The notes under the pieces are model-generated. The model was not told the origin of the DNA. It was given only the letters and a program-made list of their open reading frames with translations, and searched no databases. From Catonella massiliensis (GTDB lineage Bacteria > Bacillota > Clostridia > Lachnospirales > Lachnospiraceae), in contig NZ_JAEPRJ010000001.1 in assembly GCF_016651435.1 (NCBI RefSeq), forward strand, positions 1,426,001 through 1,490,000: a DNA stretch of 64,000 nucleotides, in the 5' to 3' direction. Below, one piece after another: positions 1 through 64,000 of this stretch (position 1 is the first letter of the stretch; every line of letters begins with the position of its first letter). The position numbers and the translations under genes were made by a program.

Positions 1-587
1 ACAAGCATCTTGATAGCTCTTGCAGAACCTCTTTCCTCTGCAAAGTAGTTAACACGGATACCTCTCTCGTGATAGCCTTCTTCAACAGGTCCTAAAATCT
101 CTTCACCTGTAGCAAGCTTCTTGATAAGAGTAGCAAGATTACCGACAGACTTCTTCATTGTAGCTGCAGAATTACCTGTCTTAACTGTAATAATATCCTT
201 ACGGAACATATCAACGCCAGGATTCTCCTCATAAGAAGCTGTAATAACCTTACATCCAAGTCTTTCTTCAACAGCCTTACAGATAGTACCACAGGCAACA
301 CCGTAACGGCCTGCGTTAAATGATGGGCCTGCTACGAATACGTCAGGATTGTATTTCTTAACCATTTCAACTATTATATCAGTTGCTGTGTCAAGATTTT
401 CTCCGAAATAGTTATCACCACAGATTACCGTAGCTACTATCTGATAGTCATCGCCAAGCTCAGCCTGAAGCGCCAAACCAGGTCCAATAACTTCTTCTCT
501 TACTTCCGGCTTAAAGTCGGCTTTGTCTTCACCACCGATGCCGGCAAAGAACTGGTTTATATAATGTACAATTTTATACTTTGCCAT
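1..587 (-). CDS. grdB: Glycine reductase component B, gamma subunit (GrdB), N-terminal part
   Basis: The first ~195 codons are present; the gene runs off the left edge. The product begins MAKYKIVHYINQFFAGIGGE and contains GPAFNAGRYGVACG, both typical of the selenoprotein B subunit of glycine/sarcosine/betaine reductases. In the family this subunit binds the amino-acid substrate as a Schiff base on the partner pyruvoyl group and passes a carboxymethyl group to selenoprotein A through a selenocysteine. The Sec UGA codon would lie beyond this window, so it cannot be checked. The ATG (585-587) follows a GGAGGGAAATGAG ribosome site. grdE ends 24 bases upstream, so the two are co-transcribed. The substrate (glycine, sarcosine or betaine) is not proven; the wording fits glycine best. 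Confidence 0.88.
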   Translation of the reverse strand, partial: MAKYKIVHYINQFFAGIGGEDKADFKPEVREEVIGPGLALQAELGDDYQIVATVICGDNYFGENLDTATDIIVEMVKKYNPDVFVAGPSFNAGRYGVACGTICKAVEERLGCKVITASYEENPGVDMFRKDIITVKTGNSAATMKKSVGNLATLIKKLATGEEILGPVEEGYHERGIRVNYFAEERGSARAIKML

Positions 588-611
588 CTCATTTCCCTCC
601 ATAATTATTAA

Positions 612-1901
612 TTAATAGCCTCTTGCTGCAAGCGTATTGAATCCGTTAGCAATTGTAGAAGCAATGATAATCTGAATCTCAGCCTCAAATGAGCCATCTG
701 GGTTAACGCATCCAGCCCATCCACCAATCTGATTCTCGATATAATCCATAGTACCGATTATCTTGTCCATCTTAGGGAACTGTAATGTCATATTACCCTG
801 TCCACAAGATGCAAGAGCATTTGCCTCATCGCAAACGTCTGCAAGAGACTGGCTCTTTCCGTCTTTTCCAGGGAATTCATCTGTTATAAGAACAACGTCT
901 ACACCCTTTCTCTGAACCTTCTTACAGTTCATCATAAGGTCTGTGTCAGGGTTACCATAGCCTTCCTCTGTAATAAGAACACCGTCAAGTCCCATCCACT
1001 CAGCGAGCTTTGCTACCATATCAGAATGTCTTTCCTTATCAGCAAGGAATACGTTCTCATTGGTTAAGATAACGCCCATAAAGTTTATGTCTTTTCCGTG
1101 ATGCTTGAAGCAATCTTCAATAACAGGATTGTGGAAATGATGATATGTTGTAACCTTATCACAAGGAGCAACGCAGTTACCGGATACGATAGCACCGTCC
1201 ATAATCTCCTGTGGATACATATAGGTAGGAATGAACTGCTTAGCATCTACTCCGTAGTAATATGTGTCATGGAGAAGTCCCTGTGACTGAAGCATGTGAA
1301 CGTAACCAACCTTTGGAAGATCAGGATACATTGCAGCCTGCTCAAATATAGGCTTTGTCTCAAATGTCTCAAGTGTATCAGGCTCAACTTCTTTTCCTGC
1401 CTCCCCAAGATAAGCAGCAACCTTAAGACCTGCCATACGGCCCGCCTTCTCATATACGTGAGTCTCTAATCCTTCCTGAGGCTCGATTACTACACAAAGG
1501 TTAACTGTTTTTGAGAATGGGCAGTAATCAGCAGCAACGCCGCTCATATCGATTACACCTTCCTGGAAACCAACAATTCTTCCTACAGTAACCACACAGC
1601 AGCCATCAAGAGCATGGGTTCTTCCTTCACCAACTGTAGGACTAACTTTTCCGATAACACCAGGGAAGATGTTGCCGCCACCGCTTACTTTTACTCTTGG
1701 CTCAATTACATCCTTAACAGGAGTAATTCTTGTCTTCTCTCCCGGTCTTGCGATATCAAGCTTGCAGCCTTTGAGCTTATCGTCTTCAAGAACAAGCTTC
1801 TCTACTTCTTCTTTATTAACGTAGAGAACGTGATCTTTTACATAAGTCTTGTCTGCGAACTGGATATCATCGATTCTGATTTTTCCAAGTTCCAATTTCA
1901 T
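612..1901 (-). CDS. grdE: Glycine reductase component B proprotein, alpha/beta subunits (GrdE)
   Basis: At 429 residues this is the full family length. GrdE is a proprotein that cleaves itself at an Asn-Cys bond to give two subunits, the Cys becoming the pyruvoyl group that anchors the substrate amine. The site is visible as SGNCVAPCDK, with Asn242-Cys243, followed by the conserved TTYHHFHNP. The protein works with GrdB in the cytoplasm in reductive deamination of glycine to acetyl phosphate. It starts at an ATG preceded by AAGGAGGG and is the first gene after a long leader (1902-2070) carrying three evenly spaced dyads. Whether the operon also carries grdA/grdC/grdD cannot be seen. Confidence 0.93.
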   Translation of the reverse strand: MKLELGKIRIDDIQFADKTYVKDHVLYVNKEEVEKLVLEDDKLKGCKLDIARPGEKTRITPVKDVIEPRVKVSGGGNIFPGVIGKVSPTVGEGRTHALDGCCVVTVGRIVGFQEGVIDMSGVAADYCPFSKTVNLCVVIEPQEGLETHVYEKAGRMAGLKVAAYLGEAGKEVEPDTLETFETKPIFEQAAMYPDLPKVGYVHMLQSQGLLHDTYYYGVDAKQFIPTYMYPQEIMDGAIVSGNCVAPCDKVTTYHHFHNPVIEDCFKHHGKDINFMGVILTNENVFLADKERHSDMVAKLAEWMGLDGVLITEEGYGNPDTDLMMNCKKVQRKGVDVVLITDEFPGKDGKSQSLADVCDEANALASCGQGNMTLQFPKMDKIIGTMDYIENQIGGWAGCVNPDGSFEAEIQIIIASTIANGFNTLAARGY

Positions 1902-1929
1902 AGGTAAATCCCTCCTTATATAATTTTAG

Positions 1930-2055
1930 TAATCACGATAACTTATTTATAAAAATAAAAAATATTTGATTGATACAAATAATTTTTTATCGCGATAACA
2001 TCTTGCTAAAAAAAATTAATTCTTAGACTTCCGTTATCTTATATAATCATGATAA
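1930..2055 (-). promoter_or_regulatory. Three 12-bp dyads at exact 57-bp spacing in the grdE leader
   Basis: On the minus strand the sites read TTATCATGATTA (2044-2055), TTATCGCGATAA (1987-1998, a perfect palindrome) and TTATCGTGATTA (1930-1941). Start-to-start distance is 57 bases in both cases. They lie just downstream of a predicted start of transcription and before the grdE ribosome site. A dimeric repressor or activator operator with consensus TTATCrYGATWA is the simplest reading; the binding protein is not identified. Confidence 0.6.
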
Positions 2056-2069
2056 CTTGTGACATGTAT

Positions 2070-2098
2070 ATAATATACAATTTTTTATAAATTTTCAA
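2070..2098 (-). promoter_or_regulatory. Predicted grdE promoter
   Basis: On the minus strand TTGAAA (2093-2098) is followed after 17 bases by TATTAT (2070-2075). This would start RNA near 2063 and give a leader of about 160 bases containing the three dyads. It is a sequence match only. Confidence 0.45.
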
Positions 2099-2138
2099 GC
2101 ATTAATTGTTAATTAATCCAAGTTTGGCAATTTAACGA

Positions 2139-2177
2139 AATCACCCCACGAAAACCGCATATTTCCGTAGGGTGATT
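2139..2177 (-). terminator. Hairpin terminator after the YkvI-type transporter gene
   Basis: Twelve-base arms (AATCACCC... and ...GGGTGATT) pair with one mismatch around a 15-base loop. The U-tract on the minus strand is weak (TTTCGTTAAATT); the plus strand has a better run of T, so the element may act in both directions. It separates the transporter from the grdE promoter. Confidence 0.5.
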
Positions 2178-2270
2178 CTTAAATTTTTGTGCAATTTTTA
2201 CAATAAATCGTCTTATTTATTGCTTTTATCTATAAGTGAACTTAGGATTCCAACTACTTAATTGTATAAA

Positions 2271-3416
2271 TCAGGCCTCTTTTTTCTTTAAAAAAGTATC
2301 TTTGATATTCTTCCATAACATAAATACAATGAGTAATGCTCCTACATAACCATTTAATACATAAATATAATTTACAAGCATCTTAAATGGTAAGAAGAGT
2401 CCTACTATAAGGCCGATAATAGCAAGCACAATTGTAAGTATCTTGAACTTAGGTGTACCCTCTTTAGCAAATCTTGAAGCAGGATTGTAAAGAAGAGGCA
2501 CAGCTGAAGTATAAATACCTGCAAATACTATTACAGCAAAAATAGCTGAAAATGGTTTCCATACCTTCATTGCAAGAATGAGATTTGGAATGGCTGCATC
2601 CCATACATGTATGCTTCCATCTGCATTAGGTGTATTGATATTGGCTATCTGTGCAAAAGAAATAAGCGCAATAGCAACGGATACTGCAATTGTTCCACCT
2701 ATTATACCATAATAAAGATTCTTCTTGCTATTCTTTGTACCAAGTGCTGCCATAAAGCTCGCAAACCAAAGAAGAGCGAAGCCTGAGTAAGAAAGTCCAG
2801 ATATAAGCCAGTTAGGACCTGCATTTTTAATGGTCTCACCTGCTTTTGCTCCTTCAAAGGTTCCATTTTTAATAGCATCAAGTCCTGCCTGGATATCACC
2901 ACCATCTCTAAAAAGAGTAATGATACCGATTGCTATACATATTACAACTATAATTGGTCCAACTAATCCTATCGCATCTACCAAAAATTCAAGTCCGCCT
3001 GCAACAGTAATAGCGGTTAAAGCTACTAAGATTACAGCTCCTATCCAAAGAGGAAGTCCATATTCCTGATTAAGTGTTGAAGCTGCACCACCTACCATTA
3101 CCCAAAATGACATATAGCAAAAGATTGTCGAATAATAGTCACAAAAGGTACCTACATATTTTCCGCAGTAAAATCTGTAAATATCATTGGCTTTTTCAAA
3201 ATGCTCTTCTGCTCCCGCTTTTGCAAAGTTGACATTGTAATATAGAAAAGTTCCGAAAAATACTGCCAATGTTAAAAGTCCCTCAACTCCATATGCAGTA
3301 TAATACTGAATTATCTCCTGTCCGGTAGCAAAGCCTGAGCCTATCTGGAAGGCTATTACTGCACCTGCAAGGATTAAAACTCTTTTCCAACTAAACGCAT
3401 TATGTTCTTGTTTCAT
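2271..3416 (-). CDS. YkvI-family (COG3949-type) membrane transporter
   Basis: A 381-residue, highly hydrophobic protein with about ten to eleven predicted membrane helices and almost no soluble domains. The N-terminal segment has GSGFATGQE, the unwound-helix motif of YkvI-type members of the APC/LeuT-fold superfamily. Proteins of this family are mostly uncharacterised, and sodium-coupled amino-acid or amine uptake is inferred from fold only. It lies between the fhs-grdX-tetR genes and grdE-grdB, so glycine or a related amine is a reasonable substrate guess. The ATG start has a GAGAGG ribosome site 6 bases upstream. A leader with a six-codon ORF and a hairpin precedes it. Confidence 0.78.
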   Translation of the reverse strand: MKQEHNAFSWKRVLILAGAVIAFQIGSGFATGQEIIQYYTAYGVEGLLTLAVFFGTFLYYNVNFAKAGAEEHFEKANDIYRFYCGKYVGTFCDYYSTIFCYMSFWVMVGGAASTLNQEYGLPLWIGAVILVALTAITVAGGLEFLVDAIGLVGPIIVVICIAIGIITLFRDGGDIQAGLDAIKNGTFEGAKAGETIKNAGPNWLISGLSYSGFALLWFASFMAALGTKNSKKNLYYGIIGGTIAVSVAIALISFAQIANINTPNADGSIHVWDAAIPNLILAMKVWKPFSAIFAVIVFAGIYTSAVPLLYNPASRFAKEGTPKFKILTIVLAIIGLIVGLFLPFKMLVNYIYVLNGYVGALLIVFMLWKNIKDTFLKKKEA

Positions 3417-3466
3417 ACGTACCTCTCGTTTGATTATTATTTTTAAGGTAAAATATAGTTCTGTGA

Positions 3467-3484
3467 GATAATGTAATCATTATC
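3467..3484 (-). promoter_or_regulatory. Perfect inverted repeat in the transporter leader
   Basis: GATAATG-TAAT-CATTATC has 7-bp perfect arms and a 4-base loop. It overlaps the stop codon of a six-codon leader ORF and lies 50 bases before the transporter start. It could be an operator or an RNA hairpin. Its half-sites (GATAA/TTATC) are those of the grdE dyads but facing outward. Confidence 0.45.
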
Positions 3485-3500
3485 CCGGCCGTGGCATCAT
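3480..3500 (-). CDS. Possible six-residue leader peptide (MMPRPG)
   Basis: A strong ribosome site AAAGGAGG (3509-3516) stands 8 bases before ATG ATG CCA CGG CCG GGA TAA. The peptide MMPRPG uses CGG, a codon seldom seen in the neighbouring AT-rich genes, and ends in the arm of the 3467-3484 hairpin, 63 bases before the transporter start. A ribosome-stalling or translation-coupled control element is inferred; there is no direct proof that it is translated. Confidence 0.45.
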   Translation of the reverse strand: MMPRPG

Positions 3501-3703
3501 AGGCTAATCCTCCTTTAACAAAATTAATCCCAGGATATCCTCTTAAAGCATAATGAATTAGTTATTACAAATCTAACTAAATAAGCTTACATCATACCAA
3601 AAATACAATATCTGGTTCATCTACATGTTACATAATTTTTAGGTATTAATCAATAGTTTTTAGTAATTTTTTATTAATTATTTCAACTTTTTATAGCGCA
3701 ATA

Positions 3704-3744
3704 AAATCCGCCATCTACGACAATTCATTGTGGATGGCGGATTT
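3704..3744 (-). terminator. Strong intrinsic terminator after tetR
   Basis: Twelve-base perfect arms (AAATCCGCCATC / GATGGCGGATTT) enclose a 17-base loop, followed on the minus strand by TTTTATT. It ends the fhs-grdX-tetR unit and isolates the transporter gene. The stretch 3505-3703 holds no gene. Confidence 0.8.
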
Positions 3745-3805
3745 AGATAAAAGTCTATTATTCAATATTAAAACTCAATTTGCAATTTTTTGCAAAAATT
3801 CGTAT

Positions 3806-4507
3806 TTATTTGCAAGATTTTGCAATTACGGTTTTATAGCCTGTGTAACCTTTCAAATCTGAGGCAAGAGCCTTAACCGCAAGTTCACAATCATATATAT
3901 AATCCCAAACATATTTATTGATTGTCTCTTCATCAGTGATTTTATTATCCATGATTGTTTTTAGATATCCCTTATATAATAAACACACAATTCTGTTAAG
4001 CATAACAGCATTGTCATAAGTAATGGCATCATCAGCTATACAAAGCTTACACATCTCAAAATCTCTCCCCAAAAACTCAGGATTGGTAAGCATTGCCTGA
4101 AATGATGTCGATGATTCATCAATTTCCTCAGGAAACATTCGATAATACTCCCCTATGGCTTCACTAAGTGCTGTCTCATAGTTGTTAAAAAACAGCAGAT
4201 TGTAAGCTAGCGGCTTTCTGAATGCTTCCATACAGTAGCAATACCAAACCCCCACATATCTTTCCCATACATTACTCCATACCTTCTCAGCGGTATTTAG
4301 AGAAGTAATATAATTTTTAAGTTCAGCTAACTGAGCAAAGTAGATGAGTTCATCACGATTTGCAAAATACCTGTACAGATTTGCTGATGAACACTTCATT
4401 TCCTTAGCCAGTTTTCTTATTGAAACAGAATCGATACCTTCTCTTTTAATCATTTCATTGGCTTTTATTATATAGTCTTTTCTATTGAGGCCTTTAAAAT
4501 AATCCAT
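3806..4507 (-). CDS. TetR/AcrR-family transcriptional regulator
   Basis: This 233-residue protein has an N-terminal TetR-type DNA-binding domain at about residues 10-55, with the recognition-helix pattern KCSSANLYRYFANRDEL. The rest is a long helical ligand-binding/dimerisation region. It ends the fhs-grdX-tetR unit: grdX stops 15 bases upstream, and AAAGGAGC precedes the ATG. The placement suggests that it controls the glycine reductase genes, the transporter, or both, and it is the best local candidate to bind the palindromes at 1930-2055 or 3467-3484. That link is inference; TetR operators are often 15 bp or longer, so the 12-bp dyads may belong to another protein. Confidence 0.82.
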   Translation of the reverse strand: MDYFKGLNRKDYIIKANEMIKREGIDSVSIRKLAKEMKCSSANLYRYFANRDELIYFAQLAELKNYITSLNTAEKVWSNVWERYVGVWYCYCMEAFRKPLAYNLLFFNNYETALSEAIGEYYRMFPEEIDESSTSFQAMLTNPEFLGRDFEMCKLCIADDAITYDNAVMLNRIVCLLYKGYLKTIMDNKITDEETINKYVWDYIYDCELAVKALASDLKGYTGYKTVIAKSCK

Positions 4508-4522
4508 TCTGAATCGCTCCTT

Positions 4523-4912
4523 TTAACATATCCTTGGAATTACATTTTCAATTACTGATAAGTCAATTGTCTTGAAGTCATTTGCTACATCCTCCGGATA
4601 GCTCTCGGGGCTCTTCGCAATACCCTGCCACTGTCTAAATGTCTCCACGCATTTTTCAATAAGCATTATATCTTCTGTATTATCTTCACCTTCTTTTGGA
4701 TAAATGATAATCGAGCGGTAAAGTGTCTGATTAGGCTTAAGGCTTGAGGCCTGAGGGTGAGTGAGCAGTTTATTGCCCGAATATACCATATCCCTTGTCT
4801 TTATCATCACTTCCTCGTAGTCCTTACACATGATACAATGTATCTTGTCTCCGAATTTATCAACTACTCTGTCATTATTTGTAAGCAAAATTGCCTTTTC
4901 TATCTCCCACAT
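4523..4912 (-). CDS. grdX: GrdX family protein
   Basis: A small soluble 129-residue protein. It matches the GrdX family found in glycine/betaine reductase gene clusters: an N-terminal LTNN segment and the central KLLTHPQASSLKPNQT, which corresponds to the conserved LLTHPL..S.KPN of the family. Its function is unknown. It sits 22 bases after fhs and 15 bases before tetR, with AAGGAG ahead of the ATG. Its presence next to grdE/grdB supports the glycine reductase reading of the locus. Confidence 0.85.
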   Translation of the reverse strand: MWEIEKAILLTNNDRVVDKFGDKIHCIMCKDYEEVMIKTRDMVYSGNKLLTHPQASSLKPNQTLYRSIIIYPKEGEDNTEDIMLIEKCVETFRQWQGIAKSPESYPEDVANDFKTIDLSVIENVIPRIC

Positions 4913-4934
4913 CTTAAAAACTCCTTAATAATAT

Positions 4935-6605
4935 TTAAAACAGTCCAACTATATTGCCGTCATCATCCACATCAATGTTAAATGCTGCAGGTGTCTTTGG
5001 AAGTCCCGGCATAGTCATAATATTGCCTGTAAGCACTACCACAAAGCCTGCTCCGGCTGATACATAAGCCTCCCTTACAGTCACTCTAAAGCCCTCAGGT
5101 CTTCCAAGGAGAGCTGCATTATCTGAGAGCGAATACTGTGTCTTTGCCATACATACAGGGAAGTGGCCAAATCCAAGTTCTTCAATCTTTTTAATCATCT
5201 TATCAGCAGCAGACGCAAAGTCCACTCCTGATGCTCCATAAATTTTAGTACATATTGCTTCTATTTTTTCTTTGATAGAAAGTTCATCTCCATAGATAGG
5301 CGCATAATTAGAAGTCTTTGACTCGATTGTTGCAATTATTTTCTTTGCAAGCTCCTCACCACCAAGACCGCCTTTTTCCCAAACTTCTGCAAGTTCAAAG
5401 TCACATCCTCTATCCTCACAAAAATCTTTTACGAATTTGAGCTCTGCTTCTGTGTCTGAGACAAACTTATTAAGTGTTACTACAACAGGAACGCCGAACT
5501 GCTTCAGATTCTCAATATGCTTTTCAAGGTTTACTATTCCCTTTTTAAGTGCATCAAGGTTCTCTGCTCCAAGCTCCTTCTTATCCACTCCTCCATTGTA
5601 CTTAAGAGCCCTTATAGTAGCTACAAGAACCACTACAGATGGCTTAAGTCCTGCCATACGGCATTTGATATCCAAGAACTTCTCAGCACCAAGGTCAGCA
5701 CCAAAACCTGCTTCTGTGATAACATAATCAGCAAGTTTAAGGGCTGTCTTTGTTGCCCTTACTGAGTTACAGCCATGGGCTATATTGGCAAATGGCCCAC
5801 CATGAACAATAGCAGGGCTATGCTCTATAGTCTGAATAAGATTTGGCTTGATTGCCTCTTTAAGAAGAGCCGCCATAGAGCCGACTGCATTCAAATCTCC
5901 TGCGGTAACAGGCTTGCCATCGAAGCTATAGGCTACAATTATACGTGAAAGTCTCTCTTTTAAGTCCTTCATATCATTTGCAAGACAGAGAACAGCCATT
6001 ATTTCAGAGGCAACCGTAATTACAAAGTGATCCTCTCTAACCACACCGTCAGCAGATGACCCCAGTCCTACCACTACATTTCTAAGTACCCTGTCGTTCA
6101 TATCAAGACAGCGTTTCCAAACTATCTGATTGGTATCTATTCCTAGGGCATTACCCTGTTTTATGTGGTTATCAAGTAAGGCTGAAAGCAAATTGTTGGC
6201 AGAGGTAATTGCATGAAAATCACCGGTAAAATGGAGATTTAAATCCTCCATAGGCACTACCTGTGCATAGCCTCCGCCTGCTGCTCCGCCTTTTACTCCA
6301 AAACAAGGTCCAAGAGAAGGCTCTCTAAGTGCTATTACAGCCTTTTTGCCAAGTCTTTCAAATGCCTCACCAAGGCCTACGGTGACCGTTGTCTTTCCTT
6401 CACCCGCAGGGGTAGGATTGATAGCAGTAACAAGAATCAGCTTTCCATCTTCATTGTCTTTAATCCTGTCCCAAAGCTCATCCGAGAGCTTAGCCTTATA
6501 CTTTCCGTATAATTCAAGCTCGTCTAAGGAAATGCCAAGCTTTTCAGCTACTTCTCCAATAGGCTTCATCACCGCTTCTTTAGCTATTTCAATATCAGTT
6601 TTCAT
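4935..6605 (-). CDS. fhs: Formate-tetrahydrofolate ligase
   Basis: The enzyme makes 10-formyl-tetrahydrofolate from formate, ATP and tetrahydrofolate in the cytoplasm. The 556 residues are the usual length. The P-loop-like nucleotide site [14 protein letters not shown] lies at about residues 66-79, and the family signatures [14 protein letters not shown] and HFTGDFHAI follow. In glycine fermenters the enzyme links one-carbon units from glycine cleavage to formate and ATP. It heads the fhs-grdX-tetR unit and has its own predicted promoter upstream. Confidence 0.97.
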
Positions 6606-6755
6606 AAATCCCGTCCCCTTTTCGGTTTTTTAGTTTAATACTTGTTACTTATAATACAATTGTCAAAAGCAGATAAATAATATTTGGATTTGCTTGTAAA
6701 AGAGTTTAATAGCTTTTGATACCCAAATATACTTATAAATATCTTGCACAGCTTA

Positions 6756-6785
6756 ATCATAACTAATAAATGCTCTATGTGTCAA
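6756..6785 (-). promoter_or_regulatory. Predicted fhs promoter
   Basis: Minus strand TTGACA (6780-6785), 18-base spacer, TATGAT (6756-6761), about 150 bases before fhs. The 230-base gap 6606-6832 holds no other recognisable gene. Confidence 0.5.
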
Positions 6786-6832
6786 TTCAAAAAAAGTGCT
6801 CATTTTATAGCTATTAATGTCAAAAAATCTAA

Positions 6833-9800
6833 TCAGTGTCTTGACATTATGAAAGCTTCAAAATCATCCTTACTCATAAGCACCTTTCGAGGCTTGGTTC
6901 CATCCTCAGCACTTACTACTCCTGCTTCAGCAAGCTGATCCATGATTCTGGCTGCCCTGTTGAAGCCTATTCTGTACACCCTTTGAAACATACCTATAGA
7001 AGCCTTATCTTTGTCTATTACCAGTTTCCCGGCTTCTTCAAAATACGCATCAAAGCCGTCATCCTCTTCAGCAGGTGTATTTCCTTCCTTAATGCTCTCA
7101 ACCTGAGCAGCTGCGTTTACCTGCTCTGTAATATCAGCCGCCTTGTGAGCAGGATCATTGTTTTCTTTGATGAATTCAACTACATCAGAGACCTCATTAT
7201 CCGAAACAAAGGCTCCCTGAACCCTCACTGGCTTAGGATATCCAGAAGGGAAGAATAGCATATCCCCCTTACCTAAGAGCTTTTCGGCCCCTGCTCCGTC
7301 AAGAATTGTCCTCGAATCCACCTGAGACGATACAGCAAAGGCTATTCTTGAAGGTACATTTGCCTTAATAAGACCTGTGATGACATTTACACTTGGGCGC
7401 TGGGTTGCAATTACAAGATGGATACCTGCTGCTCTTGCAAGCTGAGCCAGACGGCATATAGCTTCTTCAACCTCCTTTGATGAAACCATCATAAGGTCAG
7501 CAAGCTCGTCTACTATTATCACTATCTGAGGCATCCATTCAGGCGAATCTTTTCCTACCTTTTTGTTAAAGCCCTTTATTTCTCTAACCTTCATGTCGGA
7601 GAAAAGCTTGTAACGCCTGTTCATTTCCGCAACTGCCCAGTTAAGAGCTGCTGCCGCCTTCTTAGGATCTGTTACTACAGGAAGCAAAAGATGAGGTATT
7701 CCGTTATATACAGAAAGCTCAACCACCTTAGGATCCACCATAATAAGCTTGACCTCACTAGGCTTTGCCTTGTAAAGTATACTCATAATAAGCGTATTGA
7801 TGCATACTGACTTTCCTGAGCCTGTTGCACCGGCAATTAGAAGATGAGGCATCTTTGCTATATCAGATATCATAGTCTGCCCGCCTATGTCCTTACCCAC
7901 AGCAAAGGCAAGCTTTGACTGGTGTTCATTAAAGTCTTTATTCTCAATCAAATCTCTAAAGTACACCATCAGGTTCTTTTTATTAGGTACTTCAATTCCG
8001 ACTGCTGCCTTTCCCGGAATCGGTGCCTCTATACGAATATCAGCTGCCGCAAGATTTAACTTAATGTCATCAGTAAGTGCAGTTATCTTGCTTACCTTAA
8101 CCCCCTGTTCAGGCTGAAGCTCATACCTTGTTACAGATGGGCCACAGCTGACATCAGTTACCTTTACATTTACTCCAAAGGCAGTCAGGGTTTCCTGAAG
8201 TTTTCTTGCAGTTTCGTGTAGCTCTTCATCACTTATTCCCTCATCATCACTCTCAGCCTTGCTTAGTAGACTAATTGGCGGAAATACATAAGGCTTAGGA
8301 GGTGCAGGTGGATTGGCAACTGATATATCCGGAATAAGCGGCTCTATGCCATCATCTCTTCTCTCTTTTATAGGGCTGTTACTATTTTCAGGAATATTTG
8401 AAATGTCTGTAGAGATTGCACTATTATTACCACCATCACCAAATGAAGACTCAAGCGCTTTATTGCCGGTTATGGTTTTCTTTTCAAGGAGCCTCTCTTT
8501 TTCAATTTCAAGAATAGACCTTTGAGGAACTAGCTCTTCTTCATCCTCATCATCCAGCAAATCTTCATATTCGTCTATATCATCTTCAAAATCGCTCTCA
8601 TCCGTTTCGTAGTAATTTTTATCAAGCTTATGAGAGCTTACTTCATTTTCCGCTTCATCCTCTAAATCTTCCTTATCCTCTTCTTCAATCAAAGCTTCAG
8701 CCTTTACTTCAGGCTCTTCTATACCTCCAAGCTCTGATTTATAATCAGACTCTGCTATACCACTAGGCTCTGTTATAGTATCAAGCCCTTCATCAATCTT
8801 TCCTTCTTCTCCTTCCGGCTTCCACAAACCTTCACCATCACCGAACTTATCATTGATTTCTTTTAAGTAAAACTCATCTTCTTTGCCCTCAGAAATCTTC
8901 TTATCCTCATTTGCCCTATGAATCAGAAAAGAAAGCTGAGATTTTTCTGTCTCGCCTACCTCCTTTACTTCTACCTCTTTGTTAATATCAACAGCTTCCT
9001 CTGTTGTTTTTTGATTTTCACGGGCAGCCTCTTTCTTTTCAGACACTTTAGCTTCTCCGATAGGAGCATCATCTACAGTCTCTTTATCCATATCTGCAGA
9101 CTTCTCCTTTGTAGCTGCTTCTTCCTCTTCTTTCTTAGCTTCTTCCTGCTTTGCAGTCTCCTCAAGCTTCTTCTTGTTCTCTATATTTGCCTTAATCCTC
9201 TCCTGAATAATCTCTTCGGAAATGGCCCTCTTTCTATCCATTTCCTCCTGTCTAAGCCTCTCATCCTCTTCGGCTCTGGCCTGTCTTATTCTCTCTCTTT
9301 CAGCCCTTCTTATTTCTCTTAGCTCTTTTCTTCTGGCTAACTTCTCCTCCGCCTTTGCCCTGGCGTCAAGCATAGCCTCATTCTTATATTCCGCTATAGT
9401 CTCTCTGGTTTCTGTCACCCTGTCGTTTATAACAGAGGTTATGAGCCTTCCCGTTAAATAAATAACAAACATTATAATTATCGCTATTAGCAAAAGGTAT
9501 GCTCCTACCTGGGCAAGCCCAAGATTAAATATCTTAGCAAGAGCACCTCCGAGGAAGCCTCCTCCGTTTTTATTATCCACAGACATCGTGTATAGAGATT
9601 TCCAAGGAATGTCACTTAGGTCTCCATATGACGCAAGCTCAAATATACCACCAAAGGCTAAAAGCAGGCCTGCACTTGCCATAACTTTATTTCTAACCCT
9701 CTTATTGCCTACATTAGCCAACATAAAAATAGACGCAAAGAAAACATAGAATGGAAATATCCATGTAATCACACCTATGCAGCCAAAAAGAAAGCTATTA

Positions 9801-10057
9801 ATACCTCTTCCTACAGGTCCAACCAGATTAAAATTTGAAAGTAAAAGTACAATTGAGATGACACTGGTAAATATGAATAATAATTCATATTTGTTCTCTG
9901 ATAAAAAGCCTTCTCTTTCAACTTTAACCTGCTTATTACGTGTAGTTCTCTTTGTACCTGTCTTCTTTCCTACAGTCTTCTTTGTAGAATTCCTGCTATT
10001 GCCGCTTTTTCTATTACCTTTGTTTGCTGTTTTTTTTCTATTATTATTCCCTGCCAT
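6833..10057 (-). CDS. ftsK: DNA translocase FtsK/SpoIIIE family
   Basis: The 1074-residue product has the three FtsK parts. Four membrane helices occupy about residues 55-210. A long charged, Glu/Lys-rich linker follows (about 220-600). A RecA-like motor comes next, with Walker [10 protein letters not shown] near residue 742 and Walker [13 protein letters not shown] near 847. The C-terminal winged-helix gamma domain (about 1005-1074) contains [14 protein letters not shown] and would read KOPS-like polar sequences. The protein pumps DNA at the division septum or into a forespore. The repetitive acidic linker creates long shadow ORFs on the other strand. Length is above the ~800 residues of B. 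subtilis SpoIIIE because of the linker. GAGGT precedes the ATG. Confidence 0.95.
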
Positions 10058-10080
10058 TTTTACCTCACATTAAGCATAAA

Positions 10081-10114
10081 GAAACAGTTATCGCCTCAAA
10101 AGCGTAACTGTTTC
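10081..10114 (-). terminator. Hairpin after glmM
   Basis: GAAACAGTTA / TAACTGTTTC arms with an inner CGC/GCG extension and a one-base bulge; only TTT follows on the minus strand. It lies between glmM and ftsK. Confidence 0.55.
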
Positions 10115-10201
10115 AATAATATATCAATTCTCAAGTTTTTTCAATGGTATAGGACATTTTACTTAAGCTTTTTAATATAAAGATTAGGTTTGACACTTAT
10201 A

Positions 10202-11545
10202 TCATAAAATATAGCCACAAGCTTTAATAGCATCGATTATTTTGTCCGCTGCCTCTTTACATTTCTCATCACTTCCTGCTTCTACCATAACTCTTATAAG
10301 AGGTTCAGTGCCACTTTTTCTAAAAAGCACTCTTCCATCGCCATTAAGCCCTGCCTCAGCCTCATCCGCAGCTTTAAGAACCTTTTCATCATTCATTACG
10401 AGGTCCTTATCAGTGACCTTTAAGTTCACAAGAAGCTGAGGATATACCTTAAAGCCTTCTGTAAGCTCTGATATCCTCTTCTTACTGATAAGCATTGCAT
10501 CCATTATTTTAAGTGAAGTAAGTACTCCATCTCCTGTAGTTGCATACTTTCCAAAGATAATGTGTCCTGACTGTTCCCCACCTAAGGAATAGCCATTTGC
10601 AACCATATTTTCACTCACATACTTGTCGCCTACATCTGTCTTTTCATATTTAATTCCAAGCTTATCAAAAGCCTTATATAGCCCCATATTGGACATTACA
10701 GTTGTAACTACTGTATCGTTGTCAAGCTCACCCTTGTGTTTAAGGTATGAACCACAGATGTAGAGAATAGCATCACCGTCTATAATATTACCGTTTTCAT
10801 CTACAGCAAGGCATCTGTCCGCATCTCCGTCATATGCAAAGCCTATATCAAGATTCTTCTCTCTAACGAACTCCTGAAGCTTCTCTATGTGGGTTGAACC
10901 GCATTCAGTGTTGATATTAGTACCATCAGGGTCTGCATTTATAACATAGGTCTTAGCTCCAAGTGCCTTAAATACTGCAGTTGCTATCTGATGTGCAGAA
11001 CCGTTTGCACAGTCCAGTCCCACTCTCACATCCTTAAAGGATTTGGTAGGAAGTGAAATAAGATATCCCAGATATCTGTTTCTTCCAAGCACATAGTCAA
11101 CAGTTCTGCCGATATTCTCTCCAGTTGCAAGAGGAATATTATCTTCTTCTTTGTCAATGTATTCTTCTATAAGAGCCTCAACCTCAGCCTCTAGCTTATA
11201 ACCATTTCCGTTTATTATCTTTATACCGTTGTCGTAGAAAGGATTGTGGCTTGCAGATATCATAATACCGCAGTCAAATTCCTCTGTTCTTACCACATAG
11301 GAAACACTCGGCGTACTTGTAACGTGCAAAAGATAAGCATCTGCCCCACTTGCGGTAAGTCCTGCTGCAAGGGCATATTCAAACATATAGCTTGACCTTC
11401 TGGTATCTTTACCGATTACTATCTTTGCCTTATGCTCCTTACCGTAGTAATACCCTAAGAATCTTCCAACCTTAAATGCGTGATTAACTGTTAATCCTAC
11501 ATTAGCTTCTCCTCTGAATCCGTCTGTCCCAAAGTATTTTCCCAT
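10202..11545 (-). CDS. glmM: Phosphoglucosamine mutase
   Basis: Interconverts glucosamine-6-phosphate and glucosamine-1-phosphate for UDP-GlcNAc and cell-wall synthesis. The 447 residues are standard. The start MGKYFGTDGFRG, the catalytic phosphoserine loop ISASHNP near residue 100, the magnesium loop DGDADR near 236 and the phosphate loop RKSGTEPLIRVM near the C terminus are all intact. GGAGAG precedes the ATG. It lies 10 bases after the YitT-type gene. Confidence 0.96.
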   Translation of the reverse strand: MGKYFGTDGFRGEANVGLTVNHAFKVGRFLGYYYGKEHKAKIVIGKDTRRSSYMFEYALAAGLTASGADAYLLHVTSTPSVSYVVRTEEFDCGIMISASHNPFYDNGIKIINGNGYKLEAEVEALIEEYIDKEEDNIPLATGENIGRTVDYVLGRNRYLGYLISLPTKSFKDVRVGLDCANGSAHQIATAVFKALGAKTYVINADPDGTNINTECGSTHIEKLQEFVREKNLDIGFAYDGDADRCLAVDENGNIIDGDAILYICGSYLKHKGELDNDTVVTTVMSNMGLYKAFDKLGIKYEKTDVGDKYVSENMVANGYSLGGEQSGHIIFGKYATTGDGVLTSLKIMDAMLISKKRISELTEGFKVYPQLLVNLKVTDKDLVMNDEKVLKAADEAEAGLNGDGRVLFRKSGTEPLIRVMVEAGSDEKCKEAADKIIDAIKACGYIL

Positions 11546-11555
11546 AGATTCTCTC

Positions 11556-12419
11556 CTATATTCTCATAAATCCTTTTCCAACAATTTCACTTGTACTTGT
11601 AATTATAATGAAAGCAGTAGGCTCGGTTTCTCTAATGAAATTTCTTAAAAGAACCGCCTGTCTTCTGTTAACTACAGTAAGCACCATAAACTTATGCTGT
11701 CCTAAATACGCACCCTTAGCATCAACTACAGTGGCAGAACGGTTTAATTCCTTACCTATAAACTTTGTTATAGGCTCGTGATCATTACAAACAATATTAA
11801 TATACTTACAAAGATTGATGCTTTCAATTACGTTATCAATAACAAGAGCCTTTACGCCAAGACCAAGCATCGACATAAGTCCTGTCTTGATTCCGTAAAT
11901 AGGAAAGGTAAGGGCTGCAAGTATACAGTCAGCAGACATAAGTGCGACTCCTATGTTCATAGAGGTATACTTTTTAAGCAACATAGCCAGTATATCGGTT
12001 CCTCCGGATGAGGCACCTATATTAAACAATATGGCACTGCCTATGGCAGGAAGAAAAATAGCATATACAAGTTCCATTATTGTTTCATTGGTCAGAGGCC
12101 CCGTAAGCGGAGCAATGTACTCAAGTCCCTGCAGTGAGAATGACATAACCAGAGAACAATACACTGTTTTTAGTCCAAATTCTTTTCCGAGAAAAATAAA
12201 TCCTATTATAAGGAGCAAAACATTGAAGATAACTACAATATTTCCCTTGGTTAAAACTCCAACGGTATACTTTGATAAAATAACCGCTATACCTGTAGCT
12301 CCTCCGAAAGAAAAGTTATTTGGAAACTTAAAGAAATAAATACCAATTACCATAATCTCGATACCAATGGTCATCCAGATAAATTCTTTCAGGCTGAACT
12401 TTTTCATCAAGTCTTTCAT
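11556..12419 (-). CDS. YitT family membrane protein (DUF2179 C-terminal domain)
   Basis: Five to six membrane helices in the first ~200 residues and a C-terminal soluble ~80-residue domain ending in ETEPTAFIIITSTSEIVGKG match the YitT/DUF2179 family, whose function is unknown. I chose the ATG at 12417-12419 (MKDLMKKFSL, 287 residues) because AGGAGAG stands 6 bases upstream and the length fits the family. An in-frame extension to 12533 lacks a ribosome site. It is followed directly by glmM. Confidence 0.85.
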   Translation of the reverse strand: MKDLMKKFSLKEFIWMTIGIEIMVIGIYFFKFPNNFSFGGATGIAVILSKYTVGVLTKGNIVVIFNVLLLIIGFIFLGKEFGLKTVYCSLVMSFSLQGLEYIAPLTGPLTNETIMELVYAIFLPAIGSAILFNIGASSGGTDILAMLLKKYTSMNIGVALMSADCILAALTFPIYGIKTGLMSMLGLGVKALVIDNVIESINLCKYINIVCNDHEPITKFIGKELNRSATVVDAKGAYLGQHKFMVLTVVNRRQAVLLRNFIRETEPTAFIIITSTSEIVGKGFMRI

Positions 12420-12579
12420 CACTGCTCTCCTATTTGCAAGCAATATTTTTGTTGTCTTATCCCTAAAGTTTCTTATAGCAGATACTTTTAACGAATAAGA
12501 ATGATATAGAGCCGCCATAGCTTCTCTTATCAAAATAAGTCTACATCGAAGTTTTAATTTCGATACTTGAACATTATAT

Positions 12580-12618
12580 AAAAAAACCGAACTTCATGCA
12601 AGATGCAATAAAGTCCGG
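12580..12618 (-). terminator. Intrinsic terminator of the first tRNA array
   Basis: CCGGACTT / AAGTTCGG arms (one G-U pair) followed by seven T on the minus strand, 6 bases after tRNA-Leu. Confidence 0.8.
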
Positions 12619-12623
12619 TAGTC

Positions 12624-12705
12624 TGCGGATAACAGGAGTTGAACCTGCACGGGGGTTCCCACCAGAACCTAAATCTGGCGCGTCTGCCAATTCCGCCATA
12701 TCCGC
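12624..12705 (-). tRNA. tRNA-Leu (anticodon UAG)
   Basis: Long-variable-arm tRNA; acceptor GCGGATA pairs with TATCCGC, anticodon loop TTTAGGT. CCA is not encoded. Last gene of the six-tRNA array. Confidence 0.95.
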
Positions 12706-12706
12706 A

Positions 12707-12781
12707 TGGCTGGGCTAGCCGGATTCGAACCGTCGATGCGGGAGTCAAAGTCCCGTGCCTTAACCGCTTGGCTATAGCCCA
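12707..12781 (-). tRNA. tRNA-Gln (anticodon UUG)
   Basis: Acceptor TGGGCTA/TAGCCCA, anticodon loop CTTTGAC. Unlike its neighbours it has an encoded CCA end (12707-12709). Confidence 0.95.
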
Positions 12782-12815
12782 AAAAATACAAAGACTCTCG
12801 CCTTTGCACTCTAAG

Positions 12816-12890
12816 GGTGGGTAGAGGGACTCGAACCCTCGGTATCCAGAACCACAATCTGGCGCGTTAACCAACTACACTATACCCACC
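12816..12890 (-). tRNA. tRNA-His (anticodon GUG)
   Basis: Acceptor with the extra 5' G opposite C73 that is diagnostic of tRNA-His; anticodon loop TTGTGGT. Confidence 0.95.
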
Positions 12891-12915
12891 ATATATATAA
12901 TCCGACTAGCTTAAG

Positions 12916-12989
12916 TGTACCGAAAGGGATTCGAACCCCCGACACACGGCTTAGAAGGCCGTTGCTCTATCCAACTGAGCTATCGGTAC
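12916..12989 (-). tRNA. tRNA-Arg (anticodon UCU)
   Basis: Acceptor GTACCGA/TCGGTAC, anticodon loop CTTCTAA, standard T arm GGTTCGAAT. Confidence 0.95.
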
Positions 12990-13019
12990 AAACCCATTTT
13001 GAATAATAATCAAAATGAA

Positions 13020-13090
13020 AGCGGGTGATGGGAATCGAACCCACGTATCCAGCTTGGAAGGCTGGTGTTCTACCATTGAACCACACCCGC
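13020..13090 (-). tRNA. tRNA-Gly (anticodon UCC)
   Basis: Acceptor GCGGGTG/CACCCGC, anticodon loop CTTCCAA; 71 bases. Confidence 0.95.
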
Positions 13091-13138
13091 AAAACAAGTA
13101 ATATTTACTTTTCGCTTATTACAAAACTTAGAAACAAG

Positions 13139-13213
13139 TCGGGGTGACAGGATTCGAACCTGCGACCCCTTGATCCCAAATCAAGTACTCTAGCCAAACT
13201 GAGCCACACCCCG
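13139..13213 (-). tRNA. tRNA-Pro (anticodon UGG)
   Basis: Acceptor CGGGGTG/CACCCCG, anticodon loop TTTGGGA. First gene of the array. Confidence 0.95.
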
Positions 13214-13248
13214 AAATTTCTTAAGTGTTTTGCAATCAAGCAAGGAAT

Positions 13249-13277
13249 ATTATACATGAATTAACTTATGATGTCAA
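13249..13277 (-). promoter_or_regulatory. Consensus promoter of the six-tRNA array
   Basis: TTGACA (13272-13277), 17-base spacer, TATAAT (13249-13254) on the minus strand, 36 bases before tRNA-Pro. Confidence 0.85.
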
Positions 13278-13331
13278 CACTTTTTTAATATTTTTTATTG
13301 TTTTATTTTATGAGAATTTTACACTTTTTGT

Positions 13332-13973
13332 CTACTCAATTCCAAGTGCTTTTTTAGCCAGCCCATCAGCTATCTCATTATATTCATCACCTGAATGGCC
13401 CTTGACTTTGATAAAATGAACCTTAAGCTTATCTTTTATACCATCATAAAACTGCTTATATGCTACGGTTCCTGCCTTATTGGTCTTCCACTCTCCCAGA
13501 CACCAGCTTGCTATCCCCTGATAATCGTGGTAGATACTTAATGATGTATAGCCATTGTCTAACGCATATTGCATGGCAAGTTCAGAAGCTTTTATCTCTC
13601 CCGCCACATTCCTCATTGTTGCAAGCTCTTCATCCTCGTAGGCTTTTGATATTTCAGCTATTACCTCTCCGTCTTTAAGTATAATACAGCCACAGCCAAA
13701 AATCTTCCCACTGCTAAAACTTCCATCCACATAAGCGGTTATTTCACTATCAGAGGGCTCTGCCTGTATATTTTCATCATTATTATCACTTGCTGCATCA
13801 GTGTTAGGAGCAGATAATCCGCCCCTTAAAAAGTCTTCCGCATCCTGCTTTTCTACAAATCCCTTATATATAGCCCCTTTATAGCCTATAACCTGAGCCT
13901 TACAGTCCTCCCAAGTCTTATATATACCGGGAGTCTTTCCTATTCTTACCGCATAATAATTATTCTTTGCCAT
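13332..13973 (-). CDS. rnhA: Ribonuclease H with N-terminal viroplasmin (hybrid-binding) domain
   Basis: Cuts RNA in RNA-DNA hybrids. Residues ~4-50 form a viroplasmin/hybrid-binding domain (YYAVRIGKTPGIYKTW...GFVEKQDAEDFL). A short acidic linker follows, and residues ~75-213 are the RNase HI catalytic domain starting with the metal-binding Asp of AYVDGSF and including the Glu of AGEIKASELAM and the KVKGHSGDEYNE loop. I use the ATG at 13971-13973 with GGAG 6 bases upstream; a TTG four codons earlier is less likely. It lies 45 bases after the radical SAM gene. Confidence 0.92.
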   Translation of the reverse strand: MAKNNYYAVRIGKTPGIYKTWEDCKAQVIGYKGAIYKGFVEKQDAEDFLRGGLSAPNTDAASDNNDENIQAEPSDSEITAYVDGSFSSGKIFGCGCIILKDGEVIAEISKAYEDEELATMRNVAGEIKASELAMQYALDNGYTSLSIYHDYQGIASWCLGEWKTNKAGTVAYKQFYDGIKDKLKVHFIKVKGHSGDEYNEIADGLAKKALGIE

Positions 13974-14018
13974 TTTTTTCTCCAATAAGTATTTTGTTTA
14001 ACTACAATTAATTTAATA

Positions 14019-14924
14019 TCATCTTTTAGCTTCTCTAATAGCCTTATTTATGGTATTTAGCACCCTTTTCTTATCAGCGCTCCACAGTGGCTCTACCAGA
14101 AGCCTCTTATCTCCGTCTCCCGTCATCCTGTGAATCACCACGCTTTCAGGCAGGATTCTCAGACAGTTTATAAGAATTTCAGTATATTCATCAAGGCTTA
14201 GTATCTTAAAAGGCTTTTCCCTATATTCCCTCTCTAGTCTGGTATTCTTTAATATATGGAGGAGGTGGAGCTTTATTCCGTCTAACTTAGGATTGAGATT
14301 TGCTAAATACCTGACAGTTTCATACATATCTTTATCCGTTTCGCCCGGTAAGCCTAAAATCACATGGACTATCACTTCAATATTTCTCTTTTTAAGCTCT
14401 ATATAAGCCTTATTAAAGACGGACAAACTATAGCCCCTGTTAAATGCCTTTGCGCTGTCTTCGTGAATCGTCTGTAAGCCAAGTTCTATCCATACAGGTT
14501 TTATTTTATTAAGCTCGTTAAGCAGGTCAAGCATATCATCTTCCAAGCAGTCAGGCCTTGTTCCTATAGATAGGGCGGCAATCTCATCTCTTAAGATAGC
14601 AGTCTTAAAAATCCTGCCAAGTCTGTCTACATCTCCGTAAGTATTGGTAAATGACTGAAAATACGCAATATACTTCTTGTCTTCTTCCTTTATGTCCTTT
14701 GGAAATTTGCTTTTCACCCTATCTTTTGCCTCTTCAAGCTGTTCTTCTATCGGCTTTACCTTGGTGGCAAATTCCCCGGAACCGCCCTCAGAGCAAAAGC
14801 TGCAACCACCTCTTCCTGCCCTTCCATCCCTGTTTGGGCAACTACATCCTGTGGATAAAGACAACCTATATACCTTTGTGCCAAACTTTTCTTTGCAATA
14901 GTCTGACAGAGTCCTTATTATCAT
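14019..14924 (-). CDS. Radical SAM protein, TIGR01212/YhcC (YtqA) type
   Basis: A 301-residue protein. The cysteine cluster CSCPNRDGRAGRGGCSFC at about residues 28-45 is that of the YhcC/YtqA radical SAM group, which binds a 4Fe-4S cluster and S-adenosylmethionine. The conserved TYGDVDRL and IGTRPDCL segments follow, with LGLQTIHEDSAKAFNRGY further on. The reaction of the family is not established; tRNA or RNA modification has been suggested. AGGAGA lies 7 bases before the ATG. It is 72 bases after the end of the Shango helicase gene with no clear terminator between, so read-through from that operon is possible. Confidence 0.88.
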   Translation of the reverse strand: MIIRTLSDYCKEKFGTKVYRLSLSTGCSCPNRDGRAGRGGCSFCSEGGSGEFATKVKPIEEQLEEAKDRVKSKFPKDIKEEDKKYIAYFQSFTNTYGDVDRLGRIFKTAILRDEIAALSIGTRPDCLEDDMLDLLNELNKIKPVWIELGLQTIHEDSAKAFNRGYSLSVFNKAYIELKKRNIEVIVHVILGLPGETDKDMYETVRYLANLNPKLDGIKLHLLHILKNTRLEREYREKPFKILSLDEYTEILINCLRILPESVVIHRMTGDGDKRLLVEPLWSADKKRVLNTINKAIREAKR

Positions 14925-14996
14925 CTAACATTCTCCTAGTCCATGCTTTCCAGTAGCTTTTAATACCTTCTAATATCTTCTTAAAAGGCGAAACTT

Positions 14997-17147
14997 TTAT
15001 AAGCTAATCTCTTCTTTCATCTCCACCACATCAGTATATCTATCAACATACTGCTTGATTAAGAGGTTTTCAGGAACAAAGTCATTGTACTTCCCGAAGG
15101 TTTTAGCATCTTTAGGAACAATATAATCACTTTCCGTAACATCATTTTTTCTTATGTAGTCAAGTGCATCCATAAGTTCATTCTTTGTTACATTTTTAAC
15201 TATTAAAAACGGCCAGTAAGGCTCTGCAAATTTTCTATCAGGCAGGAGTTTATTTAAGATATAGTCTAAGGAATTAAGCGCTCTTGTGCCTAACCACAGA
15301 GATATCCCATAAGTATCCGGAGATATTTCAAAGATTTCTTTGGTTTCAAGCCCTGCACCTGCTGCTACCTGTCTTATTTCAGCAAGTCTCTTCTTTGCTC
15401 CATCTCCCAAATAAGGATACATGCAGTCAGTTGTTATTATCTCCTTCATTTTCTTAAGTACTCTGGTATGCTCAATAACCTCTCCTGTTCCATCCCAGAC
15501 TGTAGGCGGCTTACCCTCGGCACTCTTTACATAGATATTCTTATTCTCCTTATCTATTTCTGTAACCATCCAGCTCTTTCCCCCCAGAACAAAGGTTGTA
15601 TCAGGCTGCATAAGCCTTGTAAGAGTACCTATTTCGTGTGAGCCCTCTCTTACAGAATATTCCACATCAGATTCAAATACCGAATAAAAGTCATAGTGAT
15701 TTGCTATCTTTTCTCCCTCGGTACCTAAGATGAAGCCTCCGTTCTCAGTTCTCTCGATATGACCTATCTTAAGGAGATACCTCAATAATTCCTTGTAGTC
15801 CTCCTGTGTAACAAATCTAAAAGCATATTCACTAAGGAGTGACTGCGCCAAAACTTCCGGACTTGCCTCACCTCTACTATATAAAAAACTCATAGTCTGA
15901 TGGTAGAGTATACCAAATGGATATCGCTCAGGCAGCACCGGCTCTATATAATTTTCCCTATATAGTTCAATTAAAGCTATACACTTAATAAAGCTCCAAT
16001 TTATCGCCTTATAGAACTCAGTGGACTCACTTCGCTTTTCCTCTTCAAACAAAAAGCACATCTCAGAAACTCCACTTCGTCTCCCGCTTCTTCCAAGTCT
16101 TTGAGATAGGCTGGCTACTGACTTAGGACAGCCCACTTGTATTATTCTCTCCAAATCCCCCAAATCGATACCCAGCTCAAGGGTAACAGTCGCACCTGTA
16201 ACAAGGGGTAAGTCAGACAGCCTCATCTGTTCTTCCACAAACTCCCTGTCAGATGCTGAAATACTGCCATGATGAACCATAAATACATCAGGCTCTCCTC
16301 TTTTTTTAGCCACGTCCTTAAGATTAACAATGTTTTTTTCTACCTCAGAGCGCGCATTTGAAAATACAATGCTCTTCTTCCCTCTAGTTAGCTCATATAG
16401 ATTATCGTAAAAGGATATTTCGTTCTTCTTATCTTTTTCCTGAAAGGCAAATTCATAAAAATGCTCCACCATTACCACTGCTCTCCGCCTTTTAACACCG
16501 GTATCAGGAGTAATGCACTTTCTTTCTGTACCGCCGTTTAGCCAGTCTTCTGCACCCTCTATATCCCCAAGTGTTGCAGATAGTCCTATCCTTACAGGAA
16601 TCATGCCTGTTAGCTTTTGAAGCCTTTCAAGCAGGGAAATAAGCTGGGTTCCTCTTTCCTCACCTATGAAATTATGTACCTCATCAATTATGATAAATCT
16701 CAAATCAGAAAATAATTTAACCGCCTGTTCTTTCCTTCTCATTAGCATTGCTTCAAGGGATTCAGGTGTAGTCTGTAGTATGCCTGAAGGCTTTTTAAGC
16801 AGCTTATTCTTAGCAGTGGCAGACACATCCCCATGCCACTTTGTCACAGGAATATAGGCCTCCCGAAGCAGCTCCTCAATACGGGCAAACTGGTCATTAA
16901 TAAGAGCCTTAAGTGGAGCTATGTATAAGACTCCTACACTTTCACAGGGTTCATTATAAAGCTTAGTTATCACAGGCAGAAAGGCAGCCTCCGTCTTACC
17001 CGATGCGGTAGGCGTAGCTATGAGAAGATTGGAGTCAGTATTAAATATAACATCACAGGCCGCAACCTGTATTTCCCTTAGCTCTTCCCAGCCATTTCTA
17101 TAGATATAATCCTGTATAAAAGGAGCAAGTTTATCAAATGTACTCAT
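14997..17147 (-). CDS. sngC: Lhr-like DEAD/DEAH-box helicase, Shango SngC-type
   Basis: A superfamily 2 helicase of 716 residues: Walker A ATPTASGKT at residues 44-52, DEVH box in IIIDEVHNF near 152, motif III SATLGD near 195, and motif VI QRLGRSGRR near 350. A C-terminal region of Lhr/BrxHI type of about 300 residues follows. Such helicases load or move on DNA using ATP. It overlaps sngB by four bases (ATGA), so the two are translationally coupled. Together with the TerB-domain protein and DUF2791 ATPase upstream it forms the gene set known as the Shango anti-phage system. The helicase and ATPase also resemble the BrxHI/BrxD pair of BREX type 2, but no other BREX gene is present. Confidence 0.82.
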   Translation of the reverse strand: MSTFDKLAPFIQDYIYRNGWEELREIQVAACDVIFNTDSNLLIATPTASGKTEAAFLPVITKLYNEPCESVGVLYIAPLKALINDQFARIEELLREAYIPVTKWHGDVSATAKNKLLKKPSGILQTTPESLEAMLMRRKEQAVKLFSDLRFIIIDEVHNFIGEERGTQLISLLERLQKLTGMIPVRIGLSATLGDIEGAEDWLNGGTERKCITPDTGVKRRRAVVMVEHFYEFAFQEKDKKNEISFYDNLYELTRGKKSIVFSNARSEVEKNIVNLKDVAKKRGEPDVFMVHHGSISASDREFVEEQMRLSDLPLVTGATVTLELGIDLGDLERIIQVGCPKSVASLSQRLGRSGRRSGVSEMCFLFEEEKRSESTEFYKAINWSFIKCIALIELYRENYIEPVLPERYPFGILYHQTMSFLYSRGEASPEVLAQSLLSEYAFRFVTQEDYKELLRYLLKIGHIERTENGGFILGTEGEKIANHYDFYSVFESDVEYSVREGSHEIGTLTRLMQPDTTFVLGGKSWMVTEIDKENKNIYVKSAEGKPPTVWDGTGEVIEHTRVLKKMKEIITTDCMYPYLGDGAKKRLAEIRQVAAGAGLETKEIFEISPDTYGISLWLGTRALNSLDYILNKLLPDRKFAEPYWPFLIVKNVTKNELMDALDYIRKNDVTESDYIVPKDAKTFGKYNDFVPENLLIKQYVDRYTDVVEMKEEISL

Positions 17148-18472
17148 ATCTCAAATCCCTTAAATTCGCTCTTTATTTCCTCAGTATCTTCGCTTGACTT
17201 AGCGTAGTTAAAATCATCCCCTCCAAGTATGCCCTCAAGGGTTTTGTCAGGATTTTGAATGAGGATGTTAAGTATTTCTATAAAATCCCTTATTATCTCA
17301 CGTGGTGTAATATTCTGTCCTGCTCCTACCCTGCTAAATTCAGTTTTTATAAAATACTGCAAGGTTTCAGAGCTAAGCCCTGCCTCATACTTGTACACCT
17401 GAGCATGAATTTTCTCTAGCTTACAGATAAGAAAATACATTTCTTCAGGGGTAAGAGGTTTTAGCCTTATAATAGGAGACAGCAAATCTCTTGTACTTCC
17501 ATCAGAAAATCTACTGCTTTCAAGCCTCGACCTAAGTGCCTCGTAGCTAAATATACCTCTTCTTGTATCCTCAACACACTGAGGCGTACCTCCCATTATC
17601 ACTCCCAAGTACTTCGCCTTGCCCTGCATTATATCGTTGTATATTGTTAAGATTTTCTCATAATTATTTTGCCTTGATATAGAATTGGGAATCTTAAATA
17701 AATTGACGAGTTCATCAATCATCATTATCATCCCCTTATATCCTGCCTTTACTACGAACATAGAAAAGAGCTTAATATACTCATACCAGTCATCATCATT
17801 TATAATGACACCAACTCCAAGCTCCGCCTTAGCCTCAGTCTTAGTCCCATACTCTCCTCTAAGCCATTTTAAGGTTCTACTTTTAAGCTCTTCATCCTCA
17901 GTAACTACAGCTTTCCAGTAAAGGGAAATTATCCTTGCAAAATCAAAGCCATGTACTATGGTTTCAAGCTCATTTACAGTTTGATGAATCTTAATCTCAA
18001 CCAGTCCGTTAAGCTTCTCGCTGTCAGCAGTTAGTGAGTTTTCTGTCATCACTTCAGTTTTAAGTGCATTTATCCATTTGCTTAGTAAGAGACTTAAGGC
18101 TCCTCCATCGGGAGAGGTTTGAGTGGAGAGGTTTTTCATAAGCTCTTTGTAAGTAGCGAGCCCGTCACCCTTATTGCCTACAAGCCTTCGCTCAGGTGAA
18201 AGGTCAGCATCCACCACTACGAAGCCCCTTTCCATAGCATAGTTACGAATAGTCTGTAGCAAAAAACTCTTACCAGCTCCGTATTTCCCAACAACAAATC
18301 GAAATGAAGCACCTCCTTCGGATATCATTTCAATATCATTTAAAAGTGCATCTATTTCATCTTTCCTACCTACCGTTATATAGCCTAAGCCGGTGCGTGG
18401 CACAACTCCACCCTTAAGGGAATTTAGCAGGGTGTTTGCTATTCTAAGCGGTATTCTGTCTGTTACATTCAT
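17144..18472 (-). CDS. sngB: DUF2791-type P-loop ATPase (BrxD-like), Shango SngB-type
   Basis: An ATP-binding protein of 442 residues with Walker A VVGKYGAGKSF at residues 60-70 and Walker B MIMMIDELVNLF near 250. The N-terminal IPLRIANTLLNSLKGGVVP and the repeated LTPEEMYFL/ITPREIIRDF segments are those of the BREX-system ATP-binding family (PF10923). In defence contexts this ATPase pairs with an Lhr-like helicase; it may act as a loader or sensor. The start ATG overlaps the sngA stop (TAATG) and the stop overlaps the sngC start, so the three genes form one translational unit. Confidence 0.82.
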   Translation of the reverse strand: MNVTDRIPLRIANTLLNSLKGGVVPRTGLGYITVGRKDEIDALLNDIEMISEGGASFRFVVGKYGAGKSFLLQTIRNYAMERGFVVVDADLSPERRLVGNKGDGLATYKELMKNLSTQTSPDGGALSLLLSKWINALKTEVMTENSLTADSEKLNGLVEIKIHQTVNELETIVHGFDFARIISLYWKAVVTEDEELKSRTLKWLRGEYGTKTEAKAELGVGVIINDDDWYEYIKLFSMFVVKAGYKGMIMMIDELVNLFKIPNSISRQNNYEKILTIYNDIMQGKAKYLGVIMGGTPQCVEDTRRGIFSYEALRSRLESSRFSDGSTRDLLSPIIRLKPLTPEEMYFLICKLEKIHAQVYKYEAGLSSETLQYFIKTEFSRVGAGQNITPREIIRDFIEILNILIQNPDKTLEGILGGDDFNYAKSSEDTEEIKSEFKGFEI

Positions 18473-20472
18473 TACCTTCCTCCAACTGCCTCTTTTACTT
18501 CATTCAAATAATCTTCATAAATCTGTGGCTCACCTGATACATATTCAATCAGGTTATCACCTGTTATTTCAAGTGCCTTCTCATTTATTTCTTCAACAAG
18601 AAGTTCATAATTTGAGCCTGTTTTTTCACCATTTGCAAGATGTGAAATCAGGTCTTTTGCCTCGTTCGACAAGACATTTATAACTGCTTGGCAGCCTGAT
18701 AGCTCAGCATTATCATAATGTTTAGTTTCAATTTCAGGCTTATTACCTTCATCAGTTATTGTTTCTTTAGCAAAATCAAATATATTTAATTGTCCAATTG
18801 ACTGACTTTCATTTTCATAACTTCCATTCACTATATGTACCTCATCTATTTTAGAGATTTGATTTATAGATGGTAATGGTATTTTAGCAGCATTTGCATC
18901 ATTTTTTGACTTAATATCACTTTCATTATTAGATTGTACTTCAGCTTTGTTAATTAAGTTTATTTCTTGCTGTCTATAATTCTTCTTACAATTATATATT
19001 TCTGAAAGTTGTCCCTCATCTCTTTCGATATCCTCTTCAAGAATGAGCCTTTTAGCAGTTTCAATATGGTCTCTTTCAATATCTTTGATTTTGCTGAGGT
19101 CTATCTCAATAGGCTTAATTATTTCAAGTTTGCCATTTTTTATTACTATGTTTTCCTCTTTTATAAAGTCAGAAATTGCCTGAATTATAGTTTCTTCAAA
19201 ACTATCTTCATACAATGCCTCAAGCATTTTTCTTTTCCAGGAGCTTAACTTAGAAATATGGCTGCCGGCATAGTAACCATAATCACTTTTATCATTGAAA
19301 AAGCATTTCTCCACCTGTTTAATCGCAGGAGGCTGTAGACTTCTCTTTGAGCCAAACATTTTCCTCATATTAACTTCAGTAAGCTTTAATATGTATCCCA
19401 CAATAGCTTTGTATTTTCCTATGTCAGGAGCATCTATTTTACGGGACTTTCCATTGAATTTATAGGTCTCAATACCATCAAGCGGGACAACCTGCTCAAA
19501 AAAGTTAGAAGGCTTAACCACTGCTCCTCTAAAGAAAGAGTATATAATCTCACTTTGTTTAGCTGTGAACAATTTTTTGATATCTGTTTCAGCCTCATTC
19601 AAAGTCTGTGAAAGTCTCTCAAGTACAAAGCAGGCACATTTTTCGATAATCTCCTGATTGCCGGATTTATAAAACTGTCCATCAGTTATCCTAAAAGATG
19701 AAAAAATTTCAACTGCTTTTAAACTCTTCCACTTAAAGTCCATCATTTCAACATATAAGCGAGGTTCAAAACCATAGTAATTAATTGGCATCAAGTCTCT
19801 ATAATACGAAAAACCTTGTAAAAGTTCATTATGGTTTACAATATAGTAGTCCCTTATCCAGGTTCGAAAATGTCCATCGATGCTGTCATCATATTTTCTA
19901 AACTCAGTCCATATATATATTAGCTTTTCAATGGTCTCTTCTGCACACTTCGTACCTATCCCGTTTAATAGTTCATATACATAACAAAACAAGTAGGATA
20001 CAGATATATCCGTTACATTAGAGTTCCTAACCTTTGTCCTCCAAGTAAAATAGGTCCTAAGCTGATTATCATTCATCCTATCATAGGTAGTATAGTAGGC
20101 TTCCAAAGGATAGGCTTTGTCTGCATCGTCACTAAAGTCCTCCATGAATTTTGCCTGTTTTAGAAAGGTCTCAGTATCCCCAAGATACCAATCACTGCTT
20201 AAACCAGCCTTCTTGCCTAAAATTCTCATCTGACGGAAGGTGGAATAAGGCTCGCTCTCAGCCACAGGCTCTTGTAGCCTCCTCTCAATACTTTCTCTTT
20301 CGTACCTTCCATTTCCCTTGTTTTCTAAAGGATCGATAAGCAGATAACCGGAATCAGATTGTGCAGGCTTTCTAATGGCTAGTTTACGAGCCTTTTCCTC
20401 CATCTTTTCTTCATCAGTTTCATCAGGCAAAATTTTCCTTAAAAATTCCATTAAGGCTTCATTTCCAAGCAT
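18472..20472 (-). CDS. sngA: TerB-N/TerB-C domain protein, Shango SngA-type
   Basis: Residues ~70-330 resemble the TerB N-terminal domain (YYTTYDRMNDNQLRTYFTWR, VSYLFCYVYELLNGIG). The last ~80 residues resemble the TerB C-terminal domain (INEKALEITGDNLIEY). A variable charged linker joins them. TerB-type proteins are linked to membrane-associated stress and phage responses, but the biochemical role here is unknown. I take the ATG at 20470-20472 (666 residues) because CGGGAG precedes it and it begins one base after the stop of the small ORF 20474-20623. An in-frame ATG at 20502 would overlap that ORF and lacks a good ribosome site. First of three coupled genes. Confidence 0.8.
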   Translation of the reverse strand: MLGNEALMEFLRKILPDETDEEKMEEKARKLAIRKPAQSDSGYLLIDPLENKGNGRYERESIERRLQEPVAESEPYSTFRQMRILGKKAGLSSDWYLGDTETFLKQAKFMEDFSDDADKAYPLEAYYTTYDRMNDNQLRTYFTWRTKVRNSNVTDISVSYLFCYVYELLNGIGTKCAEETIEKLIYIWTEFRKYDDSIDGHFRTWIRDYYIVNHNELLQGFSYYRDLMPINYYGFEPRLYVEMMDFKWKSLKAVEIFSSFRITDGQFYKSGNQEIIEKCACFVLERLSQTLNEAETDIKKLFTAKQSEIIYSFFRGAVVKPSNFFEQVVPLDGIETYKFNGKSRKIDAPDIGKYKAIVGYILKLTEVNMRKMFGSKRSLQPPAIKQVEKCFFNDKSDYGYYAGSHISKLSSWKRKMLEALYEDSFEETIIQAISDFIKEENIVIKNGKLEIIKPIEIDLSKIKDIERDHIETAKRLILEEDIERDEGQLSEIYNCKKNYRQQEINLINKAEVQSNNESDIKSKNDANAAKIPLPSINQISKIDEVHIVNGSYENESQSIGQLNIFDFAKETITDEGNKPEIETKHYDNAELSGCQAVINVLSNEAKDLISHLANGEKTGSNYELLVEEINEKALEITGDNLIEYVSGEPQIYEDYLNEVKEAVGGR

Positions 20473-20473
20473 C

Positions 20474-20623
20474 TTAAGCTCCCGTATTATTTTTTTCCAC
20501 ATCTTTTTCTATCTCGCTTACAAACTTTATATCTCCCACCAAAAATAAAGAAAGACATAAATATAATAATGAAATTATTACCGGCGTCAATGCTACAACT
20601 ACTATTAAAACAATATCCCACAT
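20474..20623 (-). CDS. Predicted 49-residue single-pass membrane protein heading the Shango operon
   Basis: Not previously listed as a gene. ATG at 20621-20623 follows a strong ribosome site (GGAGG, 6-base gap). The product starts MWDIVLIVVVALTPVI, has one hydrophobic helix (residues 4-29) and a charged tail with SEIEKDVEKN. The stop TAA is one base before the sngA ATG (TAAGATG), typical of coupled genes. It is the first ORF after the SOS-box promoter. I recognise no family. A membrane anchor or partner for the TerB-domain protein is inferred. Confidence 0.6.
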   Translation of the reverse strand: MWDIVLIVVVALTPVIISLLYLCLSLFLVGDIKFVSEIEKDVEKNNTGA

Positions 20624-20682
20624 AAGAAACCTCCATGTATGATAATGTAGAGCAAATCAAAATATAAAATAAATTTTCAAAC

Positions 20683-20696
20683 AGAACAAAAGTTCT
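20683..20696 (-). promoter_or_regulatory. LexA-type SOS box (AGAAC-N4-GTTCT)
   Basis: The perfect 14-bp palindrome AGAACAAAAGTTCT contains GAAC-N4-GTTC, the core of Gram-positive LexA boxes (B. subtilis CGAAC-N4-GTTCG). It lies just downstream of the -10 box of the Shango promoter, where bound repressor would block transcription. Confidence 0.68.
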
Positions 20697-20704
20697 TATT
20701 GTCT

Positions 20705-20733
20705 AGTATAATATAATGATAGCATTATGTCCA
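20705..20733 (-). promoter_or_regulatory. Promoter of the Shango operon
   Basis: Minus strand TGGACA (20728-20733), 17-base spacer, TATACT (20705-20710). RNA would start near 20698, at the edge of the SOS box, about 75 bases before the 49-residue ORF. Confidence 0.7.
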
Positions 20734-20774
20734 TAGATAAAAGAAGTTTTATAAGAAAAATTGTATAACGACAT

Positions 20775-20807
20775 AAAAAAACAGCCACAGATATAATATC
20801 TGCAGCC
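20775..20807 (-). terminator. Intrinsic terminator of the rRNA-tRNA operon
   Basis: A twelve-pair stem (including G-U pairs) centred on CAGATAT-T-ATATCTG, followed on the minus strand by GTTTTTTT, 13 bases after tRNA-Leu. It separates the rRNA operon from the Shango promoter. Confidence 0.8.
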
Positions 20808-20819
20808 ATTCCTCTGTAA

Positions 20820-20905
20820 TGCCGGTGACCGGGGTCGAACCGGTACGGGTATTACTACCCACGGGATTTTAAGTCCCGGGCGTCTACCAATTCCGCCACA
20901 CCGGC
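20820..20905 (-). tRNA. tRNA-Leu (anticodon UAA)
   Basis: Class II tRNA with long variable arm; acceptor GCCGGTG/CACCGGC, anticodon loop CTTAAAA. Confidence 0.95.
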
Positions 20906-20925
20906 ATACTACATAAATGCAGTAA

Positions 20926-20998
20926 TGGGACCTACAGGGCTCGAACCTGTGACCCTCTGCTTGTAAGGCAGATGCTCTCCCAGCTGAGCTAAGATCCC
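20926..20998 (-). tRNA. tRNA-Val (anticodon UAC)
   Basis: Acceptor GGGATCT/AGGTCCC, anticodon loop CTTACAA. Confidence 0.95.
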
Positions 20999-21044
20999 AA
21001 AAATAATAAAAATTTCATATGAAATTTGTTATTAAATAAAAAAA

Positions 21045-21118
21045 TGGTTCTTCGGGGACTCGAACCCAGGACCGACCGGTTATGAGCCGGTTGCTCTAAC
21101 CAACTGAGCTAAAGAACC
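21045..21118 (-). tRNA. tRNA-Met (anticodon CAU), elongator type
   Basis: Acceptor GGTTCTT/AAGAACC, anticodon loop CTCATAA. The first acceptor pair is G-C, so it is not initiator tRNA; an Ile-lysidine tRNA is not fully excluded. The T stem CTGGG/CCCCG has a U50-C64 mismatch, which is unusual. Confidence 0.88.
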
Positions 21119-21123
21119 AAAAG

Positions 21124-21195
21124 TGACTCCAAGGGGATTTGAACCCCTGTTACCGCCGTGAAAGGGCGGTGTCTTAACCGCTTGACCATGGAGCC
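21124..21195 (-). tRNA. tRNA-Glu (anticodon UUC)
   Basis: Acceptor GGCTCCA/TGGAGTC, anticodon loop CTTTCAC. Confidence 0.95.
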
Positions 21196-21227
21196 ATACA
21201 CACAATTTCGACATCTAATATGTCAAG

Positions 21228-21299
21228 CTCCCCAAGTAGGGCTCGAACCTACAACATCACGGTTAACAGCCGTGCGCTCTACCATTGAGCTATTGAGGA
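21228..21299 (-). tRNA. tRNA-Asn (anticodon GUU)
   Basis: Acceptor TCCTCAA/TTGGGGA, anticodon loop CTGTTAA. First tRNA after 23S rRNA. Confidence 0.95.
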
Positions 21300-21351
21300 A
21301 TGAATATACCTTGAAAACTGCAACCGAATCAACATCTTTTCCTTTTACTTT

Positions 21352-24245
<2,894 letters not shown>

Positions 24246-24659
24246 TTAAGTTGAGATGGGAATGCTACACGGTACATCTCCGGCGGCGCAAGCTCGCTTG
24301 CAGACGACGGTGTGTGCCGTGGAGGAGGCGTTTCTACGAAACGCCTATCACGAGCGTGAAATGCGAAGCATTTCTGCGAGTGACCCATCTCAACGGTATT
24401 TTAGATAACTCATTATGGTTCTCTTTAATTTAACACTGACTAGCGTATCAGTATTAAATCATTTTTAATAAATACATTGTTTTATTGTTCTCTCTATTAA
24501 CATTTGTCTTCGACTCTTGTTTGTCAAGAAAACAACTTCTCGATGTTGTTTCATATCTAGCTGTATATCCCTTAATGAATAAATCACTAAAAGCTATACT
24601 TGCATAAATATTTGTTCGGTATGCAGTTTTCAAGGTACATTTCAGGATATTATCCTGAG
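24246..24659 (-). other. Spacer between tRNA-Ile and 23S rRNA with a multi-branched palindromic element
   Basis: 24250-24394 is enclosed by a perfect 11-bp inverted repeat (GTTGAGATGGG / CCCATCTCAAC). Inside are three hairpins: GCAAGC-TC-GCTTGC, AGGCGTTTC-TAC-GAAACGCCT and AAATGC-GAA-GCATTT. 24616-24641 is complementary to 21302-21328 just beyond the 3' end of 23S, giving the RNase III processing stem of pre-23S rRNA. No gene is seen in the AT-rich remainder. Confidence 0.7.
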
Positions 24660-24733
<74 letters not shown>

Positions 24734-24739
24734 ATAAAT

Positions 24740-24855
24740 CTAGCAGCCACCTACTCTCCCACACCGTCTCCAGTGCAGTACCATCGGCCGCCTAGGCCTT
24801 AACCTTCGTGTTCGGGATGAGAACGGGTGTGACCCCTAGACGCATCGCCACTAGA
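24740..24855 (-). rRNA. 5S ribosomal RNA
   Basis: Contains CATCCCGAACACGAAGGTTAAG and GGAGACGGTGTGGGAGAGTA-type 5S signatures; helix I is formed by TCTAGTGGC and GCTGCTAGA. It is placed between 16S and 23S, not after 23S, and there is no 5S downstream of 23S. Confidence 0.93.
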
Positions 24856-24910
24856 CATATTTTGTTATCTCGTTGATAACTAGACAGTGAAACAATCTCT
24901 ACTTCTTCTT

Positions 24911-26450
<1,540 letters not shown>

Positions 26451-26653
26451 AGTGTTTGCCTCGTTCAAAATGAGCTGACTTTAATCTTTGCTCATTCCGT
26501 TATCGACCGGCTAAAGTCAATAAATTTTACTGTTTTTTAAAGGTGTACAAGTATTACTACTTATACGCGTTCGTTTGAATTTTCAAGATTGTCTCACTAT
26601 TTAGTTATCAAGGTTCTGTCTTAGCCTTCTTACTTTCGCAATTCAGCTCAAAC
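26451..26653 (-). other. 16S rRNA leader with processing-stalk strand
   Basis: About 200 bases between promoter and 16S. Bases 26586-26613 are complementary, with few mismatches, to 24871-24898 between 16S and 5S; together they form the RNase III stem that releases pre-16S rRNA. No ORF. Confidence 0.7.
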
Positions 26654-26682
26654 ATTCTATCATACGATTTTGCTTATGTCAA
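26654..26682 (-). promoter_or_regulatory. rRNA operon promoter
   Basis: TTGACA (26677-26682), 17-base spacer, TAGAAT (26654-26659) on the minus strand; about 200 bases ahead of 16S. Confidence 0.85.
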
Positions 26683-26715
26683 CAACTTTTTTCAAGTTTT
26701 ATTCAGCAAAATCAA

Positions 26716-26804
26716 CGGAGAAACAGGGATTTGAACCCTGGCGCCGCTATTAACGACCTACTCCCTTTCCAGGGGAGCCCCTTCAGCCTCTTGGGTATTT
26801 CTCC
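26716..26804 (-). tRNA. tRNA-Ser (anticodon GGA)
   Basis: Class II tRNA; acceptor GGAGAAA/TTTCTCC, anticodon loop CTGGAAA. No terminator is visible before the rRNA promoter, so it may feed into that operon. Confidence 0.95.
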
Positions 26805-26830
26805 AAGGCTTACACATAAACCATATAAAA

Positions 26831-26916
26831 CGGAGAAGGTGGGATTCGAACCCACGGTCCCTTTCAGGATCACCGGTTTTCAAGACCGGCTCTTTAAACC
26901 ACTCAGACACCTCTCC
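26831..26916 (-). tRNA. tRNA-Ser (anticodon UGA)
   Basis: Class II tRNA; acceptor GGAGAGG paired with CTTCTCC (one G-U), anticodon loop CTTGAAA. Confidence 0.95.
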
Positions 26917-27036
26917 AGTGACTGTCTGTAACTGTGACAGCTAGAACAGTTTAACATATACGTAAAATCTTGTCAAGTGGATTTTTAAACTTTTTTCAGG
27001 TTTTTAATTATCGTATTCTGCCTATAATTAAAAATC

Positions 27037-28047
27037 CTATTTTTGTCCCAGCTTAAGGCTTGGGACTGCGTTTAATGTCAGGTCCGAAATCAGTCCCTTT
27101 TTGTAGTCATAGTAAGCAGCCGCCCCTATCATTGCAGCATTGTCAGTACACAATATCGGTGAAGGATGATAGAACATAAAGCCCCTTCTTTCACAAGCCT
27201 CTTTCATCTCTTCTCTTAGCACTGTGTTAGAAGCAACTCCACCCGCCATGGCAATCTTCTTAAAACCAAGCTGTTTCGCACCTTCTATTGTATGACTTAC
27301 AAGTACATCTACTACAGCCTCCTGGAAGGATGCAGCTATGTCAGCTTTGTTTATTTCCTCGCCCTTCATTTCACAGGAATTGATATAATTTAGAACAGAA
27401 GACTTTAGCCCGCTGAAACTAAAGTCAAATGGGCTGTCTGCCACCTTAGCTCTAGGGAAAGCTATAGCAGCTTTATTACCTTCTTCAGATATTTTTTGAA
27501 TCTTAGGACCTCCCGGATAACCAAGCCCTATCGCCCTTGCAACCTTGTCAAATGCCTCTCCCGCTGCATCATCCCTTGTTTTACCAAGAACTTCATATTC
27601 TCCGTAGTCTTTAACTATAACCAGATTGGTGTGACCTCCCGATACAACAAGGCATAAAAAGGGCGGTTCAAGCTCCTCATTTTCTATGTAATTGGCAGAT
27701 ATATGCCCTTCGATATGATGTACTCCAATAAGAGGCTTGTTATGAGCAAAAGCTATGGACTTTGCAGCCGATACTCCAACCAAAAGAGCTCCCACCAAAC
27801 CGGGACCATAAGTGACCGCAACAGCATCTATTTCATTCATTGTAAGCGAAGCTTCTTTAAGTGCCTCATCCACTACCTGAATCACCTTTTCTATATGCTT
27901 TCTTGATGCAATTTCAGGCACAACACCACCGTACAGCTTATGTATCTCGATCTGAGACGAAATAATATTTGAAAGCACCTTCCTTCCATCCTGTACTACA
28001 GCCGCAGCTGTCTCGTCACAGGATGATTCAATCGCTAATATATTCAT
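27037..28047 (-). CDS. tsaD: tRNA N6-adenosine threonylcarbamoyltransferase TsaD
   Basis: Transfers the threonylcarbamoyl group to A37 of ANN-decoding tRNAs, with TsaB and TsaE (both in this window). Begins [17 protein letters not shown], with the metal-binding HHIEGH near residue 110 and SGGHTNL shortly after; C-terminal [14 protein letters not shown] is intact. I use the ATG at 28045-28047 (336 residues, family length). An in-frame extension to 28104 runs through a hairpin and is not credible. The gene is separate from tsaB/tsaE, 2 kb away, and has its own leader. Confidence 0.95.
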
Positions 28048-28077
28048 ATTTTCACATCTTCCCTTTACTGCCAAAAC

Positions 28078-28105
28078 GATGTGGGTGCCAAATTGATTCG
28101 ACACC
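28078..28105 (-). promoter_or_regulatory. Hairpin in the tsaD leader (terminator-like)
   Basis: GTGGGTG / CACCCAC arms extend inward through G-U and A-U pairs to about 12 pairs, followed by ATCGTTTT on the minus strand. It lies about 30 bases before the tsaD start. It may end transcription from the rnz side or attenuate tsaD. Confidence 0.45.
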
Positions 28106-28254
28106 CACCTCTAAGATTTAAAATTTTAAAGTTACAAGTAATAAAAGTATCAAAACCTGCTGTATAATACTTACAGAAGAATTAATATCTAATATCATCC
28201 GTATATTTTGATTTTTGATTAACCTCGGTTATTATCAAATATGATAGTTGTCAG

Positions 28255-28836
28255 CTAAAAAGTCTTGTAAGTCAATTCCCAAAAGAGAATCTTCCATCTT
28301 CCTTTATCATCTTCTCTTAAATAGTATTTCTCATTGGTGGTCTTAAGCCCTTTGGTATCTTTAACTATATAGGACACTAAAAGATTGCAGAACTTATAGC
28401 CTCCTCGCTCTTCTCTTTCAGCCTCAGCGAGATCTTGAATAGCAATATTGGCTATCGTGGTCTTCTTACTCTTATAGTCTTCAATGTCTTTTTTAAGCTT
28501 TTCAACGTACTGATCAAGAGGATTCTTTTCAAGCAGCTGTTCATCGAAGAGTTTTTGATTCTGCTCTGCAAGCTTTTTAATCTGCTCATCAGTAAGCTCT
28601 TCATTATAGCAGCATTTCAAAATTCTGTTATATATTTTGAGTACCTCTCTGGCGTTTCCCGGATAATTATCATCTAGGTTAAGCTCCATAAGCTTCTCTA
28701 CTTCTGTTTTACTCTTTTTTAACTCCAGATTCTTAAGTCCAATGCTTCTTACAAGAAAGAAGCCGCCGATTATAAATATAGCAAGAAGAGCCATAACTAT
28801 ACCAACTACAACCGGATTTTGCGTTTTTTTGTACAT
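28255..28836 (-). CDS. Membrane-anchored protein of unknown function (DUF6715-like)
   Basis: This 193-residue protein has one N-terminal membrane helix (about residues 9-30) and a Lys/Glu-rich helical external region. The C-terminal part, with YYLREDDKGRWKILFWEL, resembles a ligand-free NTF2/DUF-type fold. It resembles the Lachnospiraceae DUF6715 group from memory only. It starts 9 bases after the rnz stop with AAGGGGG ahead of the ATG, so the two are co-transcribed. Probable envelope role; function not known. Confidence 0.6.
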   Translation of the reverse strand: MYKKTQNPVVVGIVMALLAIFIIGGFFLVRSIGLKNLELKKSKTEVEKLMELNLDDNYPGNAREVLKIYNRILKCCYNEELTDEQIKKLAEQNQKLFDEQLLEKNPLDQYVEKLKKDIEDYKSKKTTIANIAIQDLAEAEREERGGYKFCNLLVSYIVKDTKGLKTTNEKYYLREDDKGRWKILFWELTYKTF

Positions 28837-28845
28837 AAATCCCCC

Positions 28846-29760
28846 TTACTCCTCATCAACAAACATCAAATCTATACTTTTACCATCTTTTCCAAGTCTT
28901 ACATTATCAAAGATTTCTCTTACCTCTTTGATATACTGCTCAGGATGTGCCATAGCAGGACTGTAATGCGTAAGCCACATTTTTTTAGGCTTGGCAATTT
29001 GGGCAAGTTCGCAAGCCTCCTGCATGGTCATATGTTTCTTTTCTTTTGCCTTATTTACAGACTCCAAATCACCATACATGCCCTCACATATAAATAAATC
29101 GGCATCTGCAGCCATTTCTGCAATAATAGGTACAGGTCTTGTATCGGTACAGTAGGTAACCTTAAGCCCCTTCCTTTCTCCTCCCATAACCATATCGGGT
29201 GTATAGGTTTTTCCTTCATATTCAACTGTTTCACCTTTTTGAAGTCTGTTCCAACATTTTAGAGGAACCTCATTTTCTTTTGCCTTTTCAGGTAAAAATC
29301 TGCCCGCTCTATCTACTATTATATTATATCCATAGCAAATCACATTATGCTTTAGCTTAAAGGCTTCAATCTTCATTCCAAAAAACTCGAAATTACCGCC
29401 ATCTCCCTCAATCTCGACAAAGTTAACATCAAAGGGAAGTTCTTGCGCAATTATGCATAAAGACTTTATAACCCTCTCTATTCCTTTTGGGCCTAAAATT
29501 GTAATAGGCTCTGTTCTTCCTGAATTGCCAATGGATAGTAAAAGTCCCGGAATCCCGGCAACATGGTCACCATGAAAATGAGTTATACATATAAGACCTA
29601 TGGGATTTACACTCCATCCCTTCTTTTTAACGGCAACCTGAGTTCCCTCACCACAGTCTATAAGCACGCTGTTTCCATTGTATCTGGCAAGCAGTGAGGT
29701 GAGGAACCTGTTAGGTAAAGGCATCATCCCACCCGTACCTAATAAACATATATCCAGCAT
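28846..29760 (-). CDS. rnz: Ribonuclease Z
   Basis: Metallo-beta-lactamase-fold nuclease that trims the 3' end of tRNA precursors. The 304-residue product has THFHGDHVAGIPG near residue 60 (zinc-binding His and Asp), CTDTRP near 205 and LTHYSPA near 263. Most tRNAs in this window lack an encoded CCA, so they need this enzyme. AAGGAG precedes the ATG. It is followed directly by the DUF6715-like gene. Confidence 0.95.
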   Translation of the reverse strand: MLDICLLGTGGMMPLPNRFLTSLLARYNGNSVLIDCGEGTQVAVKKKGWSVNPIGLICITHFHGDHVAGIPGLLLSIGNSGRTEPITILGPKGIERVIKSLCIIAQELPFDVNFVEIEGDGGNFEFFGMKIEAFKLKHNVICYGYNIIVDRAGRFLPEKAKENEVPLKCWNRLQKGETVEYEGKTYTPDMVMGGERKGLKVTYCTDTRPVPIIAEMAADADLFICEGMYGDLESVNKAKEKKHMTMQEACELAQIAKPKKMWLTHYSPAMAHPEQYIKEVREIFDNVRLGKDGKSIDLMFVDEE

Positions 29761-29847
29761 TAAATCTCCTTAATCTCAGTTAAATACGACGTACAAAGGT
29801 TGAATAAGCGCACAAAGCCTAATCTCACCCTGAATAACTATATAATA

Positions 29848-30291
29848 TCAGATTGTAAGCGACATAAGCAAGGCATCTTCCTTAGGTTCATCATAAAAGT
29901 TCGGGCGGATTCCGTCTTCCTTAAACCCAAGCTTCTTGTACAGGCTGATTGCAGCCTCATTTCCTACTCTTACATCTAATAAAAATTTTGTTCTTTTATC
30001 TGATTTCCCATATTCAATAAGTCTATTAAGCAAAGCCTTGCCAACTCCTCTTTTTCTGGCATCTGCTCTTACTGCAACATTGCAGATTTCAGCCTCATCA
30101 AGCACTCCCCAGTAGCCGCAATATCCTATTACCTCTCCATTTTCGATAGCACAGAAATAGTGTTTATCTTCACCTTCTACACATTCCCTAAATGACTGCA
30201 GAGACCAGGGCAGTGAAAATATCGTTTTTTCAATCTCAGCCACTTCTTTACAATGTTCCGGCTTTAACTCTACTATATCAAATACATCCAT
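29848..30291 (-). CDS. rimI: Ribosomal protein S18-alanine N-acetyltransferase
   Basis: GNAT-fold acetyltransferase of 147 residues. The acetyl-CoA pyrophosphate loop VRADARKRGVGKALLN is at about residues 73-88 and the C-terminal YKKLGFKEDGIRPNFY matches RimI. It starts two bases after tsaB, an arrangement common in Firmicutes (tsaE-tsaB-rimI). The start codon overlaps the end of tsaB closely, so translation is coupled. Confidence 0.9.
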   Translation of the reverse strand: MDVFDIVELKPEHCKEVAEIEKTIFSLPWSLQSFRECVEGEDKHYFCAIENGEVIGYCGYWGVLDEAEICNVAVRADARKRGVGKALLNRLIEYGKSDKRTKFLLDVRVGNEAAISLYKKLGFKEDGIRPNFYDEPKEDALLMSLTI

Positions 30292-30293
30292 AG

Positions 30294-31013
30294 TTATTTT
30301 TTAATTCCTGTTTCTTTTTCATTTCTTTCACGCTCAGCCTGAGAAAGTCTAAGATAGACAGGCTCATGGCTTTTTGCAGTTTCCATAACACCTCTATTAT
30401 AATACATTTTTCCTAAAACTGCCACACTTCCTGCATTTTGTTTTGAAATATTGGCAGGGGCGAAGAAATGAGGGTTTACAAGCCCTTCTTCAATATTACG
30501 CTTATATACAGGCACCCCGTCTCCAAGGAAAACTATTTTTTCTCCTGCAAATTCATTGTTAAGCTCGGCTAAAAGCTCTTCCACAGCCAAAGCTCTCTGC
30601 TGTTTCAACTCAGTAAACTCGCCATTCTTAAATGTATAAAGTCCATTATAGACCTGTTCTCTTCTTGCATCCATAATAGGGCAGATTATTCCGTCAAAAA
30701 ACTGCACATTGTAGGCAAGGGCGGCAAGGGTAGGCACTGGAATAATAGGCTTATTTAGACTATAGGCAAGCCCCTTTACAGTGGCAGAGCCTATTCTAAG
30801 CCCTGTAAATGAACCGGGTCCCGCAGCTATGGCAAATGCGTCTATTTCCTTAAGGTCAAGCTCAGACATTCTAACTATCTCACTAAGCATGGGCATAAGA
30901 GTAGTAGAATGTGTCTTTTTATGCTCAACAGTGTATTCAGCCACTAGAGTCTCGTCATCAACTATTGCAACTGATGCCACTAAGCCTGAAGTATCCATAC
31001 CTAAAACTTTCAT
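30294..31013 (-). CDS. tsaB: tRNA threonylcarbamoyladenosine biosynthesis protein TsaB
   Basis: ASKHA-fold partner that supports TsaD. Begins MKVLGMDTSGLVASVAI; AAGPGSFTGLRIGSATVKGLA near residue 64 is the family signature. The 239 residues are standard. It overlaps tsaE by four bases and is followed by rimI. Confidence 0.94.
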   Translation of the reverse strand: MKVLGMDTSGLVASVAIVDDETLVAEYTVEHKKTHSTTLMPMLSEIVRMSELDLKEIDAFAIAAGPGSFTGLRIGSATVKGLAYSLNKPIIPVPTLAALAYNVQFFDGIICPIMDARREQVYNGLYTFKNGEFTELKQQRALAVEELLAELNNEFAGEKIVFLGDGVPVYKRNIEEGLVNPHFFAPANISKQNAGSVAVLGKMYYNRGVMETAKSHEPVYLRLSQAERERNEKETGIKK

Positions 31014-31435
31014 TCTTCTACCACTACCCTTCTATATTCAAAGCCTTTTGCCAAATCTTTTTCTATTCTTATGTGTATTGCTGATTTGGGAATGAGTTCT
31101 TCTATCCTTGAAGCCCATTCGATGAGGCAGACTCCGTCTCCGTAGAAATAGTCCTCATAGCCTATTTCATCCATTTCAGATATATCTCCTATACGGTATA
31201 CATCAAAATGATATAGAGGAAGCCTTCCCTGTGTATATTCCTGAACTATGGTAAAGGTGGGGCTGTCAATATTATCCTCTATCAAAAGTCCCACAGCAAA
31301 ACCCTTGGTAAATACGGTCTTACCAACTCCAAGGTCGCCTTCAAGGCAGATAATTTCACCCTTATCTGCCTTTTCTCCAAGTTTCTTACCTATATCAAAT
31401 GTCTCTTCCTCTGAATTACTCTCGTAAATGGTCAT
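31010..31435 (-). CDS. tsaE: tRNA threonylcarbamoyladenosine biosynthesis ATPase TsaE
   Basis: Small P-loop ATPase of 141 residues with GDLGVGKTVFTKGFA (Walker A) near residue 33 and SPTFTIVQEY, DVYRI and LIEWASRI family motifs. It activates the TsaBD complex. It starts 3 bases after tex, whose final codons provide the ribosome site, and overlaps tsaB. Confidence 0.95.
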   Translation of the reverse strand: MTIYESNSEEETFDIGKKLGEKADKGEIICLEGDLGVGKTVFTKGFAVGLLIEDNIDSPTFTIVQEYTQGRLPLYHFDVYRIGDISEMDEIGYEDYFYGDGVCLIEWASRIEELIPKSAIHIRIEKDLAKGFEYRRVVVEE

Positions 31436-31438
31436 TTT

Positions 31439-33589
31439 TTAACCCTTTGCCTGTTTAATGCTTAGAGATATCCTCTTCTTAGGAATATCTACTCCAATAA
31501 CTTTTACATCAACTATATCACCAACACTCACCACTTCAAGCGGGTGCTTTACAAACTTCTTATCTGATAATTCGGATATGTGAACAAGACCATCCTGATG
31601 TACACCGATGTCTACAAAAGCGCCAAAATCAATGACATTGCGGACAGTTCCCTTCATAACCATACCCTCTTTAAGATCCTTCATGTCTAAGACATCAGTT
31701 CTAAGAATAGGGGCAGGAAGGTCTGCTCTAGGGTCTCTTCCCGGCTTTTCAAGCTCACTTATAATATCCTTAAGAGTAAGCTCACCTACGTCTACCTTGG
31801 CTGTTAAGTCAGGATGCTTCTTAATCTCGACGGTTATGCCCTTAATTCCGCCTCTAAGTGCAGAAAGATCATAGCCAAGCGCAGAAAGGAGCTCTTCTGC
31901 TGCCTTATAGGACTCAGGATGAACACTGCTTGAGTCAAGAGGGTTGTCTCCATCCATTATTCTCATAAAGCCTGCACATTGTAAGAATGCCTTTGGTCCA
32001 AGCTTAGAAACCTTCAATAGTTCTTTTCTATTCTTGAATTTACCGTTTTCTTCTCTGTAGTTAACAATGTTTTTTGCTATAGTTCCATTGATTCCTGAAA
32101 CATAGGAAAGAAGCGGAGCTGAAGCAGTATTTAAGTCGACTCCCACTCTGTTTACACAGTCTTCTACCACTGCGCCAAGGGCTTCTTCAAGCTTCTTTTT
32201 ATTCATATCATGTTGATACTGTCCAACGCCTATAGCCTTAGGCTCTATCTTAACCAGCTCAGCAAGAGGGTCCTGTAGCCTTCTTGCTATGGAAGCTGCA
32301 CTTCTCTGTCCCACATCGAACTCCGGGAACTCCTCCGTAGCCAGCTTACTTGCTGAATAAACAGAAGCTCCTGCTTCATTTACTATAACATAGGATACAG
32401 GAAGATGAAGCTCTTTAATCATATCTGAAATTATCATTTCAGACTCTCTGGAGGCAGTACCATTGCCTACAGATATCAGTGAAATTCCGTATTTCTTAAC
32501 TAAATCAGCCACTATCTTCTTGGTCTCAGCCACCTTATTCTGTGGCTCTGTAGGGTAGACAACTGTAGTATAGAGCACCTTACCTGTCTCATCCACTACA
32601 GCAAGCTTACATCCGGTTCTAAACGCAGGATCCCAGCCCAGCACTCGCTTTCCTGTGATTGGAGGCTGCATAAGAAGCTGGGTAAGGTTCTTTCCAAACA
32701 CCTTGATAGCTCCGTCTTCAGCATTTTCCGTAAGCTCCGACCTTATATCATTTTCAATTGATGGAGCTATAAGCCTTGTATAAGAATCGGCTACTGTCTC
32801 CTTTAAGACTTCAGTAGTATATTTATTATCTCTGATTATAACTTTTCTACATAAGTAGAGGAGTATCTCATCTACAGGAGCCTCGATTTTTACCGTCAAT
32901 ACCTTTTCAGCTTCGCCTCGATTAATCGCAAGTATTCTATATCCTGTTATCTTCTTTACAGGCTCACTAAAGCTGTAATAGGTCTCATAGACGGACTGCG
33001 CTTCCTTATCTTTTGCCTCTGAAACTACATTTCCCTTATCAAAGGTTATATTTCTGATGTACTTTCTATACTCTGCATTGTCTGAGATTTCTTCCGCAAT
33101 TATGTCCATAGCGCCCTTGATAGCAGACTGGGCATCTGTTATGCCCTTTTCTTCATTGAGGTAGTTAAGTGCCTCTTCTTCAAGTGGTTTGTCTGTCTGC
33201 TGTAAGGAAATAATGATGGCAAGTCCTGAAAGGCCTGCTTCTTTTGCTATAGTTGCTCTGGTTCTTCTCTTTTGCTTGTACGGTCTGTACAAATCTTCTA
33301 CAGTAACCAAGGCTTCTGCTGCCTCTATAGCCTGTCTTAGCTCATCAGTAAGCTTTCCCTGTTCTTCTATAAGACCTATAACCTGAGTTTTCCTCTCTTC
33401 AAGGTTGTTCAGATATCTAAGCCTCTCATCAAGATTACGGAGCACCTCATCATTAAGTGCTCCATGCTGTTCTTTTCTGTATCTCGCAATAAAAGGAATG
33501 GTATTCCCTTCTTCTATAAGCTTGATAACTGCATTTACCTGTTCCGTCTTAATACCGAGTTCTTCCGCAATCTTTTTTGCTATGTCCAT
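31439..33589 (-). CDS. tex: Tex-family RNA-binding transcriptional accessory protein
   Basis: This 716-residue protein has the full Tex layout. An N-terminal helical domain (GNTIPFIARYRKEQHGALND) comes first, then a YqgF-like RNase H fold (near LGWDPAFRTGCKLAVV). A helix-hairpin-helix segment (VGVDLNTASAPLLSYVSGI) precedes a C-terminal S1 RNA-binding domain (residues ~640-713, GTVRNVIDFGAFVDIG). Tex binds RNA and affects transcription or RNA turnover. It lies upstream of and next to tsaE-tsaB-rimI. Confidence 0.95.
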   Translation of the reverse strand: MDIAKKIAEELGIKTEQVNAVIKLIEEGNTIPFIARYRKEQHGALNDEVLRNLDERLRYLNNLEERKTQVIGLIEEQGKLTDELRQAIEAAEALVTVEDLYRPYKQKRRTRATIAKEAGLSGLAIIISLQQTDKPLEEEALNYLNEEKGITDAQSAIKGAMDIIAEEISDNAEYRKYIRNITFDKGNVVSEAKDKEAQSVYETYYSFSEPVKKITGYRILAINRGEAEKVLTVKIEAPVDEILLYLCRKVIIRDNKYTTEVLKETVADSYTRLIAPSIENDIRSELTENAEDGAIKVFGKNLTQLLMQPPITGKRVLGWDPAFRTGCKLAVVDETGKVLYTTVVYPTEPQNKVAETKKIVADLVKKYGISLISVGNGTASRESEMIISDMIKELHLPVSYVIVNEAGASVYSASKLATEEFPEFDVGQRSAASIARRLQDPLAELVKIEPKAIGVGQYQHDMNKKKLEEALGAVVEDCVNRVGVDLNTASAPLLSYVSGINGTIAKNIVNYREENGKFKNRKELLKVSKLGPKAFLQCAGFMRIMDGDNPLDSSSVHPESYKAAEELLSALGYDLSALRGGIKGITVEIKKHPDLTAKVDVGELTLKDIISELEKPGRDPRADLPAPILRTDVLDMKDLKEGMVMKGTVRNVIDFGAFVDIGVHQDGLVHISELSDKKFVKHPLEVVSVGDIVDVKVIGVDIPKKRISLSIKQAKG

Positions 33590-33610
33590 CTTTCTAACCC
33601 CTAAATATTA

Positions 33611-34930
33611 TCATAGTTGAACTTCTACAAAGATATCGTATATTGCTTTAATCGCAAGCTCGAAGTCATCATTGTCTACTCCGATTATTATATTAAGCTC
33701 ACTTGAGCCCTGATCTATCATTCTTACATTGATGCGGGCATGGGCAAGGGCAGCAAATATTCTTCCCGCTGTACCCCTTACAGACTTCATGCCTCTTCCT
33801 ACTACAGCAATGAGGGCGATGCCTGATTCAATATCTATGGAGTCAGGCTCAGCAAGCTTGTGAATAGCAGATACAACCAACTGTTCTTTTGGCTCGAATA
33901 CCTTTTCCTCTACAAAAAGAGTCATTGTATCGATACCTGATGGCATATGCTCAAAAGAAATATCATTTTCTTCAAATGCCTGAAGCACCTTTCTGCCAAA
34001 TCCTATCTCCACATTCATCATGTCTTTATCGATATTAATGGCTGAAAATCCCTTTCTTCCCGCAATACCTGTGATGACATACTTTGACTTCTGTCCTGTG
34101 CTTTCAACTATCCAGCTTCCCGGATCTTCAGGAGCGTTGGTATTCTTGATATTTACAGGGATGCCTGCCTTTCTGACAGGGAAGATGGAATCCTCGTGGA
34201 GGACTGATGCTCCCATATAGGAAAGCTCTCGAAGCTCTTTATAGGTAATAATGTCAATTGGTTTTGGATCGTAAATAATTCTTGGGTCTGCAACAAGAAA
34301 ACCCGACACATCTGTCCAGTTCTCATATACATCAGCTTTCACAGCTCTTGCTACTATCGCACCTGTGATATCGGATCCTCCTCTTGAAAATGTCTTTATA
34401 GTTCCATCAGGCATAGCGCCATAAAAGCCCGGAATGACAGCATATTCTATCTTCTTAAGCTTCTTTGCAAGTATCTCGTTTGTCTTTTCAGAGTCAAAGT
34501 TGCCGTCTTTGTCAAAGAAGAGGACAGTAGCAGCATCCACGAAGGTGAAGTCGAGGTATTTTGCCATAATAATACCATTTAAGTATTCGCCTCTGGAAGC
34601 CGCATAATCCTTTCCTGCCTTTTCCTTAAGGTTTTTCTCGATAAGGGTGAACTCATCCTCGAGAGAAAGCTCTATGCCAAGTCCTTCTATGATTTCGTTG
34701 TATCTTGACTTAATATCTTCAAATTCTTCAGAAAAGTCCTCCCCACGAGAAGCCTTCTCCTGACATTTATACAGTAAATCTGTCACCTTTATATCAGCAT
34801 TGAACCTCTTGCCGGGTGCTGAAGGTATGGCATAATGCCTCTCCTTCTCAGACTTGATTATCTCTCCAACCTTCTTAAACTGTTCTGCATTTGCAAGCGA
34901 ACTTCCGCCAAATTTTACTACCTTTAACAA
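33611..34930 (-). CDS. lysC: Aspartate kinase
   Basis: First step of the aspartate pathway to lysine, threonine and methionine. The 439-residue product has VVKFGGSSLANAEQF at the start, the FSRGGSDITGA active-site segment near 175, and two C-terminal ACT domains (about 285-439) for feedback control. The start codon is TTG at 34930 with GGAGGG upstream. It has its own promoter, after the hom terminator. dapB, in the same pathway, is 16 kb away. Confidence 0.95.
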   Translation of the reverse strand: MLKVVKFGGSSLANAEQFKKVGEIIKSEKERHYAIPSAPGKRFNADIKVTDLLYKCQEKASRGEDFSEEFEDIKSRYNEIIEGLGIELSLEDEFTLIEKNLKEKAGKDYAASRGEYLNGIIMAKYLDFTFVDAATVLFFDKDGNFDSEKTNEILAKKLKKIEYAVIPGFYGAMPDGTIKTFSRGGSDITGAIVARAVKADVYENWTDVSGFLVADPRIIYDPKPIDIITYKELRELSYMGASVLHEDSIFPVRKAGIPVNIKNTNAPEDPGSWIVESTGQKSKYVITGIAGRKGFSAINIDKDMMNVEIGFGRKVLQAFEENDISFEHMPSGIDTMTLFVEEKVFEPKEQLVVSAIHKLAEPDSIDIESGIALIAVVGRGMKSVRGTAGRIFAALAHARINVRMIDQGSSELNIIIGVDNDDFELAIKAIYDIFVEVQL

Positions 34931-34982
34931 TTATTTTCCCTCCAAATCCATCTAAGCAAGACCTGTGTATTGCAACTTTCAC

Positions 34983-35011
34983 ATATTGATTAATAGAATT
35001 ATCTGTGTCAA
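34983..35011 (-). promoter_or_regulatory. lysC promoter within an inverted repeat
   Basis: TTGACA (35006-35011), 17-base spacer, CAATAT (34983-34988). The -35 box is inside GTGTCAA-AATAT-TTGACAC-type symmetry at 35005-35023 (7-bp arms), which could be an operator. No lysine riboswitch is seen in the short leader. Confidence 0.55.
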
Positions 35012-35066
35012 AAATATTGACACCTTATGATATAAGAGCATTGGTTTTACCTGCTCCTAAAAACAT

Positions 35067-35114
35067 TTGCAAATACCACTTTATAAGCGTAACGCTTAAT
35101 TGTAATATTTGCAA
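35067..35114 (-). terminator. Terminator after hom
   Basis: Outer arms TTGCAAATA / TATTTGCAA and inner AAGCGT / ACGCTT; T-runs lie on both sides (GTTTTTAGG on the minus strand, ATATTTTTATT on the plus strand). Confidence 0.6.
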
Positions 35115-35124
35115 GATATTTTTA

Positions 35125-36330
35125 TTAAAAATTAATTATTATTTTATTTTTTACACTTAAATCTCCGGTTAGCTCTTCGAATTCAGCCTCAGTTAAAGGC
35201 GAGGTGATGAAGGCAAATTCTCCCACTACCTTATCAGATTTTACTTCTTCAATTCCTGATATCTTCTGCTTTGCAGCCTCTTTCTCACTCTCAGGAACTC
35301 TTACAAAGAACTTCTGCTTATACTGCCTGATGTCACCAAGAGTAAGCTTTTCTTCATCCCAGTTGATATCAAGGTGTCTGTCCTTATTTCTAACTGCTTC
35401 CACCACATCTGCAACAACAGCACTTGCAGTAGGAAGTTTGCCCGCTCCCCTGCCGTAGAACATAACATCATCAACCATGTTTCCCTTTATTAAAACGGCA
35501 TTAAAGACATCTTCTACGCTATGAAGAGGCTGATTCCTGCTTAGCATTACAGGAGCAACTCTTGCATACACTACTCCACCGTCCTTCTTGCTTTCGCCTA
35601 TTAGCTTGATAGTAGCATCTAAGGACTTGGCATACTCCATATCTTCCTTGGTTATTCTCGATATGCCCTCTACAGGGATGTCTTCAAAGTCAACCTGCTT
35701 GCCGTAGGCAAGAGAAGTAAGGATGGCTATCTTTCTACCGCTGTCGTATCCATCCACATCCGCACTTGGATTTCTCTCAGCATAGCCCATAGCCTGCGCC
35801 TCTTTTAAGACTGTGTCATAGTCAAGCCCTTCTTTATCCATCTTGGTGAGGATATAGTTGGTGGTTCCGTTAAGTATACCCTGAATTTCAATTATTTCCT
35901 CTGCTGTAAGAGAATAATTAAGAGGTCTTATTACGGGTATACCTCCTCCTACGCTGGCTTCAAATAAGAAGTTGACATTTTTCTCCTTTGCAAGCTTAAT
36001 TAGTCCTGCACCATACTTTGCCACAAGCTCCTTGTTAGAAGTACACACACTCTTTCCTGCTTCAATAGCTAACTTTACAAAATCATAAGCAGGCTTGGTC
36101 CCACCCATGGTCTCTACTACAACAGAAATCTCATCATCATTTAAGATATCGTTAAAATCGTGAGTAATTAGCTTCTCAGCAGGATCTCCAGGCATATCTC
36201 TAAGATCGCAGATTCTCTTGACCTTAATCTCTTCTCCTGCCTTTATTGCTATACTTTGTCTGTTTGTATTAATAACCTCAAAAACTCCCGAGCCTACAGT
36301 TCCATATCCTATAATTCCTACATTTACCAT
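35125..36330 (-). CDS. hom: Homoserine dehydrogenase
   Basis: NAD(P)H-dependent reduction of aspartate semialdehyde to homoserine. The Rossmann loop GIIGYGTVGSGV is at residues 5-16. The substrate/metal motif AEAQMGYAERNPSADVDGYD-type region (near residue 192) and the catalytic Lys segment follow. A C-terminal ACT-like domain (about 340-401) completes 401 residues, a normal length. GAGGTGA stands before the ATG. It is 14 bases after the ACT-domain gene, so they form one operon, with a promoter at 36847-36875. Confidence 0.95.
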   Translation of the reverse strand: MVNVGIIGYGTVGSGVFEVINTNRQSIAIKAGEEIKVKRICDLRDMPGDPAEKLITHDFNDILNDDEISVVVETMGGTKPAYDFVKLAIEAGKSVCTSNKELVAKYGAGLIKLAKEKNVNFLFEASVGGGIPVIRPLNYSLTAEEIIEIQGILNGTTNYILTKMDKEGLDYDTVLKEAQAMGYAERNPSADVDGYDSGRKIAILTSLAYGKQVDFEDIPVEGISRITKEDMEYAKSLDATIKLIGESKKDGGVVYARVAPVMLSRNQPLHSVEDVFNAVLIKGNMVDDVMFYGRGAGKLPTASAVVADVVEAVRNKDRHLDINWDEEKLTLGDIRQYKQKFFVRVPESEKEAAKQKISGIEEVKSDKVVGEFAFITSPLTEAEFEELTGDLSVKNKIIINF

Positions 36331-36344
36331 TCTTCACCTCTAAT

Positions 36345-36785
36345 TTATTCTCTTGCGAGTATTTTCATTCTTCTAATTCCGTCAATTGCTTCTACGCTTG
36401 CCACCATATCAGTAACATCAGTCAGTCCGTTAAGAATCTGCAAGCTCAGTGACAAAGAAGCCAAGCCGTTAACCGGTATACTTTGGTGGATAGTCAGTAT
36501 GTTTACTCCATAACGGGCTACCTCCTTAAGCACTTCTGAGAGCAGTCCCTGTCTATCCTCCATTTCAAGCAAAAATGAGATTGTCTTTCCTCTTGCATCT
36601 TCATGAAAGTAGTTAATTTCATCTTTGTACTTATAAAACGAACTTCTGCTTATGCCTACAGCCTCCGCTGCCTCACCTACGGTCATCACCTTTTTTGTCT
36701 CAAGCAGCTTCTTTGCTTCAACCACCTGTAATAAAACCTCAGGTAAAGCCCTTTCTGAAACTAAATAGAGTTTATCTTTTCCCAT
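36345..36785 (-). CDS. pheB: ACT domain protein of the UPF0735/PheB family
   Basis: A 146-residue protein with an N-terminal helix-turn-helix-like segment (MTVGEAAEAVGISRSSFYKY, about residues 35-55) and a C-terminal ACT domain (about 65-146). These proteins usually precede homoserine dehydrogenase in Firmicutes and probably sense an amino acid such as threonine; the pheB name does not prove a role in phenylalanine synthesis. I use the ATG at 36783-36785 (GGTGGAAG upstream) in place of a TTG six codons earlier. Confidence 0.88.
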   Translation of the reverse strand: MGKDKLYLVSERALPEVLLQVVEAKKLLETKKVMTVGEAAEAVGISRSSFYKYKDEINYFHEDARGKTISFLLEMEDRQGLLSEVLKEVARYGVNILTIHQSIPVNGLASLSLSLQILNGLTDVTDMVASVEAIDGIRRMKILARE

Positions 36786-36846
36786 TTCTTCCACCCATAT
36801 CAAAACTTTGTGTGCCCTTAACGGTCATTTGTGTGTAACAGAAAGA

Positions 36847-36875
36847 ATATTAACACAGACTACCATTAATTGCAA
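36847..36875 (-). promoter_or_regulatory. Promoter of the ACT-hom operon
   Basis: TTGCAA (36870-36875), 17-base spacer, TAATAT (36847-36852) on the minus strand, flanked by TTAACAC / GTGTTAA arms. Confidence 0.55.
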
Positions 36876-37114
36876 GTGTTAAAGCTAATAGTTTTATACT
36901 TTATTTTAGGGTTTTTACTATCAAATTTGCCATATGATTCATCTCCAACCCTATTTACCGTTAAAAGCCGTATAGTTCTACAATCAAATTCCTGCTTTAC
37001 CTAATTCGCCTCCTGTGACGAGTCTCATAAGTGAGATCTATATATCCGCCGCCGCACAATCCCTTATAGATTATTCTATTAGATAGGGAATTTGGGAGAA
37101 ATTTCCTATCAAAT
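36876..37114. other. Unexplained 240-base intergenic segment
   Basis: Lies between the prfB terminator and the ACT-hom promoter. It holds a long hairpin (37083-37110: GATAGGGAATTT / AAATTTCCTATC, one mismatch), a GC-rich patch CGGCGGCGG on the minus strand and a 14-codon ORF (36984-37028, MRLVTGGELGKAGI) without a convincing ribosome site. It could be a small RNA; no known RNA family is recognised. Confidence 0.35.
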
Positions 37115-37151
37115 TAAAAAAGCCAGTACAGGAATATCTCCCATACTGACT
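37115..37151 (-). terminator. Intrinsic terminator of prfB
   Basis: AGTCAGTA / TACTGGCT arms followed by TTTTTT on the minus strand, 9 bases after the prfB stop. Confidence 0.8.
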
Positions 37152-37159
37152 TATTATAG

Positions 37160-38276
37160 TTAATCTTCTTTTTTAATGCTCTTCCATTTTAGATATGCAT
37201 TGATAAAAGGATCAAAGTAGCCATCAAGAACCGCCTGTGCATTGCCGATTTCTACATTTGTCCTATGATCCTTGACCATTGTATATGGCTGAAGCACATA
37301 GGAACGAATCTGGCTGCCCCAGGCAATGTCTTTTTGCTCTCCTCTGATACCCGCTTCCTTAGCCTCATTTTCCTGCTGTTTAAGCATATAAAGCTTTGCC
37401 TTTAACATCTGCATAGCCTTGGCTTTATTCTGGAACTGAGAACGCTCATTCTGGCAGCTTACTACTATTCCCGAAGGGAAATGTGTAATTCTAATCGCAG
37501 ATGAGGTTTTGTTGATATGCTGTCCACCTGCACCGCTTGAGCGGAAGGTATCTATCCTTATATCATCATCTTTGATTTCGATATCTATATCATCTTCAAT
37601 ATCCGGCATTACATCACAGGATACAAAGGAGGTCTGCCTCTTTCCCGCAGCATTGAAAGGTGAAATACGAACCAAACGGTGCACTCCATGCTCACTCTTT
37701 AGGTAGCCATAGGCATTAGTCCCCGTAATTTCAATGGTACAGGACTTTACTCCTGCTTCTTCTCCTGCCAGATAGTCGATAACCTCTGTCTTATATCCCT
37801 TGCTTTCTGCCCACCTTGTGTAGGCTCTCATAAGGATGCTTGTCCAGTCACAGGCTTCAGTACCGCCTGCACCCGCATGTAAGGTGATAATAGCATTATC
37901 TTTATCATAAGGACCGCTTAGCAGGGTTGAAATTCTAAGAGCATCAAACTCTGTCTTAAATCTCTCAAGTTCGTCTCCTATTTCTGAAATCATTGAGGCA
38001 TCATTTTCTTCTTCTGCCATTTCAATAAGTGCACCTATGTCATCAAAGAGCCCCTGCAGCTCGTCAAAGCCTTCTATATTATTTTTTAAACCTGATATTT
38101 CAGCCATAGTAGCATTTGCCTTCTCGGCATCATCCCAAAATCCCGGTTCGGATATGAGTCTGTTTAACTCCTCGAGCCTCATCTTCTTGCTCGTTAAGTC
38201 AAAGTGAATCCCTCACTTCGACTAATGGCTCTGCATAAGAGTTTAATGTAACTTTGAACTGGTCTAACTCTACCAC
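37160..38276 (-). CDS. prfB: Peptide chain release factor 2 with programmed +1 frameshift
   Basis: RF2 ends translation at UGA and UAA. The coding region starts at GTG (38274-38276, AAAGGTGG upstream) and gives MVELDQFKVTLNSYAEPLVE... for 25 codons up to an in-frame UGA at 38199-38201. The sequence AGGGATTCACTTTGAC there is the classical autoregulatory frameshift site: an upstream Shine-Dalgarno-like AGGGA, the slip codon CTT and TGA-C. After a +1 shift the frame continues DLTSKK-MRLEEL to 37160, giving about 371 residues. The SPF-type anticodon tripeptide and the GGQ loop (SSGAGGQHINK) are present. Confidence 0.96.
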
Positions 38277-38313
38277 TATCTCACCACCTTTTGTTTTTTA
38301 TTCACAAGAAAAG

Positions 38314-38343
38314 ATTATAACATAGGGCAGTATGGGTTGGCAA
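38314..38343 (-). promoter_or_regulatory. prfB promoter
   Basis: TTGCCA (38338-38343), 18-base spacer, TATAAT (38314-38319) on the minus strand, 38 bases before the GTG start. Confidence 0.6.
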
Positions 38344-38389
38344 GGATGTAAACAGGTTATAGGGGATTATTTTCACAGGTTGGTTAAGA

Positions 38390-39046
38390 TTAGTTAAAAT
38401 ACTTAATTGTCTCTTTGCTTATGGCTGTTAAGGTATCATCTAACACATCCTTTGCTTCATTCTCTTGGCTGACTTGGACATGGAATAATAAATTGCGATA
38501 TGACATTACTGCTCCAACAGCCTGCCCAGCCAGCTTTTTATTGATTTTGCTTAAATCATTATCCTTAGCATAAAAAGAATGTAAATTATCTCCAATGTAG
38601 TATTCATTGAAACTTACACCTAACCTAATTTGACTTGTGCTTTCTTTGTTTTCATATATAATGTATTCAAAGGTTGGCTCAGGAACAGTATTTGAATTTT
38701 TCATAATCAGGCTGTCACGAGAGTTAAATGTCCATTCCTTTCGAATATAGAGCAGAAAATTGTGGTCCGTCTCATATTTTTTTTCATAACCTTTTAGCCT
38801 TAAATTCTCAGCCATATATTCATAAAACTTCTGATACTCATCAAATGACAGTATCATTTTTTCTTCTGATGAGGATGAATTTGAAGACTGTTTTGATGAC
38901 ACAGAAGACTGCGATACCTTTGTGTCAGTTTCTTTAGTTGAATTTATCCCCCTGGTATAGTACCTGCTTATTATGAAATTGACAACTGTAAAAACCACCA
39001 TCAGGACAACTAATCCTATAACAAATGCATTTCTTTTTTTATCCAT
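38390..39046 (-). CDS. Membrane-anchored exported protein of unknown function
   Basis: This 218-residue product has a charged N terminus, a single membrane helix (about 8-28), a Ser/Gln-rich linker (about 45-62) and a C-terminal soluble domain of about 150 residues outside the cell. I do not recognise the domain. AGAGGT precedes the ATG. It follows the lipoprotein gene by 30 bases on the same strand, so the three exported proteins at 38390-40822 probably form one operon. prfB downstream has its own promoter. Confidence 0.6.
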   Translation of the reverse strand: MDKKRNAFVIGLVVLMVVFTVVNFIISRYYTRGINSTKETDTKVSQSSVSSKQSSNSSSSEEKMILSFDEYQKFYEYMAENLRLKGYEKKYETDHNFLLYIRKEWTFNSRDSLIMKNSNTVPEPTFEYIIYENKESTSQIRLGVSFNEYYIGDNLHSFYAKDNDLSKINKKLAGQAVGAVMSYRNLLFHVQVSQENEAKDVLDDTLTAISKETIKYFN

Positions 39047-39076
39047 AGTGTAAACCTCTTTTATATAGTGTTTTAA

Positions 39077-40117
39077 TCAATTCCCCCTAATTATAATTGC
39101 TGATACATACGACTCCGAATCAATATCAAGCTTAACTTCCCTTTTAAGTTCAAATGTGTTTATATCGTATAAGCTTAGCTTTTGCAGGTTTGCAACAACC
39201 AAATATTTTCCATAAATCTGTGTAAGAGACAACTCATTGTTAAGTTCGATATCCTTATAAAGCCGTCCTTCTTCATCTACCACACTAACCTTAGTACCTT
39301 TTACTTCAACAGGATTATAGTTAGTAATCAAAAATTTATCTTCATACTTAAATATATCTGAAGGTTGCTCTGCCTGAATATCTATAACTTTAATGTCATA
39401 ATTCCTTTTGTCTATTGACAATATTTTAGAAATTGGCTTATCATCAGTGCTTATCTGCATTGTAAAATACATATAACTATCGTCCTCACAATACATTTCA
39501 GTAGTTCTACCGAATTTAGTCAAAGAAATTTCTTTAACTATATTCAAATCTTTATCCATAACTCTAAGTGTACAGCTGTCTAAGCCTTTATCAGCTGTTA
39601 TCGAAAAAGCCAAAAGTTTTTCACTCATTGGAAAAATCCCATAAATATAAGTTTCTTTATATTCTTTAATTATATTTTTATGAGACTCTTTATCATACCT
39701 TTCTATATAGCTCGACCCATTCATAGTATTAACTGCATATACATATTTATTTATAACAGCCATATGATTAAGAGCAATATTGCTGAAAGGATATTCCGAA
39801 ATCTCAAAAGTATTTTTATTTAGGCTAATAACCTTTTTAGTACTTTTATTATTTCCCAATCCCTGAGGTATCATATATACCTCATTATCAACAGTTAAAG
39901 GTTTATAAAAATGAGAACCTAACCCTGCATATGTCAATTTACTAGAACCAAGCAGCTCTAGTTCATCATTATACCAATCAATCCTACTCTTATACATTTG
40001 CTGTGAAGTATGTACAATCCCTATAGTAGAATCATATTTGGTGTCAGAATTCCCTGTGTTACACGATATCAAAAAACAACTAATGGATAATATACAACAA
40101 AACAATATTTTTCTCAC
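39077..40117 (-). CDS. Predicted lipoprotein with repeat (beta-propeller-like) structure
   Basis: A signal peptide ends in the lipobox FLISC (Cys at residue 19). The mature part has repeated segments pairing a short conserved strand with KNTF, DKESH, DKDLN and DKRNY turns, as in WD40/YVTN-like propellers. The 346 residues could form a seven-bladed propeller. The start codon is GTG, and no ribosome site is adjacent. A strong AAAGGAGG lies about 40 bases upstream behind a hairpin (40129-40151). Function unknown; the partner genes are the upstream cysteine hydrolase and downstream membrane protein. Confidence 0.6.
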   Translation of the reverse strand: MRKILFCCILSISCFLISCNTGNSDTKYDSTIGIVHTSQQMYKSRIDWYNDELELLGSSKLTYAGLGSHFYKPLTVDNEVYMIPQGLGNNKSTKKVISLNKNTFEISEYPFSNIALNHMAVINKYVYAVNTMNGSSYIERYDKESHKNIIKEYKETYIYGIFPMSEKLLAFSITADKGLDSCTLRVMDKDLNIVKEISLTKFGRTTEMYCEDDSYMYFTMQISTDDKPISKILSIDKRNYDIKVIDIQAEQPSDIFKYEDKFLITNYNPVEVKGTKVSVVDEEGRLYKDIELNNELSLTQIYGKYLVVANLQKLSLYDINTFELKREVKLDIDSESYVSAIIIRGN

Positions 40118-40128
40118 AATAATTTTAA

Positions 40129-40151
40129 GCCGATAGAGTTGCTCTACCGGC
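40129..40151 (-). promoter_or_regulatory. Hairpin between the cysteine hydrolase and lipoprotein genes
   Basis: GCCGGTAGAG / CTCTATCGGC arms (ten pairs with one G-U on the minus-strand RNA), loop of three bases. It separates a strong ribosome site (40156-40163) from the GTG start at 40117, so it may shape translation of the lipoprotein or act as a partial terminator. Confidence 0.45.
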
Positions 40152-40177
40152 TCTGCCTCCTTTCTAAAGAAGAAAAA

Positions 40178-40822
40178 CTACTTCTCATATATTATATAAG
40201 TTCTGTTGCTTTTTACAAGTTCCATTGGGTGAATCGCATCTCCAAAAATTGGCGTATTCAGGTTAACCCCACAAACATCTTTGAATCCAGCCCAAACTAA
40301 TTGTGAACAATAAAACTCTTCTCTTGTTGATGTATTAAAATAATCAATATTGTACCTTTTTCCTATCTGTCTATAACACCAATCCGCCACATCATTATCT
40401 TGTGCAAGAGTTGTTCCTTTAACGTTCAATCCATAGCAAGTTTTTTTTGTGTAATTCCAATCATTGTTTCCAGTAGTAACATAAGGGAATTCTGCTTCAA
40501 TAACAGTATATTGGTTATATATGATTGCTGCATGTCCTAAAGGTAATTTATCCTTAAACTTATCGGCAGTAACTAAGATTACTCCTTTTCTTGAAGGATA
40601 AACTTTTTTTCTATTTGCCATTTTGAAAAATCTACTTCCCTTATAATCTGTATAAATTGGCATTTTCTGTACATCTCTTAAAAGCTCATTTACTTCATTT
40701 TTTGGAAAAATCTGTTCTACATCCGAAACTCGTTTATTTGCATAAATAGGTAATATCATGAAACAAGTTACCAATATAAAACAAAACGCTACACTAATTA
40801 TTTTATTAAAATTTTTAATCAT
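40178..40822 (-). CDS. Exported YiiX/YebB-like permuted NlpC/P60 cysteine hydrolase
   Basis: After a signal peptide (about residues 1-28) the 214-residue protein has LGHAAII near residue 96 (catalytic His) and FYCSQLVWAG near 171 (catalytic Cys). This is the circularly permuted papain-like order of the YiiX family (PF05708-like). Such enzymes cut peptide or amide bonds in cell-wall or lipid substrates; the substrate here is not known. First of three genes for exported proteins next to the IS110 element; AATGGAGG lies 10 bases before the ATG. Confidence 0.75.
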   Translation of the reverse strand: MIKNFNKIISVAFCFILVTCFMILPIYANKRVSDVEQIFPKNEVNELLRDVQKMPIYTDYKGSRFFKMANRKKVYPSRKGVILVTADKFKDKLPLGHAAIIYNQYTVIEAEFPYVTTGNNDWNYTKKTCYGLNVKGTTLAQDNDVADWCYRQIGKRYNIDYFNTSTREEFYCSQLVWAGFKDVCGVNLNTPIFGDAIHPMELVKSNRTYIIYEK

Positions 40823-40880
40823 ATTTCAACATACCTCCATTTCTTAATTTAATTAATCGTAATAGTAAGTAAAAACAACT

Positions 40881-40928
40881 TTAATCTCCATTTTTATATC
40901 TCTGAGGGTTTTGATTTCTGATTGACAT
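40881..40928 (-). CDS. Possible 15-residue peptide ORF upstream of the cysteine hydrolase
   Basis: AGGAGG stands 5-6 bases before an ATG giving MSIRNQNPQRYKNGD. Inside it a second short frame begins (MEIKVVFTYYYD). Both end before the cysteine hydrolase start. A leader peptide is possible, but there is no independent support. The remaining stretch 40929-41040 holds an imperfect hairpin (AAGCC... / ...GGCTT) and nothing else recognisable. Confidence 0.3.
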   Translation of the reverse strand: MSIRNQNPQRYKNGD

Positions 40929-41059
40929 ATAAGCCTCCTTCCTATAATGTCAAGCCCTAAATCATTTAATTTCAGGCTTTTCTTTAAATATTTACCTCAT
41001 AAAACAGAGCAAAAAATGTATGACAGTCATTGTATTTTATACTGAACAGCTAAAAGAGG

Positions 41060-41460
41060 GTGTAGTTTATAAAGCATCCCATTGTTTTGCTTTATAAAGG
41101 CTATAAATCCTCTGCTAACTATGATGGTGAACCTTCCGTGTCTAAAGGGATCGTGTCCCAACTTCCTTCGTCCCACCTGTCCATACACCGAGTGCCTGCT
41201 AAGCTTTCTAACAGGGTCATGCCCTACGGAGAGAACTACTGCAAGCTACAGCTCTTGTTTGTTTTTTGATTTTACTGACCTGCATACTCCACAGGGTACG
41301 GATATTCCGTGGATGCTTACCCTGACTCGTTTTGCTGGTCATTGTGATGATGCAGCACCTGTAGCGCTCCATCGTTATCGGGTTTCCTTCCAGAACCCTG
41401 CCCGATCTCGGAATAATCCGACACCCGGCAAGGCTCTGGAATAAATTTTGCTGTCGACTG
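41060..41460 (-). ncRNA. Candidate IS110 bridge RNA region (3' of transposase)
   Basis: About 400 bases after the transposase stop. A nested stem-loop at 41390-41439 (CCAGAGCC / GGTTCTGG, inner TCGGA / TCCGA) and a hairpin at 41066-41098 (TTTATAAAGCA / TGCTTTATAAA) bracket GC-richer DNA. IS110-family elements encode a guide (bridge) RNA beside the transposase; the IS1111 subgroup has it downstream. The exact RNA limits are not known. The plus-strand ORF here (41082-41444) is judged non-coding. Confidence 0.45.
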
Positions 41461-41462
41461 TT

Positions 41463-42890
41463 TTACGCTACAATAGCTTCCTTATTTTCCGGACGTCTGA
41501 TGTCCATCAACATCTTCTTCGGAGCATATTTCGTACCAGTATTCAGAATCGTATAGATAATCCTCAGAAGCTTGCAGGCTATCACAATCAATGACTGCAT
41601 CTTTTTCAACGGATTATCGGCTCGTGTCGTATAATACATATGGAGTTCTTTGAATTCCTCTGCATGGGCCACTGCTGACTTTGCTGCCTGGAATAACCAA
41701 TATCTGAGTCGTTTGCGTCCTCTATGACTGATTTTGGTTTCTCCCTTATGCTTTCCTGAACTGCATGCCACAAGGCCTAATCCGCTTAATTTCTGTATTT
41801 CCTTAACATCATCAAATCTTGAAATATCTCCCATCTCTGCAAGAATACCGGAAAGTGTATTTTCTCCAATCCCAGATATCTCCAGAACGTTACCTGTATG
41901 CGGTATCTCCTGACATTTCTGGTTGATCTGGTTCTCTATAACAGCAAGTTCAACATCCAGTTCCATGATTTTCTGCACGAACCACTTTACAGCTGCCTTG
42001 CTTGCAATAGATCCATCCTTAATCCCAACACTTGCTTTTGCGTACTGTAAGATTTCTCTGGCTCTGCTGTACCCGCGTCCTCTAAGTTTAGCAGCATGCC
42101 AAATCTGTCTTATCCCTTCTTCTCCAAGTGCGGTCAGTTCATCCGGAAATGGTGCCTCTTTCAGCAGTTCAAGGCTAAATGCTCCATCGACTTTTCCCAA
42201 TGCTTCCTTATACTCCGGGAAATATATCTTCATCTCCCTGTGCATCCGGTTGATTGTTCGAATTCTGTCTTCATTCAGTTGGTCTCTGAACATGGATAAC
42301 CTACGAAGTTCAGCATAGATTTTTTCTGGAAGATATGGCATACCAAAGTTGCCATCCTTGACAAGATTTGCTATCAGTTTTGGATCCTTCCTGTCATCCT
42401 TGAGCTGGCTGTTATCTTCAACCTCCTTTGTCTGCTTAACAGCATAAGGGTTTACCTGAACAACACTGATTCCATTTGTAATCATCCATGTAGCAAGGCA
42501 GAACCAGTAGTGACCGGTCGGCTCTAAGCCAAGCACTATCTGACTCTTATCATGTTCAGCGGCTATCCTCACTGCCCATTCCTTTGCACTCCGGAAGCCC
42601 TCTTGATTATTGTTGAAAGAATGTGCGGACTTACTGAGTTCCCGTCCTCTGGTATCAATTGCTCTCATATAGTGCGTTTCGCTGCCTACATCACATCCCA
42701 AGATAAGCATGTCATCGCTGATAAAAGAGAGTTTTTTATTTTTATCGAACTTACCATTGGTTTCCAACTCACGCCAGGTTGAAGCTGCGAGATTTTCCTT
42801 AATCACCTCCGATTTTTTCAAAAGCTCCTGCTGTTCAAAAATATTTGCTGTTACTACTTGATTTTTTTTCTTTGTGCCTTTAATATTCAT
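41463..42890 (-). CDS. IS110-family transposase (recombinase)
   Basis: The 475-residue protein has an N-terminal DEDD RuvC-like domain: Asp67 in LGCDVGS, Glu123 in LGLEPTGHYW, and the DDRKDPKLIA segment at 165-174. A C-terminal Transposase_20 domain contains ISGIGENTLSGILAEMGD and the ACSSGKHKGETKISHRG serine region. It catalyses RNA-guided recombination in studied relatives. No frameshift or early stop is seen, so the element may still be active. The N terminus carries about 45 extra residues before the DEDD domain. Confidence 0.92.
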   Translation of the reverse strand: MNIKGTKKKNQVVTANIFEQQELLKKSEVIKENLAASTWRELETNGKFDKNKKLSFISDDMLILGCDVGSETHYMRAIDTRGRELSKSAHSFNNNQEGFRSAKEWAVRIAAEHDKSQIVLGLEPTGHYWFCLATWMITNGISVVQVNPYAVKQTKEVEDNSQLKDDRKDPKLIANLVKDGNFGMPYLPEKIYAELRRLSMFRDQLNEDRIRTINRMHREMKIYFPEYKEALGKVDGAFSLELLKEAPFPDELTALGEEGIRQIWHAAKLRGRGYSRAREILQYAKASVGIKDGSIASKAAVKWFVQKIMELDVELAVIENQINQKCQEIPHTGNVLEISGIGENTLSGILAEMGDISRFDDVKEIQKLSGLGLVACSSGKHKGETKISHRGRKRLRYWLFQAAKSAVAHAEEFKELHMYYTTRADNPLKKMQSLIVIACKLLRIIYTILNTGTKYAPKKMLMDIRRPENKEAIVA

Positions 42891-42895
42891 TTTAG

Positions 42896-42970
42896 ATACC
42901 TCTTGTGTTTTTTAGATTTTACCAACTGGCAGGTCAGTAATAATCTAAATTTACTTGAGGTATTTTTTTA
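42896..42970. other. Nested inverted repeats in the transposase leader
   Basis: Three nested arm pairs: ATACCTC/GAGGTAT (42896-42902, 42957-42963), TTTAGATT/AATCTAAA (42911-42918, 42942-42949) and ACTG/CAGT. Seven T follow on the plus strand. This may be a left-end RNA structure of the IS or a terminator against outside transcription. Confidence 0.5.
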
Positions 42971-43098
42971 TGTCAATCTCTTGACCTATTTATAGTATAC
43001 AGGAAGCTTTCTATGCAGCATGCTTTGATATAGCAATATTTCATAAGTTTTTTTATACATTAATTACTTTGATATTAGTTTAATATTTAACTACTGAA

Positions 43099-43149
43099 AA
43101 AACCATACCAAAAGTGGAAGTTTTTTCTGTCCACTTTTGGTATGGTTTT
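43099..43149. terminator. Perfect 20-bp inverted repeat, bidirectional terminator-like
   Basis: Arms 43099-43118 and 43130-43149 are exact complements (core CCATACCAAAAGTGGA). T-runs flank both sides; the minus strand reads TTTTTT. On the minus strand it would end the HTH-TPR transcript after it has crossed the whole peptide gene. On the plus strand a TATAAT box follows at once (43153-43158), so the repeat may also be an operator. Confidence 0.6.
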
Positions 43150-43199
43150 AACTATAATAATATGCTATCATTCTCATTATTGCAATATTGGAGGTACTT

Positions 43200-43379
43200 A
43201 TGAAAAAGATATACCAAAATACAATTATTATGGCTACTTTGCTTATGACTATCGTTTCACTATTTTCTTCTAAAAAACCAGATAATCTTCACTCAACAGC
43301 TATCTCACACATCTGTAACATTGAAAATACCGATGATTGTGTCACTATATATAACCGTAAATCGATATTTTCAACGTAA
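43200..43379 (+). CDS. Small secreted peptide, possible signal pro-peptide
   Basis: This 59-residue ORF starts at ATG 43200 with GGAGG 5 bases upstream. N-terminal KK plus a hydrophobic stretch (IIMATLLMTIVSLF) is a signal-peptide-like start. The rest is polar, with two Cys (ICNIENTDDCV). It points at and overlaps by 9 bases the end of the HTH-TPR regulator gene, and a TATAAT box lies 42 bases before the start. Small exported peptides next to HTH-TPR regulators are the hallmark of RRNPP signalling. No homology is recognised, so the role is inferred. Confidence 0.5.
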   Translation: MKKIYQNTIIMATLLMTIVSLFSSKKPDNLHSTAISHICNIENTDDCVTIYNRKSIFST

Positions 43380-45191
43380 CTCCTCCCCATACCACTTTTG
43401 AAAAGCCCTCCTTAAAGGGGCTTTTTGTCTTTCGCTGGCCTTCATCAAACATCTAATTCTATAGCTCTGAATGTACTTTGACTTACTCTTCGTGTTATCT
43501 CCTGTCATTCTATCTAAGGTATAAGTTTTTTCTTCAAGTAAAAACCCTAAAAAATCTCCCCTCAGTGATCTAATAGAATAGTCTATTGTCTTATCCGCGT
43601 ACTGTATCGCCTTTTCAAAACGATTTGTTTCTTCATAAGCTGAGCATAAGGTAACATAAAGCAACGCCAGAGGTATATAACGATATTTCATATTAACTTT
43701 ACTTCTTTCGTAAGCCATGACAGTTTTTTCAAGCAATTCTATACTTTTATCCGCCTCACCAAGGGCTTTATAACAGACTGCTATACCATTGATTATAATA
43801 GCTTCTGCTCTACTTGGCACATATCCACCAACATTATCAAGTCCCATTTCTCCTCTTGTTATACTAAAGGCTTTTATTAATCTGTCGGCGGCTTCACTAG
43901 CATTACATTGCCTGATTCTTAGATCAAATAGTGCAGACATATACTCTACATATTGGCTGTTCTTCTTATTATCTAGGGGTATTTTCCGCTTTAATTCGTT
44001 AAAAAGGTACTCTGCTTCCCCATACTTCTGAAAGGTAGTTAGTTTTGCTATCTCCCTTTCCATATCAAGCAAGCGGAAATCGTCAGTTATAATCCTACTT
44101 TCTACAGTCTCTACCTCTATATTAAAATAATCCAGTATTTTTTGTATTGTTCCCCGCTTAGGCTTAGCCTTACCACATTCTATCCTTGAAATTGTCTTAA
44201 CATCTATATCCAAATCATCTGCAAGTTTTTGCTGAGATATACCTCTTATCACCCTTTCCTGCTTAACTATCTCTGAAATAATATTCACATTTCTCTGCTT
44301 GTATCCGGTAAGCAAATTAATATCCTTAGTATTCCATTCAAATCCATATTCTGCATATAAATCTTTCAATGCATCCCGCATCTTCTTGTAATCTTGGTAC
44401 AATGTTATATTTATGTTTTTAGATATGAAAAGGATATTCTCCAAAAGCTTTGATATATTTAGCAAAAGTCCGTTATCTGTAAGCATTTGCTCAGCCTTTA
44501 AGATAACCTGTAAAGCCTCATCAGGTCTATTATTTTTGATATAGCTGTTTCCTACAATCAATGAAACCCTGCCATACAAATTGCACTTTATCTCCTCATC
44601 ATAAAAATGTCTCTCAATATAGTCAAGTATTGTAATACCATATGTTTTAAGAAGATTCTCACCCAGTTTTTCTTTATTATTAAGATATAAAGTAAGCAGT
44701 ATTAGCTCATTTTCTCCTAATAGATAGTTCTCCAGTTTCTCTAAAGAAAACTCAGGCAATGTTAGTGTTAATGCTTGATAGTAACTTCTATCAGCCTCTA
44801 TGAAATCACGGTATTTTTCTTCAGAGATAAATCCTTTTATCATTTTAATAAACTGCAAGTGTAAAGGGCTTTCTATGTCTGCTAACGTTTCATAGTCCGC
44901 AAGCAATTTAGCTGCTTCATCATAGCTTTTATTTTCAATTTCGTCAGTGAGCTTTTCTCTTAGTTCATACAATTCATAGTCCTTTTCATCCTGCATAAGC
45001 TCAACCTTATTGTCAGACCTGCCTAGCCTGCTTACAATCATATCAAGCACAAAAAAGCCAGCCCCTCTTTCCCCAGCTTCAGTCCTTCTTATGACAGACT
45101 CCGAGCAGACTCCTTTTGCTAATTTTTCTATGCTAATGTCTTGTTTAACACGCTCATAGTTAATAAGTGCCCCTATTTTTACTATATTCAT
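43371..45191 (-). CDS. Twin HTH-TPR regulator (RRNPP/PlcR-like)
   Basis: The 606-residue protein has two XRE-type helix-turn-helix domains, at about residues 8-58 and 305-358 (ISQQKLADDLDIDVKTISRIE). Each is followed by a helical TPR-like array of about 230 residues. This looks like an internal duplication of a PlcR/Rgg-like unit, most of which are ~290 residues. Such regulators bind short secreted peptides re-imported into the cell. The convergent small secreted peptide gene overlaps its 3' end. The first HTH is less conserved than the second and may not bind DNA. GAGGA precedes the ATG. Confidence 0.8.
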   Translation of the reverse strand: MNIVKIGALINYERVKQDISIEKLAKGVCSESVIRRTEAGERGAGFFVLDMIVSRLGRSDNKVELMQDEKDYELYELREKLTDEIENKSYDEAAKLLADYETLADIESPLHLQFIKMIKGFISEEKYRDFIEADRSYYQALTLTLPEFSLEKLENYLLGENELILLTLYLNNKEKLGENLLKTYGITILDYIERHFYDEEIKCNLYGRVSLIVGNSYIKNNRPDEALQVILKAEQMLTDNGLLLNISKLLENILFISKNINITLYQDYKKMRDALKDLYAEYGFEWNTKDINLLTGYKQRNVNIISEIVKQERVIRGISQQKLADDLDIDVKTISRIECGKAKPKRGTIQKILDYFNIEVETVESRIITDDFRLLDMEREIAKLTTFQKYGEAEYLFNELKRKIPLDNKKNSQYVEYMSALFDLRIRQCNASEAADRLIKAFSITRGEMGLDNVGGYVPSRAEAIIINGIAVCYKALGEADKSIELLEKTVMAYERSKVNMKYRYIPLALLYVTLCSAYEETNRFEKAIQYADKTIDYSIRSLRGDFLGFLLEEKTYTLDRMTGDNTKSKSKYIQSYRIRCLMKASERQKAPLRRAFQKWYGEELR

Positions 45192-45234
45192 AAATTCCTC
45201 ATACTCTGATTAACTTAGCTTCTATACCTCTCCC

Positions 45235-45267
45235 GATTAAGAACTCTATTTAATATAATTCTTAATC
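45235..45267 (-). promoter_or_regulatory. Inverted repeat in the HTH-TPR leader
   Basis: GATTAAGAA / TTCTTAATC 9-bp perfect arms with a 15-base gap, between a TATAAT box (about 45281-45286) and the regulator start. It could be an autoregulatory operator. Confidence 0.4.
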
Positions 45268-45293
45268 TGTTACCTACCATTATACATGAAAAT

Positions 45294-45338
45294 AAGCCAT
45301 AATACAGCCTATTTTATTACTTATCTGTATCATGGCTT
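45294..45338 (-). terminator. Terminator after the leucine-rich-repeat gene
   Basis: AAGCCATGATACAG / CTGTATTATGGCTT arms (one G-U) followed by ATTTT on the minus strand. Confidence 0.65.
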
Positions 45339-45353
45339 AATATTCTCTAATAT

Positions 45354-46433
45354 TTATTTTTTTGTTTTACATTTTACTACTTTGCTGTATTTTCCATATA
45401 CTCTCTTGCCTTTAACTATCGTATAAGCCCTTACTTTTACATAGTAGGCCTTTCCACCTTCAAGGCCTGTAACATTGTAAATATTGGCTACAGTAATGGT
45501 CTTGCTTGCATCCAATAGAGCTGAGTTAGCAGCGTATCTTATTTCATATCCCCTTGCACCGTTTACTCTGTTAAACCTTACTCTAAATCCTTTACTTAAG
45601 GATGACACCCTGACACCATTTATCTTGGCTGGCTCTTTACTTTTATCATTCTTATCTTTAAGGTAATTGATTATATGCCCATTCATGGCAGCATACTGAT
45701 CTATAGATGAACCTTTATAGGCATAGAATATTGTAAGAGGCTCAAATGCATTTTCTCCCAAGATTATATTTTGAGAGTAAACAGTAGCTTTAACCACAGG
45801 AAATGCATTCTTTCTGATTTCTCTTACATCGTCACCTATCTTCACCGTTTTTAAGCCGGACTCCGCAAAAGCTCCCATTCCTATTGCCCTAGTTCCACTA
45901 GGTATAGAAATGGATTTTAGCCTATAACAATGCGAGAAAGCAAAATCATCGATTTCACCGAATCCCTTACCGATAGTACAGCTTTTAATTCCTGATTCAT
46001 AAAAGGACTGGATGCCTATTTTCTTAACATTGGCAGGAATCTTTATACTTTTTAGTGATGTAGTTTTTAAAAATGCGTAGGTATCGATATAATTAACAGT
46101 GTCAGGAATAGATACACTCTGTATATTCTCCATATAGCTGAATGCTCTTCTTCCTATGGTGGTAACACCCCTTTTGATTACTACTTTGTATATTCTATTT
46201 CTTTTGTTATTGAACCACTTGTTGTAATACACATTAGTATCATCTGTATCGTTCCACATATCACCCTTACCTGATATGGTGAGTACACCTTTTTTATTCA
46301 AGCGGGCTGTGACATTATCACCTATATGTATTACTTCTCCTTCATCAATATCTGCCTTAACGTCCCTGCTTATCAAAAGTAATGATATAAGTAAAAATGC
46401 AAAGAAACCAATCTTTTTTGCTGTTTTAAGCAT
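45354..46433 (-). CDS. Secreted BspA-like leucine-rich-repeat protein with C-terminal Fn3-like domain
   Basis: A signal peptide (about 1-27) is followed by LRR_5/BspA-type repeats between residues 75 and 235 with the pattern IGxxAFxxxxxLKSIxIPxxV. Examples are IGRRAFSYMENIQSVSIP and IGMGAFAESGLKTVKIG. The C-terminal ~90 residues look like a fibronectin type III domain (ARGYEIRYAANS, YYVKVRAYTIVKGKRVYG). Such proteins act at the cell surface in adhesion; a target is not known. No anchor is seen, so it is probably released or held by the wall. It is divergent from the HTH/nucleotidyltransferase pair. Confidence 0.82.
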   Translation of the reverse strand: MLKTAKKIGFFAFLLISLLLISRDVKADIDEGEVIHIGDNVTARLNKKGVLTISGKGDMWNDTDDTNVYYNKWFNNKRNRIYKVVIKRGVTTIGRRAFSYMENIQSVSIPDTVNYIDTYAFLKTTSLKSIKIPANVKKIGIQSFYESGIKSCTIGKGFGEIDDFAFSHCYRLKSISIPSGTRAIGMGAFAESGLKTVKIGDDVREIRKNAFPVVKATVYSQNIILGENAFEPLTIFYAYKGSSIDQYAAMNGHIINYLKDKNDKSKEPAKINGVRVSSLSKGFRVRFNRVNGARGYEIRYAANSALLDASKTITVANIYNVTGLEGGKAYYVKVRAYTIVKGKRVYGKYSKVVKCKTKK

Positions 46434-46564
46434 AATTGTCTTCCCTCCAATTTTCCCAATTTTTAAAAAGTATATCCTTCATTCTACCAAAAAAATCGTA
46501 TGTATTCAAGTTTTAATTATTTTTTTAAGCAGGATTGGGGTCAAAACGCTAAAATAATATTAAA

Positions 46565-46593
46565 TTGACAATAGTTCGGTAAACCGATATACT
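46565..46593 (+). promoter_or_regulatory. Promoter of the HTH/nucleotidyltransferase pair with a spacer operator
   Basis: Consensus TTGACA (46565-46570), 17 bases, TATACT (46588-46593). The spacer holds the 12-bp palindrome TCGGTAAACCGA (46576-46587), placed as expected for an autorepressor. Confidence 0.7.
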
Positions 46594-46615
46594 GTATCAA
46601 AGGAGGGATATACTT

Positions 46616-47197
46616 ATGATTATTAATGAACTGCTTAAGAAAAAAAATATTTCAAGATATCAATTAAGTAAAGACAGCGGAGTCGCAATGACTACTATAA
46701 CAGATATATGCACTGGAAAGGCCAAGCTTGATAAATGTAACGTTGGTACCTTATATAAGATTGCAAAGGCACTTGATGTTACAATTGATTATTTACTAGA
46801 AAATAATTATGTATATACTGAGGATTATATATTTTCTTTTGAGACTTTTAAGAGCAATACCTGCCATCAGGTGAAAGACCTGGGTGATATTGATTTTATC
46901 ATTGAAGCTCTGGAAACTGATAAAATTCGTCAATTATATGATAAGCAGCAATATAGAGAATCCATGTATCTCTTGGCTATGGTAGATTATTTGTCGAGAT
47001 TAAATGATATTCCAATATGTACAAATTATAATGATATTCGGAAAAAAAAATTAAAAAAACCGTTTTTCGCATCTGGAACTATTTTGTCTTTTGCAGCTTT
47101 AGGAGACGAACATATAAAAAAAGATGCAATAGAAAAGGCTATTCCAGAGTTTATGCGATTCAATATTGTAGAAAGCGAGATACGAAATGTGTGTTAA
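46616..47197 (+). CDS. XRE-family HTH protein, antitoxin-like
   Basis: Residues ~4-60 form a lambda-repressor-type helix-turn-helix (KNISRYQLSKDSGVAMTTIT). The remaining ~130 residues (of 193) are a helical domain I do not recognise. AGGAGGG precedes the ATG. Its stop lies 11 bases inside the next gene, which encodes a nucleotidyltransferase. Layout and partner fit a toxin-antitoxin or abortive-infection pair (AbiE-like logic: HTH antitoxin, nucleotidyltransferase toxin). The palindrome in its promoter suggests autoregulation. Confidence 0.75.
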   Translation: MIINELLKKKNISRYQLSKDSGVAMTTITDICTGKAKLDKCNVGTLYKIAKALDVTIDYLLENNYVYTEDYIFSFETFKSNTCHQVKDLGDIDFIIEALETDKIRQLYDKQQYRESMYLLAMVDYLSRLNDIPICTNYNDIRKKKLKKPFFASGTILSFAALGDEHIKKDAIEKAIPEFMRFNIVESEIRNVC

Positions 47198-47900
47198 TAA
47201 ACCGTTTACTAAGGAAAATTTGGAACGCTGCTTAAAAGAGTTAGCAAAAGAATTTCGGAAAAAGAATGGAGCCAAAATTCCTGCTGAAATTACTATAATT
47301 GGAGGAGCCTCAATTCTTTTAAATTATGGTTTTAGAGAAATGACTTATGATATAGATGCTATTATTAAATCATCAAGTGTCATGAAAGAAGCAATAAATA
47401 CTGTTGGTGATAGGCTAAATCTCCCTACAGGATGGATAAATACTGACTTTATTAATACTTCTTCATATACACCCAAATTAATAGAATTTTCAAAATACTA
47501 TAAAACTTTTTCAAATATATTACATATCAGAACTATTGCCTCAGAATATCTGGTCGCAATGAAGTTAAGAGCAGGAAGACAGTATAAAAATGATTTTTCA
47601 GATGTAATTGGTATCCTGATAGAGCAAGACAGACTTGGAGATACTTTAACTTTTGATAGAGTTAAAAATGCTATCATAGAACTATATGGCTCCTATGATG
47701 TTATACCTGAGACTTCCCGCTTATTTATTGAATCTATTTTTGAAAAAGATGATTTAAAAGCATTTTACGAACAATGTATTAAACTTGAATTTGAAAACAA
47801 GGATATCCTAATAGAATTTAATGATAATTATCCCGAAGTATTAAATGAAAATAATATTTCTGATATATTAAAAATTGCCAGAGAACGAAAGAAAAAGTAA
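47187..47900 (+). CDS. Nucleotidyltransferase-fold protein (DUF6036/AbiEii-like), toxin candidate
   Basis: A 237-residue product with IIGGASILLNYGFREMTYDID near residue 37, the GGxS...DxD pattern of the DNA polymerase beta-like nucleotidyltransferase fold. KLRAGRQYKNDFSDVIGIL near 132 matches AbiEii/DUF6036 helices with a conserved Lys and Asp. In related toxins the enzyme adds nucleotides to tRNA or another target; the target here is unknown. It overlaps the HTH gene by 11 bases. holA follows after 11 bases, so the pair is inserted directly in front of an essential gene. Confidence 0.72.
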   Translation: MCVNKPFTKENLERCLKELAKEFRKKNGAKIPAEITIIGGASILLNYGFREMTYDIDAIIKSSSVMKEAINTVGDRLNLPTGWINTDFINTSSYTPKLIEFSKYYKTFSNILHIRTIASEYLVAMKLRAGRQYKNDFSDVIGILIEQDRLGDTLTFDRVKNAIIELYGSYDVIPETSRLFIESIFEKDDLKAFYEQCIKLEFENKDILIEFNDNYPEVLNENNISDILKIARERKKK

Positions 47901-47911
47901 AGGAGCCCTCC

Positions 47912-48889
47912 ATGTCACTTGCAACACTCAATGATAATATTAAAAACCACGCTTTCAAGCGCTGCTACCTGCTATTTGGCGAAGAGCCATTTATGATAAG
48001 GCATTATAAAAATGCCTTAAAGAATGCTTTGCTTGGCAGCGGTGATAAGATGAATCTAAGCACTTTTACAGGTAAAGTCACTGATATAAACAGTATAATA
48101 GAAATTGCAGAAACCCTGCCTTTTTTCACAGACTACCGATGCATACTAATTGAAAACTCAGGGCTTTTTTCTTCTGCAAATGAGCTTTCAGAATACATAG
48201 ATAAAATCCCTGAAAGCACTGTCATTATCTTTGCTGAAGCAGAGGTTGATAAAAGAACAAAGCTATATAAGGCTGTAAATAAACAAGGCCTTTCAGTGGA
48301 ATTTGAAGTACAGAAAGAGTCGGACTTGGTTAATGTCATTATCAAAAAATTTGCTGCTGATAAAATCCAAATTTCTTCTGACCTAGCAAGATACTTTGTT
48401 TCCCGCATAGGGACTTCTATGGATGAGCTTTTCAGCGAGGCAGACAAGCTGATTTCTTATGTGTATGAGAAAAGAACTGTAACAAAGGAAGACATAGATA
48501 ATGTCTGTGCAAGACAGCTCTCTGACAAAATATTCGACATAATGGACTACATGGGTAAAAAAGACAGGGAAAATGCAATTGGCTATTACCTTGATTTAAT
48601 AGGCCTTCAGGAATCACCCGTCAAGATATTGTCTTTAATTAACAATCATTTTACAAGGCTTTACAACGTAAAGAATCTGGCGGCAGAAGGGAAATCCGGT
48701 GAAATAGCCTCCCTCCTCAAGCTCCCTCCTTTTTTTGTAAAAAAATACATAGATCAGGCAAATAACTTTTCCTTTGAAAAACTAAAAGATGCCCTTGAAT
48801 ATGGCATCTTTGCTGATAATGCTATAAAGACCGGAGAGATGAATGAATACATCGCTGTCGAGAGCATGATAGTTAAGTTCTCTGCTTAG
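47912..48889 (+). CDS. holA: DNA polymerase III delta subunit
   Basis: Clamp-loader subunit that opens the sliding clamp. The 325-residue product has CYLLFGEEPFMIRHY at the start, an AAA+-like core without a working Walker A, and a C-terminal helical collar (LINNHFTRLYNVKNLAAEG). AAAGGAG precedes the ATG. Its 3' end overlaps by 17 bases the convergent DUF1275 gene. Confidence 0.92.
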   Translation: MSLATLNDNIKNHAFKRCYLLFGEEPFMIRHYKNALKNALLGSGDKMNLSTFTGKVTDINSIIEIAETLPFFTDYRCILIENSGLFSSANELSEYIDKIPESTVIIFAEAEVDKRTKLYKAVNKQGLSVEFEVQKESDLVNVIIKKFAADKIQISSDLARYFVSRIGTSMDELFSEADKLISYVYEKRTVTKEDIDNVCARQLSDKIFDIMDYMGKKDRENAIGYYLDLIGLQESPVKILSLINNHFTRLYNVKNLAAEGKSGEIASLLKLPPFFVKKYIDQANNFSFEKLKDALEYGIFADNAIKTGEMNEYIAVESMIVKFSA

Positions 48890-49535
48890 CATCTCTTTCG
48901 ATTGAGACAATTTCCGCAATTATGATAATGATTAAGCCAAAGCAGCTAGCTCTTATTCCAAATCTATGGCATAGAGCTACCGCAAGAACCACTCCGGCAT
49001 AAAAGAAGGTAAGGGATAAAAGGTAAAATCTTCCTTTTTCCCTATCTTCTTCTTTTCCAGTCAGATGATAATAAGTATATCCTAAGACCATCTGCTTTAG
49101 GTTATTAGTCGAAAATATAGTGGAGCAGTTATATTTCCTTGTTCCTGTGAATGTAAACCACTGCACTGATGACATAAAGAATATAGGCAGTAAACCTAAG
49201 ACTGCATCTGCATCAGCGGGTATAAAAGCAAGAAAAATATAGCCGATAAACAAAATACCAAAGGTATATATTTTAAGTACAAGCTTTCCAAGGTTTTGCT
49301 TAATCAAAACACAGGAGACATTGCCAAATATGAACAAGAGTAGGGCTGCAAACCTAAGTGCCACTTCCTTGTAGTCCCTGCCGAATATATTCAGTACTAT
49401 CTCAATAAGGTTCCCTGTCTGGGCAGAGCCGAAGTTGCCTAGTCTGGTAAAGAGTGCATAGCCACCCATAAAGCCGCCTGAAACACACACAATGTAGTGC
49501 AATATTTCTTCTTGTTTCTCTGTCAAATTCTCCAT
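48873..49535 (-). CDS. DUF1275 (YoaK) family membrane protein
   Basis: About six membrane helices in 220 residues. GGFMGGYALF, NFGSAQTGNLIE and the SSVQWFTFTGTRKYNCSTIF region match the DUF1275/YoaK family, whose function is unknown. The 3' end overlaps holA. It follows the transglutaminase-like gene by 5 bases, so it belongs to the birA-dapB-transglutaminase unit. Confidence 0.85.
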   Translation of the reverse strand: MENLTEKQEEILHYIVCVSGGFMGGYALFTRLGNFGSAQTGNLIEIVLNIFGRDYKEVALRFAALLLFIFGNVSCVLIKQNLGKLVLKIYTFGILFIGYIFLAFIPADADAVLGLLPIFFMSSVQWFTFTGTRKYNCSTIFSTNNLKQMVLGYTYYHLTGKEEDREKGRFYLLSLTFFYAGVVLAVALCHRFGIRASCFGLIIIIIAEIVSIERDAKQRT

Positions 49536-49540
49536 ATGTA

Positions 49541-51034
49541 CTAATCTTCCTTCACACCGTGCTCCGCCCTTTTAGGATAAGCACTTTTTTCAAAATTATA
49601 GTAGTCCTTGTTAGCAGAATTGACTTTACCGTATTCTTCGTCAAACTTTGCAAGCTCAAGGTCTCCAAGCATAAATGCCTTAAATGAGCCTGCTCCCGCC
49701 AGAGGACATGCATCAAAATGATACCACTTATCCTTATATTTGATTAGGTTCCAAAAGTGGTCACTGCCTTTTCCATCTCTGGTAACCATGATATTTTCAA
49801 AGCCCGCTCCTGTGATAAGTGCCTCAGATACAGCAAAGTAGGTAAAGCAGTCACCGGTATGTGTCCTAAAACCGTTATAAGCTGCTTCTATAGCATCACT
49901 TTTATCTGAGTACCCTGTGTAGCTTATCTTGGTATGGCAAAATTCAAATATCTTGTCAAGCTTCTCCAGCTCAGTCATATTCTTATTAGTAATCTCAGCC
50001 AGTGTTTCTTTCACATATTTTGCCACTTCTTTAGCGTGGCTTTTAGATGACTTTTTAACTGTTACCTTTACAGACTTTGAAGTCTTGTTACCGGCCTTAT
50101 CCTCAGAACGGTAGGTTACCTTGTACACCCCTTCTTTTCTGGGATTTACTTTTGAAGCATCCACCAAAAGGGCAGTACCTCCCGGCTGATTGTCCGTAAC
50201 GCTTACGCCCTCCCTGTATGAAAAAGGGCTGCCTATGTATATGGTTAAATCCCTGGCTCCTTTAATTACAGGAGCCTTGGTGTCTTTTACCACCAAAGTA
50301 AGCTTAATCTCCTTCTCGTTTTTCTTTACCAAAGCCCTGATTGGAACAGTATATTTCCCTGATTTTTGCAAGGCCTTATTAATATTAAACTTCTTGCCAT
50401 AGGTAAGCTTAATCCCTGTCTTATCTGATTTTATGAACCTATCAGCAGGTAGAGAGGTAGTTCCAAGTTCTACTGTTAGCTTTTCTCTTACATCTAGGAC
50501 ATATAAATGAGTTACTTCCTCTGATACATTACCTGCTATATCTGTGGCAGTCAAAGTTATCTTATATATCCCGGCTTCACCCTTATATTCGGATAAACCG
50601 CTCTCCTTTACCTTGGACTTTGTAGCATCCTCTACCTTCTCTATAAAGTCCTCTTTTTTACAGCTATCTCCTGCCGCAATTACAACTTCCTTTGCAATTA
50701 TAACCGGACTTTCAGTATCTTCTACAGTTAACAGGGTTGTATTTATATTGCCGTTTACCAAAAACTGTACAGGATATTCTCCCGGTTTATCAAGAGGGAT
50801 ATCCTTAAGCGGAGTTACCATCTTGCAATTGATAAGAGGTATATGGTGGCTTAGCAAAAACTCATAAATTTCGGGATTCTTATAAAAATCTGTCTGCTTA
50901 AGGTCTGGTGTACCCGCCTCAACTGTCATTACTGACTTAAGAGGAGCAGTTATAAATGCTGATAGTCCCAACAAAATAAGGAGTATCACAAAGCTTACAC
51001 CAGAAATTATAAGATTTCTTTTTAATTTACTCAT
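49541..51034 (-). CDS. Membrane-anchored protein with Ig-like repeats and a transglutaminase-like domain
   Basis: The 497-residue protein has one N-terminal membrane helix (about 9-31), then Ig/DUF5011-type repeats marked by VEDTESPVI, VKDTKAPVI and SEDKAGNKT (about 100-335). A C-terminal transglutaminase-like domain has Cys near 391 (HTGDCFTYF), His near 425 (SDHFW) and Asp near 440 (HFDACP), an intact catalytic triad. It probably cuts or links envelope proteins or peptidoglycan on the outer face. It starts 3 bases after dapB and has a weak ribosome site, so translation is probably coupled. Confidence 0.82.
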   Translation of the reverse strand: MSKLKRNLIISGVSFVILLILLGLSAFITAPLKSVMTVEAGTPDLKQTDFYKNPEIYEFLLSHHIPLINCKMVTPLKDIPLDKPGEYPVQFLVNGNINTTLLTVEDTESPVIIAKEVVIAAGDSCKKEDFIEKVEDATKSKVKESGLSEYKGEAGIYKITLTATDIAGNVSEEVTHLYVLDVREKLTVELGTTSLPADRFIKSDKTGIKLTYGKKFNINKALQKSGKYTVPIRALVKKNEKEIKLTLVVKDTKAPVIKGARDLTIYIGSPFSYREGVSVTDNQPGGTALLVDASKVNPRKEGVYKVTYRSEDKAGNKTSKSVKVTVKKSSKSHAKEVAKYVKETLAEITNKNMTELEKLDKIFEFCHTKISYTGYSDKSDAIEAAYNGFRTHTGDCFTYFAVSEALITGAGFENIMVTRDGKGSDHFWNLIKYKDKWYHFDACPLAGAGSFKAFMLGDLELAKFDEEYGKVNSANKDYYNFEKSAYPKRAEHGVKED

Positions 51035-51037
51035 AAT

Positions 51038-51790
51038 TTAGCCAATTACATCAGACATACTGTACTTTCCTGCGCTTTTACCACTTAGGAACTTTGCCGC
51101 ACTCATAGCACCTTTAGCAAATATGGCTCTAGAATACGCAGTATGCTTAATTTCAATAACCTCATCAGTTCCCGCAAATATAACTTCGTGTTCTCCAACT
51201 ATGGTTCCACCTCTTACTGCTGAGATACCGATTTCATTTCTTTCTCTTTTCTTCCTTACCTTACTTCTGTCAAGGTTATAAGAAATATCATCAAGTTCAT
51301 CCTTCATTACATCAGCGAGTGCAAGAGCTGTACCGCTAGGAGCATCAAGCTTCTGATTGTGGTGCTTTTCAACTATCTCTATATCAAAACCGTTTTCATA
51401 AAGTGTCTTGGTGACATTTTTAAGAAGTTTAAGAAGCACATTGATACCAAGTGACATATTGGCTGATACAAGGACAGCTGATACCTTGGCAAGTCTTTCG
51501 ACTCTGCCTAGCTGAGCCTCAGACAGTCCTGTAGAGCAAAGCACCAGCGGTGTATGTGTCTTTTCACAGTAATCAAGAAGGCCATCAATTGCAGAAGCAG
51601 TAGAAAAATCTATAATTACGTCTGCTGTTTCTTTTAATTCATCAAAGCTCTTGTATACAGGGTAGTCATTTTTCGCCTCACCGGAAGGCTCTATACCAGC
51701 TACCACCTTCATCTCTTCATCCTTTGAAATCAATTCTGAGAGCATCTGCCCCATCCTGCCATTGCAGCCATGTAATATAACTTCAACCAT
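51038..51790 (-). CDS. dapB: 4-hydroxy-tetrahydrodipicolinate reductase
   Basis: NAD(P)H-dependent step of lysine and diaminopimelate synthesis. Begins with the dinucleotide loop LHGCNGRMGQML at residues 6-17. IVEKHHNQKLDAPSGTALALA near 130 holds the catalytic His-His and Lys. The 250 residues are standard. AAAGGAG precedes the ATG. It lies one base after the birA-lipoprotein ORF. Confidence 0.95.
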   Translation of the reverse strand: MVEVILHGCNGRMGQMLSELISKDEEMKVVAGIEPSGEAKNDYPVYKSFDELKETADVIIDFSTASAIDGLLDYCEKTHTPLVLCSTGLSEAQLGRVERLAKVSAVLVSANMSLGINVLLKLLKNVTKTLYENGFDIEIVEKHHNQKLDAPSGTALALADVMKDELDDISYNLDRSKVRKKRERNEIGISAVRGGTIVGEHEVIFAGTDEVIEIKHTAYSRAIFAKGAMSAAKFLSGKSAGKYSMSDVIG

Positions 51791-51791
51791 A

Positions 51792-52331
51792 TTATTCTCC
51801 TTTTTCTCTATACTCTATGGATACTACCTTATCTTTTGCAAATATAAAGCTAAGCTCCATTACACCCTTTTTATAGACATACTCACTTAATTTTTTCTTT
51901 TTAGTTCCGTAGACTTCTTCAACATCTTTTCTGCTTTTTCCTATGTATATGCCTTCTGCTGTCTGTACACTATCATCAGTTAAAAGAATCGACATAAGCT
52001 TATATGACCCCTTTTTGCTCTCAGCGTGAACAGTAAGTGTGAAACCGCTGTAGGTATACACCTTATCCTCTCCCTGCATAGCACAGCTTGGTGCCTCAAA
52101 GGTATCAGACTTTGCGTCAAGCTTATTTATACTATCTGTTGGATCTTCTCCTATGACAAATTCGGTATCATCTGCAATAAATACATAACCTTTGTCTTTT
52201 ACCTTCTCAACCAGAGAATTGATATTATTCGCAAGTTTACCATCCTCAGGCTTACAGCCTGTAAACAAAGCTAATACTCCAATACATAGAAAAAGCATAA
52301 TCATACTTTTTGTTTTTTTGAATTTTGGCAT
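51792..52331 (-). CDS. Predicted lipoprotein nested in frame at the 3' end of the birA ORF
   Basis: ATG at 52329-52331 (residue 339 of the long ORF) has AAAGGAAAAAT upstream, a fair ribosome site. The 179-residue product begins with a lysine-rich end, a hydrophobic helix and the lipobox LFTGC; exported placement makes no sense as the tail of a cytoplasmic ligase. The mature domain ends in GIYIGKSRKDVEEVYG and a strand-rich segment, resembling small lipid-anchored beta proteins. Function unknown. It is in the same frame as birA, with no stop between. Confidence 0.6.
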   Translation of the reverse strand: MPKFKKTKSMIMLFLCIGVLALFTGCKPEDGKLANNINSLVEKVKDKGYVFIADDTEFVIGEDPTDSINKLDAKSDTFEAPSCAMQGEDKVYTYSGFTLTVHAESKKGSYKLMSILLTDDSVQTAEGIYIGKSRKDVEEVYGTKKKKLSEYVYKKGVMELSFIFAKDKVVSIEYREKGE

Positions 52332-53345
52332 ATTTTTCCTTTCATCGCCAGCTTCCCTGACGCTTACTTCACCTGTAAACAGTGCTTCCTTACCACCTTC
52401 CTCATATTCTACCAGTAATCTTGCCTCATCGTCAACTCCATAAGCTCTCGCTTTTTTCTTTCCCTCAGGAGTGATAACAAATATATCTTTGTTTATCAAA
52501 ATCTGATACTTCTTATAGCTCTCCATAAATCTATGCTCAGGCAGTTTCTCATAATACTTAAAGTAATTCTTCACTATAGCAGCTGAGAGCCTGCTCATCA
52601 CACCCTTTGGTGGCTCTTCATCATCATAGACAAAGCCCGCAATATCCTTTAATTCATCAGGAAAAGCATCTTCAGATGGCTTTGTAATATTGACTCCAAT
52701 GCCCACCACAGCGTATGAAAGCCTTCCGCTTTCAACATCAGTTACTGCCTCAGTAAGTATACCACAGATTTTCCTGCCCTCAAGGTAGACATCATTCACC
52801 CACTTTATACCAGTATCCCTTCCAGTGACCTCTCTTACCGCCTCAACCACAGCTACAGCCGCTATGGTAGTAAGGAGCATAGCCTCTCTAAAATCCATAT
52901 CAGGACGAAGTAAAATACTTAAATAAATCCCATTTTTAGGTGAAAAGAAATTCCGGCCAAGCCTTCCTCTGCCCTCTGTCTGTCTTTTAGCTATAAGAAC
53001 CCTGCCCTCTAGTGCACCTTTTGCAGCCATATCCTTAAGGAGGGCATTGGTTGAAGTGACCTCATCCCTAACCTCTATTTCAATCCCAATCCTGCCTGTA
53101 TAGCCTCCAGCCTCATCAGCCAGCTCATCCATAACACTCTTGGTAGAAAACACATCGATGCTTTCAATCAGCTCATACCCTCTGTTACTACCCGAACTAA
53201 TCTCATATCCCTTCTCCTTAAGAGCCTTAATATGCTTCCACACCGCAGTCCTGCTAATACCTAGCATTTCCGCCAGTCTTTCTCCGGAAACAGCCTTACC
53301 CCTACTCTCCTCAAGCAGTTCAAGAACCCTATCCTCAGTCCTCAT
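51792..53345 (-). CDS. birA: BirA biotin-protein ligase/repressor, in frame with a C-terminal lipoprotein
   Basis: Residues 1-60 are the winged-helix domain (GERLAEMLGISRTAVWKHIK). Residues ~80-285 are the ligase domain with GRGRLGRNFFSP near 128 and KWVNDVYLEGRKICGIL near 195. Residues ~290-335 form the SH3-like C-terminal domain. A normal BirA would stop near residue 335. Here the frame runs on without a stop into MPKFKKTKSMIMLFL...FTGC, a lipoprotein signal peptide with lipobox, and a ~150-residue domain, for 517 in total. Either the two are one fused polypeptide or (more likely) the downstream part is also translated alone from its own start at 52331. Confidence 0.85.
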   Translation of the reverse strand: MRTEDRVLELLEESRGKAVSGERLAEMLGISRTAVWKHIKALKEKGYEISSGSNRGYELIESIDVFSTKSVMDELADEAGGYTGRIGIEIEVRDEVTSTNALLKDMAAKGALEGRVLIAKRQTEGRGRLGRNFFSPKNGIYLSILLRPDMDFREAMLLTTIAAVAVVEAVREVTGRDTGIKWVNDVYLEGRKICGILTEAVTDVESGRLSYAVVGIGVNITKPSEDAFPDELKDIAGFVYDDEEPPKGVMSRLSAAIVKNYFKYYEKLPEHRFMESYKKYQILINKDIFVITPEGKKKARAYGVDDEARLLVEYEEGGKEALFTGEVSVREAGDERKNMPKFKKTKSMIMLFLCIGVLALFTGCKPEDGKLANNINSLVEKVKDKGYVFIADDTEFVIGEDPTDSINKLDAKSDTFEAPSCAMQGEDKVYTYSGFTLTVHAESKKGSYKLMSILLTDDSVQTAEGIYIGKSRKDVEEVYGTKKKKLSEYVYKKGVMELSFIFAKDKVVSIEYREKGE

Positions 53346-53455
53346 ACATCCCCCTTACACCACAAATTAAAACAATCCTATCCTCTATATATCCTAAGTT
53401 CCTTATACTCTAAATAATCACAGCCCATATTCAGTATATCGTAATTCCCTCATCT

Positions 53456-53635
53456 CTAATTAAGCACAGCCTTACGTGTTGCTCCTTTTGCGTCTCTGTT
53501 TGGACGGTAACCGTAACTGCCGTCTGTAAAAAGTGGCTCATAGATTGGAACTAACTGTTGTGTTATCGCCTGTTGAAGTGTACGGTCTATCACTGTTGGT
53601 ATGCCAAGCTTTCGCACACCACCATCTAGTTTTTA
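53456..53635 (-). pseudogene. Group II intron reverse transcriptase, fragment
   Basis: An open segment of about 58 codons reads KLDGGVRKLGIPTVIDRTLQ and later IYEPLFTDGSYGYRPNRDA, the RT-0/RT-1 region of group II intron maturases. It ends at a stop (53456-53458) soon after. The rest of the RT, the maturase and the intron 3' end are missing. It has the same orientation as the intron 5' fragment at 55390-55516. Confidence 0.85.
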
Positions 53636-54010
53636 GTCCCGTCCCAGTACCAGTATCAGAGAAATATAATTTGTAGATCTGTAATTATTAAATCTATCAT
53701 ATAGATTTTTTGGTTTAAAATCATTTTCTATTTTTTTTAAAAAATTGTCCCATTATCCTTTAATATTGAAACAGGTTCAAAATCATTGTTTTTCAATAGT
53801 AATTTTTCGTATTTTTTATTTAAAGATATTTATTTCTTGCTTATATTAAATGCATTAGGCTCAAACGTAAATATTTCATCATGTAAATATCAACCGAAAA
53901 TGGGCCCAGAGTTATTATCGAAAAGTGGTCCACAAATACTAAACTAATTGACCACGTTTTTAATTTGATTTTGAATGCATTTAAATTCAAATGGATTCAG
54001 ATGTATTTTC
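53636..54010. other. AT-rich intergenic stretch with faint mobile-element traces
   Basis: No gene. Near 53925-53965 GTGGTCCAC... and ...TTGACCAC form facing copies reminiscent of decayed IS21-type DNA. The rest is AT-rich and featureless. Confidence 0.4.
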
Positions 54011-55300
54011 CTATAAGCTTACGTGCTCTTCCATATTGTTTTTTATTTTATTAAAAATATCCAAATGAATTTCGTGAGTAAAATTTCCCATTAAAATATC
54101 ATAGCTATCATCAAAAAATCTTTTTATGCTTTTTTTAGCACCCATATCTGCCATTATGTATATGATATAAATCCCTTGTAAAATCTCTTTGGTAACCAAA
54201 GGATCACCTGCTGAATAGGCAATTATCTGGCTGAAACCAAGATATAGTTCGTCCTTTACAGAATAACTTTGATAAATTATTTTTACATCTTCGTCCTCTT
54301 TCAGGATTATAAAATGATTGCCTGTAGATAAGAGTTTCCCAAGCAATGATGACATTTTATTTATACACATTATTGCAGTATTTGGGTCATTTGTGCCAGG
54401 GCTTAGGGCCATATTAGCGATTTCGGTTAAGTTTACAATTCCACGGTGATAATCTTCTTCTCTATTATTGTAAGCATTTATTATAAACAATGGACTTAAT
54501 TTTTCTTTTAATTCTTTTTTATCATTATCATCTAACTTGCATTGGAATATATTTAATTCCCCTACGCTTTCTCCTTTGGTTGTGTATTCACCAATTCTCT
54601 TGTTTATAACAAATTCTGCTTTTATGCCATTAAGCTTTTTAAAAATATCATCTGATTTTATTTCAAATAAATAACCTGAGCTCTCAGCTACAATTGATAA
54701 GTTTGTAGATTCGTAGCCTTCTTCATAATACTTAGCTTTTTTTCTTAGTTCTACCTCTTTATCAATAAGTTTCTCGCAATCATTAAAAACATTTTCTATA
54801 ATATTTGATACTTGTAGATTATCAAGAACCTGTCTTGAGAAAGCGATAAAACTTAGCATCGCAATTATGGAATAAGCAATTCCGAAACTTCCAGCGACAA
54901 CATGTTGGTCTGGAGCAATATCTTGCAATAATAGGATACTGATTACTGAATAGAAAAAACCACTGACAAATATACCATATAAACCAAGAACTCCGGTCCT
55001 ATCTATGAAACTCTGAAGCATCCTAGGTGATATGTTACTGCTATATTTATTAAGTACAGTGACAATAATTGTAAAACTAAAAGTACTTATAGTCAAAAAT
55101 ATTCCAGATAAATTAGAAAGGAAATCTACCGAAACTTCAACCGACAACAATAGTTGTTTGGGAATATAAGATTTAATTGCAATATATTGATGATCAAAAA
55201 TCCAGGTAACTAAAAGAAGCGCCACTGTTACAATTAAAAATCTTGACATCCTTAAATAATTTTTATGATTAAAAAACCACAATTTAATTTTTGATAACAT
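54011..55300 (-). CDS. DUF2254 family membrane protein
   Basis: The 429-residue protein has four predicted membrane helices in the first ~165 residues. FTIIVTVLNKYSSNISPRML and FALSPGTNDPNTA-type text (here MALSPGTNDPNTAIMCINKM near 295) match the DUF2254 family. A soluble helical C-terminal region follows. Function is unknown, possibly a channel or envelope protein. The start has GGAGG 8 bases upstream. It stands between the two pieces of a decayed group II intron, so it probably arrived as an insertion. Confidence 0.82.
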   Translation of the reverse strand: MLSKIKLWFFNHKNYLRMSRFLIVTVALLLVTWIFDHQYIAIKSYIPKQLLLSVEVSVDFLSNLSGIFLTISTFSFTIIVTVLNKYSSNISPRMLQSFIDRTGVLGLYGIFVSGFFYSVISILLLQDIAPDQHVVAGSFGIAYSIIAMLSFIAFSRQVLDNLQVSNIIENVFNDCEKLIDKEVELRKKAKYYEEGYESTNLSIVAESSGYLFEIKSDDIFKKLNGIKAEFVINKRIGEYTTKGESVGELNIFQCKLDDNDKKELKEKLSPLFIINAYNNREEDYHRGIVNLTEIANMALSPGTNDPNTAIMCINKMSSLLGKLLSTGNHFIILKEDEDVKIIYQSYSVKDELYLGFSQIIAYSAGDPLVTKEILQGIYIIYIMADMGAKKSIKRFFDDSYDILMGNFTHEIHLDIFNKIKNNMEEHVSL

Positions 55301-55389
55301 ACATCAATCCTCCTGTTTAAATATTTTAATTATTGGACTATATTATCATATAATTGATCTTTATCCAATCTGAAATATTTCGACAAGTC

Positions 55390-55516
55390 TAGAACTACCG
55401 CATATGTGTAGCCCTGTTCAGGGTCGCCCTCGACACCCTTGCTTTCGGCGCATCCTTCCCACTACCGGGCGGATTCGGGACTTTAACCTGTTAGAAACGT
55501 GCGCCGCTAGGCGCAC
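55390..55516 (-). mobile_element. 5' end of a group II intron (relic)
   Basis: On the minus strand the segment starts GTGCGCCTAGCGGCGCAC, the GUGYG 5' consensus of group II introns. It continues with TTCTAACAGGTTAAAGTCCC, GATGCGCCGAAAGCAAGGG and GTCGAGGGCGACCCTGAA, text typical of domain I of bacterial introns. The remainder is lost. The 5' end lies directly after the ileS terminator hairpin, the preferred target of class C introns. Confidence 0.75.
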
Positions 55517-55554
55517 TACAGAAGAAAGGCTTGCACATTACCCGCAAACCTTTC
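55517..55554 (-). terminator. ileS terminator, interrupted at its T-tract by the intron
   Basis: GAAAGGTTTGC / GCAAGCCTTTC arms (one G-U), 9-base loop, then TTCTGTA and the intron start on the minus strand; 28 bases after the ileS stop. Confidence 0.7.
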
Positions 55555-55581
55555 CCCATTACTTCTATCCATCTTCACAAC

Positions 55582-58500
55582 TTAATTCTTCTTTACACCC
55601 AGCTCTACATTCTCACCGTTGATGTTCCACTCCTTAGTATAACCATCCAAAGAGCCGGTTACAATCTCGGTCGCCATTACATCAGTAAGTATGCTCTCTT
55701 TATTTGCCTGCATAAGAGCCTCGAGCTTCTCATTACCTTTAGCATATACAGTAATCTTGTCCATCACCTCAAAGCCTGCTTCCTTACGCATAGTCTGAAT
55801 CTTGCTTATAAGCTCTCTAACAAAGCCTTCTTCGATAAGCTCAGGAGTAAGCTCTCTGTCAAGAACCACTGTTATTCCATTCTCTGACTGAGTCTCAAAG
55901 CCCTCAACCTGTACGGCCTCATAGAGAAGGTCATCCATAGCAAGCTCTTCATCTACTCCGCCTACATTAAGCACAGTCTTGCCAGTTTCTTTAAGCTCTG
56001 TCATTACCTTAACACCATCCACATTGGCAAGCACTTCCTTAAGTGCATTAAGTCTGCTTCCAAATCTCTTGCCAAGGGTTCTAAGCTGTGGCTTAAAGGT
56101 GTAACCGCTAAACTTGCTTACATCATCAAGCATTGTTATATTCTTAACATTTAACTCTTCCTTTATGATGTCCATATACATTTCAGGAAGAACATTCTTA
56201 CCTGTTGCAAAGTTCACATACATATTGCCAATAGGCTGACGGTTCTTTATATTCGCCTCATTTCTGCCTGCACGTCCAAGCACAACTATCTCAAGCACCT
56301 TTTCCATATTGTCCTCAAGCTCTTTGTCAATATGGCTTTCATCAACCTTAGGGAAGTCGCACAGATGTATGCTCAAAGGAGCAGTCTTGTCTATACTTCT
56401 AACCAGGTTCTGATATATCTCCTCCGTCATAAAAGGAATCATAGGGGCCGCAGCCTTGCTTATCTCTACAAGGGCTGTATAAAGAGTAAGGTAAGCATTT
56501 ATCTTATCCTGCTCCATTCCCTTTGCCCAGAAACGGTTACGGCAGCGTCTTACATACCAGTTACTCATCTCATCTACAAAGTTAAGGAGTGCTTTTGCAG
56601 TCTCAAGTATGCGGTAGTTATCAAGGTTCTCCTCTACAGCCTTTATTGTAGAGTTAAGCTTTGAGAGGAGCCACTTGTCCATAACTGCAAGCTTGTCATA
56701 CTCAAGCTTATATTTGGTTGCGTCAAATTCATCTATATTTGCATAGAGCACAAAGAAAGCATAGGTATTCCAAAGTGTGCTCATAAACTTGCTCTGTCCC
56801 TCAGTTACAAGCTTGTCTGAGAAACGGTTTGGAAGCCAAGGTGCACTGTTAGCATAGAAATACCAACGTATTGCATCCGCACCATGCTTTGCAAGTGCAT
56901 CAAAAGGATCTACTGCATTTCCCTTAGATTTACTCATCTTCTGTCCGTTTTCATCAAGAACGTGTCCAAGCACGATGACATTCTTGTAAGGGGCTTCATT
57001 AAAGAGAAGGGTGGACTCAGCAAGAAGTGAATAGAACCAGCCTCTGGTCTGGTCTACAGCCTCTGAAATGAAGTCTGCCGGGAACTGCTTCTTAAAGAGT
57101 TCCACATTTTCAAACGGATAGTGATACTGTGCATAAGGCATGGCTCCTGAATCAAACCAACAGTCAATAACCTCAGGTACTCTATGCATTTCCTTACCGC
57201 AGTCCGGACACTTTATGGTTACCTTGTCAATAAATGGGCGGTGAAGCTCAATATCATCAGGGCAGTTATCACTCATTTCCTTTAGCTCTGCCTTGCTTCC
57301 TATAACGTGTACCTTGCCACACTCACAGGTCCAGGCAGGAAGAGGAGTACCCCAGTATCTGTTTCTTGAAAGTCCCCAGTCCTGTACGTTCTGGAGCCAG
57401 TCGCCAAATCTTCCCTTGCCTATACTTTCAGGTATCCAGTTTATCTTAGCATTGTTTTTAAGCAGGTCATCTCTTACTGCAGTCATCTTGATAAACCATG
57501 TCTCTTTTGCGTAGTAAATAAGAGGACTGTCACATCTCCAGCAGTGAGGATATTCGTGTTCAAACTTAGGCGCATCAAAAAGCAGCTTTCTGTCTTCTAA
57601 GTCCTGAAGCACTAGAGGATCCGCAGCCTTGATAAACTTGCCTGCAAAAGGGGTGTCCTCAGTAAGCTCACCCTGTTCATTAACAAACTGTACAAATGGA
57701 AGGTCATACTTTCTTCCGATTCTGGCATCGTCCTCACCAAAGGCAGGAGCAATATGAACTATACCGGTACCATCTGACATAGTAACATAGTCATCCATAA
57801 CTACGTAGTGGCCCTTTTTGTTCTGCTTCTTTGCAGCCTCACCCGCACAGGCAAAAAGTGGTTCATACTCACGTTTTTCAAGGTCTGAGCCCTTGTATCT
57901 CTCAAGGATTTCATAAGCCTTTATATCTTCAGACGCAAGTGGACCAAGAATCTTGTCTAAAAGTGCTTCTGCCATATAGTAGGTATATCCGTCTGCCGCC
58001 TTAACCTTTACATAGCTCTCCTTAGGATTCACACAAAGAGCTACGTTGGAAGGAAGTGTCCAAGGTGTGGTTGTCCAAGCCAGGAAATATGCATCCTCAC
58101 CAACCGCCTTAAATCTAACTACTGCAGAACGCTCCTTTACATTCTTATAGCCCTGTGCAACCTCGTGAGAAGAGAGGGAGGTACCGCAGCGAGGACAATA
58201 AGGTACTATTTTATGGCCTTTATATAAAAGGCCCTTTTTCCATATTTCTTTTAACGCCCACCACTCTGACTCAATGAAATCATCGTGATAGGTAACATAA
58301 GGGTTGTCCATATCTGCCCAGAAGCCTACCGTTCCTGAGAAGTCTTCCCACATTCCCTTAAATTTCCATACAGATTCCTTACATTTCTCAATGAAAGGCT
58401 CCATACCATACTCTTCTATCTGCTCTTTGCCGTTTAAGCCAAGGAGCTTTTCTACCTCTATCTCTACAGGAAGTCCATGGGTATCCCAGCCCGCTTTTCT

Positions 58501-58740
58501 AGGCACTCTATAGCCCTTCATAGTCTTATAGCGTGGAATCATATCCTTAATTACTCTGGTTTCAACATGTCCTATATGTGGCTTGCCATTGGCAGTAGGA
58601 GGACCATCAAAGAACATATAGGTAGGAGCATCCTTCCTACTCTCTATAGATTTTTCAAAAATCTTGTTATCATTCCAAAATTTAAGCGTAGCCTTTTCAC
58701 GGTCTACAAAGTTCATATCAGTTTTGACTTCTCTGTACAC
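55582..58740 (-). CDS. ileS: Isoleucyl-tRNA synthetase, type 2 (IleS2-like)
   Basis: Class I synthetase of 1052 residues. PHIGH (HIGH motif) is near residue 55, GWDTHGLPVE near 65, a zinc motif CPRCG near 183, the editing-domain TTPWTLPSN, and KMSKSKGNAVDP near 598. The GWDTHGLP form and the length of over 1000 residues match the eukaryote-like IleS2 group, which tends to tolerate mupirocin. The start is GTG at 58740 (AGAGGG upstream). No T-box leader is present. Confidence 0.93.
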   Translation of the reverse strand: MYREVKTDMNFVDREKATLKFWNDNKIFEKSIESRKDAPTYMFFDGPPTANGKPHIGHVETRVIKDMIPRYKTMKGYRVPRKAGWDTHGLPVEIEVEKLLGLNGKEQIEEYGMEPFIEKCKESVWKFKGMWEDFSGTVGFWADMDNPYVTYHDDFIESEWWALKEIWKKGLLYKGHKIVPYCPRCGTSLSSHEVAQGYKNVKERSAVVRFKAVGEDAYFLAWTTTPWTLPSNVALCVNPKESYVKVKAADGYTYYMAEALLDKILGPLASEDIKAYEILERYKGSDLEKREYEPLFACAGEAAKKQNKKGHYVVMDDYVTMSDGTGIVHIAPAFGEDDARIGRKYDLPFVQFVNEQGELTEDTPFAGKFIKAADPLVLQDLEDRKLLFDAPKFEHEYPHCWRCDSPLIYYAKETWFIKMTAVRDDLLKNNAKINWIPESIGKGRFGDWLQNVQDWGLSRNRYWGTPLPAWTCECGKVHVIGSKAELKEMSDNCPDDIELHRPFIDKVTIKCPDCGKEMHRVPEVIDCWFDSGAMPYAQYHYPFENVELFKKQFPADFISEAVDQTRGWFYSLLAESTLLFNEAPYKNVIVLGHVLDENGQKMSKSKGNAVDPFDALAKHGADAIRWYFYANSAPWLPNRFSDKLVTEGQSKFMSTLWNTYAFFVLYANIDEFDATKYKLEYDKLAVMDKWLLSKLNSTIKAVEENLDNYRILETAKALLNFVDEMSNWYVRRCRNRFWAKGMEQDKINAYLTLYTALVEISKAAAPMIPFMTEEIYQNLVRSIDKTAPLSIHLCDFPKVDESHIDKELEDNMEKVLEIVVLGRAGRNEANIKNRQPIGNMYVNFATGKNVLPEMYMDIIKEELNVKNITMLDDVSKFSGYTFKPQLRTLGKRFGSRLNALKEVLANVDGVKVMTELKETGKTVLNVGGVDEELAMDDLLYEAVQVEGFETQSENGITVVLDRELTPELIEEGFVRELISKIQTMRKEAGFEVMDKITVYAKGNEKLEALMQANKESILTDVMATEIVTGSLDGYTKEWNINGENVELGVKKN

Positions 58741-58760
58741 TATAATTCCCTCTTTCCATC

Positions 58761-58793
58761 AAAAAAATGTAGGGGCAAAAGAACTGCCCCTAC
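58761..58793 (-). terminator. Strong terminator hairpin just before ileS
   Basis: GTAGGGGCA / TGCCCCTAC perfect arms followed by ATTTTTTT on the minus strand. It ends the flagellar-side operon, but it also lies between the likely ileS promoter (TTGACA near 58830) and the ileS start 20 bases away. Confidence 0.75.
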
Positions 58794-58874
58794 CATGGTA
58801 AATTATATTTAAGCTTTTGTCAATCTTTAAGACTAACAACCTTTCATTTTATTTTCATTTTATTAGATATTATC

Positions 58875-59702
58875 CTACTTCACTAACTTAGACGCTATCT
58901 CAGCATAGCTTTGCCCTGCCTGAAGTTCAACTGTTCCGACTTTTATCCTTGTTGAATAGCCGTTGCTTACGAGATATCTGTTGAACTTGGCACTATCATC
59001 TATAATACCTAGAGCTTTAAGCGAGGCCGATACTCTCTCTGATGTCATACCTACAGAAACCGTAAAACTAACCTTGCTATATGCCACGCTTGGTTTAGGG
59101 GCTTCTTTAACCTGCTTTGGCTTTGGTTTAGCCTTTTTAGTTACCTTTTTATTTTTGGTGTCCCTGGACTTGGACTTTGTGGTCTCGGTGTTACTGTTTT
59201 GGGTATCTGAGGTTTTGGCCTCACTAGCTGTGGAGTTTCCACCTGCGGAAGTTCCTGCTTGTGCTGTTCCTTCCTTGGAAGGCTCTGCTTTGGCATTTCC
59301 GGTTTCGGCATTGCCGGTATTATCTCCTGTGGCAGTTCCTTCTTCTTTGGTCTTATTTCCTTCATCTGAGGTTTGCTCGGTTTCTCCACTTTCTTCACTG
59401 GGTGTATTGCTTATTGTTGAAGACGTATTTGACACTTTATCTTCTGTCTTAGATGTACTGCCTTCAACCTTTGATGCATTTTCATCCACCTTGATATCAG
59501 AGAGATTAGGCATCTTATCCTTCAGTGAATTAAGCTCCTTCTCCTGAAACTCGCTTACCGTCATCATACCAAGCTCTCTGGCTTTTGCCTTGATTTCATC
59601 ATCACTAAGAGCCTTATTAGACTTCCCATATACAAAATACATAATAGCAGCCATTAAAATAGCACCAAGCCCTATTCCTCTTAGCATATATTTTAACTTC
59701 AC
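58875..59702 (-). CDS. Membrane-anchored protein with C-terminal MltG/YceG-like domain
   Basis: This 275-residue protein has an N-terminal membrane helix (about 8-25), a Glu/Thr/Ser/Gly-rich low-complexity region (about 75-195) and a Lys/Pro-rich link (about 190-215). The C-terminal ~60-residue domain (SASLKALGIIDDSAKFNRYL, GTVELQAGQSYAEIASKL) resembles the LysM-like part of MltG/YceG endolytic transglycosylases. The catalytic MltG domain is absent. GTG start with GGAGG 8 bases upstream. It is the last gene of the flagellar-linked operon. Confidence 0.65.
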   Translation of the reverse strand: MKLKYMLRGIGLGAILMAAIMYFVYGKSNKALSDDEIKAKARELGMMTVSEFQEKELNSLKDKMPNLSDIKVDENASKVEGSTSKTEDKVSNTSSTISNTPSEESGETEQTSDEGNKTKEEGTATGDNTGNAETGNAKAEPSKEGTAQAGTSAGGNSTASEAKTSDTQNSNTETTKSKSRDTKNKKVTKKAKPKPKQVKEAPKPSVAYSKVSFTVSVGMTSERVSASLKALGIIDDSAKFNRYLVSNGYSTRIKVGTVELQAGQSYAEIASKLVK

Positions 59703-59716
59703 CTATGCTTCCTCCA

Positions 59717-60607
59717 TTACTTACCGTATAATCCAAGTATCAGCTGCACTTCACCCTGTCCCATACCTAATTCCTTGGATATTTCCATTACAGATTTGCC
59801 TTCAGAATGCATTTTTAATATCTTATCATTGGTGGATAGTTCCTCAGTAAGTTCAGGGCTAAGGTCAATCTCATCAATTTCTTCGGTAATCTCAGGAACC
59901 TCTGCATCCTTAAAAATGTCCCTCTCATCTGTGTCAAAGATATCATTTATATCAGACGGAATGTCCTCTACCTCTTTCTTCATCTTTACCAGATTCTTAG
60001 CCTGAGCAGGGACTTCAGCAGGCTTTATGGCAGCCTTTGCCTGTTCAATACCGGTAGGCACTCTGCGAGACTTCTCCTGCTTTACTTCCACAGGAGCCAC
60101 AGGCTTTGCTATCACAGTCTGCCTTACCTCTTTGACCTTAATCATCTTATCATCAAGATCGTTGTTAAGGGCTTTAATCCGCTCTTCTTCTCTCTCAAGC
60201 TCGTGTCTTAAGCCATCAATCTTAGCGGAGAAGTCCTTAAGATAATCACTCTTTTCATTAAGCATATCATAAAGGAATATAACTTCCTTATGGTTCTGCT
60301 CGATTTTCTCCATCAATTGTCCACTCATATCATTGATTGCAAGCATCTTATCATTGGCAATCTCGGACATCTTGTCAGCAAAGCCTCCAAGTTTGTCCTC
60401 AGAAATAGCTGAAAGCTTCTCAGAAAAGCCCTTCTCAACGCGCGTCATCACCTTTTTGACGCTGTCTTCACTAAGTGCCCTCCCTCGTATCTCTTCCGCA
60501 ATCTTTTCTTTCTCGTGATTATCAATGTCGGCCTTTTCTTTTATAAAGAAACTGGCGCCTATACAGCCTACTCCAATTATAAGACATATTATTACTATAA
60601 TATCCAT
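59717..60607 (-). CDS. Coiled-coil membrane protein with C-terminal HTH motif (DUF6115-like)
   Basis: A 296-residue product: one N-terminal membrane helix (about 3-22), a long coiled coil (about 30-170), an acidic stretch, and a C-terminal helix-turn-helix-like motif HSEGKSVMEISKELGMGQGEVQLIL (stated in two parts: HSEGKSVMEIS and KELGMGQGEVQ). That ending is typical of the DUF6115 group found in flagellar gene clusters of Clostridia. A role near the flagellar base or cell pole is inferred from the neighbours only. Confidence 0.68.
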   Translation of the reverse strand: MDIIVIICLIIGVGCIGASFFIKEKADIDNHEKEKIAEEIRGRALSEDSVKKVMTRVEKGFSEKLSAISEDKLGGFADKMSEIANDKMLAINDMSGQLMEKIEQNHKEVIFLYDMLNEKSDYLKDFSAKIDGLRHELEREEERIKALNNDLDDKMIKVKEVRQTVIAKPVAPVEVKQEKSRRVPTGIEQAKAAIKPAEVPAQAKNLVKMKKEVEDIPSDINDIFDTDERDIFKDAEVPEITEEIDEIDLSPELTEELSTNDKILKMHSEGKSVMEISKELGMGQGEVQLILGLYGK

Positions 60608-60617
60608 ACACCCTCAC

Positions 60618-60959
60618 TTATAATTTTATGTCTATTGTCCTTCCGGAAGTTTCAAGCATCTTGTCCATAACTTCAGAAAAATATTCATCATCATCTTCAG
60701 TCTTCTTTTTTCTCTTTTTCTTATCCTTGTCGACGTAGTATTCGTTATTACCCTTTTCTCTGGGATCAAAGCCATAATCCCTAAGTGCTGCATTATCGGC
60801 TTCATTGGTTCTTGTAAGCTTCCTGTCAGCCTGAGCATTCACTTCATGAGTTAAAAACCTTTGTTCCGCAGGTATCCTATTCTCCTCTGCAGTTCTATGT
60901 ATTGATACCTCCTGACTACGGTTAGGCATAAGATAATTATCAATATTTTGAATGGGCAT
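60618..60959 (-). CDS. Small hydrophilic protein of unknown function in the flagellar operon
   Basis: The 113-residue product has no membrane helix; it is rich in charged residues with a basic patch KKKRKKK and an acidic tail ending EYFSEVMDKMLETSGRTIDIKL. I recognise no family. GAGGTG stands 6 bases before the ATG. It is 18 bases after fapA and 10 before the coiled-coil gene, so it belongs to the same operon. Confidence 0.6.
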   Translation of the reverse strand: MPIQNIDNYLMPNRSQEVSIHRTAEENRIPAEQRFLTHEVNAQADRKLTRTNEADNAALRDYGFDPREKGNNEYYVDKDKKKRKKKTEDDDEYFSEVMDKMLETSGRTIDIKL

Positions 60960-60977
60960 AAGCTACACCTCGCTATC

Positions 60978-62579
60978 CTAGTACATATGCCTTGCTATGA
61001 CGTCAGCCCCATCCCTGACAAATCTAACGTTCTTAACAATCTCCCTCACATAAAGGGTGGCATCTACAACAACTACCTTCACTCCCGGATATACCAAGTT
61101 TCCTACTTCTATCACACCGCCATCCTGTGTGTTGATTTCTTCCTGCACGGCAGCAAACTCTTCCTGCATGGTTACAATATCCTCGCTATCCTTTTTATAT
61201 TCCATTGCAAGAAGCTTAAACTGAGCCAGCTTGTCAGGAGGCAGCTTACCATCACTTTGAAGCTTTCTTCTATATAGATCAATTGACTTACTTGATACGT
61301 CCATTCTCCGGACTGTCTCTTCGATTTTATTTTGCAAAGTCTTAAACTTAACCAGCAAAGTTGGATCCACACCCACTTCCATGTTGGTCTTTGTCCCCAT
61401 TTCAGAACCTGCATTTTTAACTCTGATTAATGTCTCTGACCTTATTGTTCCTCCATTTACATAGCCCTTCTTGCTATTTACTATGACATCTCCTTTAGCG
61501 GATACATCACTATGTATAATAGCGTCAGCCATCACGTAGCCACCGGAATTCACCGTGGTATTCTCTAGGAACTTAGCCACGATATTGCCGCCGGACTTAA
61601 GTATTCCCTTACCCATCCCACGGATACCACGCTTAAGTATAATCTTACCTCCGGCTACTATTTCAACGCCTTCGGCAGTTCCTCCTATAACAACATCTCC
61701 CGTAGCATTAATCTTCAGTCCGTTTATGACATTGCCCTTCACCTCTACATTGCCATCATAGTTAATATCGCCTGTAGACAAGTCTACGTCTTCCTTTACT
61801 ACAAATATATTGGATACCTTGACTCTCTTCTCATTATCAAGTATAGCGTGTCCGGAAATATTGCTTATAAGGTGAAGCCCATCCTCAGATAAGGTTATGT
61901 CTTTACCATATTTGAGCACAAGCTTTTCCACCTTAGACGGCTTAATGAGCCTTCCTCTAACATCCGTCCCCGGTGTACCTTCATCTTCTTTGATAAGCTC
62001 TGCAAGCTCATCACCTGCCTCTACACTTGCAATAATATCCAGGTCAAAGAAGTCCACAGAGCCATCCTCTTTTTCCTTAGGCTTTGCCTGTAAGTCGGTA
62101 TTGAATTTATAAATAATCTTGGCATCATGCCCGTCTATAGGTGCTTTACCTCTTGCCATAATATAATCTGTACAGTACTGCTTATTGTTCATATAGCTAT
62201 CTACCGCAGATTCAATTATGCCATATTTAACTCCATTAAACTCAAGATCCTTTAGCAAATCCTCCTTATGCATAATTCTACCTCCTGTTGAAGGTGGTAT
62301 AAACCTGCATACAGCCTGCATTCCATCATCCGAGATAGTAACTATCATTTTCTCGGCCTCAGGATAGGTCTTTTCGGTATTTGTCTTAAATATAAACGGC
62401 TCCTTAGCCTCCTGTACCGCCTTTGAAAATTCTTTATAGTCCATCTCAATGCTATGAGAACCAAGATAACTTGACAATTCATCAAGATTTAGCGGTGCTC
62501 CACCCTCACGGGGCGGAAAATACTTGATATATACTGCATCCTTAATAAGCATCTGAAAAAAAGCATTCTTATAAACCAT
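60978..62579 (-). CDS. fapA: FapA family protein (DUF342)
   Basis: The protein has an N-terminal KNAFFQMLI segment, and the middle has the right-handed beta-helix repeats of FapA (VEVKGNVINGLKINATGDVV, GGKIILKRGIRGMGKG). A coiled coil closes the C terminus before GGVIEVGNLVYPG. FapA proteins localise with flagella-associated or polar complexes in some bacteria; the exact role is unclear. I use the ATG at 62577-62579 (533 residues, GGGAG upstream); an ATG twelve codons earlier is also possible. It follows fliA. Confidence 0.85.
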   Translation of the reverse strand: MVYKNAFFQMLIKDAVYIKYFPPREGGAPLNLDELSSYLGSHSIEMDYKEFSKAVQEAKEPFIFKTNTEKTYPEAEKMIVTISDDGMQAVCRFIPPSTGGRIMHKEDLLKDLEFNGVKYGIIESAVDSYMNNKQYCTDYIMARGKAPIDGHDAKIIYKFNTDLQAKPKEKEDGSVDFFDLDIIASVEAGDELAELIKEDEGTPGTDVRGRLIKPSKVEKLVLKYGKDITLSEDGLHLISNISGHAILDNEKRVKVSNIFVVKEDVDLSTGDINYDGNVEVKGNVINGLKINATGDVVIGGTAEGVEIVAGGKIILKRGIRGMGKGILKSGGNIVAKFLENTTVNSGGYVMADAIIHSDVSAKGDVIVNSKKGYVNGGTIRSETLIRVKNAGSEMGTKTNMEVGVDPTLLVKFKTLQNKIEETVRRMDVSSKSIDLYRRKLQSDGKLPPDKLAQFKLLAMEYKKDSEDIVTMQEEFAAVQEEINTQDGGVIEVGNLVYPGVKVVVVDATLYVREIVKNVRFVRDGADVIARHMY

Positions 62580-62677
62580 ATACCCACTCCCTGTAATATT
62601 CCCCGTGTAATCCATCTATAATCCTAAGTATATGGTTAATCTCTGTATACTAAAGGATATTTTATGAATAACCGTCC

Positions 62678-63463
62678 TTACATTGCTCTTGTAAAAATAT
62701 CCATGTAATCGCCAAGCTTATCCTTAAGCTTAGTAAGTGCCTTAGTATGTAGCTGAGATACTCTTGACTCAGATACGGAAAGCACCTGGCTTATTTCTTT
62801 TAGGGTAAGCTCCTCATAGTAATAAAGGGCAATAACCTTTTGTTCTTTCTCAGTTAGCCCTTCTATTGCAGTCGCCAGAGATTCTTTAAGCTCTTCCTTT
62901 TCCACAGCCTCCTCAGGCTGTACATAGCTTGATATCCCAAGCTTGCTGCCTGAATTGTCGGCAACCAGATCGCTACCCTGTTCAAGGTAGTCATCAAGTG
63001 ATATAACACCCGACATCCCTACCTGACTCTGCCAATTCATATACTCCTCGACAGATATACCAAGCTCCTCAGCTATCTCCTCATCAGTAGCCATTCTACC
63101 ATATCTCTCTTCGATAGCGCGCTCAGCAGCCTCTAACTTTTTCTGACGCTGACGGGTAGTTCTGGGAATCCAGTCCATCTTCCTAATCTGGTCAAGAATT
63201 GCACCCTTAATTCTCAGGCTGGCATATGTCTCAAATTTGACTCCTTTTACATAGTCAAACTTATCTATTGCATCTATAAGCCCAAAAACGCCATATCCCA
63301 CCAAGTCATCATACTCTACATTGTAGCCGAGATACATAGACATACGTCCTGCTATAATTTTAACTAAGTTTGCATATTCAACAATAAGTTTTTCCCTTAT
63401 TTCCTGAGTCGGTTTTTTGGCATATTGCTCCCATAACTTCATCCCAACTTTTTCCTCTGCCAT
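62678..63463 (-). CDS. fliA: RNA polymerase sigma factor FliA/WhiG (sigma-28)
   Basis: Directs transcription of late flagellar and chemotaxis genes. Region 2 is LIDAIDKFDYVKGVKFETYA with IRKMDWIPR; region 4 is LTLKEISQVLSVSESRVSQL. The 261 residues are typical. I use the ATG at 63461-63463 with GGAGAG upstream; a TTG two codons earlier is less likely. Neighbours cheD and fapA agree with a flagellar operon. Confidence 0.93.
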   Translation of the reverse strand: MAEEKVGMKLWEQYAKKPTQEIREKLIVEYANLVKIIAGRMSMYLGYNVEYDDLVGYGVFGLIDAIDKFDYVKGVKFETYASLRIKGAILDQIRKMDWIPRTTRQRQKKLEAAERAIEERYGRMATDEEIAEELGISVEEYMNWQSQVGMSGVISLDDYLEQGSDLVADNSGSKLGISSYVQPEEAVEKEELKESLATAIEGLTEKEQKVIALYYYEELTLKEISQVLSVSESRVSQLHTKALTKLKDKLGDYMDIFTRAM

Positions 63464-63491
63464 AAACAACTCTCTCCTCTATATGCTTATT

Positions 63492-63791
63492 TTAGTTCGC
63501 TTGATTACCTTCGTCTTCGTTATCAGCCTTCTCTTCTTCTTTATTTTCTTCCGTCTCAGCCTGCTCTTTGGCATTTGCATTAGCATTAGCATTTGCCGTT
63601 TTGTCATTCTCCATATTAATTATCTTAATAAGAGCCTTCTTTGTAAGACTTCCGATAATCAAAAATATTATGAGTACAGCTAATAATATTTCAAGACTAC
63701 GCAGGGTTTCGTATCTGTTATATATACATATAAATATCGTAATAGCACCTGCTGACAGCATAATTGTAGCAGGTAAATATCTGTATTTCAT
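63492..63791 (-). CDS. Small two-helix membrane protein
   Basis: A 99-residue product with two membrane helices (about 7-25 and 33-50) and a highly charged tail containing ANANANANA and runs of Glu/Lys/Asp. No family is recognised. It overlaps cheD by four bases (ATGA) and precedes fliA by 28, so it is part of the flagellar/chemotaxis operon. Confidence 0.6.
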   Translation of the reverse strand: MKYRYLPATIMLSAGAITIFICIYNRYETLRSLEILLAVLIIFLIIGSLTKKALIKIINMENDKTANANANANAKEQAETEENKEEEKADNEDEGNQAN

Positions 63792-64000
63792 ATCTCTTTA
63801 CTTCCCTTACCCACAGCTTTTATCAAAAGTACTCCGGTTGATGAGTAAAATTCAATAGTTCTACCGTAATTCAACCCGGTGTCAGAAGCAACAATAGGTA
63901 TTCCAAGGGCTTTCAGCTTAGTCTTAACTGCCTCAACATTTCTATCTCCTACTCTTAGCATATCGTTAGAGTTCGAAAAAGCAAACATCTGAGCTCCACC
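63788..64000 (-). CDS. cheD: Chemoreceptor glutamine deamidase CheD, C-terminal part
   Basis: The frame is open to the right edge, so the 5' part is missing. The visible end GGAQMFAFSNSNDMLRVGDR, ALGIPIVASDTGLNYGRT and VLLIKAVGKG is the C-terminal half of CheD. CheD deamidates receptor glutamines and interacts with CheC in Firmicutes. The catalytic Cys and His lie beyond the window. Confidence 0.88.
   Translation of the reverse strand, partial: GGAQMFAFSNSNDMLRVGDRNVEAVKTKLKALGIPIVASDTGLNYGRTIEFYSSTGVLLIKAVGKGSKEI

Follow-up and report, generated by a model that had tools for sequence, protein, structure and literature searches.

Links between anti-phage defence and DNA damage are found in CBASS systems with CapH/CapP or CapW. 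AbpAB likewise couples defence to DNA damage and, according to the part of its report available to us, its activation by mitomycin C needs neither RecA nor LexA (PMC10732053). Shango, an anti-phage system reported in P. aeruginosa and E. coli, consists of three adjacent genes (sngABC) for a TerB protein, an ATPase and a DEAD/DEAH helicase, and in the available part of the report we found no description of its regulation or trigger (PMC10250203). The LexA/SOS regulon of C. difficile (lexA, recA, uvrB, ruvC and others) has GAACN4GTTY operators near promoters; the general mechanism of LexA is treated as established in the background of that paper, and the part available to us names no defence operon among the targets (PMC4234289). 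The Catonella operon described here carries the same type of site near its promoter and would differ from the C. difficile targets in being a defence operon, and from AbpAB in that its coupling to DNA damage would be transcriptional, through host LexA. Our searches of the open-licence literature, a scope that takes in few subscription papers or preprints, yielded no account of Shango being controlled by LexA; papers that pair LexA with phage defence concerned toxin-antitoxin or restriction systems, and one paper that names Shango mentions LexA in a reference on another subject.

The window analysed here is a 64-kb stretch of the 3.12-Mb genome of Catonella massiliensis, a species of the same genus as C. 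morbi. It holds the three Shango genes, of the same kinds as in P. aeruginosa PA14 and E. coli, side by side on the minus strand: sngA (18472..20472; 666 aa; TerB_N / TerB_C domains), sngB (17144..18472; 442 aa; BrxC/BrxD-type ATPase) and sngC (14997..17147; 716 aa; DEAD/DEAH helicase of the BrxHI/Lhr kind). The PADLOC models SngA, SngB and SngC matched at 1e-53, 2e-187 and 5.4e-235, respectively. Pfam gave BrxC_BrxD at 1.1e-163 for SngB, DEAD and Helicase_C for SngC, and TerB_N at 1e-28 for SngA, whose TerB_C match fell below its cut-off. The start of sngA was inferred from alignment; a mechanical start at 20502 would give 676 aa. With all three genes adjacent and co-directional, the locus has the gene content by which PADLOC recognises Shango, and the identity given in the preliminary description of this DNA stands.

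Compared with the PA14 and E. coli systems, the Catonella operon begins with an additional small membrane-protein-like gene (20474..20623, minus strand; 49 aa). This frame has a ribosome-binding-like GGAGG upstream, is hydrophobic in its N-terminal half by reading, and sits between the proposed operator and sngA. Among its 23 database matches, 15 have a length of 76 aa; judged from the 13 of the 23 sequences that were read, the longer matches carry an additional interior stretch of about 27 aa, which the 49-aa copy lacks in frame. The frame may represent an unlisted gene at the head of Catonella Shango. The C. morbi counterpart is split over two frames and appears degenerate. Between tRNA-Leu(taa) and the Shango promoter we found a terminator-like hairpin followed by a T run (20755..20830, minus strand; -25.6 kcal/mol, z -5.15 against 200 shuffles), which may separate the upstream tRNA/rRNA transcript from the operon; it is absent from the output of a simple terminator scan.

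The proposed operator, AGAACAAAAGTTCT (20683..20696), is a perfect palindrome of 14 bases containing GAAC-N4-GTTC, as had been noted, and is centred near +8.5 of a predicted promoter that it overlaps. The -35-like element TGGACA (20728..20733, minus strand) and the -10-like element TATACT (20705..20710, minus strand) are separated by a 17-base spacer and together score 10/12. Eight bases were counted between the -10 element and the palindrome, in agreement with the earlier placement of its start nine bases past the -10. The same description spoke of a good promoter; the pair is present as given, but the promoter call is weak taken alone, since seven promoter-like pairs reach 10/12 within 14000-21300 (7.3 kb), the Shango pair among them, and 27 pairs were observed there against 19.9 in shuffles. 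The call therefore leans on conservation in C. morbi. We also confirmed that AGAACAAAAGTTCT is the sole GAACN4GTTC of the window. This count was rejected as evidence, one such site per 64 kb being expected by chance (1 observed, 0.51 expected; at least one in 39/100 shuffles), so that the case rests on the place of the site and on comparison. The whole genome has eight GAACN4GTTC places; apart from AGAACAAAAGTTCT these comprise, by reading, five within long open frames, one in the promoter region of lexA and one intergenic site.

The closest comparison is with C. morbi (G003, whose stretch is identical to C. morbi ATCC 51271 over the shared 9.4 kb). Its Shango lies in the same chromosomal place as that of the window and is flanked by tRNA genes: tRNA-Asn, Glu, Met, Val and Leu on one side, and radical-SAM and RNase H genes with tRNA-Pro, Gly, Arg, His, Gln and Leu on the other. 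SngB is 92% identical between the two species, SngC 81%, and SngA 54% and 67% over two aligned parts. The promoters align without gaps, with 54 of 71 bases in agreement. Both the -35 and the -10 are identical, and the C. morbi palindrome, AGAACTGTTGTTCT, has one centre base of the 14 changed. Mid-spacer bases and five of the eight bases between the -10 and the palindrome have diverged, and the leader downstream of the palindrome aligns poorly. In this one comparison, that is the pattern of a kept operator. The palindrome is thus retained in the one syntenic ortholog that was found; its absence before orthologous operons had been named as a finding that would speak against SOS control. For a divergent copy in the same genus (G002), no box was seen in the 760 bases with which its contig begins, and the G004 copy, in which sngA was not placed, stood outside the operator comparison.

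The genome has its own lexA (239 bits against a family cut-off of 111) and recA (565 bits). Boxes were found in the recA promoter (CGAACAGATGTTTT and CGAACATTTGTTTG) and in the lexA promoter (CGAACAACCGTTCT, CGAACAAATATTCT and GGAACATCCGTTTG), and these carry GAACN4GTTY, which bears out the assignment of GAAC-N4-GTTC as the LexA core. Like boxes occur in C. morbi and G002, which together with the genome of the window are the three that bear lexA among the five genomes in the genus; some of these boxes have an A before GAAC (AGAACGTTTGTTTG, AGAACATCTGTTCG). All three genus genomes with lexA have a box within 300 bases before recA, and G001 and G004, with no lexA over the cut-off, have no GAACN4GTTY-type box within that distance, which may reflect loss of the SOS circuit inside a single genus. 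As for uvrB, no LexA-type box was seen in front of it in the genome of the window, and one was found there in G002.

We then considered how strong AGAACAAAAGTTCT is as a LexA box. A Catonella matrix built from 15 boxes gave it 12.4 bits, the top score of the window, and gave the C. morbi Shango site 12.1 bits; the 15 boxes themselves, each left out in turn, scored 12.35 to 20.5 bits, so that AGAACAAAAGTTCT is at the bottom of their range. The comparison with the genome's own LexA motif, which had been suggested as a check and in which a different motif would have spoken against SOS control, came out in favour of it: the core is the same, with the outer bases and the centre off consensus and the score at the low end. 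The match looks weak because the outer C...G is missing and the centre is all-A/all-T. On a second matrix, from 39 lexA-promoter sites chosen by a GAACN4GTTC core with at most one mismatch, it scored 14.4 bits. As far as the available part of the C. difficile study shows, LexA showed high affinity for AAGAACTAAAGTTCCT, TAGAACATAAGTTTTT and TGGAACTTTAGTTCTA in SPR, and these sites resemble AGAACAAAAGTTCT, including AGAAC half-sites; some other sites with T-rich centres (soj, potC, rpoB) gave no stable binding, and genes with lower-affinity LexA sites were expressed earlier (PMC4234289).

Upstream regions of sngA were surveyed at 85 loci with an sngA relative, 80 of them also with an sngB match and five without. 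The rows were the window, 80 loci (the best 80 of 193 relatives) and L033, L036, L038 and L040; L034, L035, L037 and L041 were left out as the same DNA as L043, L051, L076 and L045, and L032, L039 and L042 for having no sngA match. The scan ran from 500 bases before the leftmost sngA start to 60 after it, and 779 regions upstream of other genes at these loci served as controls. An exact GAACN4GTTC was found before sngA at 9/85 loci against 4/779 controls (Fisher 3e-7), and with GTTT also allowed at 23/85 against 15/779 (1.8e-15); dinucleotide shuffles gave means of 0.41 (maximum 4) and 1.7 (maximum 7), respectively. Among spacings of 0-12, only 4 stood out (nine loci; others 0-2), and among 12 half-site arrangements GAAC gave nine and the next best two. 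The lexA-promoter matrix found boxes of at least 12 bits at 30/84 sngA loci against 12/779 controls (p 1e-23; mean 1.1 and maximum 5 in 40 shuffles), L080 being out of this count with fewer than 100 bases upstream. The p values assume independent loci, an assumption that does not hold for related ones. Upstream of sngA, sites of the GAACN4GTTC class occur roughly twenty times as often as upstream of other genes. A scan before sngA homologues had been suggested when the site was first described, and its outcome was divided: C. morbi and 30 of the 84 loci have the box, whereas 54 of the 84 have none at 12 bits, and neither do L044-L047, the nearest relatives outside the genus.

One hit, in L068, was dropped as an operator; it lies inside a 374-aa frame on the opposite strand. 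This locus was taken out of the tree labels and the promoter table described below and is still in the counts 9/85, 23/85, 30/84, 19/22 and 25/29; without it, the matrix survey gave p 1e-22. Promoter-like pairs of at least 9/12 underlie 23 of 29 boxes; for positions picked at random from the regions concerned, the fraction was 0.206. In the window, C. morbi, L054/L058/L061/L063/L074, L094, L101 and L103/L111, the box covers the start or closely follows it; in L055, L056, L070/L120, L079 and L102 it covers the -35 or the spacer. Cultured isolates with the box include Acetatifactor muris DSM 23669, Lacrimispora celerecrescens 152B and C. morbi ATCC 51271, and in Clostridium sp. KNHs205, which has Shango, no box was found. 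The sequence ATGGAACAAATGTTTGG, shared by L054, L058, L061, L063 and L074, was considered as coding, a reading that we rejected, as -35/-10 pairs precede it; this suggests a promoter with a putative box at the start point in one related group.

We mapped the box label on a quick tree of SngB; of its 77 rows, 26 have a box, and the label required 17 changes, six of them forced by well-supported branches. Shuffled labels gave a mean of 21.9 changes, and 5/500 were as low as 17. These counts imply that the box has been kept among some close kin and gained or lost many times. It is also present in two Coriobacteriia assemblies (L052, L118). By the matrix label, lexA was over the cut-off in 25/29 boxed and 33/51 unboxed genomes (p 0.03), and by the planned exact-pattern label in 19/22 and 39/58 (p 0.07), many of the assemblies being incomplete. 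The link between box and lexA presence is weak; boxed genomes without a lexA match (L120 in G068, L053 in G091) and with only lexA fragments (L102, L052) were found.

Two further sets were drawn by SngB. Within class Clostridia, 37 of 391 genomes had an SngB-type match at 1e-60, not all of which need be Shango. Their 39 places, minus the window's own and 12 contig-edge or weaker matches, left 26, of which 22 were scored (three duplicates and one too short were out; four had no sngA match at 1e-3). The box was found in 4/22, a count that includes L202. By eye, the hits in L202 and L210 look coding, and that at -224 in L209 looks tRNA-derived; these were set aside as operators. An order set started from 54 genomes with an SngB match. 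Seven were already in earlier sets and two were excluded as contig starts (45 left), 15 had no long frame just before sngB and one was short upstream (29 scored), and four duplicates, one of them boxed (L336), were removed (25 counted); in this set the longest frame preceding sngB stood for sngA. Boxes were present in 4/25 against 4/91 controls at 12 bits (p 0.06) and 4/25 against 0/91 at 14 bits (p 0.002), all four loci in one genus (g361). The two sets together gave 8/47 against 4/91 (p 0.017), a weaker effect than in the main survey. AIPR genes, another defence family, had the box in 0/25 (best 11.5 bits) in genomes taken irrespective of lexA, with L310 (no frame found), L314 and L317-L319 (below cut-off, one genome) left out.

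On plasmids, one of two Paenibacillus copies has GAACGTGCGTTC, which merges into TATAAT, 160 bases upstream of sngA. The Catonella promoter bears a LexA-type box, whereas three gammaproteobacterial plasmid copies (two nearly identical upstream) have no E. coli-type box before sngA and one alphaproteobacterial copy has no box of the alphaproteobacterial type there, in the forms that we take to be those of these groups. The E. coli form is also given in the part of PMC4234289 available to us. An extension of LexA-box wiring to Proteobacteria was rejected on these four copies.

We consider it probable, from the combined sequence comparisons, that AGAACAAAAGTTCT is a LexA operator (SOS box) on the Shango promoter. 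The palindrome could instead be the operator of another repressor, such as a phage-type Cro/CI-S24 protein or an unknown regulator of GAAC half-sites; the genome does hold two more S24-type open frames, and AGAACAAAAGTTCT departs from the Catonella LexA consensus at the outer bases and the centre. No regulator gene was detected within the operon by PADLOC, Pfam or small-frame reading, however, neither S24 gene has such a palindrome within 300 bases before its matched domain, and the sngA boxes of other genomes fit the matrix made from lexA promoters, which leaves this alternative quite unlikely. That the palindrome is a chance feature without a role gains something from the shuffles, in which one such site per 64 kb is not rare, but the site is on a promoter, is kept in C. 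morbi amid diverged bases, and belongs to a class far commoner before sngA than elsewhere; chance is in our judgement a very improbable explanation.

A different alternative accepts LexA control and holds that Shango serves host DNA maintenance more than phage defence. The BrxD-type ATPase, the Lhr/BrxHI-type helicase and the TerB domain would suit a repair-type set, and the operon occupies the same chromosomal place in two Catonella species. Against this, the P. aeruginosa PA14 Shango inhibits phages, according to the part of the report available (PMC10250203), and the distribution is patchy, as the class Clostridia count of SngB-type matches illustrates. We regard this alternative as unlikely. 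SOS control of Shango, the central proposal of the preliminary description, is well supported as a prediction by the conservation in C. morbi, the same-core boxes of recA and lexA and the enrichment upstream of sngA.

With a LexA-type box on its promoter here and one in about a third of the compared clusters, Shango is probably armed by DNA damage. In an undamaged cell, a LexA dimer would cover the transcription start, immediately past the -10, and keep the operon low, blocking RNA polymerase start or escape from about +2 to +15. RecA filaments would form upon phage replication, prophage induction, entry of single-stranded DNA or damage of other kinds and would promote LexA self-cleavage; the operator would empty, and the small membrane protein and sngABC would be made. 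As its outer bases and centre depart from consensus, the operator would be a weaker one and is expected to be vacated at an early stage of SOS. For this locus we infer that LexA binds and represses, that damage induces the operon and does so early, and that phage defence benefits.

The proposal of LexA control is supported and reaches further than first claimed; it would make this operon a variant, in its regulation, of a defence system already known. On balance we favour the view that Shango belongs to the SOS regulon of Clostridia, and here and there to that of Coriobacteriia and Paenibacillus, with wiring gained and lost repeatedly and the operator over the start or over the -35/spacer by lineage. 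This would be a two-key arrangement: damage would lead to synthesis of the proteins via host LexA, and an infection signal would set them off. If the host-LexA switch does recur across lineages, Shango expression would be worth confining to DNA damage; mitomycin C and quinolones would be expected to switch the system on, as would the entry of single-stranded DNA or the induction of a prophage, which would then confront a freshly armed Shango in its own host cell.

Some observations were made alongside. Relatives of SngB occur in 692 of 72,556 plasmid records, all below 60% identity, and 542 of these plasmids are predicted conjugative, mostly from Klebsiella and Salmonella; the three gammaproteobacterial plasmids viewed have TerB, ATPase and helicase genes in the Shango order. 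Phage records gave no SngB match. SngB-type ATPases with no sngA match or preceding long frame were seen in L320, L326, L328, L344, L346, L347, L351, L352, L353, L356, L360 and L362, and possibly belong to other systems sharing the ATPase or to a different gene order. Within the window, CAACCAACTGTTCT (33874-33887) ranks second on the LexA matrix, with 11.4 bits. Elsewhere in the genome (G000:C1:215074-215085; L011 5075), the intergenic AGAACTTCTGTTCG scores 14.2 bits on the Catonella matrix and precedes CrcB-like and gyrase/topoisomerase-like genes, named by eye, which makes it a further candidate SOS target.
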